A stretch of DNA of 64,000 nucleotides, taken from positions 1 to 64,000 of the forward strand of contig CAMOVK010000001.1 in NCBI GenBank assembly GCA_946627325.1, written 5' to 3'. Below the pieces are notes generated by a model. The model saw only the letters and a list, made by a program, of their open reading frames with translations, did no database searches and had not been told where the DNA came from. The position numbers and the translations under genes were made by a program. Positions within the stretch are counted from its first letter, which is position 1; each line of letters opens with the position of its first letter. Of this stretch, positions 1 through 64,000 are shown piece by piece. The stretch is from an uncultured Prevotella sp. (GTDB lineage Bacteria; Bacteroidota; Bacteroidia; Bacteroidales; Bacteroidaceae).

Positions 1-200
1 AGGAAGTCTTCTTTCGTTGGGTAGTCTGGCCAGATGTCTTCGATGCTGTCATAGACGTCTCCTTCGTCTTCTATCTCTTGTAGATTTTCGAGCACTTCCA
101 GAGGTGCGCCCGAGCGGATGGCGTAGTCGATGAGTTCTTCTTTAGTTGCTGGCCATGGGGCGTCTTCCAGTTTCGATGCTAATTCTAGTGTCCAATACAT
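1..200 (-). CDS. DUF2795-like small acidic protein (partial, runs off window start)
   Basis: Reverse complement of 1-200 is open and reads MYWTLELASKLEDAPWPATKEELIDYAIRSGAPLEVLENLQEIEDEGDVYDSIEDIWPDYPTKEDFL, resembling the conserved Bacteroidetes DUF2795 protein. Not in the ORF track because it is truncated. Confidence 0.85.
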   Translation of the reverse strand, partial: MYWTLELASKLEDAPWPATKEELIDYAIRSGAPLEVLENLQEIEDEGDVYDSIEDIWPDYPTKEDF

Positions 201-243
201 AGTTTTTATGGTTTTTTATTGTTTTACGAAAAATTTTTGCCCG

Positions 244-251
244 CAAAAGTA
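244..251 (-). promoter_or_regulatory. Bacteroidetes -7 element (TACTTTTG) for the DUF2795 gene
   Basis: CAAAAGTA on + strand; matches TAnnTTTG about 45 bp upstream of the ATG at 200. Confidence 0.5.
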
Positions 252-336
252 TAATTTCTCTTTTAATGTTGCAATACCTTTTGGTTGTTTTTTTATTGGA
301 CACGATGAGAGTTTGCGGGTTGTGTTTTCGTTTGTG

Positions 337-909
337 TTATTTTGTTGATAGTGGTGATGGTCTGCGTGCTTCTTTTTCTCTTATTCCTTCTGCGAAGTTT
401 AGTTTTCTTGCGAGTACGAAGAGGTAGTCGCTGAGTCGGTTGATGAAGTGTAGTATTTCGAGTTGTACTGGCGATGTTTCGTGTAGGAAGAATATTCTTC
501 TTTCTGCTCGTCGGCATACTGTTCTGCATACGTGGCATATTGCTGCGTTGTGCGATCCTCCTGACAGTACCATGTAGTCGAGTGTAGGCAGGCTTCCGTT
601 AATCATGTCGATTTCTTGTTCGAGCAGGTGTGTTTCTTCTTCTGGCAGTAGGAAGTATTCTGCGTATTTGCTTTCTGGTTCTGTTGCGAGGCTTGAGCAT
701 ATTGTGAACAGATTTCGTTGTACTCTTGTGATGAGGTCTTTATCGTGTCCATCTTTTAGCCATGAGCGCAACAGTCCGAGGTTTGCGCTTAGTTCATCTA
801 CTGTGCCGTATGCTTCTATTCTGGCGTTTGTTTTTTTCACTCTTTTTCCGCCTACGAGTCCTGTTGTTCCCTCGTCTCCGGTTCGGGTATAAATTGTAGA
901 TAGTTTCAT
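337..909 (-). CDS. Cob(I)yrinic acid a,c-diamide adenosyltransferase (PduO-type ATR)
   Basis: MKLSTIYTRTGDEGTTGLVGGKRVKKTNARIEAYGTVDELSANLG, characteristic ATR N-terminus, and CRRAER motif. Confidence 0.95.
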   Translation of the reverse strand: MKLSTIYTRTGDEGTTGLVGGKRVKKTNARIEAYGTVDELSANLGLLRSWLKDGHDKDLITRVQRNLFTICSSLATEPESKYAEYFLLPEEETHLLEQEIDMINGSLPTLDYMVLSGGSHNAAICHVCRTVCRRAERRIFFLHETSPVQLEILHFINRLSDYLFVLARKLNFAEGIREKEARRPSPLSTK

Positions 910-1436
910 TTTAGATAGATTTTATAGTGTTTGGGGTATTGTCTTTTTCCTGTTATTATTATTCCTATTTGTGGTGTGTCGTATGTTGTTGTGATGTTGT
1001 TGTTTGTTGTTATGTTGTTCCAGTGTTGTTTTGTTTGTTTGTTTTTGTTGATGTCTTCGACTATTATTATTGATTGTGGTGCTATTGTGTATATTGTGTT
1101 GTGGTTTATGAGTTTTATTGTTGTTAAGATTATTGTTTTTTTATTTTCGATTTGTTTTGTTGTTTTTGCTTTTTTGCATCCTGCTTCCATGTATTTTGTT
1201 GCGAGAGTGTCGTCTGTTTGGTTTAGGATGTTTTCTGGTTGACAGAAGTTTGCCAGTCGGAGCAGTAGTTGGTTTATTTTTCGTTTTTTTCTGTTTGTTG
1301 TTTTCAGTTGTTTGTATTGGTAGTATGGTAGTTTTTGGTTTATTATGTCTTTTATGAAGTGGTAGTCTGTTGGCGATTGCACTCCGTATCCTTTGGTGTG
1401 TCGCAGTCGTGTTATTATTGTTGCGAGGTGTAGCAT
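906..1436 (-). CDS. Short methyltransferase-like protein lacking an evident SAM motif
   Basis: N-terminus RLRHTKGYGVQSPTDYHFI and C-terminal half resemble the Bacteroidetes 'HSPFVY' class I methyltransferase-like family; overlaps the start of the ATR gene. Confidence 0.6.
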   Translation of the reverse strand: MLHLATIITRLRHTKGYGVQSPTDYHFIKDIINQKLPYYQYKQLKTTNRKKRKINQLLLRLANFCQPENILNQTDDTLATKYMEAGCKKAKTTKQIENKKTIILTTIKLINHNTIYTIAPQSIIIVEDINKNKQTKQHWNNITTNNNITTTYDTPQIGIIITGKRQYPKHYKIYLK

Positions 1437-1482
1437 ATTGGCTTTTTACTGCGTACAAAAATAGTTTATTTTTTTGTTTGTT

Positions 1483-2457
1483 TTATCTTTTTCTTATGAT
1501 TTTCTTATTGTTGATTATGCTTATGTTGGAGTGTTGTTGTGCGTTTTGTGTTGTTAGTTTTCTGCCTTGTAGGTCGTAACAAGTCGTGTTGTTCGATGCT
1601 TGTTGTGTTTGTTTGTCGTTTGTTATTTCTTCGATTGCCGATGGTTTTTTCTGATATACTCTGACGTAATCTACTCTTGATATGTATGTATGGTCTGTTT
1701 GTGCTTTTGCTGCCCATGAGCCGTCGCCCACGCTTTGGTTTACTATGATATAGAAGTCGTGGTCGAATGGCCATTGTCCTTGTTCCAGGTGTGATTGGTT
1801 TGTCGATTTTTTGTATATTCCTTTCACGTTTCCATCTACGCTCCATGTGAGTTGGTCTTCTGTCCATTCGAGGCTATATACGTGCCATTGGCTGATGTTG
1901 CAGTATTCTGAGAAGCTCGACTTTGGGTTGTTTCTGTTTCCGAGTGTGTATGTCCAGTTAGTGTGTATGGTGTGGTATGCAGTGTTTGCTGCATCTATTG
2001 ATTCGAAGATGTCTATTTCTCCTCCTTTTGGCCACGACTCTGCTGGTGGTTGTGGCATCATCCATGCTGCAGGGAAGCTGCCTTTGAAGGGTTCTACCTG
2101 CATTCTTATATCTACTTTTCCGTATGTGAATGAGAATTTGTCGCGCGTTTCGACTGCTCCTGTGAGCATATCGGCGGTATCGGTTTCTTTGTCGTTATTA
2201 GGTATGGCTTTTAGCACGAGGCATCCGTCTTCGATGTAAGCCACTTCTTCGGAGTTGCTTATCCACCTATTCCATGTTGATGAGTATCTGCGCGAACGTT
2301 GCCACTTGTCGCTGTCGGGCTGACTCCCATCAGGCTGGTCGAATTCGTCGGCGAAGACGAGGGTGTAGTCATCGGTTGTTGATTGTGCTTTGACTGATTG
2401 GCTGAACGCGATAACTGCCATTGCGGTTATGGCGGATAAAAACATTATTCGTTTCAT
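1483..2457 (-). CDS. Glycoside hydrolase family 16 (beta-glucanase/laminarinase-like), secreted, with YDLQGRKL-type C-terminal tail
   Basis: Signal peptide; GGEIDIFESID catalytic motif; VFADEFDQPDGSQPDSDKW start; C-terminal CYDLQGRKL...IINNKKIIRKR. Confidence 0.9.
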   Translation of the reverse strand: MKRIMFLSAITAMAVIAFSQSVKAQSTTDDYTLVFADEFDQPDGSQPDSDKWQRSRRYSSTWNRWISNSEEVAYIEDGCLVLKAIPNNDKETDTADMLTGAVETRDKFSFTYGKVDIRMQVEPFKGSFPAAWMMPQPPAESWPKGGEIDIFESIDAANTAYHTIHTNWTYTLGNRNNPKSSFSEYCNISQWHVYSLEWTEDQLTWSVDGNVKGIYKKSTNQSHLEQGQWPFDHDFYIIVNQSVGDGSWAAKAQTDHTYISRVDYVRVYQKKPSAIEEITNDKQTQQASNNTTCYDLQGRKLTTQNAQQHSNISIINNKKIIRKR

Positions 2458-2510
2458 ATTTCTATTTGTGAGTTTTTTATTTCTGCAACTATCTCTTTTT
2501 CAACGAGTTC

Positions 2511-2593
2511 GGATAGATGTTCTTTTCGGCTCGAAAAGATATGCTTTCCGACTTGGAAAGGTATGCTTTTCGCGGTGGAAAGTCATGCTTTCC
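2511..2593. repeat. 22-bp-period palindromic array, copy 1 (4 units; first unit degenerate)
   Basis: Units at 2511 ggatagatgttcttttc, 2533 gaaaagatatgctttcc, 2555 ggaaaggtatgcttttc, 2577 ggaaagtcatgctttcc; starts exactly 22 bp apart. Confidence 0.9.
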
Positions 2594-2647
2594 AAATTGC
2601 AAGTCACATCAATAGCTTTTCGCAAAGATAGTTTTTTATATTGAATA

Positions 2648-3652
2648 ATGTATATTTATTTGTCGAAAAATGTTTCAGTAGATACAATAAAAGCGAAAAT
2701 CGAGCGTTATTTCATCGTGCGATGGCGCAAATACATATTGCTCCTCATGCTGACAATGGCTGTTTCGGGCTGGGCTCAGTATGATGTTCCCTTTAGTCAC
2801 TATTGGGACATGGAGCCTGCATACAACCCCGCAGCGGTAGGCAAGGAGACTGTTCTGAATGCAACAGGCGCTTATGCCATAGACTTTGCTGGCTTTGAGC
2901 ATAATCCGCAGACGATGTATTTCGCTGCCGATATGCCCTTCTACTTCCTCAAGTCGTATCATGGTGCCGGCGTTTCGTTCATGAACGACCGCATAGGAGT
3001 GTTCACGCACCAACGTATGCAACTGCAATATGCCTACAAGTTCAACCTGTTTGGAGGCACATTGAGCCCTGGTATCGGACTGGGACTCATCACCGAAAGT
3101 TTTGACGGCTCAAAGCTTGACCTCGAAGACTCGAGCGACCCAGCCTTCTCGACAGCGCAACTCGACGGCAACACCTTAGACATTGCAGCCGGACTTTACT
3201 ACACCCACAAGTCGTGGTACGTAGGACTGTCGGCGCAACACATAACTGCACCGCTCATAGAACTGGGCGAAACCAACGAACTGAAAATAGACCCGACATT
3301 TTATTTCACCGCTGGATACAATATAAAACTAAGAAATCCGTTTTTATCTATACACCCCTCTGCCATCGTGCGCTATGATGGTGTTGGCTATCGAGGCGAC
3401 ATCACTGCCCGACTGCAATACACCCACGACAAGCGACGAATGTATGCAGGCATAGGATGGAGTCCAACAAACAGCGTAACGGCTTACATCGGAGGACTGT
3501 TCCATGGCATAAACATCGGATATAGCTATGAGATGTACACCTCTGCCATCAACCCAGGCAACGGAAGCCACGAACTGATAATAGGCTATCAAACAGACAT
3601 CAACCTAACAAAGAAAGGAAAAAACAAACACAAGAGCGTCAGATACCTCTAA
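2648..3652 (+). CDS. porP: PorP/SprF family type IX secretion system membrane protein (true start probably downstream of 2648)
   Basis: QYDVPFSHYWDMEPAYNPAAVGKE...YNIGYSYEMYTSAINPGNGSHELIIGY is typical PorP/SprF; located directly upstream of gldK. Confidence 0.92.
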   Translation: MYIYLSKNVSVDTIKAKIERYFIVRWRKYILLLMLTMAVSGWAQYDVPFSHYWDMEPAYNPAAVGKETVLNATGAYAIDFAGFEHNPQTMYFAADMPFYFLKSYHGAGVSFMNDRIGVFTHQRMQLQYAYKFNLFGGTLSPGIGLGLITESFDGSKLDLEDSSDPAFSTAQLDGNTLDIAAGLYYTHKSWYVGLSAQHITAPLIELGETNELKIDPTFYFTAGYNIKLRNPFLSIHPSAIVRYDGVGYRGDITARLQYTHDKRRMYAGIGWSPTNSVTAYIGGLFHGINIGYSYEMYTSAINPGNGSHELIIGYQTDINLTKKGKNKHKSVRYL

Positions 3653-3751
3653 AAACTATAAAACAAACAAAACCTAACAGACATAAAAGCGACACTAAAA
3701 AGACTAAACAGTAGAACTTATTAGGATAAAATCAAAAACAAACATACAACA

Positions 3752-5212
3752 ATGAAAAGACACTTAATCATCATCTGCATCGTAGTTCTGACGACGACCC
3801 TCGCCGGATGTTTCGGAGGGAAGACAGCCACTTCAACGGGACGCGGAGGCGAAGTGACTGGCGTAGGAGGCGGAAGAGGATTCTCCGAACCAACACCCTA
3901 CGGCATGACAATGATAAAGCGAGGATTCCTCAGAATGGGTATCGACAAGCAGGACTCTCTATGGGGAAAAGAAACACCCGTGAAAGACATATCTGTAGAT
4001 GGCTTCTGGATGGACGAAACAGAGGTAACCAACTCTAAATACAAGCAGTTTGTATTCTGGGTTCGCGACTCAATACTGCGTACCCGACTTGCTGACCCAG
4101 CCTACGGAGGCGACGAAACATACATGATTACAGAAGACAAAAATGGCGACCCCGTCACTCCACACATCAACTGGAAAAAGCAACTGCCAAAAAAACCTAA
4201 CGAAGACGAACAAAGAGCAATCGAAAGTCTTTACGTCACAAACCCTGTAACTGGCGAAAAAATGCTCGACGCTGCGCAAATGAACTATCGCTACGAAATC
4301 TACGACTACACAGCAGCCGCACTCCGAAGGAACCGACTGAACCCAGAAGAGCGCAACCTCAACACTGACGTGCCTGTAAACACGGAAGAGGTAGTAATGA
4401 TATCAAAAGACACAGCTTACATCGACGATGAAGGACGAATAGTAAGAGAAACCATAAACCGACAACTGACGGGACCATGGGACTTCCTCAACACATATAT
4501 AGTAAATATATACCCCGACACCACATGCTGGGTAAACGACTTCCGCAACTCCGACAACGAGATGTATATGCGCAACTATTTCAGCAACCCCACATACAAC
4601 GACTACCCCGTAGTAGGAGTAACATGGGAACAGGCAAACGCTTTCTGCGCTTGGCGAACCGATTACCTGCTGAAAGGACTCGGAGGAGAAGCACGCTACA
4701 TACAGCGCTACCGACTGCCAACAGAAGCAGAATGGGAATATGCAGCACGCGGACGCGACGGAACAGAATTCCCTTGGGAAAATGAACGAGTAAAAAGCGG
4801 TGACGGATGCTTCTACGCCAACTTCAAACCCGACAGAGGAAACTATACGAAAGACGGAAACCTCATAACAAGCCGCACAGGAATATACTCCTCAAACAGC
4901 AACGGACTATACGACATGGCAGGCAACGTGGCAGAATGGACAAGCACAATCTACACTGAAGCAGGAGTGGATGCCATGAACGACCTGAACCCACAACTCA
5001 AATACAACGCAGCAAAGGAAGACCCATACCGACTGAAAAAGAAAAGCGTAAGAGGTGGCTCATGGAAAGACCCAGAGTCATACATACGTTCGGCATGGCG
5101 CACATGGGAATATCAAAACCAGCCGCGTAGCTACATTGGATTCCGATGCGTACGCAGTCTGGCAAGTTCGCAAAGCACAAAACAAAAACAATCAAAAGGC
5201 AAGAAAAAATGA
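3752..5212 (+). CDS. gldK: T9SS lipoprotein GldK/PorK (formylglycine-generating-enzyme-like fold)
   Basis: Lipobox LAGCF; SUMF1-like motifs PVVGVTWEQANAFCAWR, YRLPTEAEWEYAARG, GNVAEWT, GGSWKD, GFRCVR; followed by gldLMN. Confidence 0.95.
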   Translation: MKRHLIIICIVVLTTTLAGCFGGKTATSTGRGGEVTGVGGGRGFSEPTPYGMTMIKRGFLRMGIDKQDSLWGKETPVKDISVDGFWMDETEVTNSKYKQFVFWVRDSILRTRLADPAYGGDETYMITEDKNGDPVTPHINWKKQLPKKPNEDEQRAIESLYVTNPVTGEKMLDAAQMNYRYEIYDYTAAALRRNRLNPEERNLNTDVPVNTEEVVMISKDTAYIDDEGRIVRETINRQLTGPWDFLNTYIVNIYPDTTCWVNDFRNSDNEMYMRNYFSNPTYNDYPVVGVTWEQANAFCAWRTDYLLKGLGGEARYIQRYRLPTEAEWEYAARGRDGTEFPWENERVKSGDGCFYANFKPDRGNYTKDGNLITSRTGIYSSNSNGLYDMAGNVAEWTSTIYTEAGVDAMNDLNPQLKYNAAKEDPYRLKKKSVRGGSWKDPESYIRSAWRTWEYQNQPRSYIGFRCVRSLASSQSTKQKQSKGKKK

Positions 5213-6048
5213 CAGAGTACAGTAAATTCAACATGATATACCGTCTGCAAAAGTGGATGGACAGCGTTCCAGGACAAACATTCCTCAACTACGCCTACAG
5301 CTGGGGTGCTGCCGTCGTTATCCTCGGTACACTCTTCAAACTGACACACATACCCGGAGCTAACTTCATGCTTTTCCTCGGAATGGGAACTGAGGTAGTA
5401 GTGTTCTTCCTCGCAGCCTTCGACCGACCATTCGACAAAGAGGCTGATGGCAAAGAACTGCCTACTCACGCATTTATCGACAACGAAGAAGGCGAAAACG
5501 CAGAAGAGATAGAGAGCGACGAAGCTCAAGCCGGAGTAAGCATTGCAGGCGGAGGCATAGGCGGAGGAACAATCATTATCAATGGTGGAGGTTCTGGCAG
5601 TGCTACTGCAACAAGCGAAGGAAGCAACGCAAACAATGGTACGGTTGTCGAAGGTGGACAACAAGTAGCCGCAGTAGCTGGAGGAGCATGGATCGGACAG
5701 CAACAGGAAAACACACCTGAGATGGCTGAAGCACAAGGAAACTACGTTGAAGCACTCAACAACCTGACAGAAATGTTGCAGAAAGTAGGCGACCAAAGCC
5801 AGCGACTGACACGCGACAGCGAAGAAATGGAGAACCTCAACCGAACGCTGACAGGCATCGTGAAAGTTTACGAAATGCAACTCAAGAGCGTCAGCCAACA
5901 GATAGGTACCATTGACCAAATAAACGAACAAACCCGCAACATGGCTCAACTGATAGAGCAACTCAACAGCATCTATGCACGAATGATTGAAGCAATGACT
6001 GTGAACATGAGAGTAGCCGCACCAGGAGCCGCACCTACGGGAGAGTAA
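5209..6048 (+). CDS. gldL: T9SS inner-membrane protein GldL/PorL
   Basis: Start MTEYSKFNMIYRLQKWMDSVPGQTFLNYAYSWGAAVVILGTLFKLTHIPGANFML. ATG at 5209 overlaps gldK stop (ATGA). Confidence 0.95.
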   Translation: MTEYSKFNMIYRLQKWMDSVPGQTFLNYAYSWGAAVVILGTLFKLTHIPGANFMLFLGMGTEVVVFFLAAFDRPFDKEADGKELPTHAFIDNEEGENAEEIESDEAQAGVSIAGGGIGGGTIIINGGGSGSATATSEGSNANNGTVVEGGQQVAAVAGGAWIGQQQENTPEMAEAQGNYVEALNNLTEMLQKVGDQSQRLTRDSEEMENLNRTLTGIVKVYEMQLKSVSQQIGTIDQINEQTRNMAQLIEQLNSIYARMIEAMTVNMRVAAPGAAPTGE

Positions 6049-6133
6049 AACAACCCACACAACGACAACAACGAAGGCAGAAACAACCCTTCAGATACAC
6101 ATTTCATACACATAAGCACACAACAATAAGCTA

Positions 6134-7690
6134 ATGGCTATAAAGAAAAGACCGGTAAGCCCACGCCAAAAGATGATTAACCTCATGTATGTGGTACTTA
6201 TGGCTATGCTTGCCCTCAACATATCGACAGAGGTGCTCAACGGTTTCTCAATCGTTGGCGAAAGTCTCGACCGCACAACAGCCAACTCAACCAAACAAAA
6301 CCTCGCCATGTATGGCGACTTCGAGGAACAAATGAAACACAATCCCGAGAAGGTGCGACAATGGTTTGAGAAGGCAACACAGGTGCGACAAATGAGCGAC
6401 TCTCTCTACAACTTCGCCGAAGAACTGAAACTATCAATCGTGAAAGAAGCCGATGGTAAGCAGGGCGATATAAGAAACATTCGCAACAAGGAAGACCTTG
6501 AGGCAGCGAGCCACGTCATGCTGGCACCTGGAACAGGTAAAGGGCGACGACTATTCGACGCCATAAACGGCTATCGAGACTTCATCCTCAAAATGATAAG
6601 CGACCCCGAACAAAAGAAAATCATTGCAAGCAACCTTTCGACAGACCTGCCGAAAAATGCTGTCACAATGGGAAAGAACTGGGAACAATACATGTTCGAG
6701 CAGATGCCTGTGGCTGCAGCAGTGACATTGCTGTCGAAACTTCAAAGCGACATAAGATATGCTGAAGGAGAGGTGCTGCACACCCTCGTGGCAAACATCG
6801 ACATGAAAGACATCCGTGTGAACAAACTCGATGCCTTTGTCATTCCCGAAAAGACCACTCTCTATCCTGGCGAACAGTTCAATGCGAGCATCGTTATGGC
6901 GGCTGTCGATACCACACAGCACCCCGAAATCTTTGTAAACGGACAACGAATAAACTCCTCTACTGGACGCTATTCGTTCACTGCGGGTAGTGTTGGCGAA
7001 CATCAATTTAGCGGTTACATCAGCGTGCGTAACGGCTCGGGAGACGTCTTGCGCCGCGATTTCAACCAGAAATACACAGTAATACCCGCTCCTACAGGGG
7101 CTACAGTTGCTGCCGACCTAATGAATGTTTTGTATGCCGGATACAGCAACCCAATGAGCGTGAGTGTGCCTGGTGTACCACAAAATGCAGTATCGGTAAC
7201 GATGAGCGGCGGAAGTCTGACTGCTAAAGGCAACGGAAAATATGTAGCAGTACCTTCTACTGTAGGTAAAGACGTGATTTTTACCGTCACAGCTAACGAT
7301 AAAGGCAAAACTCGACAAATGGGACAAGTGTCGTTCAAGGTTCGCAAACTGCCCGACCCAACAGCATATATTGCCATCGGCACCGACCGATTCAAAGGTG
7401 GCGGTATGACAAAAGCAGCACTTATGGGAGTGAACACATTGAGCGCAGCCATTGACGACGGACTACTCGACATCCAGTTTAAGGTGGTTAGCTTTGAAAC
7501 GGTGTTCTACGACAACATGGGTAATGCCGTTCCACTGGCTTCAAATGGTGCCAGCTTCTCGGAAAGGCAAAAGGAACAATTCCGCAAACTATCACGCAAC
7601 AAGCGTTTCTATGTACGCGGTGTGAAAGCGATTGGTCCAGACGGATTAACACGCAACCTGCCACAAGCAATGGAGGTAATCGTAAAATAA
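6134..7690 (+). CDS. gldM: T9SS protein GldM/PorM
   Basis: MAIKKRPVSPRQKMINLMYVVLMAMLALNISTEVLNGF N-terminus, position in gldKLMN cluster. Confidence 0.96.
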   Translation: MAIKKRPVSPRQKMINLMYVVLMAMLALNISTEVLNGFSIVGESLDRTTANSTKQNLAMYGDFEEQMKHNPEKVRQWFEKATQVRQMSDSLYNFAEELKLSIVKEADGKQGDIRNIRNKEDLEAASHVMLAPGTGKGRRLFDAINGYRDFILKMISDPEQKKIIASNLSTDLPKNAVTMGKNWEQYMFEQMPVAAAVTLLSKLQSDIRYAEGEVLHTLVANIDMKDIRVNKLDAFVIPEKTTLYPGEQFNASIVMAAVDTTQHPEIFVNGQRINSSTGRYSFTAGSVGEHQFSGYISVRNGSGDVLRRDFNQKYTVIPAPTGATVAADLMNVLYAGYSNPMSVSVPGVPQNAVSVTMSGGSLTAKGNGKYVAVPSTVGKDVIFTVTANDKGKTRQMGQVSFKVRKLPDPTAYIAIGTDRFKGGGMTKAALMGVNTLSAAIDDGLLDIQFKVVSFETVFYDNMGNAVPLASNGASFSERQKEQFRKLSRNKRFYVRGVKAIGPDGLTRNLPQAMEVIVK

Positions 7691-7791
7691 CAGTCCTACA
7701 AACCACTCCCATTGACGTGGAAATTTGACAAAAAGAAAACTGTCGATGAGAATTTAGAATAGAAAACATAACATTATATAACAATATAACG

Positions 7792-8850
7792 ATGAAGAAG
7801 ATTATAGTAATGATGTTATTGATTGCAGGTTGTTGCAGCGTGGCTTTCGCTCAGCCTCAACAGCGACGCAATCAGCAGGCACAACAGCAGAAAAAGTCGA
7901 ATGCCGACAACATGACAACACGTGCACGCCTCGATTTCCCCACTACCGCTCCAATGTCGGAAGACGTAGTGTGGCGTCGCGATATCTACCGCCAACTCGA
8001 CCTGACAGAGGATGCCAACGCGGGGCTATACTACCCAGTAGAACCAGTAGGCACACAGATGAACCTTTTCTCAAACCTCTTCAAACTAATGATGAGAGGA
8101 AGCAAGAATGGCGGCATTGATGTTTACGAATACAGAATCGATGGCAACGAAGTGTTCGATGATGCAAACCGAATGAAACAAAAGGATTTCCTCGACAACT
8201 TCGGCATATACTACGAGGTAAATAATGGTCGTGTTCATATCGACAACAGCGACATACCCTCAAGCGAAGTCAAAGCCTATTATCTCAAAGAAAGTGCCTA
8301 TTACGATCAGGGTACTTCCACTTTCCATCGCAAGGTCATTGCTCTCTGTCCGATAATGATGCGCGAAGACGACTTTGGCGACGGGGCTACACCCTACCCG
8401 CTCTTTTGGGTTCGCTATGACGATGTAGCTCCTTTCCTTGCTAAACAAACCATCATGACCAGCAATCTCAACAACGCTGCAACGATGAGTGTTGACGATT
8501 ATTTCACGATGAATCGCTATCAAGGAAAAATCTACAAGACAACCAATATGCTCGGTCGCACACTGGCACAATACTGCACGACTGATTCGGCTATGAATCG
8601 TGAGCAGATGCGCATCGAACAGGAACTAATCGAGTTCGAGAAAAACATTTATGGCAACCAGAAGACCGACTCCCTCGACAGCATAGCAGCAGCAGAAGCA
8701 GGAGTAAAAGGCAAGAAACTCTCGCGCAATCGTCGTGCTGGAGGCAACGACGACAACGCATCAAAGGTGTCGAAACCACGCCGCGAGCGCAGCAGCTCGT
8801 CGTCGGCAGGCTCATCAGCACGCATCTCTGTAAGAAGAGAACGACACTAA
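7792..8850 (+). CDS. gldN: T9SS protein GldN/PorN
   Basis: VVWRRDIYRQLDLTEDANAGLYYPVEPVGTQMNLFSNLFKLM; position after gldM. Confidence 0.95.
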   Translation: MKKIIVMMLLIAGCCSVAFAQPQQRRNQQAQQQKKSNADNMTTRARLDFPTTAPMSEDVVWRRDIYRQLDLTEDANAGLYYPVEPVGTQMNLFSNLFKLMMRGSKNGGIDVYEYRIDGNEVFDDANRMKQKDFLDNFGIYYEVNNGRVHIDNSDIPSSEVKAYYLKESAYYDQGTSTFHRKVIALCPIMMREDDFGDGATPYPLFWVRYDDVAPFLAKQTIMTSNLNNAATMSVDDYFTMNRYQGKIYKTTNMLGRTLAQYCTTDSAMNREQMRIEQELIEFEKNIYGNQKTDSLDSIAAAEAGVKGKKLSRNRRAGGNDDNASKVSKPRRERSSSSSAGSSARISVRRERH

Positions 8851-8860
8851 AGGAAAGCAT

Positions 8861-8885
8861 CCCTACCCCTTCACAAGGGGTGGGG
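8861..8885 (+). terminator. Stem-loop downstream of gldN
   Basis: ccctacccctt / aaggggtgggg inverted repeat after gldN stop. Confidence 0.55.
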
Positions 8886-8942
8886 AAAGAATATAAGAAA
8901 CACAAAAACAAGAGAAACTATATTATTCTAAAATAAATTGAT

Positions 8943-9593
8943 ATGAAAAAACTATTTACTTTGGCTGTTATAGCAACAGCAATGTTGTTTGCTCAATCAG
9001 CAAACGCGCAAGTGAAATTCGGTTTGAAAGGTGGTGTAAACCTTACTAACATCAGCGTCAGCGATGGTGATGCTTTGAAGGACAACATCAAAAACCAAAC
9101 AGGTTTCTTTATTGGACCGACAGCGGTTGTAACTCTCCCTGTCGTAGGTCTCGGTCTCGATGCTTCGCTGCTCTACGACCAGCGTACTGCAAAGATAAAG
9201 GGGGGCATCTACGATACAGGAAACAATTTACTTGATGAAGATAAGGTAAAAATGCAACAGGTAGTTATTCCTATCAATGTGCGTTACGGTGTAGGTCTTG
9301 GCACTCTCGCATCAGGATTCATTTTCGCTGGTCCACAATTTGGATTTAACGTTGGCGACAAAAAGACTGAAGTAATCAAGAACATTTTCGAATGGGAACG
9401 TGAGGCTGTAAACTTCAGCCTTAACTTCGGTGTTGGTGTGATGGCTCTCAACCACTTGCAGGTTACTGCCAACTACAACCTCGCACTGGGCAAACAAAAC
9501 GAATTAGGACTGAACAGTGCAACTTGGACCAATCTTACCCGTCCGAAAGTAAAGGCTAACGCTTGGCAGATTGGTGTTGCTTATCTGTTCTAA
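8943..9593 (+). CDS. Outer-membrane beta-barrel (porin-family) protein
   Basis: Signal peptide MKKLFTLAVIATAMLFAQSANAQ; VKFGLKGGVNLTN start and terminal aromatic (VAYLF). Confidence 0.85.
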   Translation: MKKLFTLAVIATAMLFAQSANAQVKFGLKGGVNLTNISVSDGDALKDNIKNQTGFFIGPTAVVTLPVVGLGLDASLLYDQRTAKIKGGIYDTGNNLLDEDKVKMQQVVIPINVRYGVGLGTLASGFIFAGPQFGFNVGDKKTEVIKNIFEWEREAVNFSLNFGVGVMALNHLQVTANYNLALGKQNELGLNSATWTNLTRPKVKANAWQIGVAYLF

Positions 9594-9628
9594 AAACTTA
9601 TACTTCAGAACGAAGTATTCATAAAAAT

Positions 9629-9657
9629 AAAATCGGAAGGCATTGCCCTCCGATTTT
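9629..9657. terminator. Bidirectional terminator between convergent OMP gene and metG
   Basis: AAAATCGGA...TCCGATTTT inverted repeat followed by T-rich tract, between convergent stops. Confidence 0.85.
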
Positions 9658-9666
9658 ATTTTTGTA

Positions 9667-11778
9667 TTATCCTACCTGACTTCCAGGTTTTACATCCTTC
9701 GATGTGGTAACAACGCTTAGCGTATCGTCGAAATCGACTGCTGAAAGAATCATTCCTTGACTTTCAATTCCCATCATTGTACGAGGTGCAAAATTAGCAA
9801 CGAAGAGCACTCTACGTCCAACCAATTCCTCTGGATTATCATAGAACTGCGCTATACCCGATAGAATTGTGCGCTCTTTGTCGGTTCCATCGTCAATGGT
9901 AAACTGCAATAGTTTCTTCGACTTCTTCACCTTTTCGCACGCTTTGACAAGTCCTACTCGAATATCTAACTTCTCGAAATCCTCGAATGAAACGTTTTCC
10001 TTTATTGGCTTAGCCGTTGCAGCGGCAGCCTCGTTTTGCTTCTTTATGTCGTCGAGACGCTTTAGTTGAGCCTCAATCACGCAGTCTTCAATTTTCTCAA
10101 ACAATAGTTCTGGTTCGCCGAGTTGATGTCCCGTTTTCAGCAAGTCAGTTTTTCCGAGTTGGTTCCATTCGAAATCTACCATATTAAGCATTTCTCTCAA
10201 TCGTTTTGACGAGAAAGGCAGGAATGGTTCGAAGGCTATTGCGAGGTTGGCTACTAGTTGCAGCGAGATGTAGAGGATGGTTTCTACACGCTTTGGATCG
10301 CTTTTCCACACCTTCCATGGCTCACATTCGGTAATGTATCTGTTACCTATTCTTGCGAGATTCATTGCCTCTTTCTGTGCTTCACGGAACTTATAGGTGT
10401 CGAGAAGCTGTTCGAGGCGTTGCTTAACGTCCTTAAACTCGTCGAGGGTCTGACGGTCAGTGTCTGTCAGCTCGCCACATTCAGGCACGAGTCCATTGAA
10501 GTATTTCTTTGTAAGTTGCAATGCTCTATTTACAAAATTTCCATAGACAGCCACCAGTTCGTTGTTGTTTCTCTCTTGGAAATCACGCCATGTGAAGTTG
10601 TTGTCTTTTGTTTCAGGAGCGTTAGCTGTGAGCACATAGCGCAGCACATCTTGCTTTCCAGGAAAGTCAACAAGATACTCGTGAAGCCAGATTGCCCAAT
10701 TTCGCGAAGTAGATATTTTATCGTTTTCGAGATTGAGGAACTCGTTTGCAGGTACATTTTCTGGCATTATATATCCTCCGTGCGCCTTCATCATCACTGG
10801 GAATATGATACAATGGAAGACGATATTGTCTTTTCCGATGAAATGAACAAGCTTCGTATCGTTGTCTTTCCACCATTTTTGCCAGTCGCCCCATTGCTCT
10901 GGGTGTTGTTGGCATAGTTCTATCGTATTGGATATGTATCCTATTGGTGCATCGAACCATACATAAAGCACCTTTCCTTCTGCTCCTTCTATTGGCACTG
11001 GTATGCCCCAGTTTAGGTCGCGAGTCATGGCACGAGGTTGAAGGTCCATATCAAGCCACGACTTACACTGTCCATAGACGTTCGATCGCCATTCTTTATG
11101 CCCTTCGAGTATCCACTGTCGGAGCCAAGATTGATACTCATTTAGTGGCAGATACCAGTTTTTAGTTTCTTTCAATACGGGTGTTGAGCCGCTGATAGTA
11201 GAACGCGGATTGATTAGTTCTGTTGGGTCAAGGTCACGTCCGCATTTCTCACACTGGTCGCCATAGGCACCTTCGTTGTGGCAGTGAGGACATTCACCCA
11301 TAATATATCTGTCTGCGAGAAACTGATGAGCCTCCTCGTCGTAGTATTGCTTGGTCGTTTCTTCGGTCAGTTTACCTTCGTCGTAGAGTTTACGGAAGAA
11401 GTCGGAAGCAGTCTTGTGGTGCAGTTCCGATGTCGTTCGGCTATAAACGTCAAATGAAATACCGAAATCTTCGAACGAATCTTTTATCATCTTGTGATAG
11501 CGGTCAACGATTTCTTGAGGTTGCACGCCCTCTTTTCTGGCTCTGATAGTTATAGGTACACCATGCTCGTCGCTACCTCCAATGAACATCACGTCGTGTT
11601 TCTTCAGTCGGAGATAACGCACATAGATGTCTGCAGGCACATATACTCCTGCCAGATGACCAATATGCACACCGCCATTGGCATAAGGCAGGGCTGTGGT
11701 AACGGTCGTTCTCTTAAATTGTTTATCTGTCATAATATGCTTATTGTGTTTTGATTTCGATATGGTTAAGACTTGCAA
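9667..11778 (-). CDS. metG: Methionine--tRNA ligase (start probably 11733, [20 protein letters not shown])
   Basis: [22 protein letters not shown] motif; CPHC...CEKC zinc site; C-terminal tRNA-binding domain. Confidence 0.97.
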
Positions 11779-12154
11779 AGGTTATTTCAACGAGTTCTCT
11801 CTCATTTGTGCAGATGGCACCACTCTCAACGAGCAGTGCCATCCCTACGTTTTTCTGTTGTCTAAAAATATGGGCAACCTCACGGCTACCACTCTCTTTT
11901 TGTTGTCAAAGAGACTTTCATATTTTGCACAACAAAATTTATAAATTACTACTAACCTAAACAATCTTTTTATTATACAGGTGCAAAATTATCGAAAAAA
12001 ACAATAGTGTCCAAAATAAATCGCATAAAAACTAAAAAAGAAGTCTGTTTTAAGTGATAAAATGCCATTTACAAACACCGTTGAATTTAGAAACGATAGT
12101 ATTGCAGAAAAATAAAACCAGCAAATTATTAGTAATTTATTCGTCGGAAATCGT

Positions 12155-12162
12155 TATTTTTG
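12155..12162 (+). promoter_or_regulatory. -7 element TATTTTTG very close to start codon
   Basis: TATTTTTG at 12155-12162, 6 bp before ATG 12169 (MNILLINTSD). Confidence 0.4.
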
Positions 12163-12168
12163 CAGTTG

Positions 12169-13443
12169 ATGAATATTCTTCTAATCAACACCAGCGACTG
12201 TGTGGGTGGTGCTGCCGTGGCTGCCCACCGGCTGATGATAGCCCTGAATAGTCACGGCGAGAAGGCTCGTATGCTCGTAGCCCACAAGAGTAGCGATAGT
12301 TTAACCGTCAGCGATTTGCGCCATCATTGGCTCACTCGCTGGCGTTTCCTTTATGAGCGCTGGCGCATCTTTATCAGTCTATGGGGACGTCGCGACAACC
12401 TGTTCAAGATAGATACCGCCATTGCAGGCAGCGACATCACTTCGACAAAAGAATTTCGCGAGGCAGACATAATACATCTTCATTGGGTAAATCAAGGTAT
12501 GCTATCGATTACCGACATTAGGAAAATTTTATTATCAGGTAAGCCTGTAGTATGGACTATGCACGATGCCTGGCCAGCAACGGCTATCTGCCACTATACT
12601 GATGGGTGCAAATCGTTTACCGACGAATGCAAACGCTGCCGCCTATTACCAAATAATGGTTCTGCACGCGACCTGTCATTCCGCACATGGCATCGTAAGC
12701 GCAGAATGTTAGAAGGGCAAAACATAACTTTTGTGGCTTGCTCCCGATGGCTTGCCAACCAAGCCCGACAAAGCCGACTGATAGGCAACCACACTATAAC
12801 AAGCATACCAAATTGCATTGACACCCACACTTTTTGCCCGCGCGAAAAAACAACTATTAGGGAAGAACTTAACCTGCCTGTGGACAAACGACTAATTCTC
12901 TTCGTCTCGCAGCGCGTCACCGATGAGCGAAAGGGAATGACATTCCTTATCGAAGCCCTACAAAAAATCGTAGCAGAGCATCCTGAATGGAAGGAACATA
13001 CAGAGGTAATGATTCTCGGTGACAACAGCGAAGATATTGCCGAGAAACTACCTCTCAAGGTCATTCCTTTGGGATATGTAAGTAAAGAACAACAGACAGC
13101 CAAGATATACGCCGCTGCCGACCTGTTTGTCATTCCTTCTTTGGAAGACAACCTGCCCAACACCATCATGGAAGCAATGGCCTGCGGTGTACCATGCGTA
13201 GGTTTCAAGACAGGCGGCATACCAGAAATGATTGACCACAAGCAGAATGGTTACGTTGCAGAATATCGCAATGCCGACGATTTGGCAAAGGGAATAGTAT
13301 GGGCTCTCGAAGACGAGCGGAGAGGAATACTCAGCCAAGCTGCAGTCAAGAAAGTTCACTCTACATACTCACAGCATAGCGTAGCACTGAAATATATTGA
13401 GATATACAATCAGGCTGCAGCATTCAAAAACTATCGGATATGA
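12169..13443 (+). CDS. Glycosyltransferase family 4 (GT-B)
   Basis: MNILLINTSDCVGGAAVAAHRL...PSLEDNLPNTIMEAMACGVPCVGFKTGGIPEMI. Confidence 0.93.
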   Translation: MNILLINTSDCVGGAAVAAHRLMIALNSHGEKARMLVAHKSSDSLTVSDLRHHWLTRWRFLYERWRIFISLWGRRDNLFKIDTAIAGSDITSTKEFREADIIHLHWVNQGMLSITDIRKILLSGKPVVWTMHDAWPATAICHYTDGCKSFTDECKRCRLLPNNGSARDLSFRTWHRKRRMLEGQNITFVACSRWLANQARQSRLIGNHTITSIPNCIDTHTFCPREKTTIREELNLPVDKRLILFVSQRVTDERKGMTFLIEALQKIVAEHPEWKEHTEVMILGDNSEDIAEKLPLKVIPLGYVSKEQQTAKIYAAADLFVIPSLEDNLPNTIMEAMACGVPCVGFKTGGIPEMIDHKQNGYVAEYRNADDLAKGIVWALEDERRGILSQAAVKKVHSTYSQHSVALKYIEIYNQAAAFKNYRI

Positions 13444-14210
13444 TTAGATTTTCCATTGTTACCGTATGCTTTAATGCTGCCGACATCATTGAAGACACTT
13501 TGCGAAGCATCGAGCATCAGACATATCCATCGATAGAACACATCATAATCGATGGCTCCTCAAAAGACAAGACTGTCGAACTCTGCCAGAAATACAGGGA
13601 ACGATGTATGGGAAAAGACCTCGACCACGAGGTGATTATCATCTCCGAGCCCGATTGCGGCATCTATGACGCCATGAATAAAGGTATTCGCAAAGCCACG
13701 GGCGATTACATCCTCTTTCTCAATTCAGGCGACCAATTAGCGGCAAACGACACTCTCGACATTGTTGCCTCATGCGTTGGCGAAGGAGAAACGCTACCTG
13801 CGGTGCTCTACGGCGACACCGACATAATCAACAACGAAGGTATTGTCGTAGGCAGACGGGAGAAACGACCACCTCAGACGCTCACTTGGAAGAAATTCAA
13901 ATGGGGGATGCTCGTATGCCATCAAGCTTTCTACGCACGGACAGACTTGGCAAAAGAAACAGCTTACAACCTTCGCTACAGGTACTCCTCCGACGTTGAC
14001 TGGTGTATAAGGATAATGAAAGAAGCAGCGCGACGACGTTTAACCATTAGAAACATCAATACCACAACTGCACTGTTTCTTGATGGCGGTGCCACTACTC
14101 GACATCATCAGGCGTCACTTCGCGAACGATTTCGTATCATGCAACACCACTATGGTATCGTCACAACTACCATAGTCCACCTCTGGTTTGCCGCAAAGAA
14201 GATTTTCTAA
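13440..14210 (+). CDS. Glycosyltransferase family 2
   Basis: RFSIVTVCFNAADIIEDTLRSIEHQTYPSIEHIIIDGSSKDKT; overlaps stop of preceding GT4 gene (ATGA). Confidence 0.93.
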   Translation: MIRFSIVTVCFNAADIIEDTLRSIEHQTYPSIEHIIIDGSSKDKTVELCQKYRERCMGKDLDHEVIIISEPDCGIYDAMNKGIRKATGDYILFLNSGDQLAANDTLDIVASCVGEGETLPAVLYGDTDIINNEGIVVGRREKRPPQTLTWKKFKWGMLVCHQAFYARTDLAKETAYNLRYRYSSDVDWCIRIMKEAARRRLTIRNINTTTALFLDGGATTRHHQASLRERFRIMQHHYGIVTTTIVHLWFAAKKIF

Positions 14211-14374
14211 TAATGTAATAAAGGTGTAAAAAGGAAACACAAAACATCGTACACGAAGATTTTAGAATATGAGAGCGGTGTATTTTTCACTGTCATTATG
14301 AGGTTTCACATCTTTTATTTGTATTTTCGCAGCGATAAAGCAATTATTGAAAAAACAGAAAACATATTTCTATT

Positions 14375-15736
14375 ATGATTAAGACGTATATCAAAGAAAA
14401 CGAGAGCCGAATACTCGACGAATTGTTTAGCCTCATTCGCATACCGAGTATCAGTTCTAAATCGGAGAACAAAGCCGATATGTTACGCTGCGCAGAGCGG
14501 TGGAAAGAGTTGCTGCTTGAGGCTGGTGTCAGTCGAGCCGAAGTGATGCCCTCCGACGGCAATCCAATGGTTTATGCTGAGAAAATCATTGACCCCAGTG
14601 CAAAGACAATTCTCATTTATGGTCACTACGACGTGATGCCAGCCGAACCATTTGAGTTGTGGAAGACAGAACCATTTGAACCCGTAGTGAAAGACGACCA
14701 TATCTGGGCTCGCGGTGCCGACGATGACAAGGGACAATCATTCATTCAGGCAAAGGCTTTCGAATATCTTGTTAAGAACAATTTGTTGAAACACAACATC
14801 AAGTTTATCCTTGAAGGCGAAGAAGAGATTGGTTCACCCAGTTTAGAGACATTCTGCGAGAAGCATAAAGAACTGCTCAAAGCCAACATCATCCTCGTTT
14901 CTGACACGTCGATGCTCTCTGCCGACCTGCCTTCGCTGACTACAGGACTGCGCGGACTATCCTATTGGCAAATAGAAGTGACTGGTCCAAACCATGATTT
15001 GCACTCTGGACACTTCGGAGGAGCTGTAGCCAACCCGATAAATGTTCTATGCCGACTTATTTCCGATATGCAAGACGACAAGGGTCGCATACAAGTGCCT
15101 GGTTTCTACGACGACGTTGAGCCTATACCACAAGAGGAACGCGAACTCGTAGAGAGCATTCCTTTTGACCTCGACAAATACAAGCAGTCGCTCGACGTAG
15201 AAGAACTCTTTGGCGAAGAAGGATACAGCACTATTGAACGCACTGGGTTCCGTCCGTCGTTCGACGTGTGCGGTATTTGGGGTGGATATACTGGCGAAGG
15301 TGCAAAAACCGTCATCCCATCGAAGGCATACGCCAAAATATCTACACGCCTTGTGCCTCATCAGAATTCAGAGAAGATATCCCTATTGGTAAAAGATTAT
15401 CTTGAGAGCGTGGCACCAAAGACTGTTAAGATAAAGGTGGAATACCTTCACGGCGGTGAAGGCTACGTTTGCCCTATCGATCTACCTGCATACAAGGCTG
15501 CGGAGAAAGGATTTGAAAAAGCATTTGGCAAGCGTCCGTTGCCTGTTCGCAGAGGAGGAAGTATTCCTATCATCTCTACTTTCGAGAAAATTCTCGGCAT
15601 AAAGACTATACTCATGGGCTTCGGATTGGAGTCGAACGCTATACATTCGCCTAACGAGAATATGCCTCTCGACATTTTCCGTAAAGGTATAGAGGCTGTA
15701 GTAGGCTTCCACGAGGAGTTCGACAAACTTCCTTAA
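14375..15736 (+). CDS. M20 family dipeptidase/metallopeptidase
   Basis: IYGHYDVMPAEPFELWKTEPFEPVVKDDHIWARGADDDKGQ; LEGEEEIGSP motif. Confidence 0.95.
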   Translation: MIKTYIKENESRILDELFSLIRIPSISSKSENKADMLRCAERWKELLLEAGVSRAEVMPSDGNPMVYAEKIIDPSAKTILIYGHYDVMPAEPFELWKTEPFEPVVKDDHIWARGADDDKGQSFIQAKAFEYLVKNNLLKHNIKFILEGEEEIGSPSLETFCEKHKELLKANIILVSDTSMLSADLPSLTTGLRGLSYWQIEVTGPNHDLHSGHFGGAVANPINVLCRLISDMQDDKGRIQVPGFYDDVEPIPQEERELVESIPFDLDKYKQSLDVEELFGEEGYSTIERTGFRPSFDVCGIWGGYTGEGAKTVIPSKAYAKISTRLVPHQNSEKISLLVKDYLESVAPKTVKIKVEYLHGGEGYVCPIDLPAYKAAEKGFEKAFGKRPLPVRRGGSIPIISTFEKILGIKTILMGFGLESNAIHSPNENMPLDIFRKGIEAVVGFHEEFDKLP

Positions 15737-15800
15737 ACAAGAAAGCCGTCTCATACCACTTTACTAAAGTAAGGATACAAGTCTGGTAAATTCAGTATAA

Positions 15801-15840
15801 AATTAACACCCAACCCCTGAAGAGGAGTTGGGTGTTAATT
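15801..15840. terminator. Bidirectional terminator hairpin between M20 peptidase and korB
   Basis: aattaacacccaac...gttgggtgttaatt near-perfect inverted repeat between convergent genes. Confidence 0.88.
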
Positions 15841-16848
15841 TTATTTTACTTCCCAAATATCGTTAGTCTCGAGCAGTTCGGTGAAGTTGTGATAGTTTTT
15901 CTTCTTCTTCACATCTTCTATTTGAGCCCAAATAGCATTGTTATATGTTGGTGCTGGCACATCTCGTATTACTCCGAGAGCGTATGGGAATCCATCGGCA
16001 GGTTCCATGAGTGCCAGTTTCATCTGCAAAGAGTCGTCTTCGCAGTGGGCATCGTGTACGAGCACGTCATCTATAGTCCATCCGCCTTCGCCAACTTTCA
16101 CGACTTTCAGGTTGAATCCGTCGCGAACAATACCCATCTCGTTGTTTTCTCCGAAGAGCAACTTCTCTCCGTGCTTCACGTAGATAGCATTTTTCTTGCG
16201 GTTTTCTTTACTATACACTGGGTCATATACTCCATTATTGAATATGACGCAGTGCTGCATTATCTCGCAAACGGTAGCTCCTTCGTGGTTTTGTGCAGCC
16301 TTAAGCACCTCCACTGTTTCTGGTCCGTCGGTTGCTACGGCACGTGCGAAGAAACGTCCTCGTGCTCCGAAACACAGTTCGGCTGGGCGGAAAGGGTCTT
16401 CCACCGTTCCGTACGGACTCGACTTCGACACGAAACCGCGTGGTGAAGTTGGTGAATACTGACCTTTAGTCAGACCATATATACGATTGTTGAGCAGTAT
16501 GATGTTTATACCAATGTTGCGTCGCATGGCATGAATAAAATGGTTTCCACCGATTGCAAGTCCATCGCCATCGCCCGAAATCTGCCATACAGAGAGGTCT
16601 GTATTTGTCACACGAACGCCTGTGGCTATAGCCGCCGCACGTCCGTGTATAGTTTGCATAGCGTAAGCGTTGACATAATAAGGCAGTCGGCTTGAGCAAC
16701 CGATACCCGAAATGACTGCAACCTTATGTGGAGGATAGCCCAGTTCAGCCATCGCCTTATGAAGCGAGGCAAGGAAGAAGTGGTCGCCACAGCCTGGACA
16801 CCAGCGAGGTTGTCCCTTCTTAAAGTCTTGAACAGTACATGTTGACAT
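15841..16848 (-). CDS. korB: 2-oxoacid:ferredoxin oxidoreductase subunit beta
   Basis: RWCPGCGDHFFLASLHKAM; GDGDGLAIGGNHFIHAMRRN TPP motif. Confidence 0.95.
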   Translation of the reverse strand: MSTCTVQDFKKGQPRWCPGCGDHFFLASLHKAMAELGYPPHKVAVISGIGCSSRLPYYVNAYAMQTIHGRAAAIATGVRVTNTDLSVWQISGDGDGLAIGGNHFIHAMRRNIGINIILLNNRIYGLTKGQYSPTSPRGFVSKSSPYGTVEDPFRPAELCFGARGRFFARAVATDGPETVEVLKAAQNHEGATVCEIMQHCVIFNNGVYDPVYSKENRKKNAIYVKHGEKLLFGENNEMGIVRDGFNLKVVKVGEGGWTIDDVLVHDAHCEDDSLQMKLALMEPADGFPYALGVIRDVPAPTYNNAIWAQIEDVKKKKNYHNFTELLETNDIWEVK

Positions 16849-16874
16849 GTCTATTAATATTATAATGTTTAGTA

Positions 16875-18725
16875 TTAAAGTTTTAATATGTTCTCAAAGG
16901 CATCTACCAATTCGCTTACGACGAATGGCTGTCCCTTAACTTCGTTAAACTGATAGGGTACGAAGTTGTCTATTTTTGTTCGCAGGTAAGATGCCAGTTG
17001 TCCGAGGTTTTGCTCTGCCACTACTACTTTCTTGTATCGCGTGAGCACTTCTGCCGTGTTTGCTGGCAGCGGATTGATATACGAGAAATGAGCGTGAGCC
17101 ACCTTATGTCCTCGTTGCTGTAGTTCTTCCATAGCCGAACATAGGTGTCCGAATGTACCACCAAATCCTACGATGAGCAATTCGGCATCGTCTTTATCGC
17201 CTAAGACTTCGAGGTTGGGCACTGGTATTCGTGCTACTTTCTCGGCGCGCAGGCGACACATCTCGTCGTGGTTTTGTGGGTCGGTTGATATTGCTCCTGT
17301 TCGTCCGTCTTTCTCCAGTCCACCGAGAACGTGTGTGAAGCCTTCTCTACCAGGGACTGCCCAATAGCGAGCCATTGTTTCTGGGTCGCGTTTATATGGT
17401 GTATAGTTATCGCGCATATCGTCGGTAGCATAGTGAGGGCGAATTTCTGGCAGTTTATCTATCTCTGGCAGTCGCCATGCTGCCGAGCCGTTTGCTATGA
17501 AAGCGTCGGTCAGCAAGATAACCGGAGTCATGTGTTCGAGTGCAATCTTTGATGCTGCATATACTGAATCGAAACAGTTTGTCGGACTTGTCGCTGCTAT
17601 TACAGGCATAGGACTTTCTCCATTTCTTCCATAAAGAGCTTGTAGCAGGTCGGTCTGTTCGCTCTTCGTAGGTAGTCCAGTAGATGGTCCGCCTCGCTGA
17701 ACGTCGATTACGACCAATGGCAACTCATCCATTACAGCAAGGTTTATTGCCTCGCTCTTAAGGCACAAGCCTGGTCCCGATGTGCTTGTTGCAGCCAAAG
17801 CTCCTGCAAACGATGCTCCGATGGCACTTGCACAACCGGCAATTTCGTCTTCACACTGTACGGTTATTATACCCAGCGACTTGTGTTTCGACAATTCGTG
17901 TAGTATATCCGTTGCAGGAGTGATAGGATACGAACCGAGATAGAGTGTCAGTCCTGCTTTCTCGGCAGCAGCAATAAGTCCATAGGCTGTCGCTTTATTG
18001 CCTGTTATATCCATGTAGCGACCTTTGTTTTTCTGCTTCGATTCTATTCGATATGTTGCAGGCACACTGGCGTGAACGTTGTGTCCGTGGTCGTAGCCAG
18101 CACGCACTACCTTTATGTTGTTTACCGCCAATTCGGGTTTCTTGGCAAATTTTTCGTTGAGGAACTCTTCTACGAGTTTTATATCTCTATTAAACAACCA
18201 GCACACTAATCCCAGCGCAAACATGTTTCGGCATTTCAGTATCGACTTATTGTCCATGCCGCTGTCTGCCAGACAGTCTTTAACCATCTTCGTTATCGGG
18301 CATGCCACCACGCGGTCGTTGTCGATACCCATTTCTGCGAGATAGTCATCAGTCTGGAACTCGGCTTTCTTCAGGTCGTTTGGACCAAAAGAGTCGGTGT
18401 CGATAATGATTGTAGCGTTGCGTTTGGCATGCTGATACTGAGTCTTCAGTGCGGCAGCATTCATTGCTACAAGCACATCGCACTTATCTCCAGGTGTCAT
18501 AACCTTGTTTTCGCCTATATGAACCTGAAATCCGCTTACACCTGTCAGCGAACCTTGCGGAGCACGAATGTCTGCCGGATAGTCGGGAAACGTAGATATA
18601 TCGTTGCCCACTATCGCCGAGACCGTTGAGAAAATGTTACCTGCCAGCTGCATTCCGTCGCCCGAATCGCCCGAGAAACGAATGACAACCTGGTCAAGAG
18701 TTTTCACTTCTAATTCTTCTGCCAT
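16875..18725 (-). CDS. korA: 2-oxoacid:acceptor oxidoreductase subunit alpha
   Basis: VVIRFSGDSGDGMQLAGNIF (gamma domain) fused to TPP-dependent alpha domain; adjacent korB. Confidence 0.95.
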   Translation of the reverse strand: MAEELEVKTLDQVVIRFSGDSGDGMQLAGNIFSTVSAIVGNDISTFPDYPADIRAPQGSLTGVSGFQVHIGENKVMTPGDKCDVLVAMNAAALKTQYQHAKRNATIIIDTDSFGPNDLKKAEFQTDDYLAEMGIDNDRVVACPITKMVKDCLADSGMDNKSILKCRNMFALGLVCWLFNRDIKLVEEFLNEKFAKKPELAVNNIKVVRAGYDHGHNVHASVPATYRIESKQKNKGRYMDITGNKATAYGLIAAAEKAGLTLYLGSYPITPATDILHELSKHKSLGIITVQCEDEIAGCASAIGASFAGALAATSTSGPGLCLKSEAINLAVMDELPLVVIDVQRGGPSTGLPTKSEQTDLLQALYGRNGESPMPVIAATSPTNCFDSVYAASKIALEHMTPVILLTDAFIANGSAAWRLPEIDKLPEIRPHYATDDMRDNYTPYKRDPETMARYWAVPGREGFTHVLGGLEKDGRTGAISTDPQNHDEMCRLRAEKVARIPVPNLEVLGDKDDAELLIVGFGGTFGHLCSAMEELQQRGHKVAHAHFSYINPLPANTAEVLTRYKKVVVAEQNLGQLASYLRTKIDNFVPYQFNEVKGQPFVVSELVDAFENILKL

Positions 18726-18805
18726 GATTGTTTTTTGTTGTTTATTTGTAAAATGTGTTATGTATATTTATATTGTTTACTACTTAATTTATGCACTTAG
18801 AAAAA

Positions 18806-19263
18806 TTATTTTGATATAAATTTCTTTCCTTTTGATATAACTAATCCTTTGTAATTATTATCTACTCTCTTTCCACTTAAATCATATCTATAAGTATCAC
18901 ATTTATCTTCATCTGTATTATACCGAAGAGGGTTAGTAATACTCAAAACATCAAATTCCTCCGTTTTGCTAAAATATTGCGACCAACCTGTGTCTTCGTA
19001 TTGTTGTCTTGTTCCTACAGGTATGAATAAAATAGCATTCTTACTAATGAAACTAAAATTTCTATCGTTGGCAATTGGTGGAGTCATACAAAGTGAAATA
19101 ACTTGATTTAGCTCATAACATCCCCAAAAAGCCTGTCTTCCTATACTCTCCAAATTTTTTCCTATTTTTGTTGAGATTAATTTACTACAATTATAGATTC
19201 AACACCAATTGCGCTATAAATGCATAAAAATAACAAGTAAAAAAGTAGTTTCTTCATTGTCAT
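18806..19263 (-). pseudogene. Remnant of BspA-like leucine-rich-repeat (LRR_5) surface protein with disrupted frame
   Basis: 18806-19153 ORF reads ESIGRQAFWGCYELNQVISL...YRYDLSGKRVDNNYKGLVISKGKKFISK. Upstream, signal peptide MKKLLFYLLFLCIYSAIGVES is in another frame and ends at a stop, while the LRR frame extends up to IYNCSKLISTKIGKNLESIG before a TGA. Confidence 0.7.
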
Positions 19264-19299
19264 TATCACCTTTTATTACGTTAAACAACTTGTATTATT

Positions 19300-19800
19300 T
19301 TATATTTTCCTTCCAAAGTCGGCTGGGATTTCGCCCCATGCGCGAGTGTCCCATTTTTCAACGGGTATTGTAACAGCATTCAGACGGAGCCACTGCTCTG
19401 CTCTTCTGATGACACCAAACAATCTTTCTGTCTGCTCATCGTGGGGCAAGGTGGTCTTGCAGTGTTTCTTTTTCAGCCATGCTATGGCATTGTTTGAGTC
19501 GGTATAGATTACCTTATCGGTTATGTTTTGTTGCTTCATGAGTGCCAATGCATGAACTACTGCAAGAAATTCGCCAATGTTATTCGTACCGAATATTGGT
19601 CCGTAGCGAAACACTTCTGCTCCTGTAGCAAGGTCGATAGCACGATATTCCATCGGTCCTGGATTGCCCGAGCATGCTGCATCAACAGCCCAAGCGTTTG
19701 CTTTCACATCGCTATGGAGCGGCAGAACGGTATCAGTGCGGTAGTCGGGTGGATTTTGCAGGTTCATTTTACTTGTGTTTACGTCGTCGGTTGGCAACAA
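19300..19800 (-). CDS. Ribonuclease HI-family protein
   Basis: WAVDAACSGNPGPMEYRAIDL...GTNNIGEFLAVVHALAL...IYTDSNNAIAWLK RNase H motifs. Confidence 0.9.
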   Translation of the reverse strand: MLPTDDVNTSKMNLQNPPDYRTDTVLPLHSDVKANAWAVDAACSGNPGPMEYRAIDLATGAEVFRYGPIFGTNNIGEFLAVVHALALMKQQNITDKVIYTDSNNAIAWLKKKHCKTTLPHDEQTERLFGVIRRAEQWLRLNAVTIPVEKWDTRAWGEIPADFGRKI

Positions 19801-19822
19801 TCTTATTTTAGAAACAGTTGTC

Positions 19823-21655
19823 TTACATACGTTCCGGCACTTCTATGCCGAGTAGCGACATACCGTTCTTTATCACTTTTGCCACGTTCTTGGCAAGCAT
19901 CAGTCTTACTGTTCTCTCGTCGGTACTGTCAGCATTGAGTATAGAACAGTCGTGATAGAACTGGTTGAACTGCTTAGTCAATTCGTAGCAGTAGTTTGCT
20001 ATGCCACTTGGCGAATAGTCTTTACCAGCCTGTGCCACTACGCTGCCAAACTCATTCAGCTTTTGTATGAGGTCTATCTCACGCTGATTGAGAGGCATAT
20101 TGCCGTCGAGCGTTGTAGGTATAGCTATACCTTGTGCCTCTGCCTTACGCAGGATAGAGCGGATACGTGCATGAGTGTATTGAATGAAGGGACCAGTATT
20201 GCCGTTGAAATCTATAGATTCTTCTGGATTGAAGAGCATATTCTTACGTGCATCGACCTTCAGAATGAAGTATTTCAGGGCTCCCATGCCTACGATGCGT
20301 GCTATCTCTTGTGCCTCTTCCTGGCTAATCCCTTCAATTTTGTTTACTTTGTCCTGGCTCATAGTACGCGCATTGTCAATCATCGATGCTATCAATTCGT
20401 CGGCATCAACAACTGTTCCTTCGCGGCTTTTCATCTTTCCGTTGGGCAATTCCACCATTCCGTAAGAGAAATGTACCAGTTCTTTGCCCCACTTATAACC
20501 TAAACGGTCGAGCAATATCGACAAAACTTGGAAGTGATAGTTCTGTTCATTGCCTACGACATATATCATTTTGTCTATAGGATAGTCGCGGAATCGCATA
20601 TCGGCAGTACCTATATCCTGTGTCATATATACGCTGGTTCCATCGGCTCTGAGCAGCAATTTCTGGTCGAGACCGTCGGCTGCGAGGTCTGCCCATACAC
20701 TACCATCATCCTTGCGGAAGAAAATGCCTTTCTCTAATCCTTCTTCAACCTTCTTCTTTCCTTCAAGATAGGTCTGCGACTCATAGTAGATTTTGTCGAA
20801 ACCCACGCCCAATGCTTTATATGTCTCATCGAAACCGGCATATACCCACTCGTTCATTCGTTCCCAAAGGCCACGCACTTCGGGGTCGTTCTGTTCCCAA
20901 CGCACGAGCATCTCGCGTGCCTCCTGCATGAGAGGAGCCTCATCCTTTGCGCGTTTTTCTGCCGTTTCATCGTCAAGACCTTCTTCTTTGAACTGCTTTT
21001 GCAGCTGCTTTATTTCCTCACGATAGTGCTTGTCGAATGCTACATAATAATCACCGATGAGGTGATCACCTTTCTTGCCGCTCGATTCCGGTGTTTCGCC
21101 ATTGCCCCATTTCTGCCATGCAAGCATTGACTTGCATATATGTATGCCGCGATCGTTCACGATATTCGTCTTCACTACTCTATTGCCGTTAGCCTCCATT
21201 ATCTTTGCCAGCGACCAACCGAGTAGGTTGTTGCGAACGTGTCCGAGATGAAGCGGTTTATTGGTGTTGGGCGATGAATACTCAATCATCACGAGCGGAC
21301 TGTTGTCGGTGGATTGTTTCATGCCGAAACGTTCATCGCTCTCTATGTCGTTGAGCATGTTTATCCATGTCGAATTATTGACAACGAGATTTAGAAAGCC
21401 CTTCACTACATTGAAATCGGCTACTGCCTCGCAGTTTGCTTTCAAGTATTCACCAATTTCCTGTGCGGTGTCTTCAGGTTTCTTTCGCGATATTTTCAGC
21501 AAAGGGAATACCACCAATGTAAGGCTTCCTTCGAAGTCGCTGCGAGTTTTTTGCAGGCTAATCATTTGCTCGCCGACAGTTTCTCCGTATAAATTTTTCA
21601 CCGCTGCTTGTGCTGCAGCGACTATTTGTTGAGAGATATTGATTTTTGTATTCAT
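19823..21655 (-). CDS. argS: Arginine--tRNA ligase
   Basis: IEYSSPNTNKPLHLGHVRNNLLGWSLAKI (HIGH-like); KMKSREGTVVDADELI. Confidence 0.97.
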   Translation of the reverse strand: MNTKINISQQIVAAAQAAVKNLYGETVGEQMISLQKTRSDFEGSLTLVVFPLLKISRKKPEDTAQEIGEYLKANCEAVADFNVVKGFLNLVVNNSTWINMLNDIESDERFGMKQSTDNSPLVMIEYSSPNTNKPLHLGHVRNNLLGWSLAKIMEANGNRVVKTNIVNDRGIHICKSMLAWQKWGNGETPESSGKKGDHLIGDYYVAFDKHYREEIKQLQKQFKEEGLDDETAEKRAKDEAPLMQEAREMLVRWEQNDPEVRGLWERMNEWVYAGFDETYKALGVGFDKIYYESQTYLEGKKKVEEGLEKGIFFRKDDGSVWADLAADGLDQKLLLRADGTSVYMTQDIGTADMRFRDYPIDKMIYVVGNEQNYHFQVLSILLDRLGYKWGKELVHFSYGMVELPNGKMKSREGTVVDADELIASMIDNARTMSQDKVNKIEGISQEEAQEIARIVGMGALKYFILKVDARKNMLFNPEESIDFNGNTGPFIQYTHARIRSILRKAEAQGIAIPTTLDGNMPLNQREIDLIQKLNEFGSVVAQAGKDYSPSGIANYCYELTKQFNQFYHDCSILNADSTDERTVRLMLAKNVAKVIKNGMSLLGIEVPERM

Positions 21656-21717
21656 CGCTTAAAATGTATGTCTTTTCGGGGTTAAGTGGGTTTTGAACTT
21701 TAAGTTGTCAGCAAGGA

Positions 21718-22899
21718 TTACTCGCCTACCTTCTTTGTGTGGAAAGGGATAAGCTGTACCTCTGTTGTTGGACCATCGTTGTAACCACAAACGATGAGGT
21801 AATAGTCTGCGTCAGGACGCACAGTGGTTTTCTTAAACTCATCGTTGCCCTGATGACGAATAGATAAGTTGTCGTGAACATCGCTAATCCACTGCTGCAG
21901 GAATGTACCATTCTGAGTGTAGTAATCGACATATTCTTTACGTTCTGAACCTACCAGATACACGTCGTTGTTGGTTGTTGTCACCTTAACGTCAACTCCA
22001 TTGTAATAGACTTCTCCCAATTCTACTGTTATTACGTTATCTGAAGGAGTAGGTGTCGTTGTTCTCACTGGCACCACCATAGTCTTTGTCAGTGGCGCAG
22101 CATCGTTTTCGTTTATACCATAGATGGTCACTACATAGTCGGTATCCCATATTAACCAATTTGATTCTGGCACGTCGATAGTGCCTTTTACGATTTCTTG
22201 ACGCATGCACTCGTCCCAACTCTGACCTGTTTGTCCCGACATAAAGTTCCACCACGAAAGGTCATACTGGTACATATCTCCGTTTTCGTCTTTCGTATTG
22301 TCGTAGTGTTCCTTTGTATGTAGCATCCAACTGTAGTACATATCTGGATCTTTCGGCACGATTTTCACTCCCACGTTGCACGGAGTGATGTTGGAGAAAG
22401 TCACGGTGAACATTTCTTCCTCGCCTGTACCAATCTTTTCTGAAATCATCGAGGTTTCTCCTTCTATGCCATACTTGTCATATGCGAGAGTGTATATATT
22501 ATATATAGTGCCCGCACGCATACCTGTCAGCGTCAGATTGCCATCGGTAGTGTATGTTGAATGGTTGATTGTCTTTATTCTTTCAGCTAAAGAGCCTTGT
22601 CCGTCCCAATTAGCAGCAGGTTCATAGGCAAGTAGATACGACTCACAATCGGCTGTGCGCTGCACATTGACAACTGCGCTCGTTTCTCCGGTTGAAACAA
22701 TTGTCGGAGTAGCTTTCAATTCGTCTATTTGGTCAAAAGTCAGACTATCTACTGCATTGATTGCATATCCAACGATAGACTTGTCGGCTTTGTGAACAAT
22801 GATACGGTTTCTCGATGTGTTCTGAGCATTAACAGAAAGAATGCTGCACATCACTAAAAGGGTAAAAAATAGCTTCTTCATAAGTTTTGTATTAATCAA
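21718..22899 (-). CDS. Secreted protein with fibronectin-III-like segments, unknown function
   Basis: Signal peptide MKKLFFTLLVMCSILSVNAQ; INAVDSLTF followed by FN3-like repeats. Confidence 0.7.
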   Translation of the reverse strand: MINTKLMKKLFFTLLVMCSILSVNAQNTSRNRIIVHKADKSIVGYAINAVDSLTFDQIDELKATPTIVSTGETSAVVNVQRTADCESYLLAYEPAANWDGQGSLAERIKTINHSTYTTDGNLTLTGMRAGTIYNIYTLAYDKYGIEGETSMISEKIGTGEEEMFTVTFSNITPCNVGVKIVPKDPDMYYSWMLHTKEHYDNTKDENGDMYQYDLSWWNFMSGQTGQSWDECMRQEIVKGTIDVPESNWLIWDTDYVVTIYGINENDAAPLTKTMVVPVRTTTPTPSDNVITVELGEVYYNGVDVKVTTTNNDVYLVGSERKEYVDYYTQNGTFLQQWISDVHDNLSIRHQGNDEFKKTTVRPDADYYLIVCGYNDGPTTEVQLIPFHTKKVGE

Positions 22900-22902
22900 T
22901 TA

Positions 22903-24183
22903 TTAAAATATCTTCATGCGATACATCATTCCGAGTTCTATTCGGTTAGTGTTGTAGTCTGCCAATCCGCAGCGCTCTGAGTAGTCAATATGCTTACCGA
23001 GATAGGCAAGGAATATGCGCAGGTTTTGCTTTTTAATCGGATAATACTCCAGCGAGGCTATGTAGGAATACGACTTGCGATACTTGTCGAGCATATCGAA
23101 ATTCTTCACATCTATAGTCTCGTACGCGCCCTTGAGCATAAGATTCCATTTTGGAATGAACTGCCAGTTGAGTTTTGTCACGAGCGAATGATAGCGTACA
23201 TCGCTGAGATACCCGTTTTCGATGCCTGCCAATTCCATTATTCCCTGCGCATCGTCAGAAGCTATACGCAGACGGTCGAGTCCCTCGCTTGAGGTCATGT
23301 AATCGACATACCATTGCAATCGTGGCAAATTGAGTTGCTGCCCTAAAAGTATCATTCGTGCATACTTATGATGGGCTTCGTTCTGAATACCCCACGACCA
23401 GCGTGTCTGCAACTTATTGTCAAAGAAATTGCCATTCCAGTTGGCTATGAATGCTAAAGGATGATTGGCTTCGCGTAAAGTTTGGATGGTCTGAAAATTA
23501 TTGTTTACTGCCACAGCACCTTCGCCTATTTCGTCTTTCAATCGTCCGTTGCTGTCGTCGGTCACTTGAAGGACTATTTCCTGACTTTTCACGGGACGAT
23601 AGAAAAACGACACACCAGCCTTGAATATATTCATTCGGTCAACTAAATCAGAATACTGATAGATAAACATTGGATTTTCGTCATATTCGAATCCACCCCA
23701 TGTTTGGCAAAGTTTTCCAGCCTGAAGTCCGAATTTCTCGTTGAAATCATATCCTACAAAAGCCAAGTCGGTAGCCCTCGCAAAATTGTCTTGCGACTGC
23801 GCAGCATTGCTCTTGTTGAGTTGATGACGAAAACGATAATATAATTTATCTGTGATGTGACCGAGTATTTCGAGTCGCAGTTCTCTATTGGCAAATCCCG
23901 AGCGCCATTCTCGCCCATCCTGCCCTACAGGCGCATCGTTGTCGCGAAGGTATCCCGATGCAGCATAGTTGAAATAAACATTAAAGGCATCGAGACGCTT
24001 TTCTATCTTCAAAACCTTTTCAACGATTGATTCTGTGTCTGTTTCTTCCCCCAGACCATTGTTGTTGCCTTGAGCAAAAAACGACATTGGCAATGTGGCA
24101 ACGAGCAAGGCTAATAGAGTTTTTTTCATCATGAATTTGTCTTTACTTATTTCTGCATAAAATCTTAACGCTGAAAACCACAA
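22903..24183 (-). CDS. Porin (OprO/P- or phosphate-selective-porin-like outer membrane beta-barrel)
   Basis: Signal peptide; ITDKLYYRFRHQLNKSN, FGLQAGKLCQTWGGFEYDENP; C-terminal MMYRMKIF barrel end. Confidence 0.75.
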   Translation of the reverse strand: MWFSALRFYAEISKDKFMMKKTLLALLVATLPMSFFAQGNNNGLGEETDTESIVEKVLKIEKRLDAFNVYFNYAASGYLRDNDAPVGQDGREWRSGFANRELRLEILGHITDKLYYRFRHQLNKSNAAQSQDNFARATDLAFVGYDFNEKFGLQAGKLCQTWGGFEYDENPMFIYQYSDLVDRMNIFKAGVSFFYRPVKSQEIVLQVTDDSNGRLKDEIGEGAVAVNNNFQTIQTLREANHPLAFIANWNGNFFDNKLQTRWSWGIQNEAHHKYARMILLGQQLNLPRLQWYVDYMTSSEGLDRLRIASDDAQGIMELAGIENGYLSDVRYHSLVTKLNWQFIPKWNLMLKGAYETIDVKNFDMLDKYRKSYSYIASLEYYPIKKQNLRIFLAYLGKHIDYSERCGLADYNTNRIELGMMYRMKIF

Positions 24184-24273
24184 AAAAAATTGTTATTTTT
24201 CACGCCTAATCAGATTTTCGTGTGCAAAAGTATAATAAATTATATAAAAAACTATTCTCTCAATAAAAATGTT

Positions 24274-24281
24274 TACTTTTG
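24274..24281 (+). promoter_or_regulatory. -7 element TACTTTTG upstream of the fused nucleotidyltransferase gene
   Basis: Match to TAnnTTTG 35 bp upstream of ATG 24316. Confidence 0.55.
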
Positions 24282-24315
24282 CACGAACGATTTTCAATAA
24301 CACCCGCATAAAGTT

Positions 24316-26136
24316 ATGCAAGCAATCATTTTAGCTGCCGGTATGGGGCGTCGTCTCGGCAGATATACTCACGACAACACCAAGTGCATGGTCAAGGTTA
24401 ATGGCGAGCGGCTCATTGACCGCCTACTGCGTCAGTTGTCGTCACTCAACCTGCAAAAAATAATCATTGTTACAGGATATAAGGGCGAGAACCTGAGACA
24501 ACATATAGCAGAAAATTATCCTGAGGGGTGTGGATTAAACTTTGAATTTGTTGACAACCCCATTTACGATCATACCAACAACATATACTCCTTGTCGCTT
24601 GCCAAGGATAAAATGCAAGAAGACGACACTCTACTCATTGAGAGTGACTTGATATTCTCTGACAACATTATACGCATGGCTGCCACCGACAAACGTCCTA
24701 ACATAGCCCTCGCAGCAAAATACGAGACTTGGATGGACGGCACCATGATTACGCTTGACGACCATAACCATATCGTAAATTTCGTCACAAAACAAGCGTT
24801 TGACTATAATGATGTAGGGAAATACTACAAAACAGTAAATGTGTATAAATTCTCAAGGGAGTTTTCTCAAAACGTTTATGTACCCTTTCTCAATGCTTAT
24901 TGCAGCGCATTGGGTAACAACGAATACTACGAACAGGTACTCCGCGTAATCACTCTGCTTGAGGGATGTGATCTCGAAGCTCTTGATATCGGCGAAGAAA
25001 AATGGTACGAAATCGACGATGAACAAGACCTCGATATTGCCGAGACAATCTTTGCCAACGACAAAGAATTGCTCCATAGGTTTAATCTGCGCTTTGGAGG
25101 GCATTGGCGCTTTCCCAAGTTGCTCGATTTTTGCTATCTTGTAAATCCCTACTTTCCCCCTCAACGACTGAAAGACGAATTGCGTCACAACTTCGACCTT
25201 TTGCTGACCGAATACCCTTCAGGTATGTTTGTCAACTCCATGCTGGCTGCCAAAAATTTCAACATCTGCCGCGACTATGTCGTTGTAGGCAATGGAGCAG
25301 CCGAACTGATAAAAAGCTTAATGGAGAGAAGCAATGGACGTATTGGTATAACATATCCCACTTTCGAGGAATACCCTAACCGAATGCCTAAAGAACGCAT
25401 TGAGAAATATATTCCCGACAATGAAAACCTGCGCTACACAGCACAATCGCTAATGTCGTTCTTTGAAGGGAAAGACATTTCTTACCTGTTGCTAATCAAT
25501 CCCGACAATCCCTCTGGCAATTTTATACCAAAGCAAGACTTGCTCACACTGGCTACATGGTGCAGCGAAAGGAACATCAGGTTGATTGTCGATGAATCGT
25601 TTGTCGATTTCAGCAACAATTTTATTGAAAACACTTTACTTGACAACAATCTACTTGAGACATATCCCAATATCGTAGTCTTAAAGTCTATTTCAAAATC
25701 TTATGGTGTGCCTGGTTTACGTTTAGGCATACTTGCATCTGCCGACACTGAATTGATTAGTTTCATTAAGAAAGACGTCTCGATATGGAACATTAATTCA
25801 TTTGGCGAATACTATATGCAGATTTACGGCAAATATCAATCTGACTATATAGCAGCCTGTAATCGCTTCATCGAGGAACGCGAACGATTTGGCGAAGAAT
25901 TGCGCAAGATTAACTTTCTCGAAGTGACACCTTCAGAAGCCAACTACTTCTTCTGCCGTGTACTACCTCCATTCACTGCAGAAGAACTTTCTCTCACTCT
26001 ACTGCGCGACCATCAGATAATGATTAAGAATTGCGATGGAAAATCATCGCTGAAAGGAAAAAATTTCGTTCGTATATCTATCCGTAACAAGGCTGACAAT
26101 GACCGACTGTTGCGCGTTTTGCAATCGCTATTATAA
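24316..26136 (+). CDS. Bifunctional LicC-like NTP:phosphoaminoalcohol nucleotidyltransferase fused to HisC/CobD-type PLP aminotransferase/decarboxylase
   Basis: N-terminal MQAIILAAGMGRRLGRYTHDNTKCMVKVNGERLIDR, HTNNIYSL, IESDLIF. C-terminal LLINPDNPSGNFIP and SISKSYGVPGLRLG (PLP lysine). Confidence 0.88.
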   Translation: MQAIILAAGMGRRLGRYTHDNTKCMVKVNGERLIDRLLRQLSSLNLQKIIIVTGYKGENLRQHIAENYPEGCGLNFEFVDNPIYDHTNNIYSLSLAKDKMQEDDTLLIESDLIFSDNIIRMAATDKRPNIALAAKYETWMDGTMITLDDHNHIVNFVTKQAFDYNDVGKYYKTVNVYKFSREFSQNVYVPFLNAYCSALGNNEYYEQVLRVITLLEGCDLEALDIGEEKWYEIDDEQDLDIAETIFANDKELLHRFNLRFGGHWRFPKLLDFCYLVNPYFPPQRLKDELRHNFDLLLTEYPSGMFVNSMLAAKNFNICRDYVVVGNGAAELIKSLMERSNGRIGITYPTFEEYPNRMPKERIEKYIPDNENLRYTAQSLMSFFEGKDISYLLLINPDNPSGNFIPKQDLLTLATWCSERNIRLIVDESFVDFSNNFIENTLLDNNLLETYPNIVVLKSISKSYGVPGLRLGILASADTELISFIKKDVSIWNINSFGEYYMQIYGKYQSDYIAACNRFIEERERFGEELRKINFLEVTPSEANYFFCRVLPPFTAEELSLTLLRDHQIMIKNCDGKSSLKGKNFVRISIRNKADNDRLLRVLQSLL

Positions 26137-27048
26137 TCAACGTTCAGCGAATTTTACGTCTTTTGCATGCCATTTGCGCTTATTCTCTGGAGGAAGCGCC
26201 ATATAGTCGCCATAGACTGCTGTGCAAAAAGCGTCACTATCGGCAGGAATGGGATAAACCCTATCCTCGAAACTTGTTTTTGTGTATGGAAGAAGCCAAC
26301 GCTTATCATAGCGTTTATAAAACCATGTGCCATAAGCATGCATCACTCTGTTGCTCTTTCCAAATAATTTACCCATCATGCGAAACATTGGGAAAAACAC
26401 GATACGATTTATCTGGAAAATCATTCTGCCTAAACGAGGATGGTTGTTGCCTATATCCATGGCTGCCACACAAGCCATCTTGCCAGCCAATCGTTGCAAG
26501 CAAGGTATCATACAATCTTCGAACGGGAAAATATCAATCTGCAGTCCCTTGAATTTCTGCTTCTTAAACGCCTTCATATCTTTACTATCTTCAGGATAAT
26601 CCATGACATATTCGGTGCGGCGGTCGCGCAGTTTGTTCCATGGACAGATGTAATTATGGTCGGTTTCTGGCGACTGCAACACATAGTCTGGGTGTGGATT
26701 TCGACGCAGATAGCGACATAGTCGATTATAATCTTTCCATGCAAGGGCTATATCTACGTCATCGTCCCAAGGAATAAATCCTCCATGACGAAGGGCTCCA
26801 AGCACATTGCCACTATCGAGCCTGTAGCTGATGCCCTGCTCTCGACATATTGCATCGATATAGTCGAGCATATCAAGCATACGCATTTGAGCCTGTCGCA
26901 AGATAGAACCATCGGGATTATACTTCTCACGGAGAGCATCGGCAGTTTCACCCGTATTGAAAATTGTGTCGTTCAAATTGATAATTGATAAGTGAAAAAA
27001 TAAGACTTCCTTCGGCAAAAGTATGCAATTTCTTTTGGATGATTGCAA
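26137..27048 (-). CDS. LicD family protein (phosphocholine/phospho-sugar-alcohol transferase-like)
   Basis: YRLDSGNVLGALRHGGFIPWDDDVDIAL LicD motif; WNKLRDRRTEYV. Confidence 0.9.
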   Translation of the reverse strand: MQSSKRNCILLPKEVLFFHLSIINLNDTIFNTGETADALREKYNPDGSILRQAQMRMLDMLDYIDAICREQGISYRLDSGNVLGALRHGGFIPWDDDVDIALAWKDYNRLCRYLRRNPHPDYVLQSPETDHNYICPWNKLRDRRTEYVMDYPEDSKDMKAFKKQKFKGLQIDIFPFEDCMIPCLQRLAGKMACVAAMDIGNNHPRLGRMIFQINRIVFFPMFRMMGKLFGKSNRVMHAYGTWFYKRYDKRWLLPYTKTSFEDRVYPIPADSDAFCTAVYGDYMALPPENKRKWHAKDVKFAER

Positions 27049-27101
27049 TAAAGTGGGGTGTTTTATCGTTTTAAGTATGAAGATTTTTATTATTTGCAGA
27101 C

Positions 27102-28556
27102 ATGGATTCTCTTAAGGATAAGGCTGCGAGAGGGCTTCTTTGGGGTACGTTTACAAGCGGTGCCACACAGATGCTCAATGTCGTTATAGGCATATTCCTT
27201 GCCCGTTTGCTGTCGCCAGCAGATGTGGGAATTGTTGGAATGATTACTATTTTCACTGTTTTGGCAAACAATCTGCAAGAGGCTGGGTTCTTCACGGCAT
27301 TGGTAAATAAGAAGGAGGCAACAGATAAGGATTATAACGCGGTCTTTTGGTTTTGTCTCGCGCTGAGTTTGATTATCTATTTTATCCTTTTTCTGTCGGC
27401 TCCGCTGATTGCACAATTCTTTCATCAGCCTGCTCTCACATGGCTCTCACGATTTGTCTTCCTTTCTTTTGTTATTGCGTCGCTCGGCATTGCTCATAGC
27501 GCGTGGATGTTTAAGCGGTTGATGGTAAAGGAACGCGCTGTGATTATGATTGCATCGCTCGTCATATCAGGCAGCGTCGGCATAGCATTAGCACTGAATG
27601 GCTATGGTTACTGGAGTTTGGCATGGCAGCAGGTTGTATTTAGCCTGATTTTCAACATAGGTCGTTTTTGCGTCACTCGATGGCATCCCACGTTCTCGTT
27701 TTCTTTTGCTCCAATACGCGAGATGTTCGCTTTCAGCAACAAGATACTCATACCTACTATTGTTAACATCTTGAGAGAATATCTGCTTACTGTTGTTGTT
27801 GGTCGAATGTTCTCTGCTCGCATGGTGGGTTTTTTCACCCAGTCTCACAAATGGAACACTATGGGTTATCAGTTTGTAGGCGACTCAGTTGCCCAGATAG
27901 CCCAACCAGTGATGGTTGAGACTGTTGACGACCATCAACGGCAGTTGCGCGTGGTCAGAACGATGCTGCGCTATACGGCTTTTATGGCATTTCCTGCTTT
28001 GTTTGGATTGGCTCTTGTCAGCCGCGAGTTTATCGTTGTATTATTGTCTGCCAAGTGGGAACCTGCAGCAGAAATGCTTCGTGTACTTGCGATAGGTGGT
28101 GCTTTCATGCCTTTCTACAAAATCTATCAGAACTTTATCATTTCTTTGCGACGAAGCGACATCTATATGTGGCTCAATATCTTGCACGTATTACTCGTGT
28201 TTGGAGTGATAATAGCTTTGAGCAGGTATGGTATAATGTCGATGATTGTTGGCTATACGTTGCTGAATATCCTATGGCTTAGTATGTGGCAGCATCAGGC
28301 GGCACGACTGTCAGACCTCCGTTGGCATCATGTAGTAAAAGAGATACTTCCATATATGCTTGTAGCTGCTATTTCAATGGTTGTAACATGGTGGGCTACC
28401 CGACAAATATCATCGTTACCATTGTTGCTCGTTGCACGCATATTGGCAGGAGGGTGTCTGTATGTTGCTATTCTGGCAGTGCTGAAAATGTCTCTAATAA
28501 ACGAGATAATAAATTATTTCAAAAACAAAAAACACATTAACCATGAAAAAAATTAA
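27102..28556 (+). CDS. Polysaccharide/lipopolysaccharide flippase (Wzx/MATE-like)
   Basis: LKDKAARGLLWGTFTSGATQMLNVVIGIFLARLLSPADVGIVGMITIF and multiple TM segments. Confidence 0.93.
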   Translation: MDSLKDKAARGLLWGTFTSGATQMLNVVIGIFLARLLSPADVGIVGMITIFTVLANNLQEAGFFTALVNKKEATDKDYNAVFWFCLALSLIIYFILFLSAPLIAQFFHQPALTWLSRFVFLSFVIASLGIAHSAWMFKRLMVKERAVIMIASLVISGSVGIALALNGYGYWSLAWQQVVFSLIFNIGRFCVTRWHPTFSFSFAPIREMFAFSNKILIPTIVNILREYLLTVVVGRMFSARMVGFFTQSHKWNTMGYQFVGDSVAQIAQPVMVETVDDHQRQLRVVRTMLRYTAFMAFPALFGLALVSREFIVVLLSAKWEPAAEMLRVLAIGGAFMPFYKIYQNFIISLRRSDIYMWLNILHVLLVFGVIIALSRYGIMSMIVGYTLLNILWLSMWQHQAARLSDLRWHHVVKEILPYMLVAAISMVVTWWATRQISSLPLLLVARILAGGCLYVAILAVLKMSLINEIINYFKNKKHINHEKN

Positions 28557-29172
28557 ATTCCCAAAATTCGACAAGAGACATTTATTTGCTGTTGTAGTTC
28601 TTTTACTAAGTTGTTCTATCTACGCTCAAGAAAATCCTTTGAGACATTACATCAAAGGCGGTGTAGGACCGTTTTTCGATAAGCAAAGCCATAACAAGGA
28701 GACCGGATTATCGCTATCGCTGGGTTATGGTTTAGCTTATAGACTCAATTCTCAATGGTCGATAGGCACAGGGCTCACTCTTCGCGAGGAGATGCTCAGT
28801 CCTTTTAACAGCAAAGATGGTGGGGGCGATGAGGCTTTCACATTCCTCGACCTGCCATTGACTTTGCAGAACCATCTTCCCGTCGGTAAGCAAGGAATGA
28901 TTACATTCACACTCGGACCTGTATTTACTTTTTGCATAGGCAACGACCAATACGTCAATAGCCCCGACAATCCAATCGTAGAGTTGCGCGGTAAGGATAT
29001 GCTCAAGACCTTCGATTTGGGCATCCAACCTGCTATAACCTATGAGACAAATCATCTGCAGTTAGGTATAGAGGGCAACATAGGGCTACTCAACGTGGGA
29101 GAAAATTACGGACTGCCACTCGGGAAGCACAGAATAAGTTCCCTTAGAGCAACAATAGGCTATTGCTTTTAA
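28543..29172 (+). CDS. Outer-membrane beta-barrel protein
   Basis: Signal-like N-terminus; YIKGGVGPFF...GLSLSLGYGLAYRLNSQWSIGTGLTLREE...TIGYCF. Confidence 0.7.
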   Translation: MKKIKFPKFDKRHLFAVVVLLLSCSIYAQENPLRHYIKGGVGPFFDKQSHNKETGLSLSLGYGLAYRLNSQWSIGTGLTLREEMLSPFNSKDGGGDEAFTFLDLPLTLQNHLPVGKQGMITFTLGPVFTFCIGNDQYVNSPDNPIVELRGKDMLKTFDLGIQPAITYETNHLQLGIEGNIGLLNVGENYGLPLGKHRISSLRATIGYCF

Positions 29173-29236
29173 GCTTGTTACCATCCACAAGTATTCATTT
29201 TTCAGATATTTGCTTTATCATTAAATTGTTTTTTCC

Positions 29237-29244
29237 TATATTTG
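29237..29244 (+). promoter_or_regulatory. -7 element TATATTTG
   Basis: Match to TAnnTTTG 69 bp upstream of ATG 29313. Confidence 0.5.
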
Positions 29245-29312
29245 CGGGCTTGATTAAATAAAATCAATGTCGCAAATATAGAAAATTCATTATGAATAAA
29301 ACTCTTTAGACT

Positions 29313-31700
29313 ATGAAAAACTTACGAACAATTTCGCTCGTCGCTGCGACTCTCTGCCTTGCTGCATGGGCAATCGACAATCCTATAAAGGTGCAGAAAG
29401 TAAAGCGAACACTGAGTGAAGTCCCCTCGGCAGTGGAATACAAGCCTTCAGACTTGACTGCTATTAAGAAAAGCCTCACTATGCGCCGCGCCGATGGCAA
29501 CAACCAAGCAGATTTCTCTATTCAAGGCGCAGGAGCACAAGTGACTATATGGAATGAGAATTTCGATGGAGGAATGCCACAATGGACATTCAATCAAGGA
29601 GAAGGAGACGCTATTACATTCACCCTTGAGAAAACCACCGACAATAAGGCATTCTCTAATATCAACCCCAACGACGTGCAGTCGCTACACATTGATGGTC
29701 CTTACCAAACATTCAAACGCACCATCGGAACAGCAACGACAGACAACATTAACGTGCCTGCCAACGGCGTGTTCCACTGCTACATCAACTGCAACAAGAA
29801 TTGGAACGACTATGTGGTTATGACCATCAGCATATCCGACGATGATTTCGAAACTGAAACCGAACTCTGGAAATCGACTCAGATAACAGAAAGTGGCAAC
29901 CATTGGGAGAAAATCGATGCCGACATATCGGCTTTTGCAGGCAAAACAGCAAAAATACGCTTTACCTACGGACCAGGAACAAATGATAATTTCAACGTGG
30001 GTGGATATATGGGCGACTTCTACCTCGACGACTTGAGTGTTACGGGAGTAGAAACAATCGAGCACGCAGAAGCGATAACAGGCGAAGAAATACAATTTAT
30101 TGACCTCTCTGAAGGTGAACCTACGGCTTGGGAATGGACTTTCGTGGGTGCTGAAAACGAAACATCGACCGAACAAAACCCTATAGTTGTATATACGAAA
30201 TCGGGCGACTACGACGTCAGTCTAAAAGTAACTTACGCTGACGAAACAACTGCAGAAGTCAGAAAAGAAAAGTTCGTACACATAGAAGGACAGACTCCTT
30301 TGGCACAAATGATTACCCCTGCTTCGTTCCGCGACGCTACAACGCGAGTAAAAATGGTAGCACCGCTTGTGCCTGTGCAGTATCACGACGCATCAATAGG
30401 CTATCCTGACGAGTGGACATGGGCATTCGAAACAACAGGAGAGTCACTGTTCGACTTAGAATACAGCCATGAACGCGACCCATGGGTGACCTACAACCGA
30501 CTCAACACTAAACTCTACTCGGTGCTGACCGTTACCAACGACAGCGGCACAACATACTGCACCGACAGTGTAGTAGCGAAATACAGCGGGCTGGTAAACA
30601 ATATTCTCGACAAAGACTATGCTACAAACTACGATATGGGAGAAGCTACCTTCCCAGGAGCAATGCCCGCATCGTCGCCCATAAGCGGATATGCAGAAAA
30701 ATTCTCGAAACCATCGCGACCAATAAAAGTATTCGGAGCATACGTATATTTCAACAAAGCACAAGCAGAAGAAATTTACGAACAAACTATGCCAATAGCC
30801 TTCCAACTCTGCGAAAGCGACAATGGCAAACCTGGAAAAGTCATCGATAGCGACTTCTGGACAATTCCTGAAATTGGCTATGCTATAAGCACAAATGGTG
30901 GTTTTGTGACTATAGAATTTTCTCAACCTCATATTATCAACGACGAATTCTTTATCACGATAGATGGTTTTACTGCCAAGAACGAAACATTTGAAGTGTC
31001 GTTTGGCATGGCTCCACTACGCGACCACGACAATACTGCATATATGCTCTACAACAACGAATGGCGACCCATGACAGGTTACTTTGAAGCAGCACCTGGA
31101 GGACAGACCTCTTTCTATGTTTACGCAGACATAGCACACTCGGTGATGGCACCAATCGTAGAGAACGAAGATAAAGTGCTCGTGGTGGGCGACGATGAAG
31201 CAACAGTCAATCAAGATGCAGGAACACTTGAACAGATGTACTTCTCCAACCTCGGACGCGAAGAAATTTCCATCGATGCTGACTGGTGCAAAGTGGTTAA
31301 CGCTTTCAACGGACTGACACTCGACACCCTGAAAATAGAATATGACGCTCTGCCCGACGGACTCGACGAGCGCGTAGCAACACTGACATTTAGTGACGGA
31401 GCCGACACACGCGAGTTCCGACTCATACAAAAACGAGGCGAGGAAGTGGCAATAAGCCAAGCCAAAACAACCTTGACTATGAGTATAGAAGAAGATGCTA
31501 CAGGCAATAGGATGACAGTGATATGCCCAGACGATTGCCAATCGGTAGAAATCTTCGACCAGTCAGGCAGACTCGTAGCGCGAATGGAACTTACGAACAA
31601 CAAAAAAGTCTCGTTCGACAGTAGCAGATGGTCAAGAGGAGTGTATCTAGTAAAAGCAAATACAAAAGACCGATTTGCAATAATGAAATTTAGAAAATAA
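29313..31700 (+). CDS. Secreted PKD-domain/choice-of-anchor-J-like protein with T9SS C-terminal sorting domain
   Basis: Signal peptide; WNENFDGGMPQWTFN; PKD-like FIDLSEGEPTAWEWTF; C-terminal SVEIFDQSGRLVARMEL...SRGVYLVKANTKDRFAIMKFRK. Confidence 0.85.
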   Translation: MKNLRTISLVAATLCLAAWAIDNPIKVQKVKRTLSEVPSAVEYKPSDLTAIKKSLTMRRADGNNQADFSIQGAGAQVTIWNENFDGGMPQWTFNQGEGDAITFTLEKTTDNKAFSNINPNDVQSLHIDGPYQTFKRTIGTATTDNINVPANGVFHCYINCNKNWNDYVVMTISISDDDFETETELWKSTQITESGNHWEKIDADISAFAGKTAKIRFTYGPGTNDNFNVGGYMGDFYLDDLSVTGVETIEHAEAITGEEIQFIDLSEGEPTAWEWTFVGAENETSTEQNPIVVYTKSGDYDVSLKVTYADETTAEVRKEKFVHIEGQTPLAQMITPASFRDATTRVKMVAPLVPVQYHDASIGYPDEWTWAFETTGESLFDLEYSHERDPWVTYNRLNTKLYSVLTVTNDSGTTYCTDSVVAKYSGLVNNILDKDYATNYDMGEATFPGAMPASSPISGYAEKFSKPSRPIKVFGAYVYFNKAQAEEIYEQTMPIAFQLCESDNGKPGKVIDSDFWTIPEIGYAISTNGGFVTIEFSQPHIINDEFFITIDGFTAKNETFEVSFGMAPLRDHDNTAYMLYNNEWRPMTGYFEAAPGGQTSFYVYADIAHSVMAPIVENEDKVLVVGDDEATVNQDAGTLEQMYFSNLGREEISIDADWCKVVNAFNGLTLDTLKIEYDALPDGLDERVATLTFSDGADTREFRLIQKRGEEVAISQAKTTLTMSIEEDATGNRMTVICPDDCQSVEIFDQSGRLVARMELTNNKKVSFDSSRWSRGVYLVKANTKDRFAIMKFRK

Positions 31701-31721
31701 AACTTTTGATATAAAACAACA

Positions 31722-31764
31722 TTGAAACCAACTCGCACAAGCACTAACAACGAGTTGGTTTCAA
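31722..31764 (+). terminator. Hairpin downstream of PKD/T9SS cargo gene
   Basis: Perfect 14-bp arms TTGAAACCAACTCG / CGAGTTGGTTTCAA followed by (TA)n. Confidence 0.7.
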
Positions 31765-31786
31765 TATATATATATATGTATAGACC

Positions 31787-32677
31787 ATGAAACGATTTCA
31801 ACAGAACCTTCTTCTCACAGTATTGATGCTTCTATCAATTGTCAACACACCAACTTTTGCTCGTCAAAAGATAGGCTTGGTACTGGGTGGAGGCGGTGCA
31901 AAAGGAGCGGCTCATATTGGGGCACTGAAAGTTTTGGAAGAGGCAGGAGTGAAAGTGGACTACATTGTAGGCACGAGCATAGGTGCTATAGTAGGCGGAA
32001 TGTATGCAGCCGGATACAAGGCAGAGCAACTCGAACAACTCTTTCGACAACAGGCATGGCTCAATCTTTTTGCAAACGAGACTCTCGCAGCAGGACACAT
32101 AGAAGCTATGTTCGACGACGTGATATGCAAAGCCGACAGCAACTACTGTCGAACAGACTCACTACAGTTTGACCAACTACGAATTCCTTATCGCTGTGTG
32201 ACAGTGGATATACGCAACATGGAAGAAGTGGTACTTGCAGAAGGCAAACTCGCAAAAGCCATGAGAGCATCTATGGCTGTGCCAATAGCCCTCCGAGCTG
32301 TGGAAATCGATGGAAGAAAACTTGTTGACGGAGGAATGTTGAACAATCTGCCCGTCGATGTAGCAAGAGCTATGGGGGCAGATATAGTCATTGCCATCGA
32401 CCTACAACAAGCAAAACACAAGACAAGAGAGTTCTCCCTGAAAGAGAAAATCGGCATCGGAGGAGTACTCGACTGGCTTATTTCGCGACCCGATTGGCGC
32501 AGATACAACGACAACAGAGCCGACGCTGACATATATATCAACCCCGACCTAAACGGCTTTTCGGCAACTGACTTCCAACGAACAGATATAGAAAAGATGA
32601 TTATCATTGGCGAAAAAGCCGCACGACAACAAGCGAAAAAACTGAAAAAAATAAAGAAAACGAAACGCAGGAAATAG
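31787..32677 (+). CDS. Patatin-like phospholipase
   Basis: IGLVLGGGGAKGAAHIGALKVLEEAG; GTSIGA; LVDGGMLNNLPVDVAR. Confidence 0.94.
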   Translation: MKRFQQNLLLTVLMLLSIVNTPTFARQKIGLVLGGGGAKGAAHIGALKVLEEAGVKVDYIVGTSIGAIVGGMYAAGYKAEQLEQLFRQQAWLNLFANETLAAGHIEAMFDDVICKADSNYCRTDSLQFDQLRIPYRCVTVDIRNMEEVVLAEGKLAKAMRASMAVPIALRAVEIDGRKLVDGGMLNNLPVDVARAMGADIVIAIDLQQAKHKTREFSLKEKIGIGGVLDWLISRPDWRRYNDNRADADIYINPDLNGFSATDFQRTDIEKMIIIGEKAARQQAKKLKKIKKTKRRK

Positions 32678-32728
32678 TCAAAAACTCATTATTTTGACAA
32701 GCAACTGCATTATTATGGGCTCAAGAAA

Positions 32729-32765
32729 AAGCGGATATGCTATCGAAACCGAAGCATATCCGCTT
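32729..32765. terminator. Bidirectional hairpin between patatin and HU genes
   Basis: AAGCGGATATGC / GCATATCCGCTT perfect 12-bp arms between convergent genes. Confidence 0.8.
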
Positions 32766-32789
32766 ATAAATCTTATGAAATAATAGCAA

Positions 32790-33062
32790 TTACTTCAAAG
32801 CACCGTTCAAATCTGCACCAGCCTTGAACTTAGCAACTTTCTTAGCAGCAATCTTAATCTTTGCCTTTGTAGCAGGATTGATACCAGTACGAGCAGGACG
32901 CTTGTTAACTGAGAATGTACCAAAGCCAACAAGAGCTACTTTGTCACCTTTTTTCAAAGCACCTTTAATAGCTGCCATAGCAGCATCAAGAGCCTTCTTT
33001 GAGTCAGCCTTTGTCAAACCTGAACCAGCTGCAATCTTTTCAATTAATTCTGATTTGTTCAT
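32790..33062 (-). CDS. hup: HU family DNA-binding protein
   Basis: MNKSELIEKIAAGSGLTKADSKKALDAAMAAIKGALKKGDKVALVGFGTF. Confidence 0.96.
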   Translation of the reverse strand: MNKSELIEKIAAGSGLTKADSKKALDAAMAAIKGALKKGDKVALVGFGTFSVNKRPARTGINPATKAKIKIAAKKVAKFKAGADLNGALK

Positions 33063-33228
33063 AATTGTAATTATTGATTAAAGATAAAAAAATGTGAATT
33101 TCCTTGAAATACATCGCAAATATACGGCTTTCAGAGTATTATGCAAATAAAAAACATAAAAAATCACGAAAAAGTATAAAAAAAACGCTAATAGACCGAC
33201 TTTTTTGCTACATACTCGGGATTTTTGC

Positions 33229-33236
33229 TACTTTTG
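33229..33236 (+). promoter_or_regulatory. Promoter: TTTG (33204-33207) - 21 bp - TACTTTTG (-7)
   Basis: Both Bacteroidetes promoter boxes with consensus spacing; supports rhomboid start at 33316. Confidence 0.6.
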
Positions 33237-33315
33237 CAACAGATATTTCAACAAACTCGAACAAAACAAAATAACGATCATAAAACAGCAACAGTTTCAT
33301 TCTTACCAAACAACT

Positions 33316-34251
33316 ATGAGAAGTATTCCAACCATAACAAAGAACCTACTCATCATAAATATCATCGCCTCCATAGCCACATGGATTATGGCTTCGAAAG
33401 GGGTGGATTTGAACAACATCTTCGGACTGCACTTCTTTCTCGCGTCAGATTTCTCGATATATCAACTTTTGACGTATATGTTCATGCATGGCGGATGGGA
33501 ACATTTGTTTTTCAACATGTTCGCCCTGTGGATGTTTGGATGCGTCATCGAACGAGTATGGGGACCTAAACGTTTCATAGTGTATTATCTTGTCTGTGGC
33601 ATCGGAGCCGGATTGATACAGGAAATGGCACAATTCGTAGAGATTTATATGATGAATAGCGACAGAGTGTCCATAGCCCAAATGTTTCATCTAAACCCCA
33701 TCGACCAGCAAACACTCAACGCTATGACCACAGTAGGTGCATCGGGTGCAATCTACGGAATACTTCTTGCTTTCGGAATGATTTTCCCCGAAGAAAGAAT
33801 ATTCATCTTCCCACTGCCAATACCAATAAAGGCAAAATGGTTCGTAATGATATATGTGGTCATTGAACTCATAGCAGCGCTCGGTACGACCAATAGCGGA
33901 GTGGCACATTTCGCACACCTCGGAGGAATGATTTTCGGATTTTTCCTTATCAGATACTGGCAACGACACCCAGAACTCGATGCCCGCTACGGAAGAAACG
34001 TGGGCAGGCAGTTCTTCGACAATATGCGTAACCGATGGGAAGAGCACAGCCACAAGACTGTAAATACCGAACCAGAACCACCACAATACACACAGAGAGA
34101 AACCGATATCGAATACAACCAACGACACAAACGACAAGAAGACGAAATCGACAAGATATTAGACAAAATCAGGAAAAACGGCTACGACTCACTTTCCGAC
34201 GAAGAAAAGAAGCGACTTTTCGACCAAAGCAAACTCAACACACATGAGTAA
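33316..34251 (+). CDS. Rhomboid family intramembrane serine protease
   Basis: MFMHGGWEHLFFNMFALWMFG; TVGASGAIYGILLAFG (GxSG); GVAHFAHLGGMIFG. Confidence 0.95.
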   Translation: MRSIPTITKNLLIINIIASIATWIMASKGVDLNNIFGLHFFLASDFSIYQLLTYMFMHGGWEHLFFNMFALWMFGCVIERVWGPKRFIVYYLVCGIGAGLIQEMAQFVEIYMMNSDRVSIAQMFHLNPIDQQTLNAMTTVGASGAIYGILLAFGMIFPEERIFIFPLPIPIKAKWFVMIYVVIELIAALGTTNSGVAHFAHLGGMIFGFFLIRYWQRHPELDARYGRNVGRQFFDNMRNRWEEHSHKTVNTEPEPPQYTQRETDIEYNQRHKRQEDEIDKILDKIRKNGYDSLSDEEKKRLFDQSKLNTHE

Positions 34252-35338
34252 AACGACCATGAAAAATATCGGTAAGTGGACATTGAAACTTTTGGCAGGA
34301 GTCAATGTGGTAACGGTCATAATTATGTTAATAATTGGAAACTGCGACTTCATACATCCACAAGACTACCCGATACTGTCAACAGCCGGACTATTCTTTC
34401 CTTTCTCAATAGCGCCAAACCTGATATTCCTATTCTTCTGGCTGATTGTAAAATGGAGATACGCAGCCATCTCATTCATAGGGCTACTTCTCGCCTACTC
34501 ACCTATAAGGAGTTATTTCCCGCTAAACATAAAAAAAAGTATGCCAGAAAAGACTCTAAAAGTAGTCAGTTTCAATACCTTCCTGTTCGCATTATCCGAC
34601 AACTACAACTCCAAAGACAACTCCATCCTTAACTACTTAAAGAAAACTGATGCCGACATCATCTGCCTACAAGAAGCAGAAACCGAACCATCCATTTTTG
34701 ATATAATAAAAACAGAAATGGGAAAAATCAACTATCAAGTAGATACGGTTGTCAATAAGAAATCGGGCAATATGCTCATGGTAATGAGTAAATACAAAAT
34801 TTTGAACCATGAAAAAATCGAATACCGTACAGAATCCAATGTTAGCGCAGCATTCAACATACTCATCGACAACGATACAGTAACTGTAATAAACAACCAT
34901 TTAGAATCAACTAAACTTACCGATACCGACAAACGAGGTCTCAAAACAATTCTAATGGGTGGTCTCAACAAAAACTACGCCAAAGAAAGGTCGCTCAAAC
35001 TACTGAAAAAATTAGCCTTGAGCAATTGGGTTCGAGGTCCGCAGGCAGACAGTGTGAGTGCCTACATAAGAAATAAGGCACACAAAGACATAATTGTCTG
35101 CGGCGACTTCAACGACAACCCTTGCTCATATACACTTCGAGTATTTAGGAAGTTGCTCACAGACTGTTATAGAGAGAGTGGCAACGGACCAGGTTATTCT
35201 TACAACTACAATAAAATCAGAGTTAGAATAGATCATATTTTCTGTTCTGACACATACGAACCAATCGAAACCTATATTGACAATTCCAAACGATTGTCAG
35301 ACCATTATCCTGTCGTTACAATACTGAAAAAGCGATAA
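34244..35338 (+). CDS. Endonuclease/exonuclease/phosphatase family protein with N-terminal TM region
   Basis: LKVVSFNTFLF, DIICLQEAE, VCGDFNDNP, RIDHIFCS, LSDHYPV motifs. Confidence 0.93.
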   Translation: MSKTTMKNIGKWTLKLLAGVNVVTVIIMLIIGNCDFIHPQDYPILSTAGLFFPFSIAPNLIFLFFWLIVKWRYAAISFIGLLLAYSPIRSYFPLNIKKSMPEKTLKVVSFNTFLFALSDNYNSKDNSILNYLKKTDADIICLQEAETEPSIFDIIKTEMGKINYQVDTVVNKKSGNMLMVMSKYKILNHEKIEYRTESNVSAAFNILIDNDTVTVINNHLESTKLTDTDKRGLKTILMGGLNKNYAKERSLKLLKKLALSNWVRGPQADSVSAYIRNKAHKDIIVCGDFNDNPCSYTLRVFRKLLTDCYRESGNGPGYSYNYNKIRVRIDHIFCSDTYEPIETYIDNSKRLSDHYPVVTILKKR

Positions 35339-35397
35339 AATACTGCCTAAAAAACTAATAATCCATGCTATTTTTTGCTAATAAACTAAAAAACACA

Positions 35398-35405
35398 TAT
35401 CTTTG
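35398..35405 (+). promoter_or_regulatory. Promoter: TTTG (35374-35377) - 20 bp - TATCTTTG
   Basis: Consensus Bacteroidetes -33/-7 boxes 49 bp upstream of secDF start. Confidence 0.65.
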
Positions 35406-35453
35406 CACGCTATATTGTAATTACGAACAACAAACACAAAAACTATAAAAACA

Positions 35454-38417
35454 ATGCAAAACAAAGGAATTGTACTATTTACTGCCGTTCTGCTGACGCT
35501 TGCAAGTATCTTCTACTTGTCATTCTCAGCAGCAACATCGTATTTCGATAAGCAGGCAGCGAAGATTAAAGACCCTATTGCACAGCAAGATTACAAAGAC
35601 TCTGTCAAGTATCTGGGCATTTATTCTTATCAGAAGTGTCTGGAAACACAGGTTGGTCTCGGTCTTGACCTTAAGGGCGGAATGAACGTTATATTGGAAG
35701 TTTCTGTTCCCGACTTGGTGGAAAACCTTGCTGGATACAAGAAGGACGCAGCCTTTATCAAGTCGATGAAAGAGGCAAGAGACGAAGAAGAGCAGACACA
35801 AAACGACTTTATCTCGCTCTTTATCAAAGCCTACCAACGCAATGCACCAGGTCACCGACTCGCAGAAATTTTTGCTACACAGCAATTACCCGACGTAAAG
35901 ACCAATAGCAGTGACCAAGAAGTAGAGAAAGTGCTGCGCCAACGAGTAAGCGAATCTGTAGCCGACGCTAAGAATGTCATAACAAATCGTATTGACCAGT
36001 TCGGTGTTGTTCAGCCAAACATACAGATGCTCGAAGGACAAGAAGGTCGAATCATGGTAGAAATGCCTGGTGTAAAAGACCCAGAGCGTATGCGTAAACT
36101 TCTGCAGGGTAGTGCAAACCTTGAATTCTGGGAGACATACAACTCACAGGAAGTGACTGGCTATCTCGCACAACTCAATACTCGTCTTGCAGGTAATGAC
36201 GAGCCAAAAGATTCTGTAACAAACGAAACAGAAGAGAAAGCCGACACTGCAAAGGCTGAGTTGAAGATTAACAAGAAGTCTGCCGACAACAAACTCTCTG
36301 CTGAAAAGCAAGCAGCCGAAAACAAGAAGATGAACCCTCTGTTCTCTATGCTTGAGCCTTCAAACATGGGAGGTAGCATCGTTGGTTTTGCTAATGTACG
36401 CGACACTGCAGCAATCAACAAGATGTTGCATAGCGATATAGCAAAACAAGTACTTCCTGCAGACCTCAAAATGCTATGGAGTGCGAAACCTTCAGACCTC
36501 ATTAAGAACAACAAGCGCATTTACGAGCTTTACGCTTTGAAGATAACAACAGCCGACGGGCGTGCTCCGCTTGAAGGAGATGTTGTAGAATCTGCACGCG
36601 ACGACTTTAACAGCCTTTCAGGAAAGCCAATTGTAAGTATGTCGATGAACGACGATGGTGCACGCCGCTGGGCTGCACTCACCCGCGCCAACGTTGGCAA
36701 ACCTATTGCAATTGTACTCGACGGACTGGTATATTGCGCTCCAGCTCCACACAACGAAATCACGGGAGGAAATTCAGAAATATCTGGAAGTTTTACAATT
36801 GAAGATACAAAAGACCTGGCAAACACACTGAAGTCGGGTCGTATGAAAGCCCCTGTTCGCATCGTTCAGGAAGAAGTTGTTGGTCCTTCTCTCGGACAGC
36901 AATCAATCAAGCAAGGTATCATTTCGTTTATCTTTGCTTTTATCATACTGATGATTTACATGGTGATGATGTATAATTTCATCCCAGGTATGGTTGCCAA
37001 CTGCGCGTTGCTACTCAACTTGTTCTTCACCTTTGGTATTATGGCTTCATTCCAATCTGCACTTACGATGCCTGGTATTGCTGGTATCGTGCTGGCTTTG
37101 GGTATGGCTGTTGATGCTAATGTGCTTATCTATGAGCGCACTCGTGAAGAGATGCGAGGAGGCAAGAATGTTAAACAGGCTCTGCAGGCTGGATATAGCA
37201 ATGCTTTCTCTGCAATTTTCGACAGTAACCTTACATCAATTATTACAGGTATCATACTTGCCGTAATCGGAACAGGTCCTGTTCGCGGTTTTGCCGTAAC
37301 GCTTATCATCGGTATCTGCTGTTCTTTCTTCACAGCAGTGTTCCTCACCCGCATTGTTTACGAATACATGCTCGGCAAAGGCAAGTGGCAGAACCTCAAG
37401 TTCTATACAGGCATCTCTAAGAATTTGATGCAGAACACGGCATTCAAGTTTATGTCGATGTATCGCAAGACGTTTACCATTTGGGGTATTGCCGCAGTAG
37501 TATTCATCTGCTTCTTCTTTGTGAGAGGTTTGAGTCGCAGCATTGATTTCACTGGTGGACGCAACTATGTAGTTAAATTTGAGAAAGCTGTTCAACCCGA
37601 AGAGGTTAACGCTGCCCTTCGCACCGAGTTCGAAGGCTACACTGCGAGTGCGCTGGCACTTGGCACCGATGGTCAAACTATCCGTGTATCTACTAACTAC
37701 AAGATAGAGTCGAACAGCCTGACCGTTGACGACGAGGCAGAACAGAAATTGTTCAATGCCCTGTCGAAAGCAGGCTTGGTTACTCAGAAAGACCTCAAGA
37801 CCTTTAAGGATCCTGACGACCGCAATGGTGGTTCAATAATCAGCTCTACAAAGGTTGGTCCTTCAATTGCTAAAGACGTAACTCACAAGGCGATCATATC
37901 TGTCATCGTTGCTTTGATTGCAATCTTCCTGTATATCCTTATACGCTTCCGCAACGTAGCGTTCTCGGTAGGCAGTATCGTTGCATTGGCATTCGACACG
38001 TTGATAGTTATCGGTTTCTACTCAATGCTCTGGGGTATCGTTCCGTTCTCTTTGGAAATCGACCAGACCTTCATCGGAGCGATATTGACCGTTATCGGTT
38101 ATTCTATCAACGACAAGGTGGTTGTCTTCGACCGCGTTCGTGAGAACTTGAAGCTCTATCGTAAGCGTGACACTCTGACGATATTCAACTCGTCGCTCAA
38201 TCAGACGCTTGCGCGAACAATCAACACTTCAGTTTCTACACTTATCGTTCTTCTCTGTATTTTCTTCTTTGGTGGTGAAAGCATCCGCAGTTTCTCATTT
38301 GCGATGATTCTCGGTGTTGTCTTTGGCACACTGTCGTCGCTTTTCATTGCGGCTCCACTTGCTTATCTGACAATGGGCAATAAGATAAATACGGAAGATG
38401 TCGAAGAAAGCAAATAA
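35454..38417 (+). CDS. secDF: Fused protein translocase subunit SecDF
   Basis: GLGLDLKGGMNVILEV; IVLALGMAVDANVLIYERTREEM; RSIDFTGGRNYVVKF; GYSINDKVVVFDRVREN. Confidence 0.97.
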   Translation: MQNKGIVLFTAVLLTLASIFYLSFSAATSYFDKQAAKIKDPIAQQDYKDSVKYLGIYSYQKCLETQVGLGLDLKGGMNVILEVSVPDLVENLAGYKKDAAFIKSMKEARDEEEQTQNDFISLFIKAYQRNAPGHRLAEIFATQQLPDVKTNSSDQEVEKVLRQRVSESVADAKNVITNRIDQFGVVQPNIQMLEGQEGRIMVEMPGVKDPERMRKLLQGSANLEFWETYNSQEVTGYLAQLNTRLAGNDEPKDSVTNETEEKADTAKAELKINKKSADNKLSAEKQAAENKKMNPLFSMLEPSNMGGSIVGFANVRDTAAINKMLHSDIAKQVLPADLKMLWSAKPSDLIKNNKRIYELYALKITTADGRAPLEGDVVESARDDFNSLSGKPIVSMSMNDDGARRWAALTRANVGKPIAIVLDGLVYCAPAPHNEITGGNSEISGSFTIEDTKDLANTLKSGRMKAPVRIVQEEVVGPSLGQQSIKQGIISFIFAFIILMIYMVMMYNFIPGMVANCALLLNLFFTFGIMASFQSALTMPGIAGIVLALGMAVDANVLIYERTREEMRGGKNVKQALQAGYSNAFSAIFDSNLTSIITGIILAVIGTGPVRGFAVTLIIGICCSFFTAVFLTRIVYEYMLGKGKWQNLKFYTGISKNLMQNTAFKFMSMYRKTFTIWGIAAVVFICFFFVRGLSRSIDFTGGRNYVVKFEKAVQPEEVNAALRTEFEGYTASALALGTDGQTIRVSTNYKIESNSLTVDDEAEQKLFNALSKAGLVTQKDLKTFKDPDDRNGGSIISSTKVGPSIAKDVTHKAIISVIVALIAIFLYILIRFRNVAFSVGSIVALAFDTLIVIGFYSMLWGIVPFSLEIDQTFIGAILTVIGYSINDKVVVFDRVRENLKLYRKRDTLTIFNSSLNQTLARTINTSVSTLIVLLCIFFFGGESIRSFSFAMILGVVFGTLSSLFIAAPLAYLTMGNKINTEDVEESK

Positions 38418-38448
38418 GACATTTTTGTAAAAACAAGTTTACACGACA

Positions 38449-38483
38449 GAGAGCCTGACGAACATTTCATTCGTCAGGCTCTC
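38449..38483 (+). terminator. Terminator downstream of secDF
   Basis: Perfect 14-bp arms GAGAGCCTGACGAA / TTCGTCAGGCTCTC followed by ATTTTTATT. Confidence 0.9.
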
Positions 38484-38508
38484 ATTTTTATTGATAATGA
38501 TTTGCGTG

Positions 38509-38580
38509 CGGTCTCACCGAGAATCGAACTCGGATCTAATCTTTAGGAGAGACTTGTTCTATCCATTGAACTATGAGACC
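38509..38580 (-). tRNA. tRNA-Arg (anticodon CCT)
   Basis: Minus strand GGTCTCATAGTTCAATGGATAGAACAAGTCTCTCCTAAAGATTAGATCCGAGTTCGATTCTCGGTGAGACCG: 7-bp acceptor, GTTCGATTC T-loop, anticodon loop CTCCTAA. Confidence 0.93.
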
Positions 38581-38605
38581 AAGCGGCTGCAAAGGTAATA
38601 AATTC

Positions 38606-39034
38606 TTATGAATTGCGCGAACATTCGCTACATATTCCTTTCACTATGTATTCCGAATGTTCCACTTGAAATCCTGTTGGCAATGGCACTGCAGGTATTT
38701 CTACGTTTGTGAGGCAATATGTTCGGTGGCATTTTGTACACGTCAGATGCACATGTCCTCGCCTGTGATTATGGTCTTCGCACGTGCAGACACAGTATTT
38801 CTGCATAGCTGACCCATCGTCGATTTCGTGAAGGAGTTCTCCTTCTACGAGTGTATGCATGGTTCGGAATAGCGTTGACCGTTCTACCGTTGGCAGCAGT
38901 TCTTCGAGTTCGGCTATCGAAAAGGCATTTGCAAGTCTTGTTCGTATTGTTTTCCATACGAGAAGTCTCACTGCCGTCACTCTAATGCCTGCATTGTCGA
39001 GTGTCTGTTCGTCGGATATTACAAATGGCGTCAT
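38606..39034 (-). CDS. Fur family transcriptional regulator (Zur-like candidate)
   Basis: AGIRVTAVRLLVWKTI...FRTMHTLVEGELLHEIDDG...HVHLTCTKCHRTYCLTNVEIPAVPLP...KGICSEC. Confidence 0.88.
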   Translation of the reverse strand: MTPFVISDEQTLDNAGIRVTAVRLLVWKTIRTRLANAFSIAELEELLPTVERSTLFRTMHTLVEGELLHEIDDGSAMQKYCVCTCEDHNHRRGHVHLTCTKCHRTYCLTNVEIPAVPLPTGFQVEHSEYIVKGICSECSRNS

Positions 39035-39072
39035 ACTTTAATATAACGACATTATTATTGTTTTATTGTTTG

Positions 39073-40212
39073 TTATTCGTGGCAACAGGAGCAGTGGTGT
39101 CCGCTTTTTCCCTTACTTAGGTGCTTAACCAATGCATAGATGAGGAGTATTGTCAGAAATACGGTGCACGTCCACTGGAATGGTGTGCCGCTTGTTTGGC
39201 AGCAAGTGAGTTGTTCAAGCGACGCTGTGAACCATTCTCTCGGCAGCAATAGGTCGATTATCAGTCCTGCAACTACTGCTCCTGCTACTATTGATACGAT
39301 GTAACTGACGAGAGTCTTAGTTCCTAATCGATGACGTATGACGAGTATTGATGCCATGTTTGCTGCTGGACCTGCCATTAGGAGAACGAGACCAGCTCCT
39401 GGTGTCAGTCCCTTCATCATCAAAGCTACGGCTATAGGTATGCTTCCCGTCGCGCATACATACATTGGAACGCTTATTGCCAACACAAGTAGCATCGAAA
39501 GCAATGAGTTGTCCTTGAATGCCGCCATCCATTCGTTTGGCACAAATACTGTAATCAGCGCAGCAATGACGATGCCGATGACTAACCACTTACCTATGTC
39601 GTCAATCATATCAATGAAAGCATATTGTAGAGCCTCTTTCATTTTACCGATGAAACCGACGTTTTTTGTTGTTTTGTCATGATGACAACAGCAGGATTCT
39701 TCCTCTTTGGCATTGTCTTCGTGGTGACAGCAACACGTTTCTTCTTCATGACAATGGCACGAGTCGGAGCCACAACAGCACTCATCGGCACGTTTTTCAT
39801 CGGTTTCATCGGTGTTTTCTTTATCTATTACGTTGGTAATTGCTCCTCCGAAGAGTGCTGTCAGCAGTGCTACTACTGGTCGGATGATGGCAAATGGCAA
39901 CCCCATGAGGGAATAAGTCGCCACGATGGAATCGACTCCTGTCTGCGGTGTTGCTATCAGGAACGAGACTACTGCGCTCTTCGAGGCTCCTTCCTTTCGC
40001 AAAGACATCGCTGTGGGTATTACGCCACACGAACATAGCGGTAGTGGAATACCGAGCAGGGCAGCGTTTACAACTGAGCGGAAAGAGTGCTTTGATAGAT
40101 ATTTTTTATATAGATTGCTGGGCACGAACGCGTGCATCAGTCCGGCAATGAAAAATCCCAACAAGAGATATGGCGACATCTCGTTGACTAAATGTAGAAT
40201 TTCTGTAAGCAT
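39073..40212 (-). CDS. Permease, SO_0444-type metal (Cu/Zn) efflux transporter family, with Cys/His-rich loop
   Basis: GIPLPLCSCGVIPTAMSLRKEGASKSAVVSFLIATPQTGVDSI; central CCCGSDSCHCHEEETCCCHHEDNAKEEESCCCHHDK; C-terminal HHCSCCHE. Confidence 0.88.
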   Translation of the reverse strand: MLTEILHLVNEMSPYLLLGFFIAGLMHAFVPSNLYKKYLSKHSFRSVVNAALLGIPLPLCSCGVIPTAMSLRKEGASKSAVVSFLIATPQTGVDSIVATYSLMGLPFAIIRPVVALLTALFGGAITNVIDKENTDETDEKRADECCCGSDSCHCHEEETCCCHHEDNAKEEESCCCHHDKTTKNVGFIGKMKEALQYAFIDMIDDIGKWLVIGIVIAALITVFVPNEWMAAFKDNSLLSMLLVLAISVPMYVCATGSIPIAVALMMKGLTPGAGLVLLMAGPAANMASILVIRHRLGTKTLVSYIVSIVAGAVVAGLIIDLLLPREWFTASLEQLTCCQTSGTPFQWTCTVFLTILLIYALVKHLSKGKSGHHCSCCHE

Positions 40213-40213
40213 A

Positions 40214-40254
40214 ACCTTTGTGTTTTCGTTTTATTTGTTTGCGAAAACAAAGGT
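40214..40254 (-). promoter_or_regulatory. Inverted repeat overlapping TACCTTTG -7 element and leader of the metal permease
   Basis: ACCTTTGTGTTTTCG (40214-40228) / CGAAAACAAAGGT (40242-40254); -7 CAAAGGTA at 40248-40255. Confidence 0.55.
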
Positions 40255-40322
40255 AGGTATTGACCTTTTCACGTTAAAAGGTTTATTTCGAAAATGTGTG
40301 ATTTTTGCAATTCAGTCGCAAC

Positions 40323-41237
40323 TTAAACCAAGAGCCATGTCATATAGGCTGCAAACATGGCGAGTAGCAAGAAGCCTTCCCATCGCTCGACCTTCAATTT
40401 GGTGTAGGAGAAAGCCCATAGTAGTATTATCGACACGAACATTACTGCGAAATCTACTATCGTTATGCCAGATATTGCCATTGGTTTTACTATTCCTGTC
40501 AGTCCGAGAATGAGCAGAATGTTGAATATATTTGAGCCTAACACGTTTCCTATTGCTATTGCACTTTGTCCTTTTCTTGCTGCCACGACACTTGTTGCCA
40601 GTTCGGGCAGCGATGTTCCGCCAGCTACTATCGTGAGTCCTATTACAGCTTCGCTTACTCCAAGTGCTGCAGCCAGCTGTGTTGCGTTTTCGACGAACAC
40701 TCTACTTCCTACGATTAGTAGTGCCAGTCCGACTATTATCAGCAGTGTTGACTTTCCGAGCGACACGTGTTGTGTTGTCGATGGGCTGTCGTTTTTTGCC
40801 GATTTCACCGTCATATAGATAAATACTATGAAGGCTATAAAGAGTAGTAGTGCATCTATACGACTTATATTCTTGTCGGAACATATTATCGTCAGAAGCA
40901 ATGTTGTCGCGGCGGCTATTGGCAAATCACGTCGGGCAGTTATGCGGCTGATTGCTATTGGTGCTACTGCGGCAGCGGCACCTGCTATGAGAAGAGTGTT
41001 GAAGATATTGCTTCCTACTACGTTTCCTACTGCCATATCGGGTGTTCCTTTAATGGCTGCAACGAGACTAATAAAGAGTTCGGGGGCTGAAGTGCCTATT
41101 GCAACTACCGTAAGTCCTATCACTATCTCTGAAATCTGCATGCGCTTGGCAAGTCCTACGGCTCCTTCTGTCATGCGGTCGGCACCATAGAGAACTACTA
41201 CGATGCCTATTATTATAAGTAGAATGTTGATTATCAT
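40323..41237 (-). CDS. Calcium/sodium antiporter (CaCA, YrbG-like)
   Basis: Duplicated GTSAPELF / GGTSLPELATS and VGNVVGSNIFN / IGNVLGSNIFN motifs. Confidence 0.95.
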   Translation of the reverse strand: MIINILLIIIGIVVVLYGADRMTEGAVGLAKRMQISEIVIGLTVVAIGTSAPELFISLVAAIKGTPDMAVGNVVGSNIFNTLLIAGAAAAVAPIAISRITARRDLPIAAATTLLLTIICSDKNISRIDALLLFIAFIVFIYMTVKSAKNDSPSTTQHVSLGKSTLLIIVGLALLIVGSRVFVENATQLAAALGVSEAVIGLTIVAGGTSLPELATSVVAARKGQSAIAIGNVLGSNIFNILLILGLTGIVKPMAISGITIVDFAVMFVSIILLWAFSYTKLKVERWEGFLLLAMFAAYMTWLLV

Positions 41238-41243
41238 CTCTTA

Positions 41244-41288
41244 AAACAAAAAATCTTTACCTCGCGCAAAGGTAAAGATTTTTTGTTT
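41244..41288 (-). terminator. Hsp20 terminator hairpin containing a candidate -7 element (TACCTTTG) for the downstream antiporter
   Basis: 19-bp arms AAACAAAAAATCTTTACCT / AGGTAAAGATTTTTTGTTT; CAAAGGTA at 41267-41274. Confidence 0.75.
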
Positions 41289-41315
41289 TATGGCAATCTA
41301 TAAATCTGTAAAAAC

Positions 41316-41744
41316 TTATCCTACTGATATCTGTCGGGCAACTGTCACCTCCTCCTTGATTATTTTAGGCAATGTGACTGTAAGTACTCCGTCATCGACT
41401 TTTGCTTCTATCTTGTCTTTATCTACATCGTCGGGCAGTATAAGTGTCTGTGAATACTTCGAATAGGCAAATTCTCTGCGCAGGTAGCGAGCCTTCTGAT
41501 CCTCGTCCTTCACTTCGCGTTTGCTCTCCATTTTGATAGTAAGATTGCCTTCGTGGTTGATGTTTACGTCGAAATCTTCTTTCTTCATGCCTGGTGCAGC
41601 AAGCTCCACTCTATAGTTTTTTTCTGTCTCTATCACGTTGATGGCAGGTGCCGTAGCATTCGTACGGGGCATGAAATCTGTGTTGAAAAAGTCGTTGAAA
41701 ACTTCTGGCAGCCAGTTGCTGCGGTGCATTGTTGGGTACATCAT
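41316..41744 (-). CDS. Hsp20/alpha-crystallin family small heat-shock protein
   Basis: YRVELAAPGMKKEDFDVNINHEGNLTIKME...AKVDDGVLTVTLPK. Confidence 0.96.
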   Translation of the reverse strand: MMYPTMHRSNWLPEVFNDFFNTDFMPRTNATAPAINVIETEKNYRVELAAPGMKKEDFDVNINHEGNLTIKMESKREVKDEDQKARYLRREFAYSKYSQTLILPDDVDKDKIEAKVDDGVLTVTLPKIIKEEVTVARQISVG

Positions 41745-41880
41745 AGTTGTAATCTCCTATTTTTAATTGTTGTTTTTATGTTAGCTTTTTATGCGCTTCT
41801 ACTTTCACAAATCGCAATATCCATACCAACCAAAACAGTGTGTCATTTTGTCGCAAATCGATGACATTTTGTCTGAATTT

Positions 41881-41963
41881 GAAAAGATATGCTTTCCGCG
41901 TTGGAAAGATATGCTATCCAACTTGGAAAGGTATCCTTTCCGAGTCGAAAAGGCATGCTTTCC
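41881..41963. repeat. 22-bp-period palindromic array, copy 2 (4 units)
   Basis: gaaaagatatgctttcc (41881), ggaaagatatgctatcc (41903), ggaaaggtatcctttcc (41925), gaaaaggcatgctttcc (41947); exact 22-bp spacing. Confidence 0.93.
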
Positions 41964-42064
41964 ATTTTCTATTGAATAGATATATCTTTCAGAAAGTGTG
42001 ATGTCTGTTTTCTTAAAGAATGTTATTTTCGCCTGTAAGCCACTGATATTCCGCATAAAAGTCG

Positions 42065-42072
42065 TACATTTG
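42065..42072 (+). promoter_or_regulatory. -7 element TACATTTG upstream of TonB-dependent receptor
   Basis: Matches TAnnTTTG; 50 bp upstream of ATG 42122. Confidence 0.5.
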
Positions 42073-42121
42073 CGGGCTGTTTACAATTAGTTGAAAATAA
42101 AAACAAGAAATATATAGATAT

Positions 42122-44626
42122 ATGAAAACCAACCTTCTCGGCTTTTGTATTAAGTCGTTCGTTCTGGTATGTTTCGTCATTCAATCGTCAATGCTCCTTG
42201 CGCAAGGAACCGTTCGTGGCAAGGTACTCGACAAGTCGAACGACGAACTGATGCCTTATGTAAGTGTAGTAGTCAACAATAAATCAGATGGCAAGTTCAT
42301 TAAGGGTGCCATAACCGACGAAAGCGGGCAGTTCAGCATAGCCGACCTGCCACTCGGCAACTACCAACTCGTAGTAACATTCGTAGGATATAAAGACCTG
42401 AAGCGCGATTTCGCAATCACCGACGCACGCCGGACACAAAACTATGCAGCCCTGTATCTATCGGAAGACTCGAAACAATTAAGCGAAGTGACCGTAATGG
42501 GGCAACGCTCCGGAGTGAAACTCGAAGTTGACCGAAAATCGTTCGACGTAAGCCAAGACATCGCCAATGCAGGAGGAGCAGCCTCAGACGTGCTCGAAAA
42601 CATCCCATCGGTAGAAGTCGATAACGACGGAAACATCTCACTACGAGGGAACTCAAGCGTAGAAGTCTGGATAAACGGAAAAGCAAGCGGACTGACAAGC
42701 GACAACCGATCACAAATCCTACAGCAACTTCCAGCAGAAAGCATCGAAAGAATAGAAGTAATCGACAACCCATCTGCTAAATTTTCGGCTGAAGGCTCGG
42801 CAGGAATAATCAACATCGTGCTGAAAAAAGACCGCAAGGCGGGATACTACGGCTCAATTCAAGCAGGTGCTGACAACAGACACGGAGCAAACACCAGCGG
42901 CAACATAAACTACAACAGCCGACTAATCGACACATATTTTAATATAGGATTCAGACACCGAGACAGCAAACGAAACGGAAAAAGCTATCAAGAAACCTAC
43001 GCTAACGACCAATATCAACACTACCTCTCAAAAACACACGACAGAGGAAACAACCTGTTCACTCGCGCAGGCATCACACTCCACGCTACAGACAAGGATG
43101 ACTTCACACTCGCAGGAATGATGATGCACGGAAAAAGAAACGAATCGGGAGCAACACCATACCACTACGGAAACATCTCCACTGGCGAAGACTATATGCT
43201 CATGCATCGCTCAACACATTCGGGAGGACAAATGCACATGTATCACGGAGAAGCTGGATACAGACACGAGTTCAGCACCACACACTTCATCGACCTGCAA
43301 GTGGACTACAACAAATGGAAATCAGACAACAACAGCTACTACCAAGACTCAACAACCATAATAGGCAGAGAACAAAGAACATACTCCTACCAGTATCGAC
43401 CAATGCACATCAACAATCAATCGTGGGAAGTGAAACTCGACTACGAAAACGCATTCACACCAAAACTGAAACTACAAACAGGATATCAAGGCAAATTCTC
43501 GAAAGAGAACACACCGCAAGAATCGTTCATAGGCAACTTATATGACGGCACCGACGCTACAGAAGACACAGGATTCTACAACCGATTTATATACAAAATC
43601 GACACCCATGCAGCCTATGCAACCATAACAAGCAACTTCGGAAAGTTCGGACTGATGGCAGGATTACGAGGAGAATACTGGCGAGTAAACACAGAAAGCT
43701 ACTCATGGGAACAAGAACACGATGCATCGAAGAGAGAAAAACCATTCAAAAAAGACTACTTCGAACTATTCCCAAGCCTATTCCTGTCATACCAGATGAC
43801 ACCAACACAACAACTACAACTTAACTACACACGACGATTGAGAAGACCATGGGGAGGAGAACTCAACTCATTCCGCGACACAAGAGACGCATCAATGATA
43901 CAGTTTGGTAACCCACAACTTACACCGGAGTTCTCAAACTCATTCTCACTGAACTACCTTAAAACATGGACAGACCACTCACTGCTCGTCAGCGCATACT
44001 ATCGACCAACAACCGACGTTATACAACGCATCAAATGGCAAGCACAAGACGGAGTGATGTATCAAACTAACATGAACGTAGCAGAAAGCAACAGCTCGGG
44101 ATTAGAAATCGTTTTGAAAAACAAACTCTTCCGAATTATTAACCTGACAACAACAGCCAACGCATACTACTACCACCTCGACGGATTTACACACAACGTA
44201 GATGGATACATCGTAACAGGAGAAAGCGACCAAAACTTCACATGGAACGCAAGAATGCAAGCAAGCATAATGTTGCCTTACGACATCACAATGCAACTGA
44301 CAGGAAACTACAGAGCACGACAAGTAATCACTCAAGGATATAGAAAAGCTGGATACAGCGTAGATTTCGGCGTGAAAAAGAACTTCTTCAACAAGCAACT
44401 CACAGTCGCACTCAACAGCCGCGACATATTCAACACACGCAAATGGAGAAACGTTGTAGAAACTGCAGACTTCTTCCGCGAATCAGAATTCTGGCGTAAA
44501 GGAGGACGGATAAACCTCACACTAACATGGAATTTCGGAAACACAAAGAGCAAACGACCACAAAGAGATGAAAGTGGAGACGACGATATGAATGATGCAA
44601 GTGGATACGGAAGCATGGAACAATAA
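42122..44626 (+). CDS. TonB-dependent receptor with N-terminal carboxypeptidase-regulatory-like domain
   Basis: GTVRGKVLDKSNDELMPYVSVVV; LENIPSVEVDNDGNISLRGNSSVEVWING plug; beta-barrel repeats. Confidence 0.93.
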   Translation: MKTNLLGFCIKSFVLVCFVIQSSMLLAQGTVRGKVLDKSNDELMPYVSVVVNNKSDGKFIKGAITDESGQFSIADLPLGNYQLVVTFVGYKDLKRDFAITDARRTQNYAALYLSEDSKQLSEVTVMGQRSGVKLEVDRKSFDVSQDIANAGGAASDVLENIPSVEVDNDGNISLRGNSSVEVWINGKASGLTSDNRSQILQQLPAESIERIEVIDNPSAKFSAEGSAGIINIVLKKDRKAGYYGSIQAGADNRHGANTSGNINYNSRLIDTYFNIGFRHRDSKRNGKSYQETYANDQYQHYLSKTHDRGNNLFTRAGITLHATDKDDFTLAGMMMHGKRNESGATPYHYGNISTGEDYMLMHRSTHSGGQMHMYHGEAGYRHEFSTTHFIDLQVDYNKWKSDNNSYYQDSTTIIGREQRTYSYQYRPMHINNQSWEVKLDYENAFTPKLKLQTGYQGKFSKENTPQESFIGNLYDGTDATEDTGFYNRFIYKIDTHAAYATITSNFGKFGLMAGLRGEYWRVNTESYSWEQEHDASKREKPFKKDYFELFPSLFLSYQMTPTQQLQLNYTRRLRRPWGGELNSFRDTRDASMIQFGNPQLTPEFSNSFSLNYLKTWTDHSLLVSAYYRPTTDVIQRIKWQAQDGVMYQTNMNVAESNSSGLEIVLKNKLFRIINLTTTANAYYYHLDGFTHNVDGYIVTGESDQNFTWNARMQASIMLPYDITMQLTGNYRARQVITQGYRKAGYSVDFGVKKNFFNKQLTVALNSRDIFNTRKWRNVVETADFFRESEFWRKGGRINLTLTWNFGNTKSKRPQRDESGDDDMNDASGYGSMEQ

Positions 44627-44664
44627 TTGATATCAAGAACCTTAACAATTAAAATAACACAGAA

Positions 44665-45714
44665 ATGGCAATGAAACGACTGGGATTATTAATAGTTTTG
44701 GTAGCAGTAGCACTTGCAACAACAACAATTGCACAAGCAAAAGTAGTGAAAAACCAAAAGAGAATCATTGTCGCTTACGTCTGTTCATGGACCAATGAAC
44801 GACTGCCCGACCCATTTCTGATGACACATATCAACTATGCTTTTGGACATGTAAACGACTCTTTTGACGGAGTACGCATACAAAACGAACCATTTCTGCA
44901 TAGAGTAGTGGCTCTGAAACGACAGAATCCAAAACTCAAAATCATGCTATCCATAGGCGGATGGACATCAGGAAACTTCTCCGAAATGGCTGCCGACGAG
45001 AAAAAACGAAAAAAATTCGCACGCGATTGCGCTCGAATAGTAAAACAATACAACCTCGACGGAATAGATATCGACTGGGAATACCCAACCAGTAGCGAAG
45101 CTGGAATTTCATCATCACCCGATGATACCGACAATTTCACACTACTAATGAGAGATATTCGCAAAGCTATAGGAAAACGAAAACTACTTACCGCAGCAAC
45201 AATAGCCGATGCTCTCTACGTCGATTTCCCTGCTTGCATCAAGTATATGGACTTCGTCAACATAATGGCATACGATGTAGCCAATCCTCCAAAACATCAT
45301 ACCACACTCTATCGGTCGCCTCTTTCAGGCAGAATCACAGTAGAAGAGGCTGTTGATGCACATCTTAAAGCAGGCGTACCAGCAGAAAAACTAACTCTCG
45401 GAATGCCACTCTACGGACGGGGCGACCACTCAAACAAAGTACTTGATATGTATGTAAAAACCCGAAATACCGATGGACGATATTTCGAACGATGGGATGA
45501 CGTGGGCAAAGTTCCGTATCTCGTAGATGAAACAGACACTCTCGTTTGGGCTTTCGACAATATCGAGTCATACGAAGCGAAGTGTCGGCTAATCAAAGAG
45601 AAAGGACTTTTGGGAGGAATGTATTGGGAATGCACTGAGGATAACGACCAACTTGATGGTATGAGAACTATTCATCGAATGTTGATGACTGACCCCGAAG
45701 AAGACAAAAGATAA
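44665..45714 (+). CDS. Glycoside hydrolase family 18 (chitinase/ENGase-like)
   Basis: KIMLSIGGWTSG and LDGIDIDWEYP (DxxDxDxE) motifs; signal peptide. Confidence 0.95.
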   Translation: MAMKRLGLLIVLVAVALATTTIAQAKVVKNQKRIIVAYVCSWTNERLPDPFLMTHINYAFGHVNDSFDGVRIQNEPFLHRVVALKRQNPKLKIMLSIGGWTSGNFSEMAADEKKRKKFARDCARIVKQYNLDGIDIDWEYPTSSEAGISSSPDDTDNFTLLMRDIRKAIGKRKLLTAATIADALYVDFPACIKYMDFVNIMAYDVANPPKHHTTLYRSPLSGRITVEEAVDAHLKAGVPAEKLTLGMPLYGRGDHSNKVLDMYVKTRNTDGRYFERWDDVGKVPYLVDETDTLVWAFDNIESYEAKCRLIKEKGLLGGMYWECTEDNDQLDGMRTIHRMLMTDPEEDKR

Positions 45715-45772
45715 AAAACCAGCGATGAATCAACTATTGCCGCATGGTCAATCGGCATTATGCAGACCTTCA

Positions 45773-46477
45773 TTATTCATCAGTCATCAACTCGCGAACT
45801 ACTTCCCCAGCAATGACAAGACCACATGCTGATGGTACAAACGCTATACTTGCAGGAGTGGGATTATCTTCAAAAAAAGGCGATTTCATCGGGATTTCTT
45901 CACTAAAAACTACCTTTAGGTGGTTTATTCCTTCGCGTCGCAATTGCTTACGGATAACTTTTGCGAGTCGATCTATTTGTGTTTTCGAAATATCTGCTAC
46001 TCTAAAGCCTGCTGGGTTGAGTTTGTTTGCTGCTCCCATAGAACTTATTAGCCTTTGGTTTCGTTGATGGCAGCGACGCGCTATTTCGAGTTTTGCTTTT
46101 ACAGTATCGATGCAATCGACTACATAATCATATTGAAAAATATCGATTTCATCGGCATTTTCTGGCAGATAGAACATTCTTTTTGTTTCTACATGACAAT
46201 TTGGATTTATGTCGTGTATTCTTTCTGCAGCCACATCTACCTTATATCTGCCTATTGAAGAATGTAAGGCGATAATCTGTCGGTTAATGTTTGTAATGCT
46301 AACCTTATCGTTATCGACGAGACAAAGTGTTCCTACGGCGCTTCTTGCGAGTGCTTCTGCTACGTATCCCCCTACTCCTCCGACACCGAAAATTATTACT
46401 TTCGACTTCTGTAGTCGGTCGATAGCTTGTTTTCCGATGAGCATTTCGGTGCGTGTGAAGATATGTTCCTTTTCCAT
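45773..46477 (-). CDS. tcdA: tRNA threonylcarbamoyladenosine dehydratase (TcdA/ThiF-like)
   Basis: VIIFGVGGVGGYVAEALARSAVGTLCLVDNDKVSITNINRQIIAL; DYVVDCIDTVKAK. Confidence 0.93.
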   Translation of the reverse strand: MEKEHIFTRTEMLIGKQAIDRLQKSKVIIFGVGGVGGYVAEALARSAVGTLCLVDNDKVSITNINRQIIALHSSIGRYKVDVAAERIHDINPNCHVETKRMFYLPENADEIDIFQYDYVVDCIDTVKAKLEIARRCHQRNQRLISSMGAANKLNPAGFRVADISKTQIDRLAKVIRKQLRREGINHLKVVFSEEIPMKSPFFEDNPTPASIAFVPSACGLVIAGEVVRELMTDE

Positions 46478-46481
46478 TGTG

Positions 46482-47135
46482 TTAAAGTTCGAGTAGTCCG
46501 TCGCGCATTTTCACTGTTCTGTCGGTTGTTGCTGCGAGTTGTTCATCGTGTGTTACGATGACGAATGTCTGTCCCATTTCATCTCGAAGTTTGAAGAATA
46601 GTGAGTGTAGTTCTTCTTTATTTTGAGTGTCGAGGCTTCCTGATGGTTCGTCGGCGAGTATCACTGCGGGGTTATTTATCAGTGCTCTTGCCACTGCTAC
46701 TCGTTGTTTTTCTCCTCCTGAGAGTTCGTTTGGTTTATGGTTTGCTCTACTTTCGAGGTTCATAAACTTGAGTAGCTCGTTTGCTCTTTGTTTTGCTTCA
46801 GCCTTTGGTCGTTTTCCTATGAGTGCTGGCATCATGACGTTTTCTATTGCGGTGAATTCTGGCAATAGTTGATGGAATTGGAACACGAATCCGAGTCGGT
46901 TGTTTCTGAAGTCGGCGAGTTTGTTGCTTGTTAGTTGGCTGATGTCTGTTCCGTCAATGATGACTGTTCCTGTATCTGCTTTGTCGAGTGTTCCCATTAT
47001 TTGGAGTAGTGTTGTTTTTCCTGCTCCACTTGGTCCGACGATGCTCACTATTTCTCCTTTGTTTATTGTAAGGTTTATTCCTTTGAGGACTTTTAGTGTT
47101 CCGAATGATTTTGTTATGTTATTTAGTTCAATCAT
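46482..47135 (-). CDS. ABC transporter ATP-binding protein (LolD-like)
   Basis: [21 protein letters not shown] Walker [33 protein letters not shown]. Confidence 0.94.
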
Positions 47136-49278
47136 GTATCTTTTGTTTTATTTTTCTCATCCATTCTATTACCATTTGGTATGCGCTCATTTCTTCTTGG
47201 TGTCTTGACTCTGCGAAGGTCATTGCTTCCATTTGTTCTCCGTATTGGTCAGGAAAAACGATCATTATTGTTTTTCCGCTGAAATGTTGTTCTATTTCGT
47301 CTGGCAGTCTTTCGAGTGCTGTTTTATATGACACTGTTCCTTTTCTTGCTGCTACGACTACTAACATGTGGTCTTCTGCTATCGTTGCAGCCAGTCGTGG
47401 CAGTTCGTTCCAATGTGCCATGTATTCGTATTCTGCTCTTGCACTGTGGTGTCGGTTGTTGGTGTATTGTCTTATTAGTTCGAGTGATTCGTTTCTTCCG
47501 TGGAATACTATCCTGCAATCTGTGTTTTCTGCCAGTCGTGCCAATCGTTCCACCCATCTGTAGAATCCTGTTTCGTATTCGGCTCTTGATGGTACTACGA
47601 CTCTGATTAGTCGTAGTGTGTTGAGTGGTTGTTTTAGTCTGACGAATGTTATTTGTCTTGACAATCCGTTGTATAGACTTTGTGCAAATTCGCCCCAGAA
47701 CTTCGGAGATATATTTTTATGTATGTGCATTCCCATGATTATTTCCGAAGCATTGTATTCTTTGAATGCGTGTTTTATTCCGTTAGCGATATTTGCGGCT
47801 ACTCTCACTTGTGTTTGCATATTGATGTTTGCAGCTGCTGCTTTCTTGCGTAAGTTGTCGAGTAGTTGTCTGCCTTTTGCTTGATTGTCGATTCTTTTAT
47901 CGTCGTCGTAAACCACATTTACTGCCACGAGTTCTCGTCCGAGCTGTGGATTTCGTGTCATTGCTGCGAGAGATACGAGTCCTGTGGCTATGTCTTCGTA
48001 TTTCACTGGTAGCAGTATGCGTTCGTCGTCGCTTTCTTTGTCATTGTTACTGATATTGCCTCCTCCTTTGAGCAATATCTGTCGTGATGCATATTCTGTC
48101 ATCATTGAGCTGATTATGCAGGTGAATAGTATCATGGTTACTACTCCGTTGAGCATTGTATCATCGACGAGTGGTGTGCCGTCAGCATTGGTCAGTTTCA
48201 TTCCCACCATTGCCATTGCTATTGCTCCTGCTGCATGTGCCGATGTGAGTCCAAACATCATGTTGCCCGAGTATATTGGTAGGCGGAATATAAAGCATGT
48301 AACGTAGGCAGCTACGGCTTTGCCGAGTGTTCCGAATATCACTATCCATAGTACAATCCACATCGTTTCGGTGCTTTCGAAGAGCAATCTCACGTTTATC
48401 AACATTCCTACTCCTATCAGGAAATATGGTATAAACAGTGCGTTTCCTGTGAATTCGAGTCGGTTCATGAGTGCCGATAGTCGTGGTATGTATCGATTGA
48501 GTATCAGTCCGGTTAGGAATGCTCCGAGTATTCCTTCGAGTCCTACGGCTTCTGCCAGTGCTGCAGACAGGAAAAGCATCGCCAGCACGAATATGAACTG
48601 CATGATTGCGTCGGAATATCGGCGCAGGAACCATCGCGTCAGTCGTGGCATGAAGAATATAAGAGCGATATAGTAGGCTGATAGTTTCAATAGGAAAATC
48701 AGCCAAAAGACAATGCCGCTGGCGTTGCTGTCGTGCGTCCCTACCACTGCTGCCAGTATTACGAGCGCCGTAAACAGGGCTATCATCGACGATCCAACAC
48801 TCAGAGCGACGCTTCTTTCGCGTTGCAAACCATATCTGCCCACAACGGGATAGGCTATCAGAGTGTTCGCGCCCATGATGCTTCCAAGTATCAGCGAAGC
48901 CTGTCCCGAATAGCCGAGTAGCCATTCCGACACAGCATAGGTCATCAGAAATGGTATTCCAAAAGTAAGCAAGCCGAAGATAAAGAAGCGGACACTATTG
49001 CGCTTAACGCCCTGCATGTCCATTTCTAAACCTGCCAAGAACATGATATAGTAAAGTCCTACATTCCCGAAGAGTTCAAACGAGTCATCGCGCGAGAGTA
49101 TATTTAAGCCATACTGACCTACCAGCACTCCTGCAATGACCATACCTACAATGTGCGGAATACGTAGTTTGCCCATAACGATAGGAGCAAACAATATGAT
49201 GCAAAGCACTATGAAGAAAATAAGTGTAGGGTTTGAAATAGGAAGGGATATATGGAAAAAGTCGGACAACGTGCTCAT
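47128..49278 (-). CDS. Cation:proton antiporter (Kef/CPA2 type) with C-terminal cytoplasmic USP-like region
   Basis: [42 protein letters not shown]; many TM helices. Confidence 0.93.
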
Positions 49279-49373
49279 AGGACATCTTCTTTTCGTCTGC
49301 GAAAGTACGAAAAAAAATCGAGTTGCAAAACATATCAGACCATTATTCGTTGAACTTCATAACTAACCAATTT

Positions 49374-49456
49374 GGGGAGTATGCCTTTTCGGCTCGAAAA
49401 GCACGTCTTTCCAACTCGGAAAGCATATCTTTCCACGCCGAAAAGACATGCTTTCC
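49374..49456. repeat. 22-bp-period palindromic array, copy 3 (4 units)
   Basis: ggggagtatgccttttc (49374), gaaaagcacgtctttcc (49396), ggaaagcatatctttcc (49418), gaaaagacatgctttcc (49440); exact 22-bp spacing. Confidence 0.93.
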
Positions 49457-49581
49457 AAACACTATGCGCAACAATCTGAAAATCAGCGGATAAACAATCC
49501 GTAAACAATCATTTTTATTTCCAACTACAATCATTAACATTAAATTAACGCAAAAAAATTTGTCCATATATTGCGAATTGT

Positions 49582-49589
49582 TATTTTTG
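49582..49589 (+). promoter_or_regulatory. Promoter: TTTG (49559-49562) - 19 bp - TATTTTTG
   Basis: Both boxes with consensus spacing, upstream of the Cys/Lys-rich protein. Confidence 0.65.
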
Positions 49590-49657
49590 CCTGTAGAATG
49601 ACGAAATTTTCGTACTAAAAAGCAATAATTTAATCTAAAAACAAACTATTAAAGACA

Positions 49658-50158
49658 ATGAAAAGAATGTTTTTACTCGCCACAATGCTCGTGGCTGCGC
49701 TTTCATTCACAATCGATGCAAGCGCTCAGACAGAGAAGAAAGAAGTGAAAAAGCAAAAACTCGTCAGAGTTGAAAAGCGCGATATTGCTCGCAAGGCTGC
49801 TGCAGTAAAGCAACTCGACGCCACTACTGCCGCAACAGAAAAGGCAGAACAGGCTACCGAAAGAAAATGTGACGGATGCAAGAAAGGCGACGGCAACTGC
49901 CCAAAAGCAAAAGCAGCTGCAGAGAAAAAAGACTGCTGCAAGAAAGAAAACGCAGCCGTTGAGAAGAAAGATTGCTGCAAGAAAGATGTTGTAAGAGCAG
50001 AGAATAAGGACTGCTGTAAAGCAGAAGGCAATAAAGCAGAATGCTCAAAGCCCGACAACAAGAAATGTGGCGATTGCAAAAAAGCCGCTGAAGACAAGGC
50101 TAAAGCCGAAAAGAAGTGCGACGGATGCAAGAAAGAAGGCAGCTGCCAAAAGAAATAA
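49658..50158 (+). CDS. Secreted Cys/Lys-rich repeat protein (putative metal-binding)
   Basis: Signal peptide MKRMFLLATMLVAALSFTIDASAQ; CDGCKK...KKDCCKK x2, NKDCCK, CGDCKK, CDGCKKEGSC. Confidence 0.85.
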   Translation: MKRMFLLATMLVAALSFTIDASAQTEKKEVKKQKLVRVEKRDIARKAAAVKQLDATTAATEKAEQATERKCDGCKKGDGNCPKAKAAAEKKDCCKKENAAVEKKDCCKKDVVRAENKDCCKAEGNKAECSKPDNKKCGDCKKAAEDKAKAEKKCDGCKKEGSCQKK

Positions 50159-50185
50159 CAATCACTTCGAAACAACAAAAACAAC

Positions 50186-50210
50186 AGCCCGAGTCGTGAT
50201 GACTCGGGCT
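50186..50210 (+). terminator. Terminator downstream of Cys/Lys-rich gene
   Basis: AGCCCGAGTC gtgat GACTCGGGCT followed by TCTTTATT. Confidence 0.88.
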
Positions 50211-50256
50211 TCTTTATTAACTATAAATTACTATAAGTATTGAAAAAAATATGTTG

Positions 50257-51225
50257 CTAGTATTTTATCAATTGTCCAGTCTTCACATTGTTCGACCTGC
50301 CAATATGGTTCAGGCGTCGCAATTCTTCAACCGTAGTTCCGCGCTTGTTGGCTATCGAATAGAGAGTTTCGCCAGCCTCAACCTTGTGGTAACGCACCGT
50401 ACCTCTATACGATGACTCCGACACAGCAGCCGACGACTTGTTCTGCGACTGTGCAATTTCGCGATTACCATTTACATCACTCGGTTTATAACCATTCTGG
50501 TCGTTCTTTCCACGCGCCTTTGTAGCCTTTGCCGACTCCCTGTCGATTGTACTACGACGGAACATATAATTGTCTGCCGTCACGTCTTGATTGCGGAAAT
50601 CGAAGAAAAGCGCAGGGTTGAGAGCAACTCCACATAAGCGAGTCTCGAAGTGAAGGTGAGTTCCTGTACTTCTTCCCGTACTTCCACCCAATCCGATAGG
50701 GTCGCCAGCACGCACGTTCATATTCTCTTTCACCAAATGCTTCGAAAGGTGTCCATAGATGGTTTCAAGTCCATTGTCGTGGCGAATGACTACATAATTG
50801 CCATAACCATTGCGCTCATACTTCACGATACGCACTTTTCCACTAAACGCGGCACGAATGGTATCGCCAAGATACACCTTTATATCCAAACCTTTGTGCA
50901 TACGTCCCCAACGCGGTCCAAAGTTCGACGTAATGACTTTGCTATACGTTGGCATATGATAATGGCGGAGATTTATATTGAAACTGTCGGGAAGAGCAGT
51001 AGCACGATGGGCATATTTGTTGTCCCAATCACCATAAAGGTCGTTGGAAGGCAATTCGTAAGACTCTTTTGCCTGTATGTTGTGAAGAACTAAAGTGTCG
51101 AGGGTTTTTACTTTTCTATCTACTGGAGCCTGGCGAGCGATAAGGTCCTGCGCAACAATGGGCGTAGAACTTATCATCATCAGGGCTACAAACGTAATTC
51201 TTTTTATCGATTTCCTTAAATTCAT
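50257..51225 (-). CDS. M23 family metallopeptidase with C-terminal LysM domain
   Basis: GRMHKGLDIKVYLGDTIRAAFSG; GTHLHFETR; YHKVEAGETLYSIANKRGTTVEELRRLN. Confidence 0.95.
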   Translation of the reverse strand: MNLRKSIKRITFVALMMISSTPIVAQDLIARQAPVDRKVKTLDTLVLHNIQAKESYELPSNDLYGDWDNKYAHRATALPDSFNINLRHYHMPTYSKVITSNFGPRWGRMHKGLDIKVYLGDTIRAAFSGKVRIVKYERNGYGNYVVIRHDNGLETIYGHLSKHLVKENMNVRAGDPIGLGGSTGRSTGTHLHFETRLCGVALNPALFFDFRNQDVTADNYMFRRSTIDRESAKATKARGKNDQNGYKPSDVNGNREIAQSQNKSSAAVSESSYRGTVRYHKVEAGETLYSIANKRGTTVEELRRLNHIGRSNNVKTGQLIKY

Positions 51226-51455
51226 CTATCTTCGTTTTCGTTAATACTAAGCACTCTCAAAAAACGAATGCTATGAGTCAAATCGTTGCCATTCACAAAC
51301 AATAAGAGGCACTCGATTTCAAAATCCGCTGCAAATATAACTTTTTATTTTTATATATATTGCCTTTTTCTAAAAAAAACTGCACATTTTAACAGTTTTT
51401 GTGTAAATTATACGGTTTTTGTTAGTTAAATACTGCTTTTTTCTTGATATTATTT

Positions 51456-53555
51456 TTATGAAATTGCCGACCAATTTATGTTGCTTTTACGCAGTTCGGC
51501 AAGTCGATTCCACAACAAGGCATGCTCAGAATGATTGCATTCGGGGTCGCGGTCAATAATTTTCTGCGCCTCGTTGCGGGCGAGTTGCACAATCTGTCCG
51601 TCACGCGCCAAGTTAGAAAGTTTTAAGTCGAAAGCCATTCCACTCTGCTGAGTTCCCTCAAGGTCGCCTGGTCCACGCAATTGAAGGTCAGCCTCAGCGA
51701 TACGAAAACCATCATTCGTGTCGCACATTATATCTATTCGCTTACGCGTTTCTGTCGTCAGTTTATTACCAGTAACGAGTATGCAGTAACTCTGGTCGGC
51801 ACCTCTACCCACTCTGCCACGCAACTGATGAAGCTGGGAAAGACCAAACCGCTGGGCTTCAAGAATGACCATCACCGAAGCATTGGGCACATTCACACCC
51901 ACTTCTATCACAGTTGTTGCAACCAAAATCTGAGTCTCTCGATGGAGAAAACGCTGCATCTCCACCTCCTTCTCTGCGGGTTTCATCTTGCCATGAACCT
52001 TACTCAAACTCAAATCGGGAAACACCTGACAAAGATGTTCGTACCCATCCTCAAGGTTTTGAAGGTCGATTTTCTCGCTTTCCTTTATCAACGGATATAC
52101 TATATATACCTGTCGCCCCTGCTCCACTTGCTGTCGGATACCAGAATAAAGATGACTTAGTTGGTTGGTATATCGATGAATCGTCTTGACAGGTTTGCGG
52201 CCAGGAGGCAATTCGTCTATCACGCTCACATCAAGGTCGCCGTAAATCGTCATGGCAAGGGTGCGTGGAATGGGCGTAGCTGTCATCACAAGAACATGAG
52301 GAGGATTGACGCTCTTAGTCCAAAGCTTTGCTCTCTGCGCTACCCCGAAACGATGTTGCTCATCAACAACAACAAAACCCAATCGAGCAAATTGCACTGT
52401 TTCCTCTATAATCGCGTGCGTACCTACTAATATATTTATACTCCCGTCTATCAATCCCTCGCTTATCTCGCGGCGCTTCTTGCCCTTAACAATGCCTGTA
52501 AGCAGCTCAACTCGCACAGGCATATCGCCAAGAAACTCCCGAATAGTAGCAAGATGTTGCTCGGCAAGTATCTCAGTCGGTGCCATTATCGCTGCTTGAT
52601 AACCATTATCGATAGCAATCAACATCGACATGAGGGCAACGAGAGTTTTCCCCGACCCTACATCGCCCTGCAAGAGACGATTCATCTGACGTCCTGAACG
52701 CATATCCTGATGTATTTCCTTAATCACCCGCTTCTGCGCACCAGTTAGTTCAAAAGGCAAATAGTGATAAAAGAATGTATTGAATACATTGCCTACACGC
52801 TCAAACACATACCCTCTGTACTTCCTACGCTGATCGCTTGCATATCGAAGAATTGTCAGTTGCACATAGAATAGTTCTTCGAATTTCAGTCGCAAACGAG
52901 CCCGTTCGCTATCTTTCACAGTCAACGGATAGTGGATTTTGCGCATCGCCTCATCGCGCGACACGAGGTTCAGGGGTTGAGTGATAAACTCCGGCAAAGT
53001 CTCGGGTAATCGTGTAGTAATCTTTGAGAGTGTATTTTTCAAGATTTTCTCCATTCCTCGCGAAGTCAATCCCTGCTTCTTCATCATCTCGGTTGTAATA
53101 TAATAGGGTTGCAACCCCATAGTCGAGAGTTCGAGATTTTCAGCCTTGTCTATCTCGGGATGTGCTATCTGAAAGCGACCATTAAACACCGTAGGCTTGC
53201 CAAATACAATATAGATGGAGTAGAGGTCGTAGTTCTGACGGATATATTTTGTTCCTGAGAACCAGACAAGGTCTAATACACCTTGCCCATCACTGAAATG
53301 CGCCACCAATCGTTTCTTTCGAGGTCCCATATCGAACTCTTCGAAACTCAGAATCTGCCCTTTCAACTGCACGAAAGGCATATCTTCGGAGAGTTCGCGT
53401 ACATGGTATAACTTACTTCGGTCAACGTATTTGTATGGGAAATACTCAAGCAATTGCCCTACCGACGTTATTTTTAGTTCGTCAGCAAGCAATTTCTTGC
53501 GTTTTGGTCCAACACCTGGCAAATATTGAATATCTTGGTCTAAAATACTTTGCAA
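51456..53555 (-). CDS. recG: ATP-dependent DNA helicase RecG
   Basis: LPGVGPKRKKLLADEL; RLLQGDVGSGKTLVALMSM; VDEQHRFGVAQR; LRGRVGRG. Confidence 0.97.
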   Translation of the reverse strand: MQSILDQDIQYLPGVGPKRKKLLADELKITSVGQLLEYFPYKYVDRSKLYHVRELSEDMPFVQLKGQILSFEEFDMGPRKKRLVAHFSDGQGVLDLVWFSGTKYIRQNYDLYSIYIVFGKPTVFNGRFQIAHPEIDKAENLELSTMGLQPYYITTEMMKKQGLTSRGMEKILKNTLSKITTRLPETLPEFITQPLNLVSRDEAMRKIHYPLTVKDSERARLRLKFEELFYVQLTILRYASDQRRKYRGYVFERVGNVFNTFFYHYLPFELTGAQKRVIKEIHQDMRSGRQMNRLLQGDVGSGKTLVALMSMLIAIDNGYQAAIMAPTEILAEQHLATIREFLGDMPVRVELLTGIVKGKKRREISEGLIDGSINILVGTHAIIEETVQFARLGFVVVDEQHRFGVAQRAKLWTKSVNPPHVLVMTATPIPRTLAMTIYGDLDVSVIDELPPGRKPVKTIHRYTNQLSHLYSGIRQQVEQGRQVYIVYPLIKESEKIDLQNLEDGYEHLCQVFPDLSLSKVHGKMKPAEKEVEMQRFLHRETQILVATTVIEVGVNVPNASVMVILEAQRFGLSQLHQLRGRVGRGADQSYCILVTGNKLTTETRKRIDIMCDTNDGFRIAEADLQLRGPGDLEGTQQSGMAFDLKLSNLARDGQIVQLARNEAQKIIDRDPECNHSEHALLWNRLAELRKSNINWSAIS

Positions 53556-53586
53556 GAGCTTATTGTTATCCTATTGTTATGTTTTC

Positions 53587-54255
53587 TTAGTTCTGTTTTT
53601 GTGCTAACAATTCTCCGACAGCCATGTCGAAAGGTGTTGTCAGTTTTATATTCTCTCTGTTTCCGTCAACTGTTGCCACTTGTTTGCCCATTGCTTCCAC
53701 TACGGAAGCATCGTCGGTAAATTGTTCTTTATAGTCCTGTTGATATGCAGCTTTTATCAGTTGGATATCGAACACTTGTGGAGTCTGTACGAGGCAGTAT
53801 TCTTTCCTATTCACATTGCAGCCGTCTATCCGCCGGAGAGTTTCAACTACTGGCACGATTGGTATTGCCGCACCAACTTGCCGAGCTGCATTGAAACATC
53901 TTTCGATAGTCTCTATGGTAACGAAAGGTCGCACTCCGTCGTGGATTGCCACACATCCTGTTTCGCTATCATCAATGGCTTGCAGTCCGTTTCTCACAGA
54001 AAAGAATCTCTCGCTGCCACCTTCCACCACTTTGTGAGGTATGTTGAATGAGTGTTTCTGACATAATTCATTCCAGAAAAGGTGTTGTTCTTTAGGCAGC
54101 ACTATCACTATCTGCGCCTCTACCTTCCATCGATAGAACTTTTCAACAGTGTGCATCAGGACAGGTTTGCCTGCCAACAGCATGAATTGCTTAGGCAAAT
54201 CGCCTCCCATGCGCAATCCTTTTCCTCCTGCAACTATAACGACTACGTCAGCCAT
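53587..54255 (-). CDS. ispD: 2-C-methyl-D-erythritol 4-phosphate cytidylyltransferase
   Basis: VVIVAGGKGLRMGGDLPKQFMLLAGKPVLMHTVEKF; VAIHDGVRPFV; DDASVVEAMG. Confidence 0.95.
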   Translation of the reverse strand: MADVVVIVAGGKGLRMGGDLPKQFMLLAGKPVLMHTVEKFYRWKVEAQIVIVLPKEQHLFWNELCQKHSFNIPHKVVEGGSERFFSVRNGLQAIDDSETGCVAIHDGVRPFVTIETIERCFNAARQVGAAIPIVPVVETLRRIDGCNVNRKEYCLVQTPQVFDIQLIKAAYQQDYKEQFTDDASVVEAMGKQVATVDGNRENIKLTTPFDMAVGELLAQKQN

Positions 54256-54821
54256 TACTCTTCTCCCATCAGATGAAGATACCTCATTCCACCTGCTATT
54301 TCTCTACTTGTCGAATTGTCGGTGAGTATTTCCAACAACGTATATCCGAAGGGCAGTGCTGCAGCAGGTCCTTCACCCGTGATGATATTTCCATCTATTG
54401 TCACCAATTCGGCTGTGTAATTTGCTCCTGTCAGTGTGTTTTCAAATCCCGGATAGCATGTTGCCTTTTTCCCTTCGACTAATCCCAGATTTCCGAAAAC
54501 GAGTGGTGCGGCACAGATTGCGGCTACTTTGCGCCCTTTTTTATAGTGTTCTACTATCAGTGAGCACAAAGGTTCGAAGTCGTTTAGGTTTGTTGCTCCA
54601 GGCAATCCACCAGGCAGAAAGAGCAAATCGGCATCTTGGAAATTGCAGTCGGCAAAGATTTTGTCTGCCAACATTGTCACTCCGTGTGCAGAAACGACCT
54701 CGCGCTGGTTTGTAATACTTACTGTCACAACTTCAACTCCACCGCGACGCAATATGTCGAGAGGGGCTATTGCCTCGATATCTTCGAAGCCTTGAGCCAG
54801 AAATTCATAAACTTTTGCCAT
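54255..54821 (-). CDS. DJ-1/PfpI family protein
   Basis: FLAQGFEDIEAIAPLDILRRGGVEVVTVSI; AAICAAPLVFG nucleophile elbow. Confidence 0.94.
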   Translation of the reverse strand: MAKVYEFLAQGFEDIEAIAPLDILRRGGVEVVTVSITNQREVVSAHGVTMLADKIFADCNFQDADLLFLPGGLPGATNLNDFEPLCSLIVEHYKKGRKVAAICAAPLVFGNLGLVEGKKATCYPGFENTLTGANYTAELVTIDGNIITGEGPAAALPFGYTLLEILTDNSTSREIAGGMRYLHLMGEE

Positions 54822-54850
54822 AATTATAATTTATTTTCATTAGAAAAATG

Positions 54851-54858
54851 TATATTTG
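54851..54858 (+). promoter_or_regulatory. -7 element TATATTTG upstream of NAD kinase
   Basis: Lies inside the ORF-track extension, supporting the downstream start at 54952. Confidence 0.55.
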
Positions 54859-54951
54859 CACATTGATATCGTCGGCACCTATCTTTTTGCAAAGATAAGT
54901 AAAAACATTGATTATCACGAAAGACCACGAAAAAATATACTCTTCAACGAT

Positions 54952-55827
54952 ATGCACTTTGCGATTTTCGGCAATCAGTATCAGGATTTCAAGGCCTCAG
55001 AACTTCATCGCGTCATTGATGTTTTGCGTGCTATAGGTGCTTCTTTTGCCATTGAGTCGGACTATGCTAAATATCTTTTCAGTCAGAATCTGATTGCAGT
55101 TTCCGATTTTTCCACTTTTTCTTCTAATGATTTTGATGCTGATTTTGCCATTTCGATGGGTGGTGATGGTACTTTTCTGACTGTTGCCAACCATGTCGGA
55201 GATAAGCAAATTCCCATCATTGGTATAAATACTGGTCGTCTTGGGTTTCTTGCAGACATTAGTCCGAGCAGTATCGAGACTTCTCTTCGATTGATTTCCC
55301 AAGGCGAATACGACATTGAGGAGCGCACTGTTATCAGTATCGAAGCCGATGGCAAGCCCCTCAGCGACAGCCATTGTGCTCTTAACGACATAGCCATACT
55401 CAAGCGCGACAATGCCTCGATGATAACTATCTCTGTTGAAATCAATGGCGAGCCCCTTACGGATTACGAAGCCGACGGTCTGATTGTGAGCACCACGACA
55501 GGTTCTACGGCATATTCTCTATCCGTTGGTGGTCCTATCCTCGTTCCTCAGACGGGCATACTGGCAATCACTCCTGTGGCTCCCCACTCTCTAAACGTGC
55601 GTCCTGTCGTTATTAGCGATTCTTCTGAGATAACGATGCGCGTGGAAAGTCGCACCCATCAGTATCTTGTTGCTATCGACGGACGTTCCGTTGACTGCAC
55701 AGAAGGCACTATCCTGACTATTAAAAAAGCGCCATACGTCATCCGCACCGTAAAGCGACGTGGACAAAGTTTTTTCAAAACCCTTCGCGAAAAGATGATG
55801 TGGGGGGCAAAATTTACCAATACATGA
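54952..55827 (+). CDS. nadK: NAD kinase
   Basis: MHFAIFGNQYQDFKASELHRVI; SMGGDGTFL; GINTGRLGFLAD; STTTGSTAYSLSVGGPIL. Confidence 0.95.
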   Translation: MHFAIFGNQYQDFKASELHRVIDVLRAIGASFAIESDYAKYLFSQNLIAVSDFSTFSSNDFDADFAISMGGDGTFLTVANHVGDKQIPIIGINTGRLGFLADISPSSIETSLRLISQGEYDIEERTVISIEADGKPLSDSHCALNDIAILKRDNASMITISVEINGEPLTDYEADGLIVSTTTGSTAYSLSVGGPILVPQTGILAITPVAPHSLNVRPVVISDSSEITMRVESRTHQYLVAIDGRSVDCTEGTILTIKKAPYVIRTVKRRGQSFFKTLREKMMWGAKFTNT

Positions 55828-57491
55828 AATTCAGAAAAGACAATTCTAAATACGGCATACGCCAGATTATCAAGTGGTTGTTGCGTGCTTGGCGTGGAAA
55901 TTATCTTCAAGCTACGCTCAATGGGCTTATTGGAGCTTCAGAAGTAGCAGTCAGTCTGGCTCAAGTATGGGCTATGAAGCACGCTATCGACATTGCCTCT
56001 CACCACACAGAGGGGTCGCTCTACTGGGCTGTAGCCATAATGGCGATACTTACTATTGCTACTTTTGCATTGGGCATTGCTGCCACTTGGATTCAAAACA
56101 TTCTCGGCATAGATGCTCAAAATCGTATGCAGCAGCAGACTCTCGACCGCATTCTACGTTCAGAGTGGCAGAACAAGTCGCGTATGCATAGTGGCGACAT
56201 GATTAACCGATTAGAGCTTGACGTGGCGAGCGTCATCAATTTTCTCACGATAACCATTCCCAGCCTCATCTCCACATTCCTTCTCTTTGCTGGAGCGTTT
56301 ATCTATCTTTATATGATGGACTCCCGTCTTGCCACAATCATCATCATAGCCATACCCTTCTTCTTGCTTTTAGGTCATGTATATATACGCCGTATGCGTC
56401 AATTAAACCGCAGCGTGCGCGAGACCGACTCTCAAGTGCAAAGCATTCTGCAAGAGTCTGTCCAGAACAGGATGCTCATCAAGACACTTGAGGGCGACAA
56501 CGACATAGTGGAACGACTCGAACACACACACAATGAGCTTAAGCAAAGAGTGGAGAAGCGCACTGCTTTCAACATCTCTTCACGTCTGATAGTCAATTCG
56601 GGCTTTGCTTTTACCTACCTGCTGGCATTTCTTTGGGCTGCCATAAGGCTGAGTGCCGACACTCTGTCGTATGGAGGTATGACTGCGTTTCTGCAACTCG
56701 TTTACAAGATTCAGACTCCTGCTCGTCAGTTGACCAGCCTCATTCCTCAAGCGGTTAGCGTGCTGACAGCCGTCGAACGACTGATGGAACTCGAAGAAGA
56801 CCCCCTCGAAGAGCAAGGAACACCGATATGGCTTGGCAACAGCAAATGTGGCATACGATTGGAAAATCTTACTTATCAATATCCCGGTGCCAACAATCTT
56901 ACTCTTCACGACCTCTCCTTCGATTTCCTTCCTGGCAAATGTACGGGAGTAGTTGGTTCCACAGGCTCGGGCAAGACCACTTTGGTAAGAATTCTTTTAG
57001 CACTATTTCATCCTCAGGAAGGAAGGGCTATCGTGTATAATGAGGATGGACTTGAACACGACATTTCGCCTCTCACGCGTTGCAACTTTGTCTATGTGCC
57101 TCAGGGTAACACTCTGATGAGCGGCACCATTCGCGACAATTTGCTCCTTGCCAAGCCCGATGCCACAGACGAAGAGATGCGAGAAGTATTGCAACAGAGC
57201 TGCTCCGAACACATATTCGACCTACCTTTGGGCATTGACACTCCCTGTACGGAGAAGGGAGGCGGCTTGAGCGAAGGTCAGTCGCAGCGAATAGCAATAG
57301 CCCGTGCACTGCTGCGCGACCGCCCTATAATGATTTTCGACGAAGCAACGTCGGCACTCGACATCGATACGGAGCGACAACTGCTGAGCAATATCCTTGC
57401 GAAAAGCAATAAAACAGTTATCTTCATTACCCACCGCAAGGCTGTGCTCAAATACTGCGACAACGTGCTTCACATTAATTCGCTCGACTAA
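55824..57491 (+). CDS. ABC transporter ATP-binding/permease protein
   Basis: TM domain plus GSTGSGKTTLVRILLALFHP Walker A and LSEGQSQRIAIARALLRDRPIMIFDEATSALD; ATGA overlap with nadK. Confidence 0.94.
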   Translation: MKFRKDNSKYGIRQIIKWLLRAWRGNYLQATLNGLIGASEVAVSLAQVWAMKHAIDIASHHTEGSLYWAVAIMAILTIATFALGIAATWIQNILGIDAQNRMQQQTLDRILRSEWQNKSRMHSGDMINRLELDVASVINFLTITIPSLISTFLLFAGAFIYLYMMDSRLATIIIIAIPFFLLLGHVYIRRMRQLNRSVRETDSQVQSILQESVQNRMLIKTLEGDNDIVERLEHTHNELKQRVEKRTAFNISSRLIVNSGFAFTYLLAFLWAAIRLSADTLSYGGMTAFLQLVYKIQTPARQLTSLIPQAVSVLTAVERLMELEEDPLEEQGTPIWLGNSKCGIRLENLTYQYPGANNLTLHDLSFDFLPGKCTGVVGSTGSGKTTLVRILLALFHPQEGRAIVYNEDGLEHDISPLTRCNFVYVPQGNTLMSGTIRDNLLLAKPDATDEEMREVLQQSCSEHIFDLPLGIDTPCTEKGGGLSEGQSQRIAIARALLRDRPIMIFDEATSALDIDTERQLLSNILAKSNKTVIFITHRKAVLKYCDNVLHINSLD

Positions 57492-57542
57492 TCAACATTG
57501 TTTTGATACACCCCTCGCAACGCCCCTATATATCGGCAATAC

Positions 57543-57625
57543 GAAAAGGCATGCTTTCCGAGGTGAAAAGCATACCTTTCCAAAGCGAAAAGCTATGCTC
57601 CCCGAGTCGGAAAGCATAGCTTTTC
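57543..57625. repeat. 22-bp-period palindromic array, copy 4 (4 units)
   Basis: gaaaaggcatgctttcc (57543), gaaaagcatacctttcc (57565), gaaaagctatgctcccc (57587), ggaaagcatagcttttc (57609); exact 22-bp spacing. Confidence 0.93.
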
Positions 57626-57651
57626 AAAATCGATATAAATACTATACCTTT

Positions 57652-60600
57652 TTATTTCCTTATCGTCATGGTTTTGCCTGTGGCATTATCACGAACGATA
57701 TACACACCTTGCGACAACGTCGAGAGTGCGTTCTTGCCAGTTGCTACTACCTGTCCGGATGTTGAATAGACTGTCAGCGAAGCGTCGGCGATATTCCATT
57801 TGTCGCCATTTACTTCGTTGATACCCACGATTACAGGAGTATTCGACAGTGGCGATTCGAGTTTATCCTCGCCATAGAGAGCCGTCACATTGAACGAATA
57901 TGTACCTGGCTCTGGCAGAGCAGTGTCGAACACTGTTGTCGAACCATTGATTTCGCCTACACAAACGTCGTTGACGTAGATGCGATAGCCCGTCACTGGC
58001 AGCGTCACTGCGGAGCCACTCGACTGCTCGAAACTAACATCGTCGAGCATAAGTCCCAAAGCATTGAAGGTAGTATGCTTAATAGCGAAATACTTAGCAC
58101 CATCGGGCAGAAGTATGCCGTTTTGTTCCCAAGCTGTATTCTTAACCGAGAACGAACCTAAATGCTTGAAGTTGGAGAGCTGACGGTCGGTATCGGAATA
58201 GTACACCTCGTAGGTTTCGTTTCCGAATTGCTGCGTTGGAGCCTTTGTATAGAAAGAAACTATCTGTCGCTTACCTGTCAGTTCTGGAGAGACTATCCAG
58301 TCGGCAGATCTTGCACCTACTGTTGCGGTAACGACAGGACACATCGACAAGAGATACTGACTGCCTGAATGAGGCATAAATCCTGCTTCCTCAACATTGT
58401 CAAAGACTACCTCTGGACGGAACACTTGCCAAGCCATTCGCTCACCGGCATGTTCGTAGGTAGATGAACCCGCAGAAACATAGGTCAGTTCGTTATCGCC
58501 ATCGTAAAGCATCCAGTCGCCCAATTCGCCATATCGATTGGTTTCCGTAATACCACCGACGCTAAACGCTGGGAACGTAGTAGTGTTGTCGAATGTTTCA
58601 GTTACAATCACTGGCAGGATTGTTGTAGCCTGTCCAGGTGATGTCCATTTGAGGTTTACCATTGGGTCTGTTGCCTCTGTCGCTACCAAGTCGTTTATTG
58701 CCGGCAAATCGTTTTGCACGGTGTAGAACGTAGAAGTAGATTCATTATTGTCGGCTTGCTGGTCGGCAGATGCGATTACAACACCTTTAAGAGTTGTGTT
58801 TTCTTGCCATGCAGCCGATGGAGAGAACTCAAATCGGAATTGCGCTTTACCAGTATAAGCAGCCAATTCGCTTCCCTGCTGCTCACCAAGCAGATGGGTA
58901 CGCACTACGTTGTTACCCTGTCCGTCAACCGTTTGATAGGTAGCCACGAGTTGCACCTTATAGTCTGCTGCTGCTTCGGCTCCGAGATTAGACACTTCGA
59001 CAATGGCAGACTGACTGGAGTTGACACGTCCTGCCATCGGGGCTGTCAGCGATGCAGAGAAATCGCGACTGCTCGTGCTATAAACTTGGATGTTGTCGAT
59101 AAGCGTACGGGTAGCTGCTTTTGCCTCAATACGGAAGATAAACACTGCGTAGTTGGCACCTGAAAGTGCATCGATATCGATAATTTCCTGACGCCATGCA
59201 GCCTCGCCCGAAAGCGACTTGAAGTCGATTGTCTTGATAAGTTCGTTGGGTTCAGCATTTTGTTCTACATTAGCGAAAATAGTCAGTGTAGCATCTGCTC
59301 CTGGCGTTGCTAAGTAGTCGAACACGAGTTTAGGCTTCACAGCTGTGCGCATATCGATTTTTCCCGACATGAGCGATATCACATCACCACGCATTTGAGT
59401 GTTCAGGGCTATAGAACCGCCATCGCCTTCGCTCGACTCTGATGCGAGTTCTACATCTCCAGCACCTTCACTGTCGAACGACCATATATGGTCAAGACTT
59501 CTACCTTTGAACGATTCTTTATACGGTAATTCATCTTTGTCGCCCACTACGAGTGATGCTATCACTTGCTGGCTCTCACCATAGTCGTTGAAGGCACTGA
59601 TGGCATACATCAAAAGGTCTTGTTTGCCCGTGTCTATATCAGCTATTCCTGCGTCATAAACGTTGTCGGTAGTTTGGTCTATCTCTGGCTGCAAATAGCC
59701 GTTGATAATTGGGAAAATCTTGTAAGTCACTCCCTCAGGGTCGGCAAAGCCTCCACGAGCGCCTTTGCCATCAGCTTTGTCCCACATAAGCACTGCTGTG
59801 TTATCACCATTATCCACTATGCGGAAATTGGAAGGAGGTGCAGGATAATCGCGTCCTACGAATGTAGAAATTATTGTTGCCTCTCCTCTGCCTGCTGCAT
59901 TATAAGCCACCACCGTGTAGGTATATGAACCTTCATTTGGGAAGTTGTCGTAAACATCGAATGTAGCACCAGGTGCAGGGTTGTTTTTAGTTGCCACAGC
60001 CTTTCCATCGCTACTGCGAGTGACTTCTATTCTGCTAATCGACTGCAGTGGGGTGCCTTCGCCTGTTGTTGTTGGAGCCGTAATATGAAGTGTTGCTGAG
60101 AGTGCCCCGTTGGGAGCATTCTCTATTTCCACTGCTGGAGCCGCAGGAGCCGACGTTTCTGTTACCTCTATTGAAAGGTCGGTCATCCACAGATAATAGT
60201 GGAAAGCGTTGCTTATACAGTGGAAACCGATGTAGTACAAACCATCGGTATCAACGGTGAAATCGGCACTATATGTACGATAGTCTTTGTGAGAGATTTC
60301 AAATGCGGGCAGTAGTTCTGTTGTCATCGCAGCAGCAGTATTGGCTTTGCCCATAAACACTTCGAGTTTCTCTGGGAAAGCTTCGTTATCGCAACTTGCC
60401 TTAAACGAGAGTCTGTATTGCTTTCCTTGTTGCATCTTCAGCGGCGGTGTAACGAGCCAGTCATCAGCACGATTGTTTTCGTTGAAGACATAGCCGACTT
60501 CGTTCTGATTGCCTATTCCCCATGAACTTCCATCGCCATTGGCATCAATGATGGTATAGAGGTAAATAGTATTTAAATCGCTGAAATTCTCGAAATAAGG

Positions 60601-62067
60601 AGGTATGATATACTCGCCCACCTTCACGTGTTGCGTTGCTCCATCGTTACTTTGCATACCCTGATGCACAGCTCTTACGAGGAAGGTATAGTAACGCAGT
60701 TGTTCGGTGTCGATTGTTGTTGTCCATGAAGTTGTGGTCAGTCCCTGCGCTACAACTTGTTGTTCGGGCAGTTGCATGATGGCATACGTAACCTTTGAAG
60801 GGTCGATTAGTCCACCATTTAATCCTTGCATTGGCGGTGCTGTCCATGAAACGGTGGCTTGATTGCCCTCTATTGTCAGTCGAACATCTTTAGGCGCAGC
60901 AAGGACATCTGGTCCCGACCATATTTTGAAGATATCGTCGGGGCTTGCACCTGCGGAGTTTGAGACTATAACTTTTATCTCGTGACTTCCCGTAGATATA
61001 TTGTTCTGCTGAATTGCTACGTGCTGGCCAGCAGGTGCTTGTCCGTTCTTGATTGTCTGGTTGTCTAATAATACAATATAGTTGACTTGTCCCGTGAGGT
61101 CATTACCTGCAAAAGTCTTTGTCGGTAGGTCGAAATCGATTGCGAAGTCGTTCATTTTTTCGAGCGTGTTCACAGCCTTGAAGTTGCTCACTCCTATAGG
61201 TGCCTCTGCCGCTGCCGATTGCTCTTCAACAGCCATAACGTTGATGTCGAGCGACGAGCGTATGGTGCCTACCTTCTGCGAAGCGGCTGTTGATAGGTCA
61301 ACCTCAATCATTGAGTATGAGTCATCGTCGAGGTGTCCTGCCCAATAGAGTTTGTTCGTTCTGCTGTCGATACATGCACTATGTTTGCCTATGCCTGGCA
61401 TGAAACCAGTAGAACCTATCATTGAGAATTCTCCAGTCTGTTTGTTGAACGAGTAGAGGGCTCCATCGAAATAACCTATGGCATAACACTTGCCGTCGTT
61501 TGTTGCTGCCATAGCTATCGGGCGCACATAGTTCTCCATGTTGACCGATGCCACCTTGACACGTGTCCAATTGTTATAGTCAACATATGCAATCTCGTAG
61601 GGATAGCCGTCGGCATGGTAGTACATACCATAAGCGCGTTTCGTGGCTTTGTCGTAGGCTGGGCTACAAACGGCATAATAGGCTGCTCTACCCCTATCAG
61701 TTCCGTTTTCAGAATAGGTCTGAGTAGAGAAGTTATAAGAATAGGAGCGCACCTTTTCCTCCGACGATGAGTATCGCTGGAAGTAAATCACATCTCCGTC
61801 AATGGCTCCACCAGCATTAGCTTCGAGTCCGCTGTCCTGCACGAGCAATTGGGGCATCAGGTTGGTGGTAGATAGGGTATATATACCATTTTTTGTACCT
61901 GCCGTATATTTGTCGGGCGTTGACATATTAACAACGAAATTGACCTGCTGTACAGCCTTTTTCTTTGTCAGTGCAGCACTGCCGTCGGCATTTCCCTGCG
62001 CCATAGACGACAATGGCAGGATTAACGCCAACGATAATGAGCGAAAAAATGTTTTAATCAGTTTCAT
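57652..62067 (-). CDS. Large secreted multidomain protein (FN3-like and choice-of-anchor-J-like domains) with T9SS C-terminal sorting domain
   Basis: Signal peptide MKLIKTFFRSLSLALILPLSSMAQ; FDNTTTFPAFSVGG...DWIVSPELTGKRQIVSFYTKA; C-terminal LTVYSTSGQVVATGKNALSTLSQGVYIVRDNATGKTMTIRK. Confidence 0.88.
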   Translation of the reverse strand: MKLIKTFFRSLSLALILPLSSMAQGNADGSAALTKKKAVQQVNFVVNMSTPDKYTAGTKNGIYTLSTTNLMPQLLVQDSGLEANAGGAIDGDVIYFQRYSSSEEKVRSYSYNFSTQTYSENGTDRGRAAYYAVCSPAYDKATKRAYGMYYHADGYPYEIAYVDYNNWTRVKVASVNMENYVRPIAMAATNDGKCYAIGYFDGALYSFNKQTGEFSMIGSTGFMPGIGKHSACIDSRTNKLYWAGHLDDDSYSMIEVDLSTAASQKVGTIRSSLDINVMAVEEQSAAAEAPIGVSNFKAVNTLEKMNDFAIDFDLPTKTFAGNDLTGQVNYIVLLDNQTIKNGQAPAGQHVAIQQNNISTGSHEIKVIVSNSAGASPDDIFKIWSGPDVLAAPKDVRLTIEGNQATVSWTAPPMQGLNGGLIDPSKVTYAIMQLPEQQVVAQGLTTTSWTTTIDTEQLRYYTFLVRAVHQGMQSNDGATQHVKVGEYIIPPYFENFSDLNTIYLYTIIDANGDGSSWGIGNQNEVGYVFNENNRADDWLVTPPLKMQQGKQYRLSFKASCDNEAFPEKLEVFMGKANTAAAMTTELLPAFEISHKDYRTYSADFTVDTDGLYYIGFHCISNAFHYYLWMTDLSIEVTETSAPAAPAVEIENAPNGALSATLHITAPTTTGEGTPLQSISRIEVTRSSDGKAVATKNNPAPGATFDVYDNFPNEGSYTYTVVAYNAAGRGEATIISTFVGRDYPAPPSNFRIVDNGDNTAVLMWDKADGKGARGGFADPEGVTYKIFPIINGYLQPEIDQTTDNVYDAGIADIDTGKQDLLMYAISAFNDYGESQQVIASLVVGDKDELPYKESFKGRSLDHIWSFDSEGAGDVELASESSEGDGGSIALNTQMRGDVISLMSGKIDMRTAVKPKLVFDYLATPGADATLTIFANVEQNAEPNELIKTIDFKSLSGEAAWRQEIIDIDALSGANYAVFIFRIEAKAATRTLIDNIQVYSTSSRDFSASLTAPMAGRVNSSQSAIVEVSNLGAEAAADYKVQLVATYQTVDGQGNNVVRTHLLGEQQGSELAAYTGKAQFRFEFSPSAAWQENTTLKGVVIASADQQADNNESTSTFYTVQNDLPAINDLVATEATDPMVNLKWTSPGQATTILPVIVTETFDNTTTFPAFSVGGITETNRYGELGDWMLYDGDNELTYVSAGSSTYEHAGERMAWQVFRPEVVFDNVEEAGFMPHSGSQYLLSMCPVVTATVGARSADWIVSPELTGKRQIVSFYTKAPTQQFGNETYEVYYSDTDRQLSNFKHLGSFSVKNTAWEQNGILLPDGAKYFAIKHTTFNALGLMLDDVSFEQSSGSAVTLPVTGYRIYVNDVCVGEINGSTTVFDTALPEPGTYSFNVTALYGEDKLESPLSNTPVIVGINEVNGDKWNIADASLTVYSTSGQVVATGKNALSTLSQGVYIVRDNATGKTMTIRK

Positions 62068-62086
62068 AGAATCAAATTATGTAGTG

Positions 62087-63985
62087 TTATTTCTTAACGA
62101 TTTTTCGTCCGCCTACGATGTATATTCCTTTTGAAGGAGTCTCAACAGGACGTCCTTGCAGGTCATATACTACCGACGAAGTTGCCTCGGTCAAAGTAGT
62201 TTCTTCTATTCCAGTTGCTCCTTCGAGTGTCACTGTGTTTGAAAGGCGCGAATGTCCCATATTGTAAACCACTCCTACTCGATAGTCGTGACTGCCGTTT
62301 ACAGAACTATCGGTATAGGTTGTCACCCCTGGTTGCAGCGCTGCATACACTTTACGGTCGCGATATACTATGAAATTCTCGCGTTCGAGTTGCGCTGGTT
62401 CATAGGTAATATCGTCGAGCATCAAAGCATAAGCGTCGGCTGAGATTACACGTATGGCAAAAAACTTTGTTCCTTCAGGTAGCAATGCATCGTATTGAGT
62501 CCAGTCGGTAGGCACGTTATCCTCCAGACGAAGTAGTGTGAAATCTTCTACTCCGTTAGTGGTTGTAGAGTAGTAAATCTCGAAAGTTTCCTTATAATTT
62601 ACCGACATTGCCTTAGCGAAGAACGATATAGTCTGACTATTTCCTGACAACATGGGTGAAATAAGCCAATCGTCGTTGTGCCCTTCTGGTGTTTGCGAAC
62701 CCACCGAAGCCAGGCACATGAGATATTGTTGACCGCTATAAGGTGCAAACTCGGGGTTAGTAGTAGTGTTGATGCCAATTGCTTCTGGATTAAACACTAT
62801 AAAAGCCATTGGTGAACCTTCGCCATCAAAATCCACACCATTTACTCCGTAGGTAAAAGCGAAGTCGTTATCGACTGTTTTCCAGAAGCCGAAACCACCC
62901 ATTGACCATGGGGCATAAAGGTCGAAACCATCGGTCGTTTTAGTGTTGTTACCTATTTCGGGTAATGTCCAGTTTAGCACCACGCGACCTTTTTCATCTA
63001 CTTCGCCCATTAGGTCATCAACGTATGGCATATCGGGCTGCATCACTTCCATCTCGACAGGTCCAGCCTCATTGTCGGAAAGGTCGAGGTCGGGAGAGTA
63101 TTCCACCTTAGCAGTGAACTCTATTGTTGGGTTGTCAATAATCGAAGGTGTCACATAGAAGAATCGCGCAAGGTCGTAGTAAGTTGGAATATTACTTGCA
63201 TCGGTAACCGTTTCAAACAGTTCGCCATCTTTATAGAGATGCACCTTGTAGCCTTTTGCCGTTTCCTCACCGAGGTTGGTCACCTTTACAGTTATCATCG
63301 ACTCTACATCGACTGCTCCGTGCTGGGGTACAGTCACTTTGGCTTGAAGGTTGTATTTCAAATAATCAAGAACATAGACATTGTCGATGACAAACGAGCG
63401 GTCGATGGTCTGTTGCTGTGGCTCGAAGTTAATCATTATCCATGGTTCCGATTTATATGCTGCGAGCGATACTACTTCCCTTCCCCACGAATTGCCAGAG
63501 GATGATTTGTAGTCGTACGACTTCAGCAATTCTTTCGTGCCATCTGCCTTTGTAACATAGACGTTCATCTGCATATCATAACCTCCCCATACTCCCTGCG
63601 AGAACATCAGTGCAGGGTTAGCAGCTGACGACAGGTCGATTTTTCCTGTATTGATTGTAGAGCGGTCATCCTTTTCATAGAGAGTAAGTACCATTGCACC
63701 ATATTCATCATCGACGGAGAATTGGCCTGATATTCCAAAACTGCTCCATCCAGAATTGTCGCCCCACCAGAAGTAGCCCGATGGATTGCTTTTATCGAAC
63801 GAATCGTGGAAAGGAAGGGCGTAAGGGTCGCCACAAACGACTCCATTGGAGCGAACTTTGTCGCCTTCGGAACCATCGACAACGGCAGAAACACGATAGT
63901 AAACTCTCGACTGCTTACCTGTCAAAACCACGGTGTTATCGGTGTATTCTGTACTAGTGAGATTGGTAGCCACTTCGTCGCCCAC
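62087..63985 (-). CDS. Paralogous secreted protein (choice-of-anchor-J-like), partial; continues beyond window
   Basis: DDWLISPMLSGNSQTISFFAKAMSVNYKETFEIYYSTT parallels the preceding gene; C-terminal VVYDLQGRPVETPSKGIYIVGGRKIVKK. Confidence 0.82.
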   Translation of the reverse strand: MGDEVATNLTSTEYTDNTVVLTGKQSRVYYRVSAVVDGSEGDKVRSNGVVCGDPYALPFHDSFDKSNPSGYFWWGDNSGWSSFGISGQFSVDDEYGAMVLTLYEKDDRSTINTGKIDLSSAANPALMFSQGVWGGYDMQMNVYVTKADGTKELLKSYDYKSSSGNSWGREVVSLAAYKSEPWIMINFEPQQQTIDRSFVIDNVYVLDYLKYNLQAKVTVPQHGAVDVESMITVKVTNLGEETAKGYKVHLYKDGELFETVTDASNIPTYYDLARFFYVTPSIIDNPTIEFTAKVEYSPDLDLSDNEAGPVEMEVMQPDMPYVDDLMGEVDEKGRVVLNWTLPEIGNNTKTTDGFDLYAPWSMGGFGFWKTVDNDFAFTYGVNGVDFDGEGSPMAFIVFNPEAIGINTTTNPEFAPYSGQQYLMCLASVGSQTPEGHNDDWLISPMLSGNSQTISFFAKAMSVNYKETFEIYYSTTTNGVEDFTLLRLEDNVPTDWTQYDALLPEGTKFFAIRVISADAYALMLDDITYEPAQLERENFIVYRDRKVYAALQPGVTTYTDSSVNGSHDYRVGVVYNMGHSRLSNTVTLEGATGIEETTLTEATSSVVYDLQGRPVETPSKGIYIVGGRKIVKK

Positions 63986-64000
63986 CTTATTATATATGTT

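Follow-up and report, generated by a model that had tools for sequence, protein, structure and literature searches.

Evenly spaced arrays of four 22-bp palindromic units in an uncultured Prevotella, candidate platforms for an architectural protein

Results

Four arrays lie between genes of the window

The window is the whole 64,000-nucleotide stretch analyzed from this uncultured Prevotella MAG. Array 1 occupies the gap between a GH16 gene and a porP gene, a setting named in the original prediction and borne out by Pfam (Table 1). The four tandem units predicted there are recovered by TRF with a period of 22, and the three further intergenic copies of four units and 83 bp predicted elsewhere in the window are also present (arrays 2 to 4). 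A search with GRAAAGNNATGCTTTYC allowing ≤2 mismatches returned 16 matches in the window compared to 0.66 expected from shuffles, and the sole Rfam match in the window was a tRNA. The extent of the full element listed around array 1 was projected from the average of 63 arrays, not from array 1 itself.

Table 1. Arrays and neighboring features in the window.
Feature	Coordinates	Strand	Description
GH16	1483-2457	-	Pfam; neighbor of array 1
Probable full element around array 1	2464..2640	.	AT-rich blocks on both sides, centre 2552
Array 1	2511..2593	.	Four 22-bp units at 2511, 2533, 2555 and 2577
Interval without arrays	2594-41880		39 kb, the longest in the part of the genome read
PorP/SprF	2648-3652	+	Pfam; neighbor of array 1
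hsp20	41316-41744	-	Pfam; neighbor of array 2
Array 2	41881..41963	.	Four units, 83 bp, intergenic
TonB-dependent receptor	42122-44626	+	Pfam; neighbor of array 2
Na/H antiporter	47128-49278	-	Pfam; array 3 lies 95 bp upstream
Array 3	49374..49456	.	Four units, 83 bp, intergenic; unit 1 with GGGGAG arm
ORF of 166 aa	49658-50158		Adjoins array 3; no Pfam match; 39-bp coding repeats, Cys/Lys-rich, EKKDCCKKENAAV type
ABC transporter	55800-57491	+	Pfam; convergent neighbor of array 4
Array 4	57543..57625	.	Four units, 83 bp, intergenic; unit 3 with CTCCCC arm
Adhesin-like	57652-62067	-	Pfam; convergent neighbor of array 4

Unit anatomy and internal rules

The anatomy was defined by the consensus of 63 arrays of this MAG, in which the palindrome arms are near-invariant and the centres and spacers are variable. 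Set against the unit formula first proposed, GRAAAG-NNATG-CTTTYC, the opening unit of array 1 (2511) is degenerate (GGATAG-ATGTT-CTTTTC). The fixed NNATG centre of the formula does not hold: the centre alternates purine and pyrimidine (RYRYR or YRYRY in 208/252 units) and can be oriented either way. Spacers of 5 bp do vary, as was claimed, yet are constrained, mostly reading R-NNN-Y. The array is roughly symmetric around its middle spacer, and units 2 and 3 are coupled in their R/Y phase (27 RR, 26 YY and 4 mixed; P = 8e-12). Units 1 and 2 have a 5-bp centre word in common, in one orientation or the other (P = 0.0008), as do units 3 and 4 (P = 0.009). Such internal rules would be consistent with a two-plus-two pattern of protein contacts to double-stranded DNA. 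The dyads of both units and spacers fall on a base pair in this MAG and in the congeners G016, G010 and G012.

Watson-Crick matches across the unit dyads are rarer than expected, with 97 observed and 129 expected at positions 2-16 and 10 observed and 98 expected at positions 8-10. Complementarity is avoided within the unit (z = -9.4) and between units 2 and 3 (z = -6.4), and none of the hairpin schemes checked on the arrays exhibits compensation. Paired hairpins joining unit 1 to unit 2 and unit 3 to unit 4 were considered from the complementarity of the centres and rejected; whole-unit pairing did not differ from the null, and the signal was the 5-bp word common to the two units.

The helical phasing extends beyond the units. 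The average of the 63 arrays has AT-rich triplets at distances of 44, 55, 66 and 77 bp from the centre, with a weaker one at 88 bp, and the 11-bp phase also runs on past the units in G016. The flanks combine this weak AT phasing with a short TTT/AAA edge.

Arrays are numerous, intergenic and evenly spaced

The genome-wide scan proposed alongside the original prediction covered 1,142,329 of the 1,424,940 bases of this MAG (73% complete) and located 75 distinct arrays in 1.14 Mb, not merely the four of the window. Unit number and period are kept throughout: 63/75 arrays have exactly four 22-bp units (83 bp), 228/241 unit-to-unit steps are 22 bp, and just three perfect units stand alone in the sequence read. 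A period-blind scan of this MAG assigned period 22 to 50/53 tandem loci and detected no such loci in a 50-kb E. coli control.

The arrays are intergenic and placed without regard to gene orientation. Genes were predicted with a crude caller, and the arrays fall in 28 tandem, 23 divergent and 16 convergent gaps, close to the background of gaps ≥150 bp (109, 65 and 49). Array polarity follows no pattern with respect to gene strand or to neighboring arrays. The copies are thus many and noncoding, and no catalogued match was found, the reverse of the outcomes (few copies, coding location, a catalogued family) that the original prediction had set against itself. One array (G000:C21:12760-12842) lies 5′ of a gene judged by eye to be topoisomerase subunit A-like, and the same placement is seen in G012.

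Spacing statistics were calculated for two species, this MAG and G016, and the arrays are spaced more evenly than chance in both, for G016 in a dense 302-kb portion. The 48 within-contig intervals of this MAG have a mean of 13.2 kb, a median of 11.3 kb and a minimum of 6.6 kb. Their CV of 0.476 compares with 0.91 for random placement and with 0.78-0.86 for random choice of intergenic gaps (10,000 draws; P < 1e-4), a choice that would also yield ~16 intervals below 6 kb where none is observed. The dense 302 kb of G016 gave a CV of 0.51 against 0.90 (P = 1e-4), with 0 intervals below 3.5 kb and 8.3 expected. Over the full 520 kb of G016, two gaps without arrays (88 and 60 kb) make the overall CV unremarkable; these gaps are ortholog-poor, as acquired islands would be.

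One layout with different letters in other species

Of 398 other genomes in the family, including 32 congeners, none has a match to the palindrome of this MAG. A species-private family, first suggested by this palindrome search, was overturned by a de novo period search of the congeners: in their sequence stretches, the period-blind search finds the 22-bp layout again with other palindromes. At least three congeners (G010, G012 and G016) and another Bacteroidales genome, RGIG9954 (G436), have the 22-bp architecture with different palindromes. In the congener searches, models built from shuffled sequence failed to recruit a second array. A looser three-unit pattern scanned across 85,462 species found matches in Bacteroidales-type MAGs alone, the letters varying from one group of species to another.

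G016 has 41 arrays of TCANATTAC-NNN-GTAATNTGA in 520 kb. None of the 41 is coding in a gene set that is only 64% coding and includes an 8-kb masked stretch, so that some of the gaps scored as intergenic there probably hold missed genes; apparent 40-bp repeats in this genome proved to be a masked run of N. G012 has six arrays of AAAAGC-NNN-GCTTTT in 80 kb, G010 has six in 100 kb with gaps of mostly 11-12 kb or double, and RGIG9954 has many arrays of ARAAAGCCGTTCTTTCT with three to six units each. A relative with a 21-bp period, TTATC-N7-GATAA, occurs in G003 (L166 ~3185-3270) about 200 bp upstream of the antiporter ortholog. An array upstream of the Na/H antiporter ortholog is thus common to this MAG, G012 and G003, which is suggestive of positional conservation. 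The array positions of this MAG and G016 have 3 in common, and conservation between these two is not significant (Fisher P = 0.37). The system is not universal, because no arrays were found in 60 kb of G019 and only a single one in 396 kb of G437.

Other tandem repeats were seen in the same searches. G020 has one array with a 23-bp period (L191 ~11197) whose units match at 90% and are apparently not palindromic. BRZ_QL_bin133 and Onthomorpha (L077, L080, L096, L103, L108 and L118) have rarer arrays of 3-4 units at 22 bp, AAAAAGTCYRACTTTTT. Flanks recur between several of these loci, and at least one array is enclosed by a longer inverted repeat; the arrays look like a different, rarer kind. 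Three features escaped the original prediction: the regular spacing, flanks phased at ~11 bp and a palindrome that changes from species to species.

Discussion

A candidate platform for four dimers

We lean toward the reading that four dimers of a putative sequence-specific, lineage-variable architectural (nucleoid-associated) protein sit side by side on each array, which would be their double-stranded platform; such a platform was the first of three candidate roles in the original prediction. Because four palindromes follow one another at 22 bp, about two helical turns, the four putative dimers would face the same side of the DNA. With AT-rich blocks phased at ~11 bp in the flanks, ~170 bp of DNA would probably be bent or wrapped in the complex. 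The even spacing, together with a placement that ignores gene orientation, argues for a role in the chromosome rather than in transcription, and one platform per 7-15 kb, independent of gene direction, may provide regularly spaced anchor or topological-domain points. The putative binding protein would co-evolve with its sites.

An Lrp octamer would supply four dimers. Searches found no Lrp/AsnC protein in this MAG, a 73% complete genome, and 2-3 copies in each of G016, G012, G010, G003 and G436. With one paralogue compared per genome, the recognition helix SRAAIHQRVQHL is common to G003 and G010 and the helices of G436 and G012 are near-identical, despite different palindromes in each pair. 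Lrp was rejected because, in the paralogues compared, the recognition helices are alike where the palindromes differ. The poor fit of Lrp/AsnC, the insignificant overlap of array positions with G016 and the lack or scarcity of arrays in the stretches of G019 and G437 weigh against the platform reading.

Alternative explanations

It is unlikely that the arrays are a mobile repeat family, MITE-like or mobilized by a putative recombinase that binds the tandem sites, with target immunity keeping copies several kb apart. Transposition with immunity would fit the high copy number, the intergenic location and the 6.6-kb minimum spacing, and array positions differ between species. However, no conserved terminal inverted repeat was seen in the flanks and no internal region beyond the units, unit sequences vary between copies while the layout is fixed, the accessory islands of G016 have no arrays and viral contigs gave no array matches. 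The Y1/RAYT transposase (PF01797) was not detected in this MAG (73% complete), G012 or G003 (both 99%), all of which bear arrays; a PF01797 match is present in G010 and G016.

Two known families were compared directly. REP/BIME elements with RAYT in E. coli and Pseudomonas are short intergenic high-copy palindromes, of which BIME-2 bind gyrase and are proposed DNA organizers (PMC3733652). The arrays too are intergenic, palindromic and numerous but differ in their fixed four tandem 22-bp units, even spacing and variable positions that disfavor hairpins. REP/RAYT identity was rejected on the missing RAYT in three array-bearing genomes, the absence of a GTAG or CGTC tag at the palindrome foot of the 63-array consensus and the avoidance of complementarity; these results and the lack of conserved terminal repeats count against the REP/BIME-like mobile family offered originally as a second role. 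The BrickBuilt MITE of Porphyromonas gingivalis has 19 copies of tandem 23-nt repeats in variable number with the consensus AGAYCATARTATCCTCTCRTRTG, and a leader and tail whose terminal inverted repeats are common to IS elements (PMC4596501). BrickBuilt and the arrays are both intergenic, dispersed tandem repeats of Bacteroidales, but the array consensus is unrelated to AGAYCATARTATCCTCTCRTRTG and the four-unit rule replaces variable repeat number. The arrays therefore differ from a BrickBuilt-type MITE in each defining feature tested (terminal repeats, repeat number and consensus).

It is quite unlikely that the arrays are strong sites for DNA gyrase (or topoisomerase IV) that function as Mu SGS or BIME-2 do, holding gyrase at regular positions and evening out supercoiling. 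The ~10-kb array spacing resembles supercoil-domain size, and gyrase cleavage is reportedly species-specific, according to one study. In E. coli the gyrase motif spans 130 bp and is symmetric, its two arms having a phase of 10.75 bp (PMC6379681), and the array element likewise is two-fold symmetric with ~11-bp AT/GC phasing (this MAG, with the 11-bp phase in G016) and flanking arms of ~47 bp, features it shares with Mu SGS as well; the known sites depend on bending. In contrast, array dyads fall on a base pair in all four species compared, and the 4-bp staggered cleavage of gyrase places its dyad between base pairs. The array arms are near 100% base-specific and the gyrase motif is degenerate, the array core measures 83 bp against 36 bp for gyrase, and gyrase leaves unexplained the inner grammar of the four units. 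The four base-specific palindromes of the arrays and their regular chromosomal spacing also set them apart from known strong gyrase sites.

Loading sites for a ParB/Noc-like clamp that spreads along a few kilobases of DNA are improbable. Regularly spaced dispersed palindromes would allow such a protein to coat the chromosome, and CACGT is found among the unit centres, but a parS or Noc site is one palindrome, unlike the fixed, helically phased sets of four described here.

Tandem RNA hairpins or cruciforms acting as terminators or stability elements, the third role originally offered, are highly improbable: the folds of individual arrays are more stable than those of shuffled sequence (z -3.5 to -5.9) and terminator-like matches are present, but the fixed arms explain the fold stability, the variable pairs lack compensation, a third of the arrays lie between divergent genes rather than at gene 3′ ends, no array of the window matches Rfam, and the avoidance of complementarity within units and between units 2 and 3 means that hairpin, RNA and cruciform readings fail. 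CRISPR was rejected because its repeats need long unique spacers, and here 75 short arrays have 5-bp spacers.

Comparison with known systems

Bacteroidales dominate animal guts, and we know of no sequence-specific nucleoid organizer described in them. No description of such arrays was found in the open-access literature searched and none is known to us. Taken further, the four-dimer platforms may constitute a hitherto undescribed chromosome-organizing system of Bacteroidales, with platforms about every 10 kb, a fast-evolving putative nucleoid protein and a species-specific site alphabet on an invariant 22-bp geometry; we regard this broader proposal as tentative, at somewhat below an even chance. 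If true, it would provide an example from bacteria of numerous DNA sites changing rapidly and in concert under one layout. Regularly spaced, lineage-specific sites of fixed geometry would offer direct addresses for testing what sets ~10-kb chromosome domains, and since the array sites are predicted to the base, experimental tests would be straightforward in a cultured relative.

Noc sites, parS, SlmA sites and matS are palindromes scattered over the chromosome, each type recognized by an architectural protein of its own. They are single short sites, whereas the arrays are phased sets of four, and to our knowledge none of this type forms a fixed, phased tetrad whose letters vary by lineage. Plasmid iterons, such as the 22-bp iterons of R6K, are tandem sites with a 22-bp period and helically phased cooperative binding; they are direct repeats at one origin, whereas the arrays are palindromes at about 100 chromosomal places. 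In spirit, the proposed platform system resembles centromere satellites, which likewise keep their function while their sequence changes.
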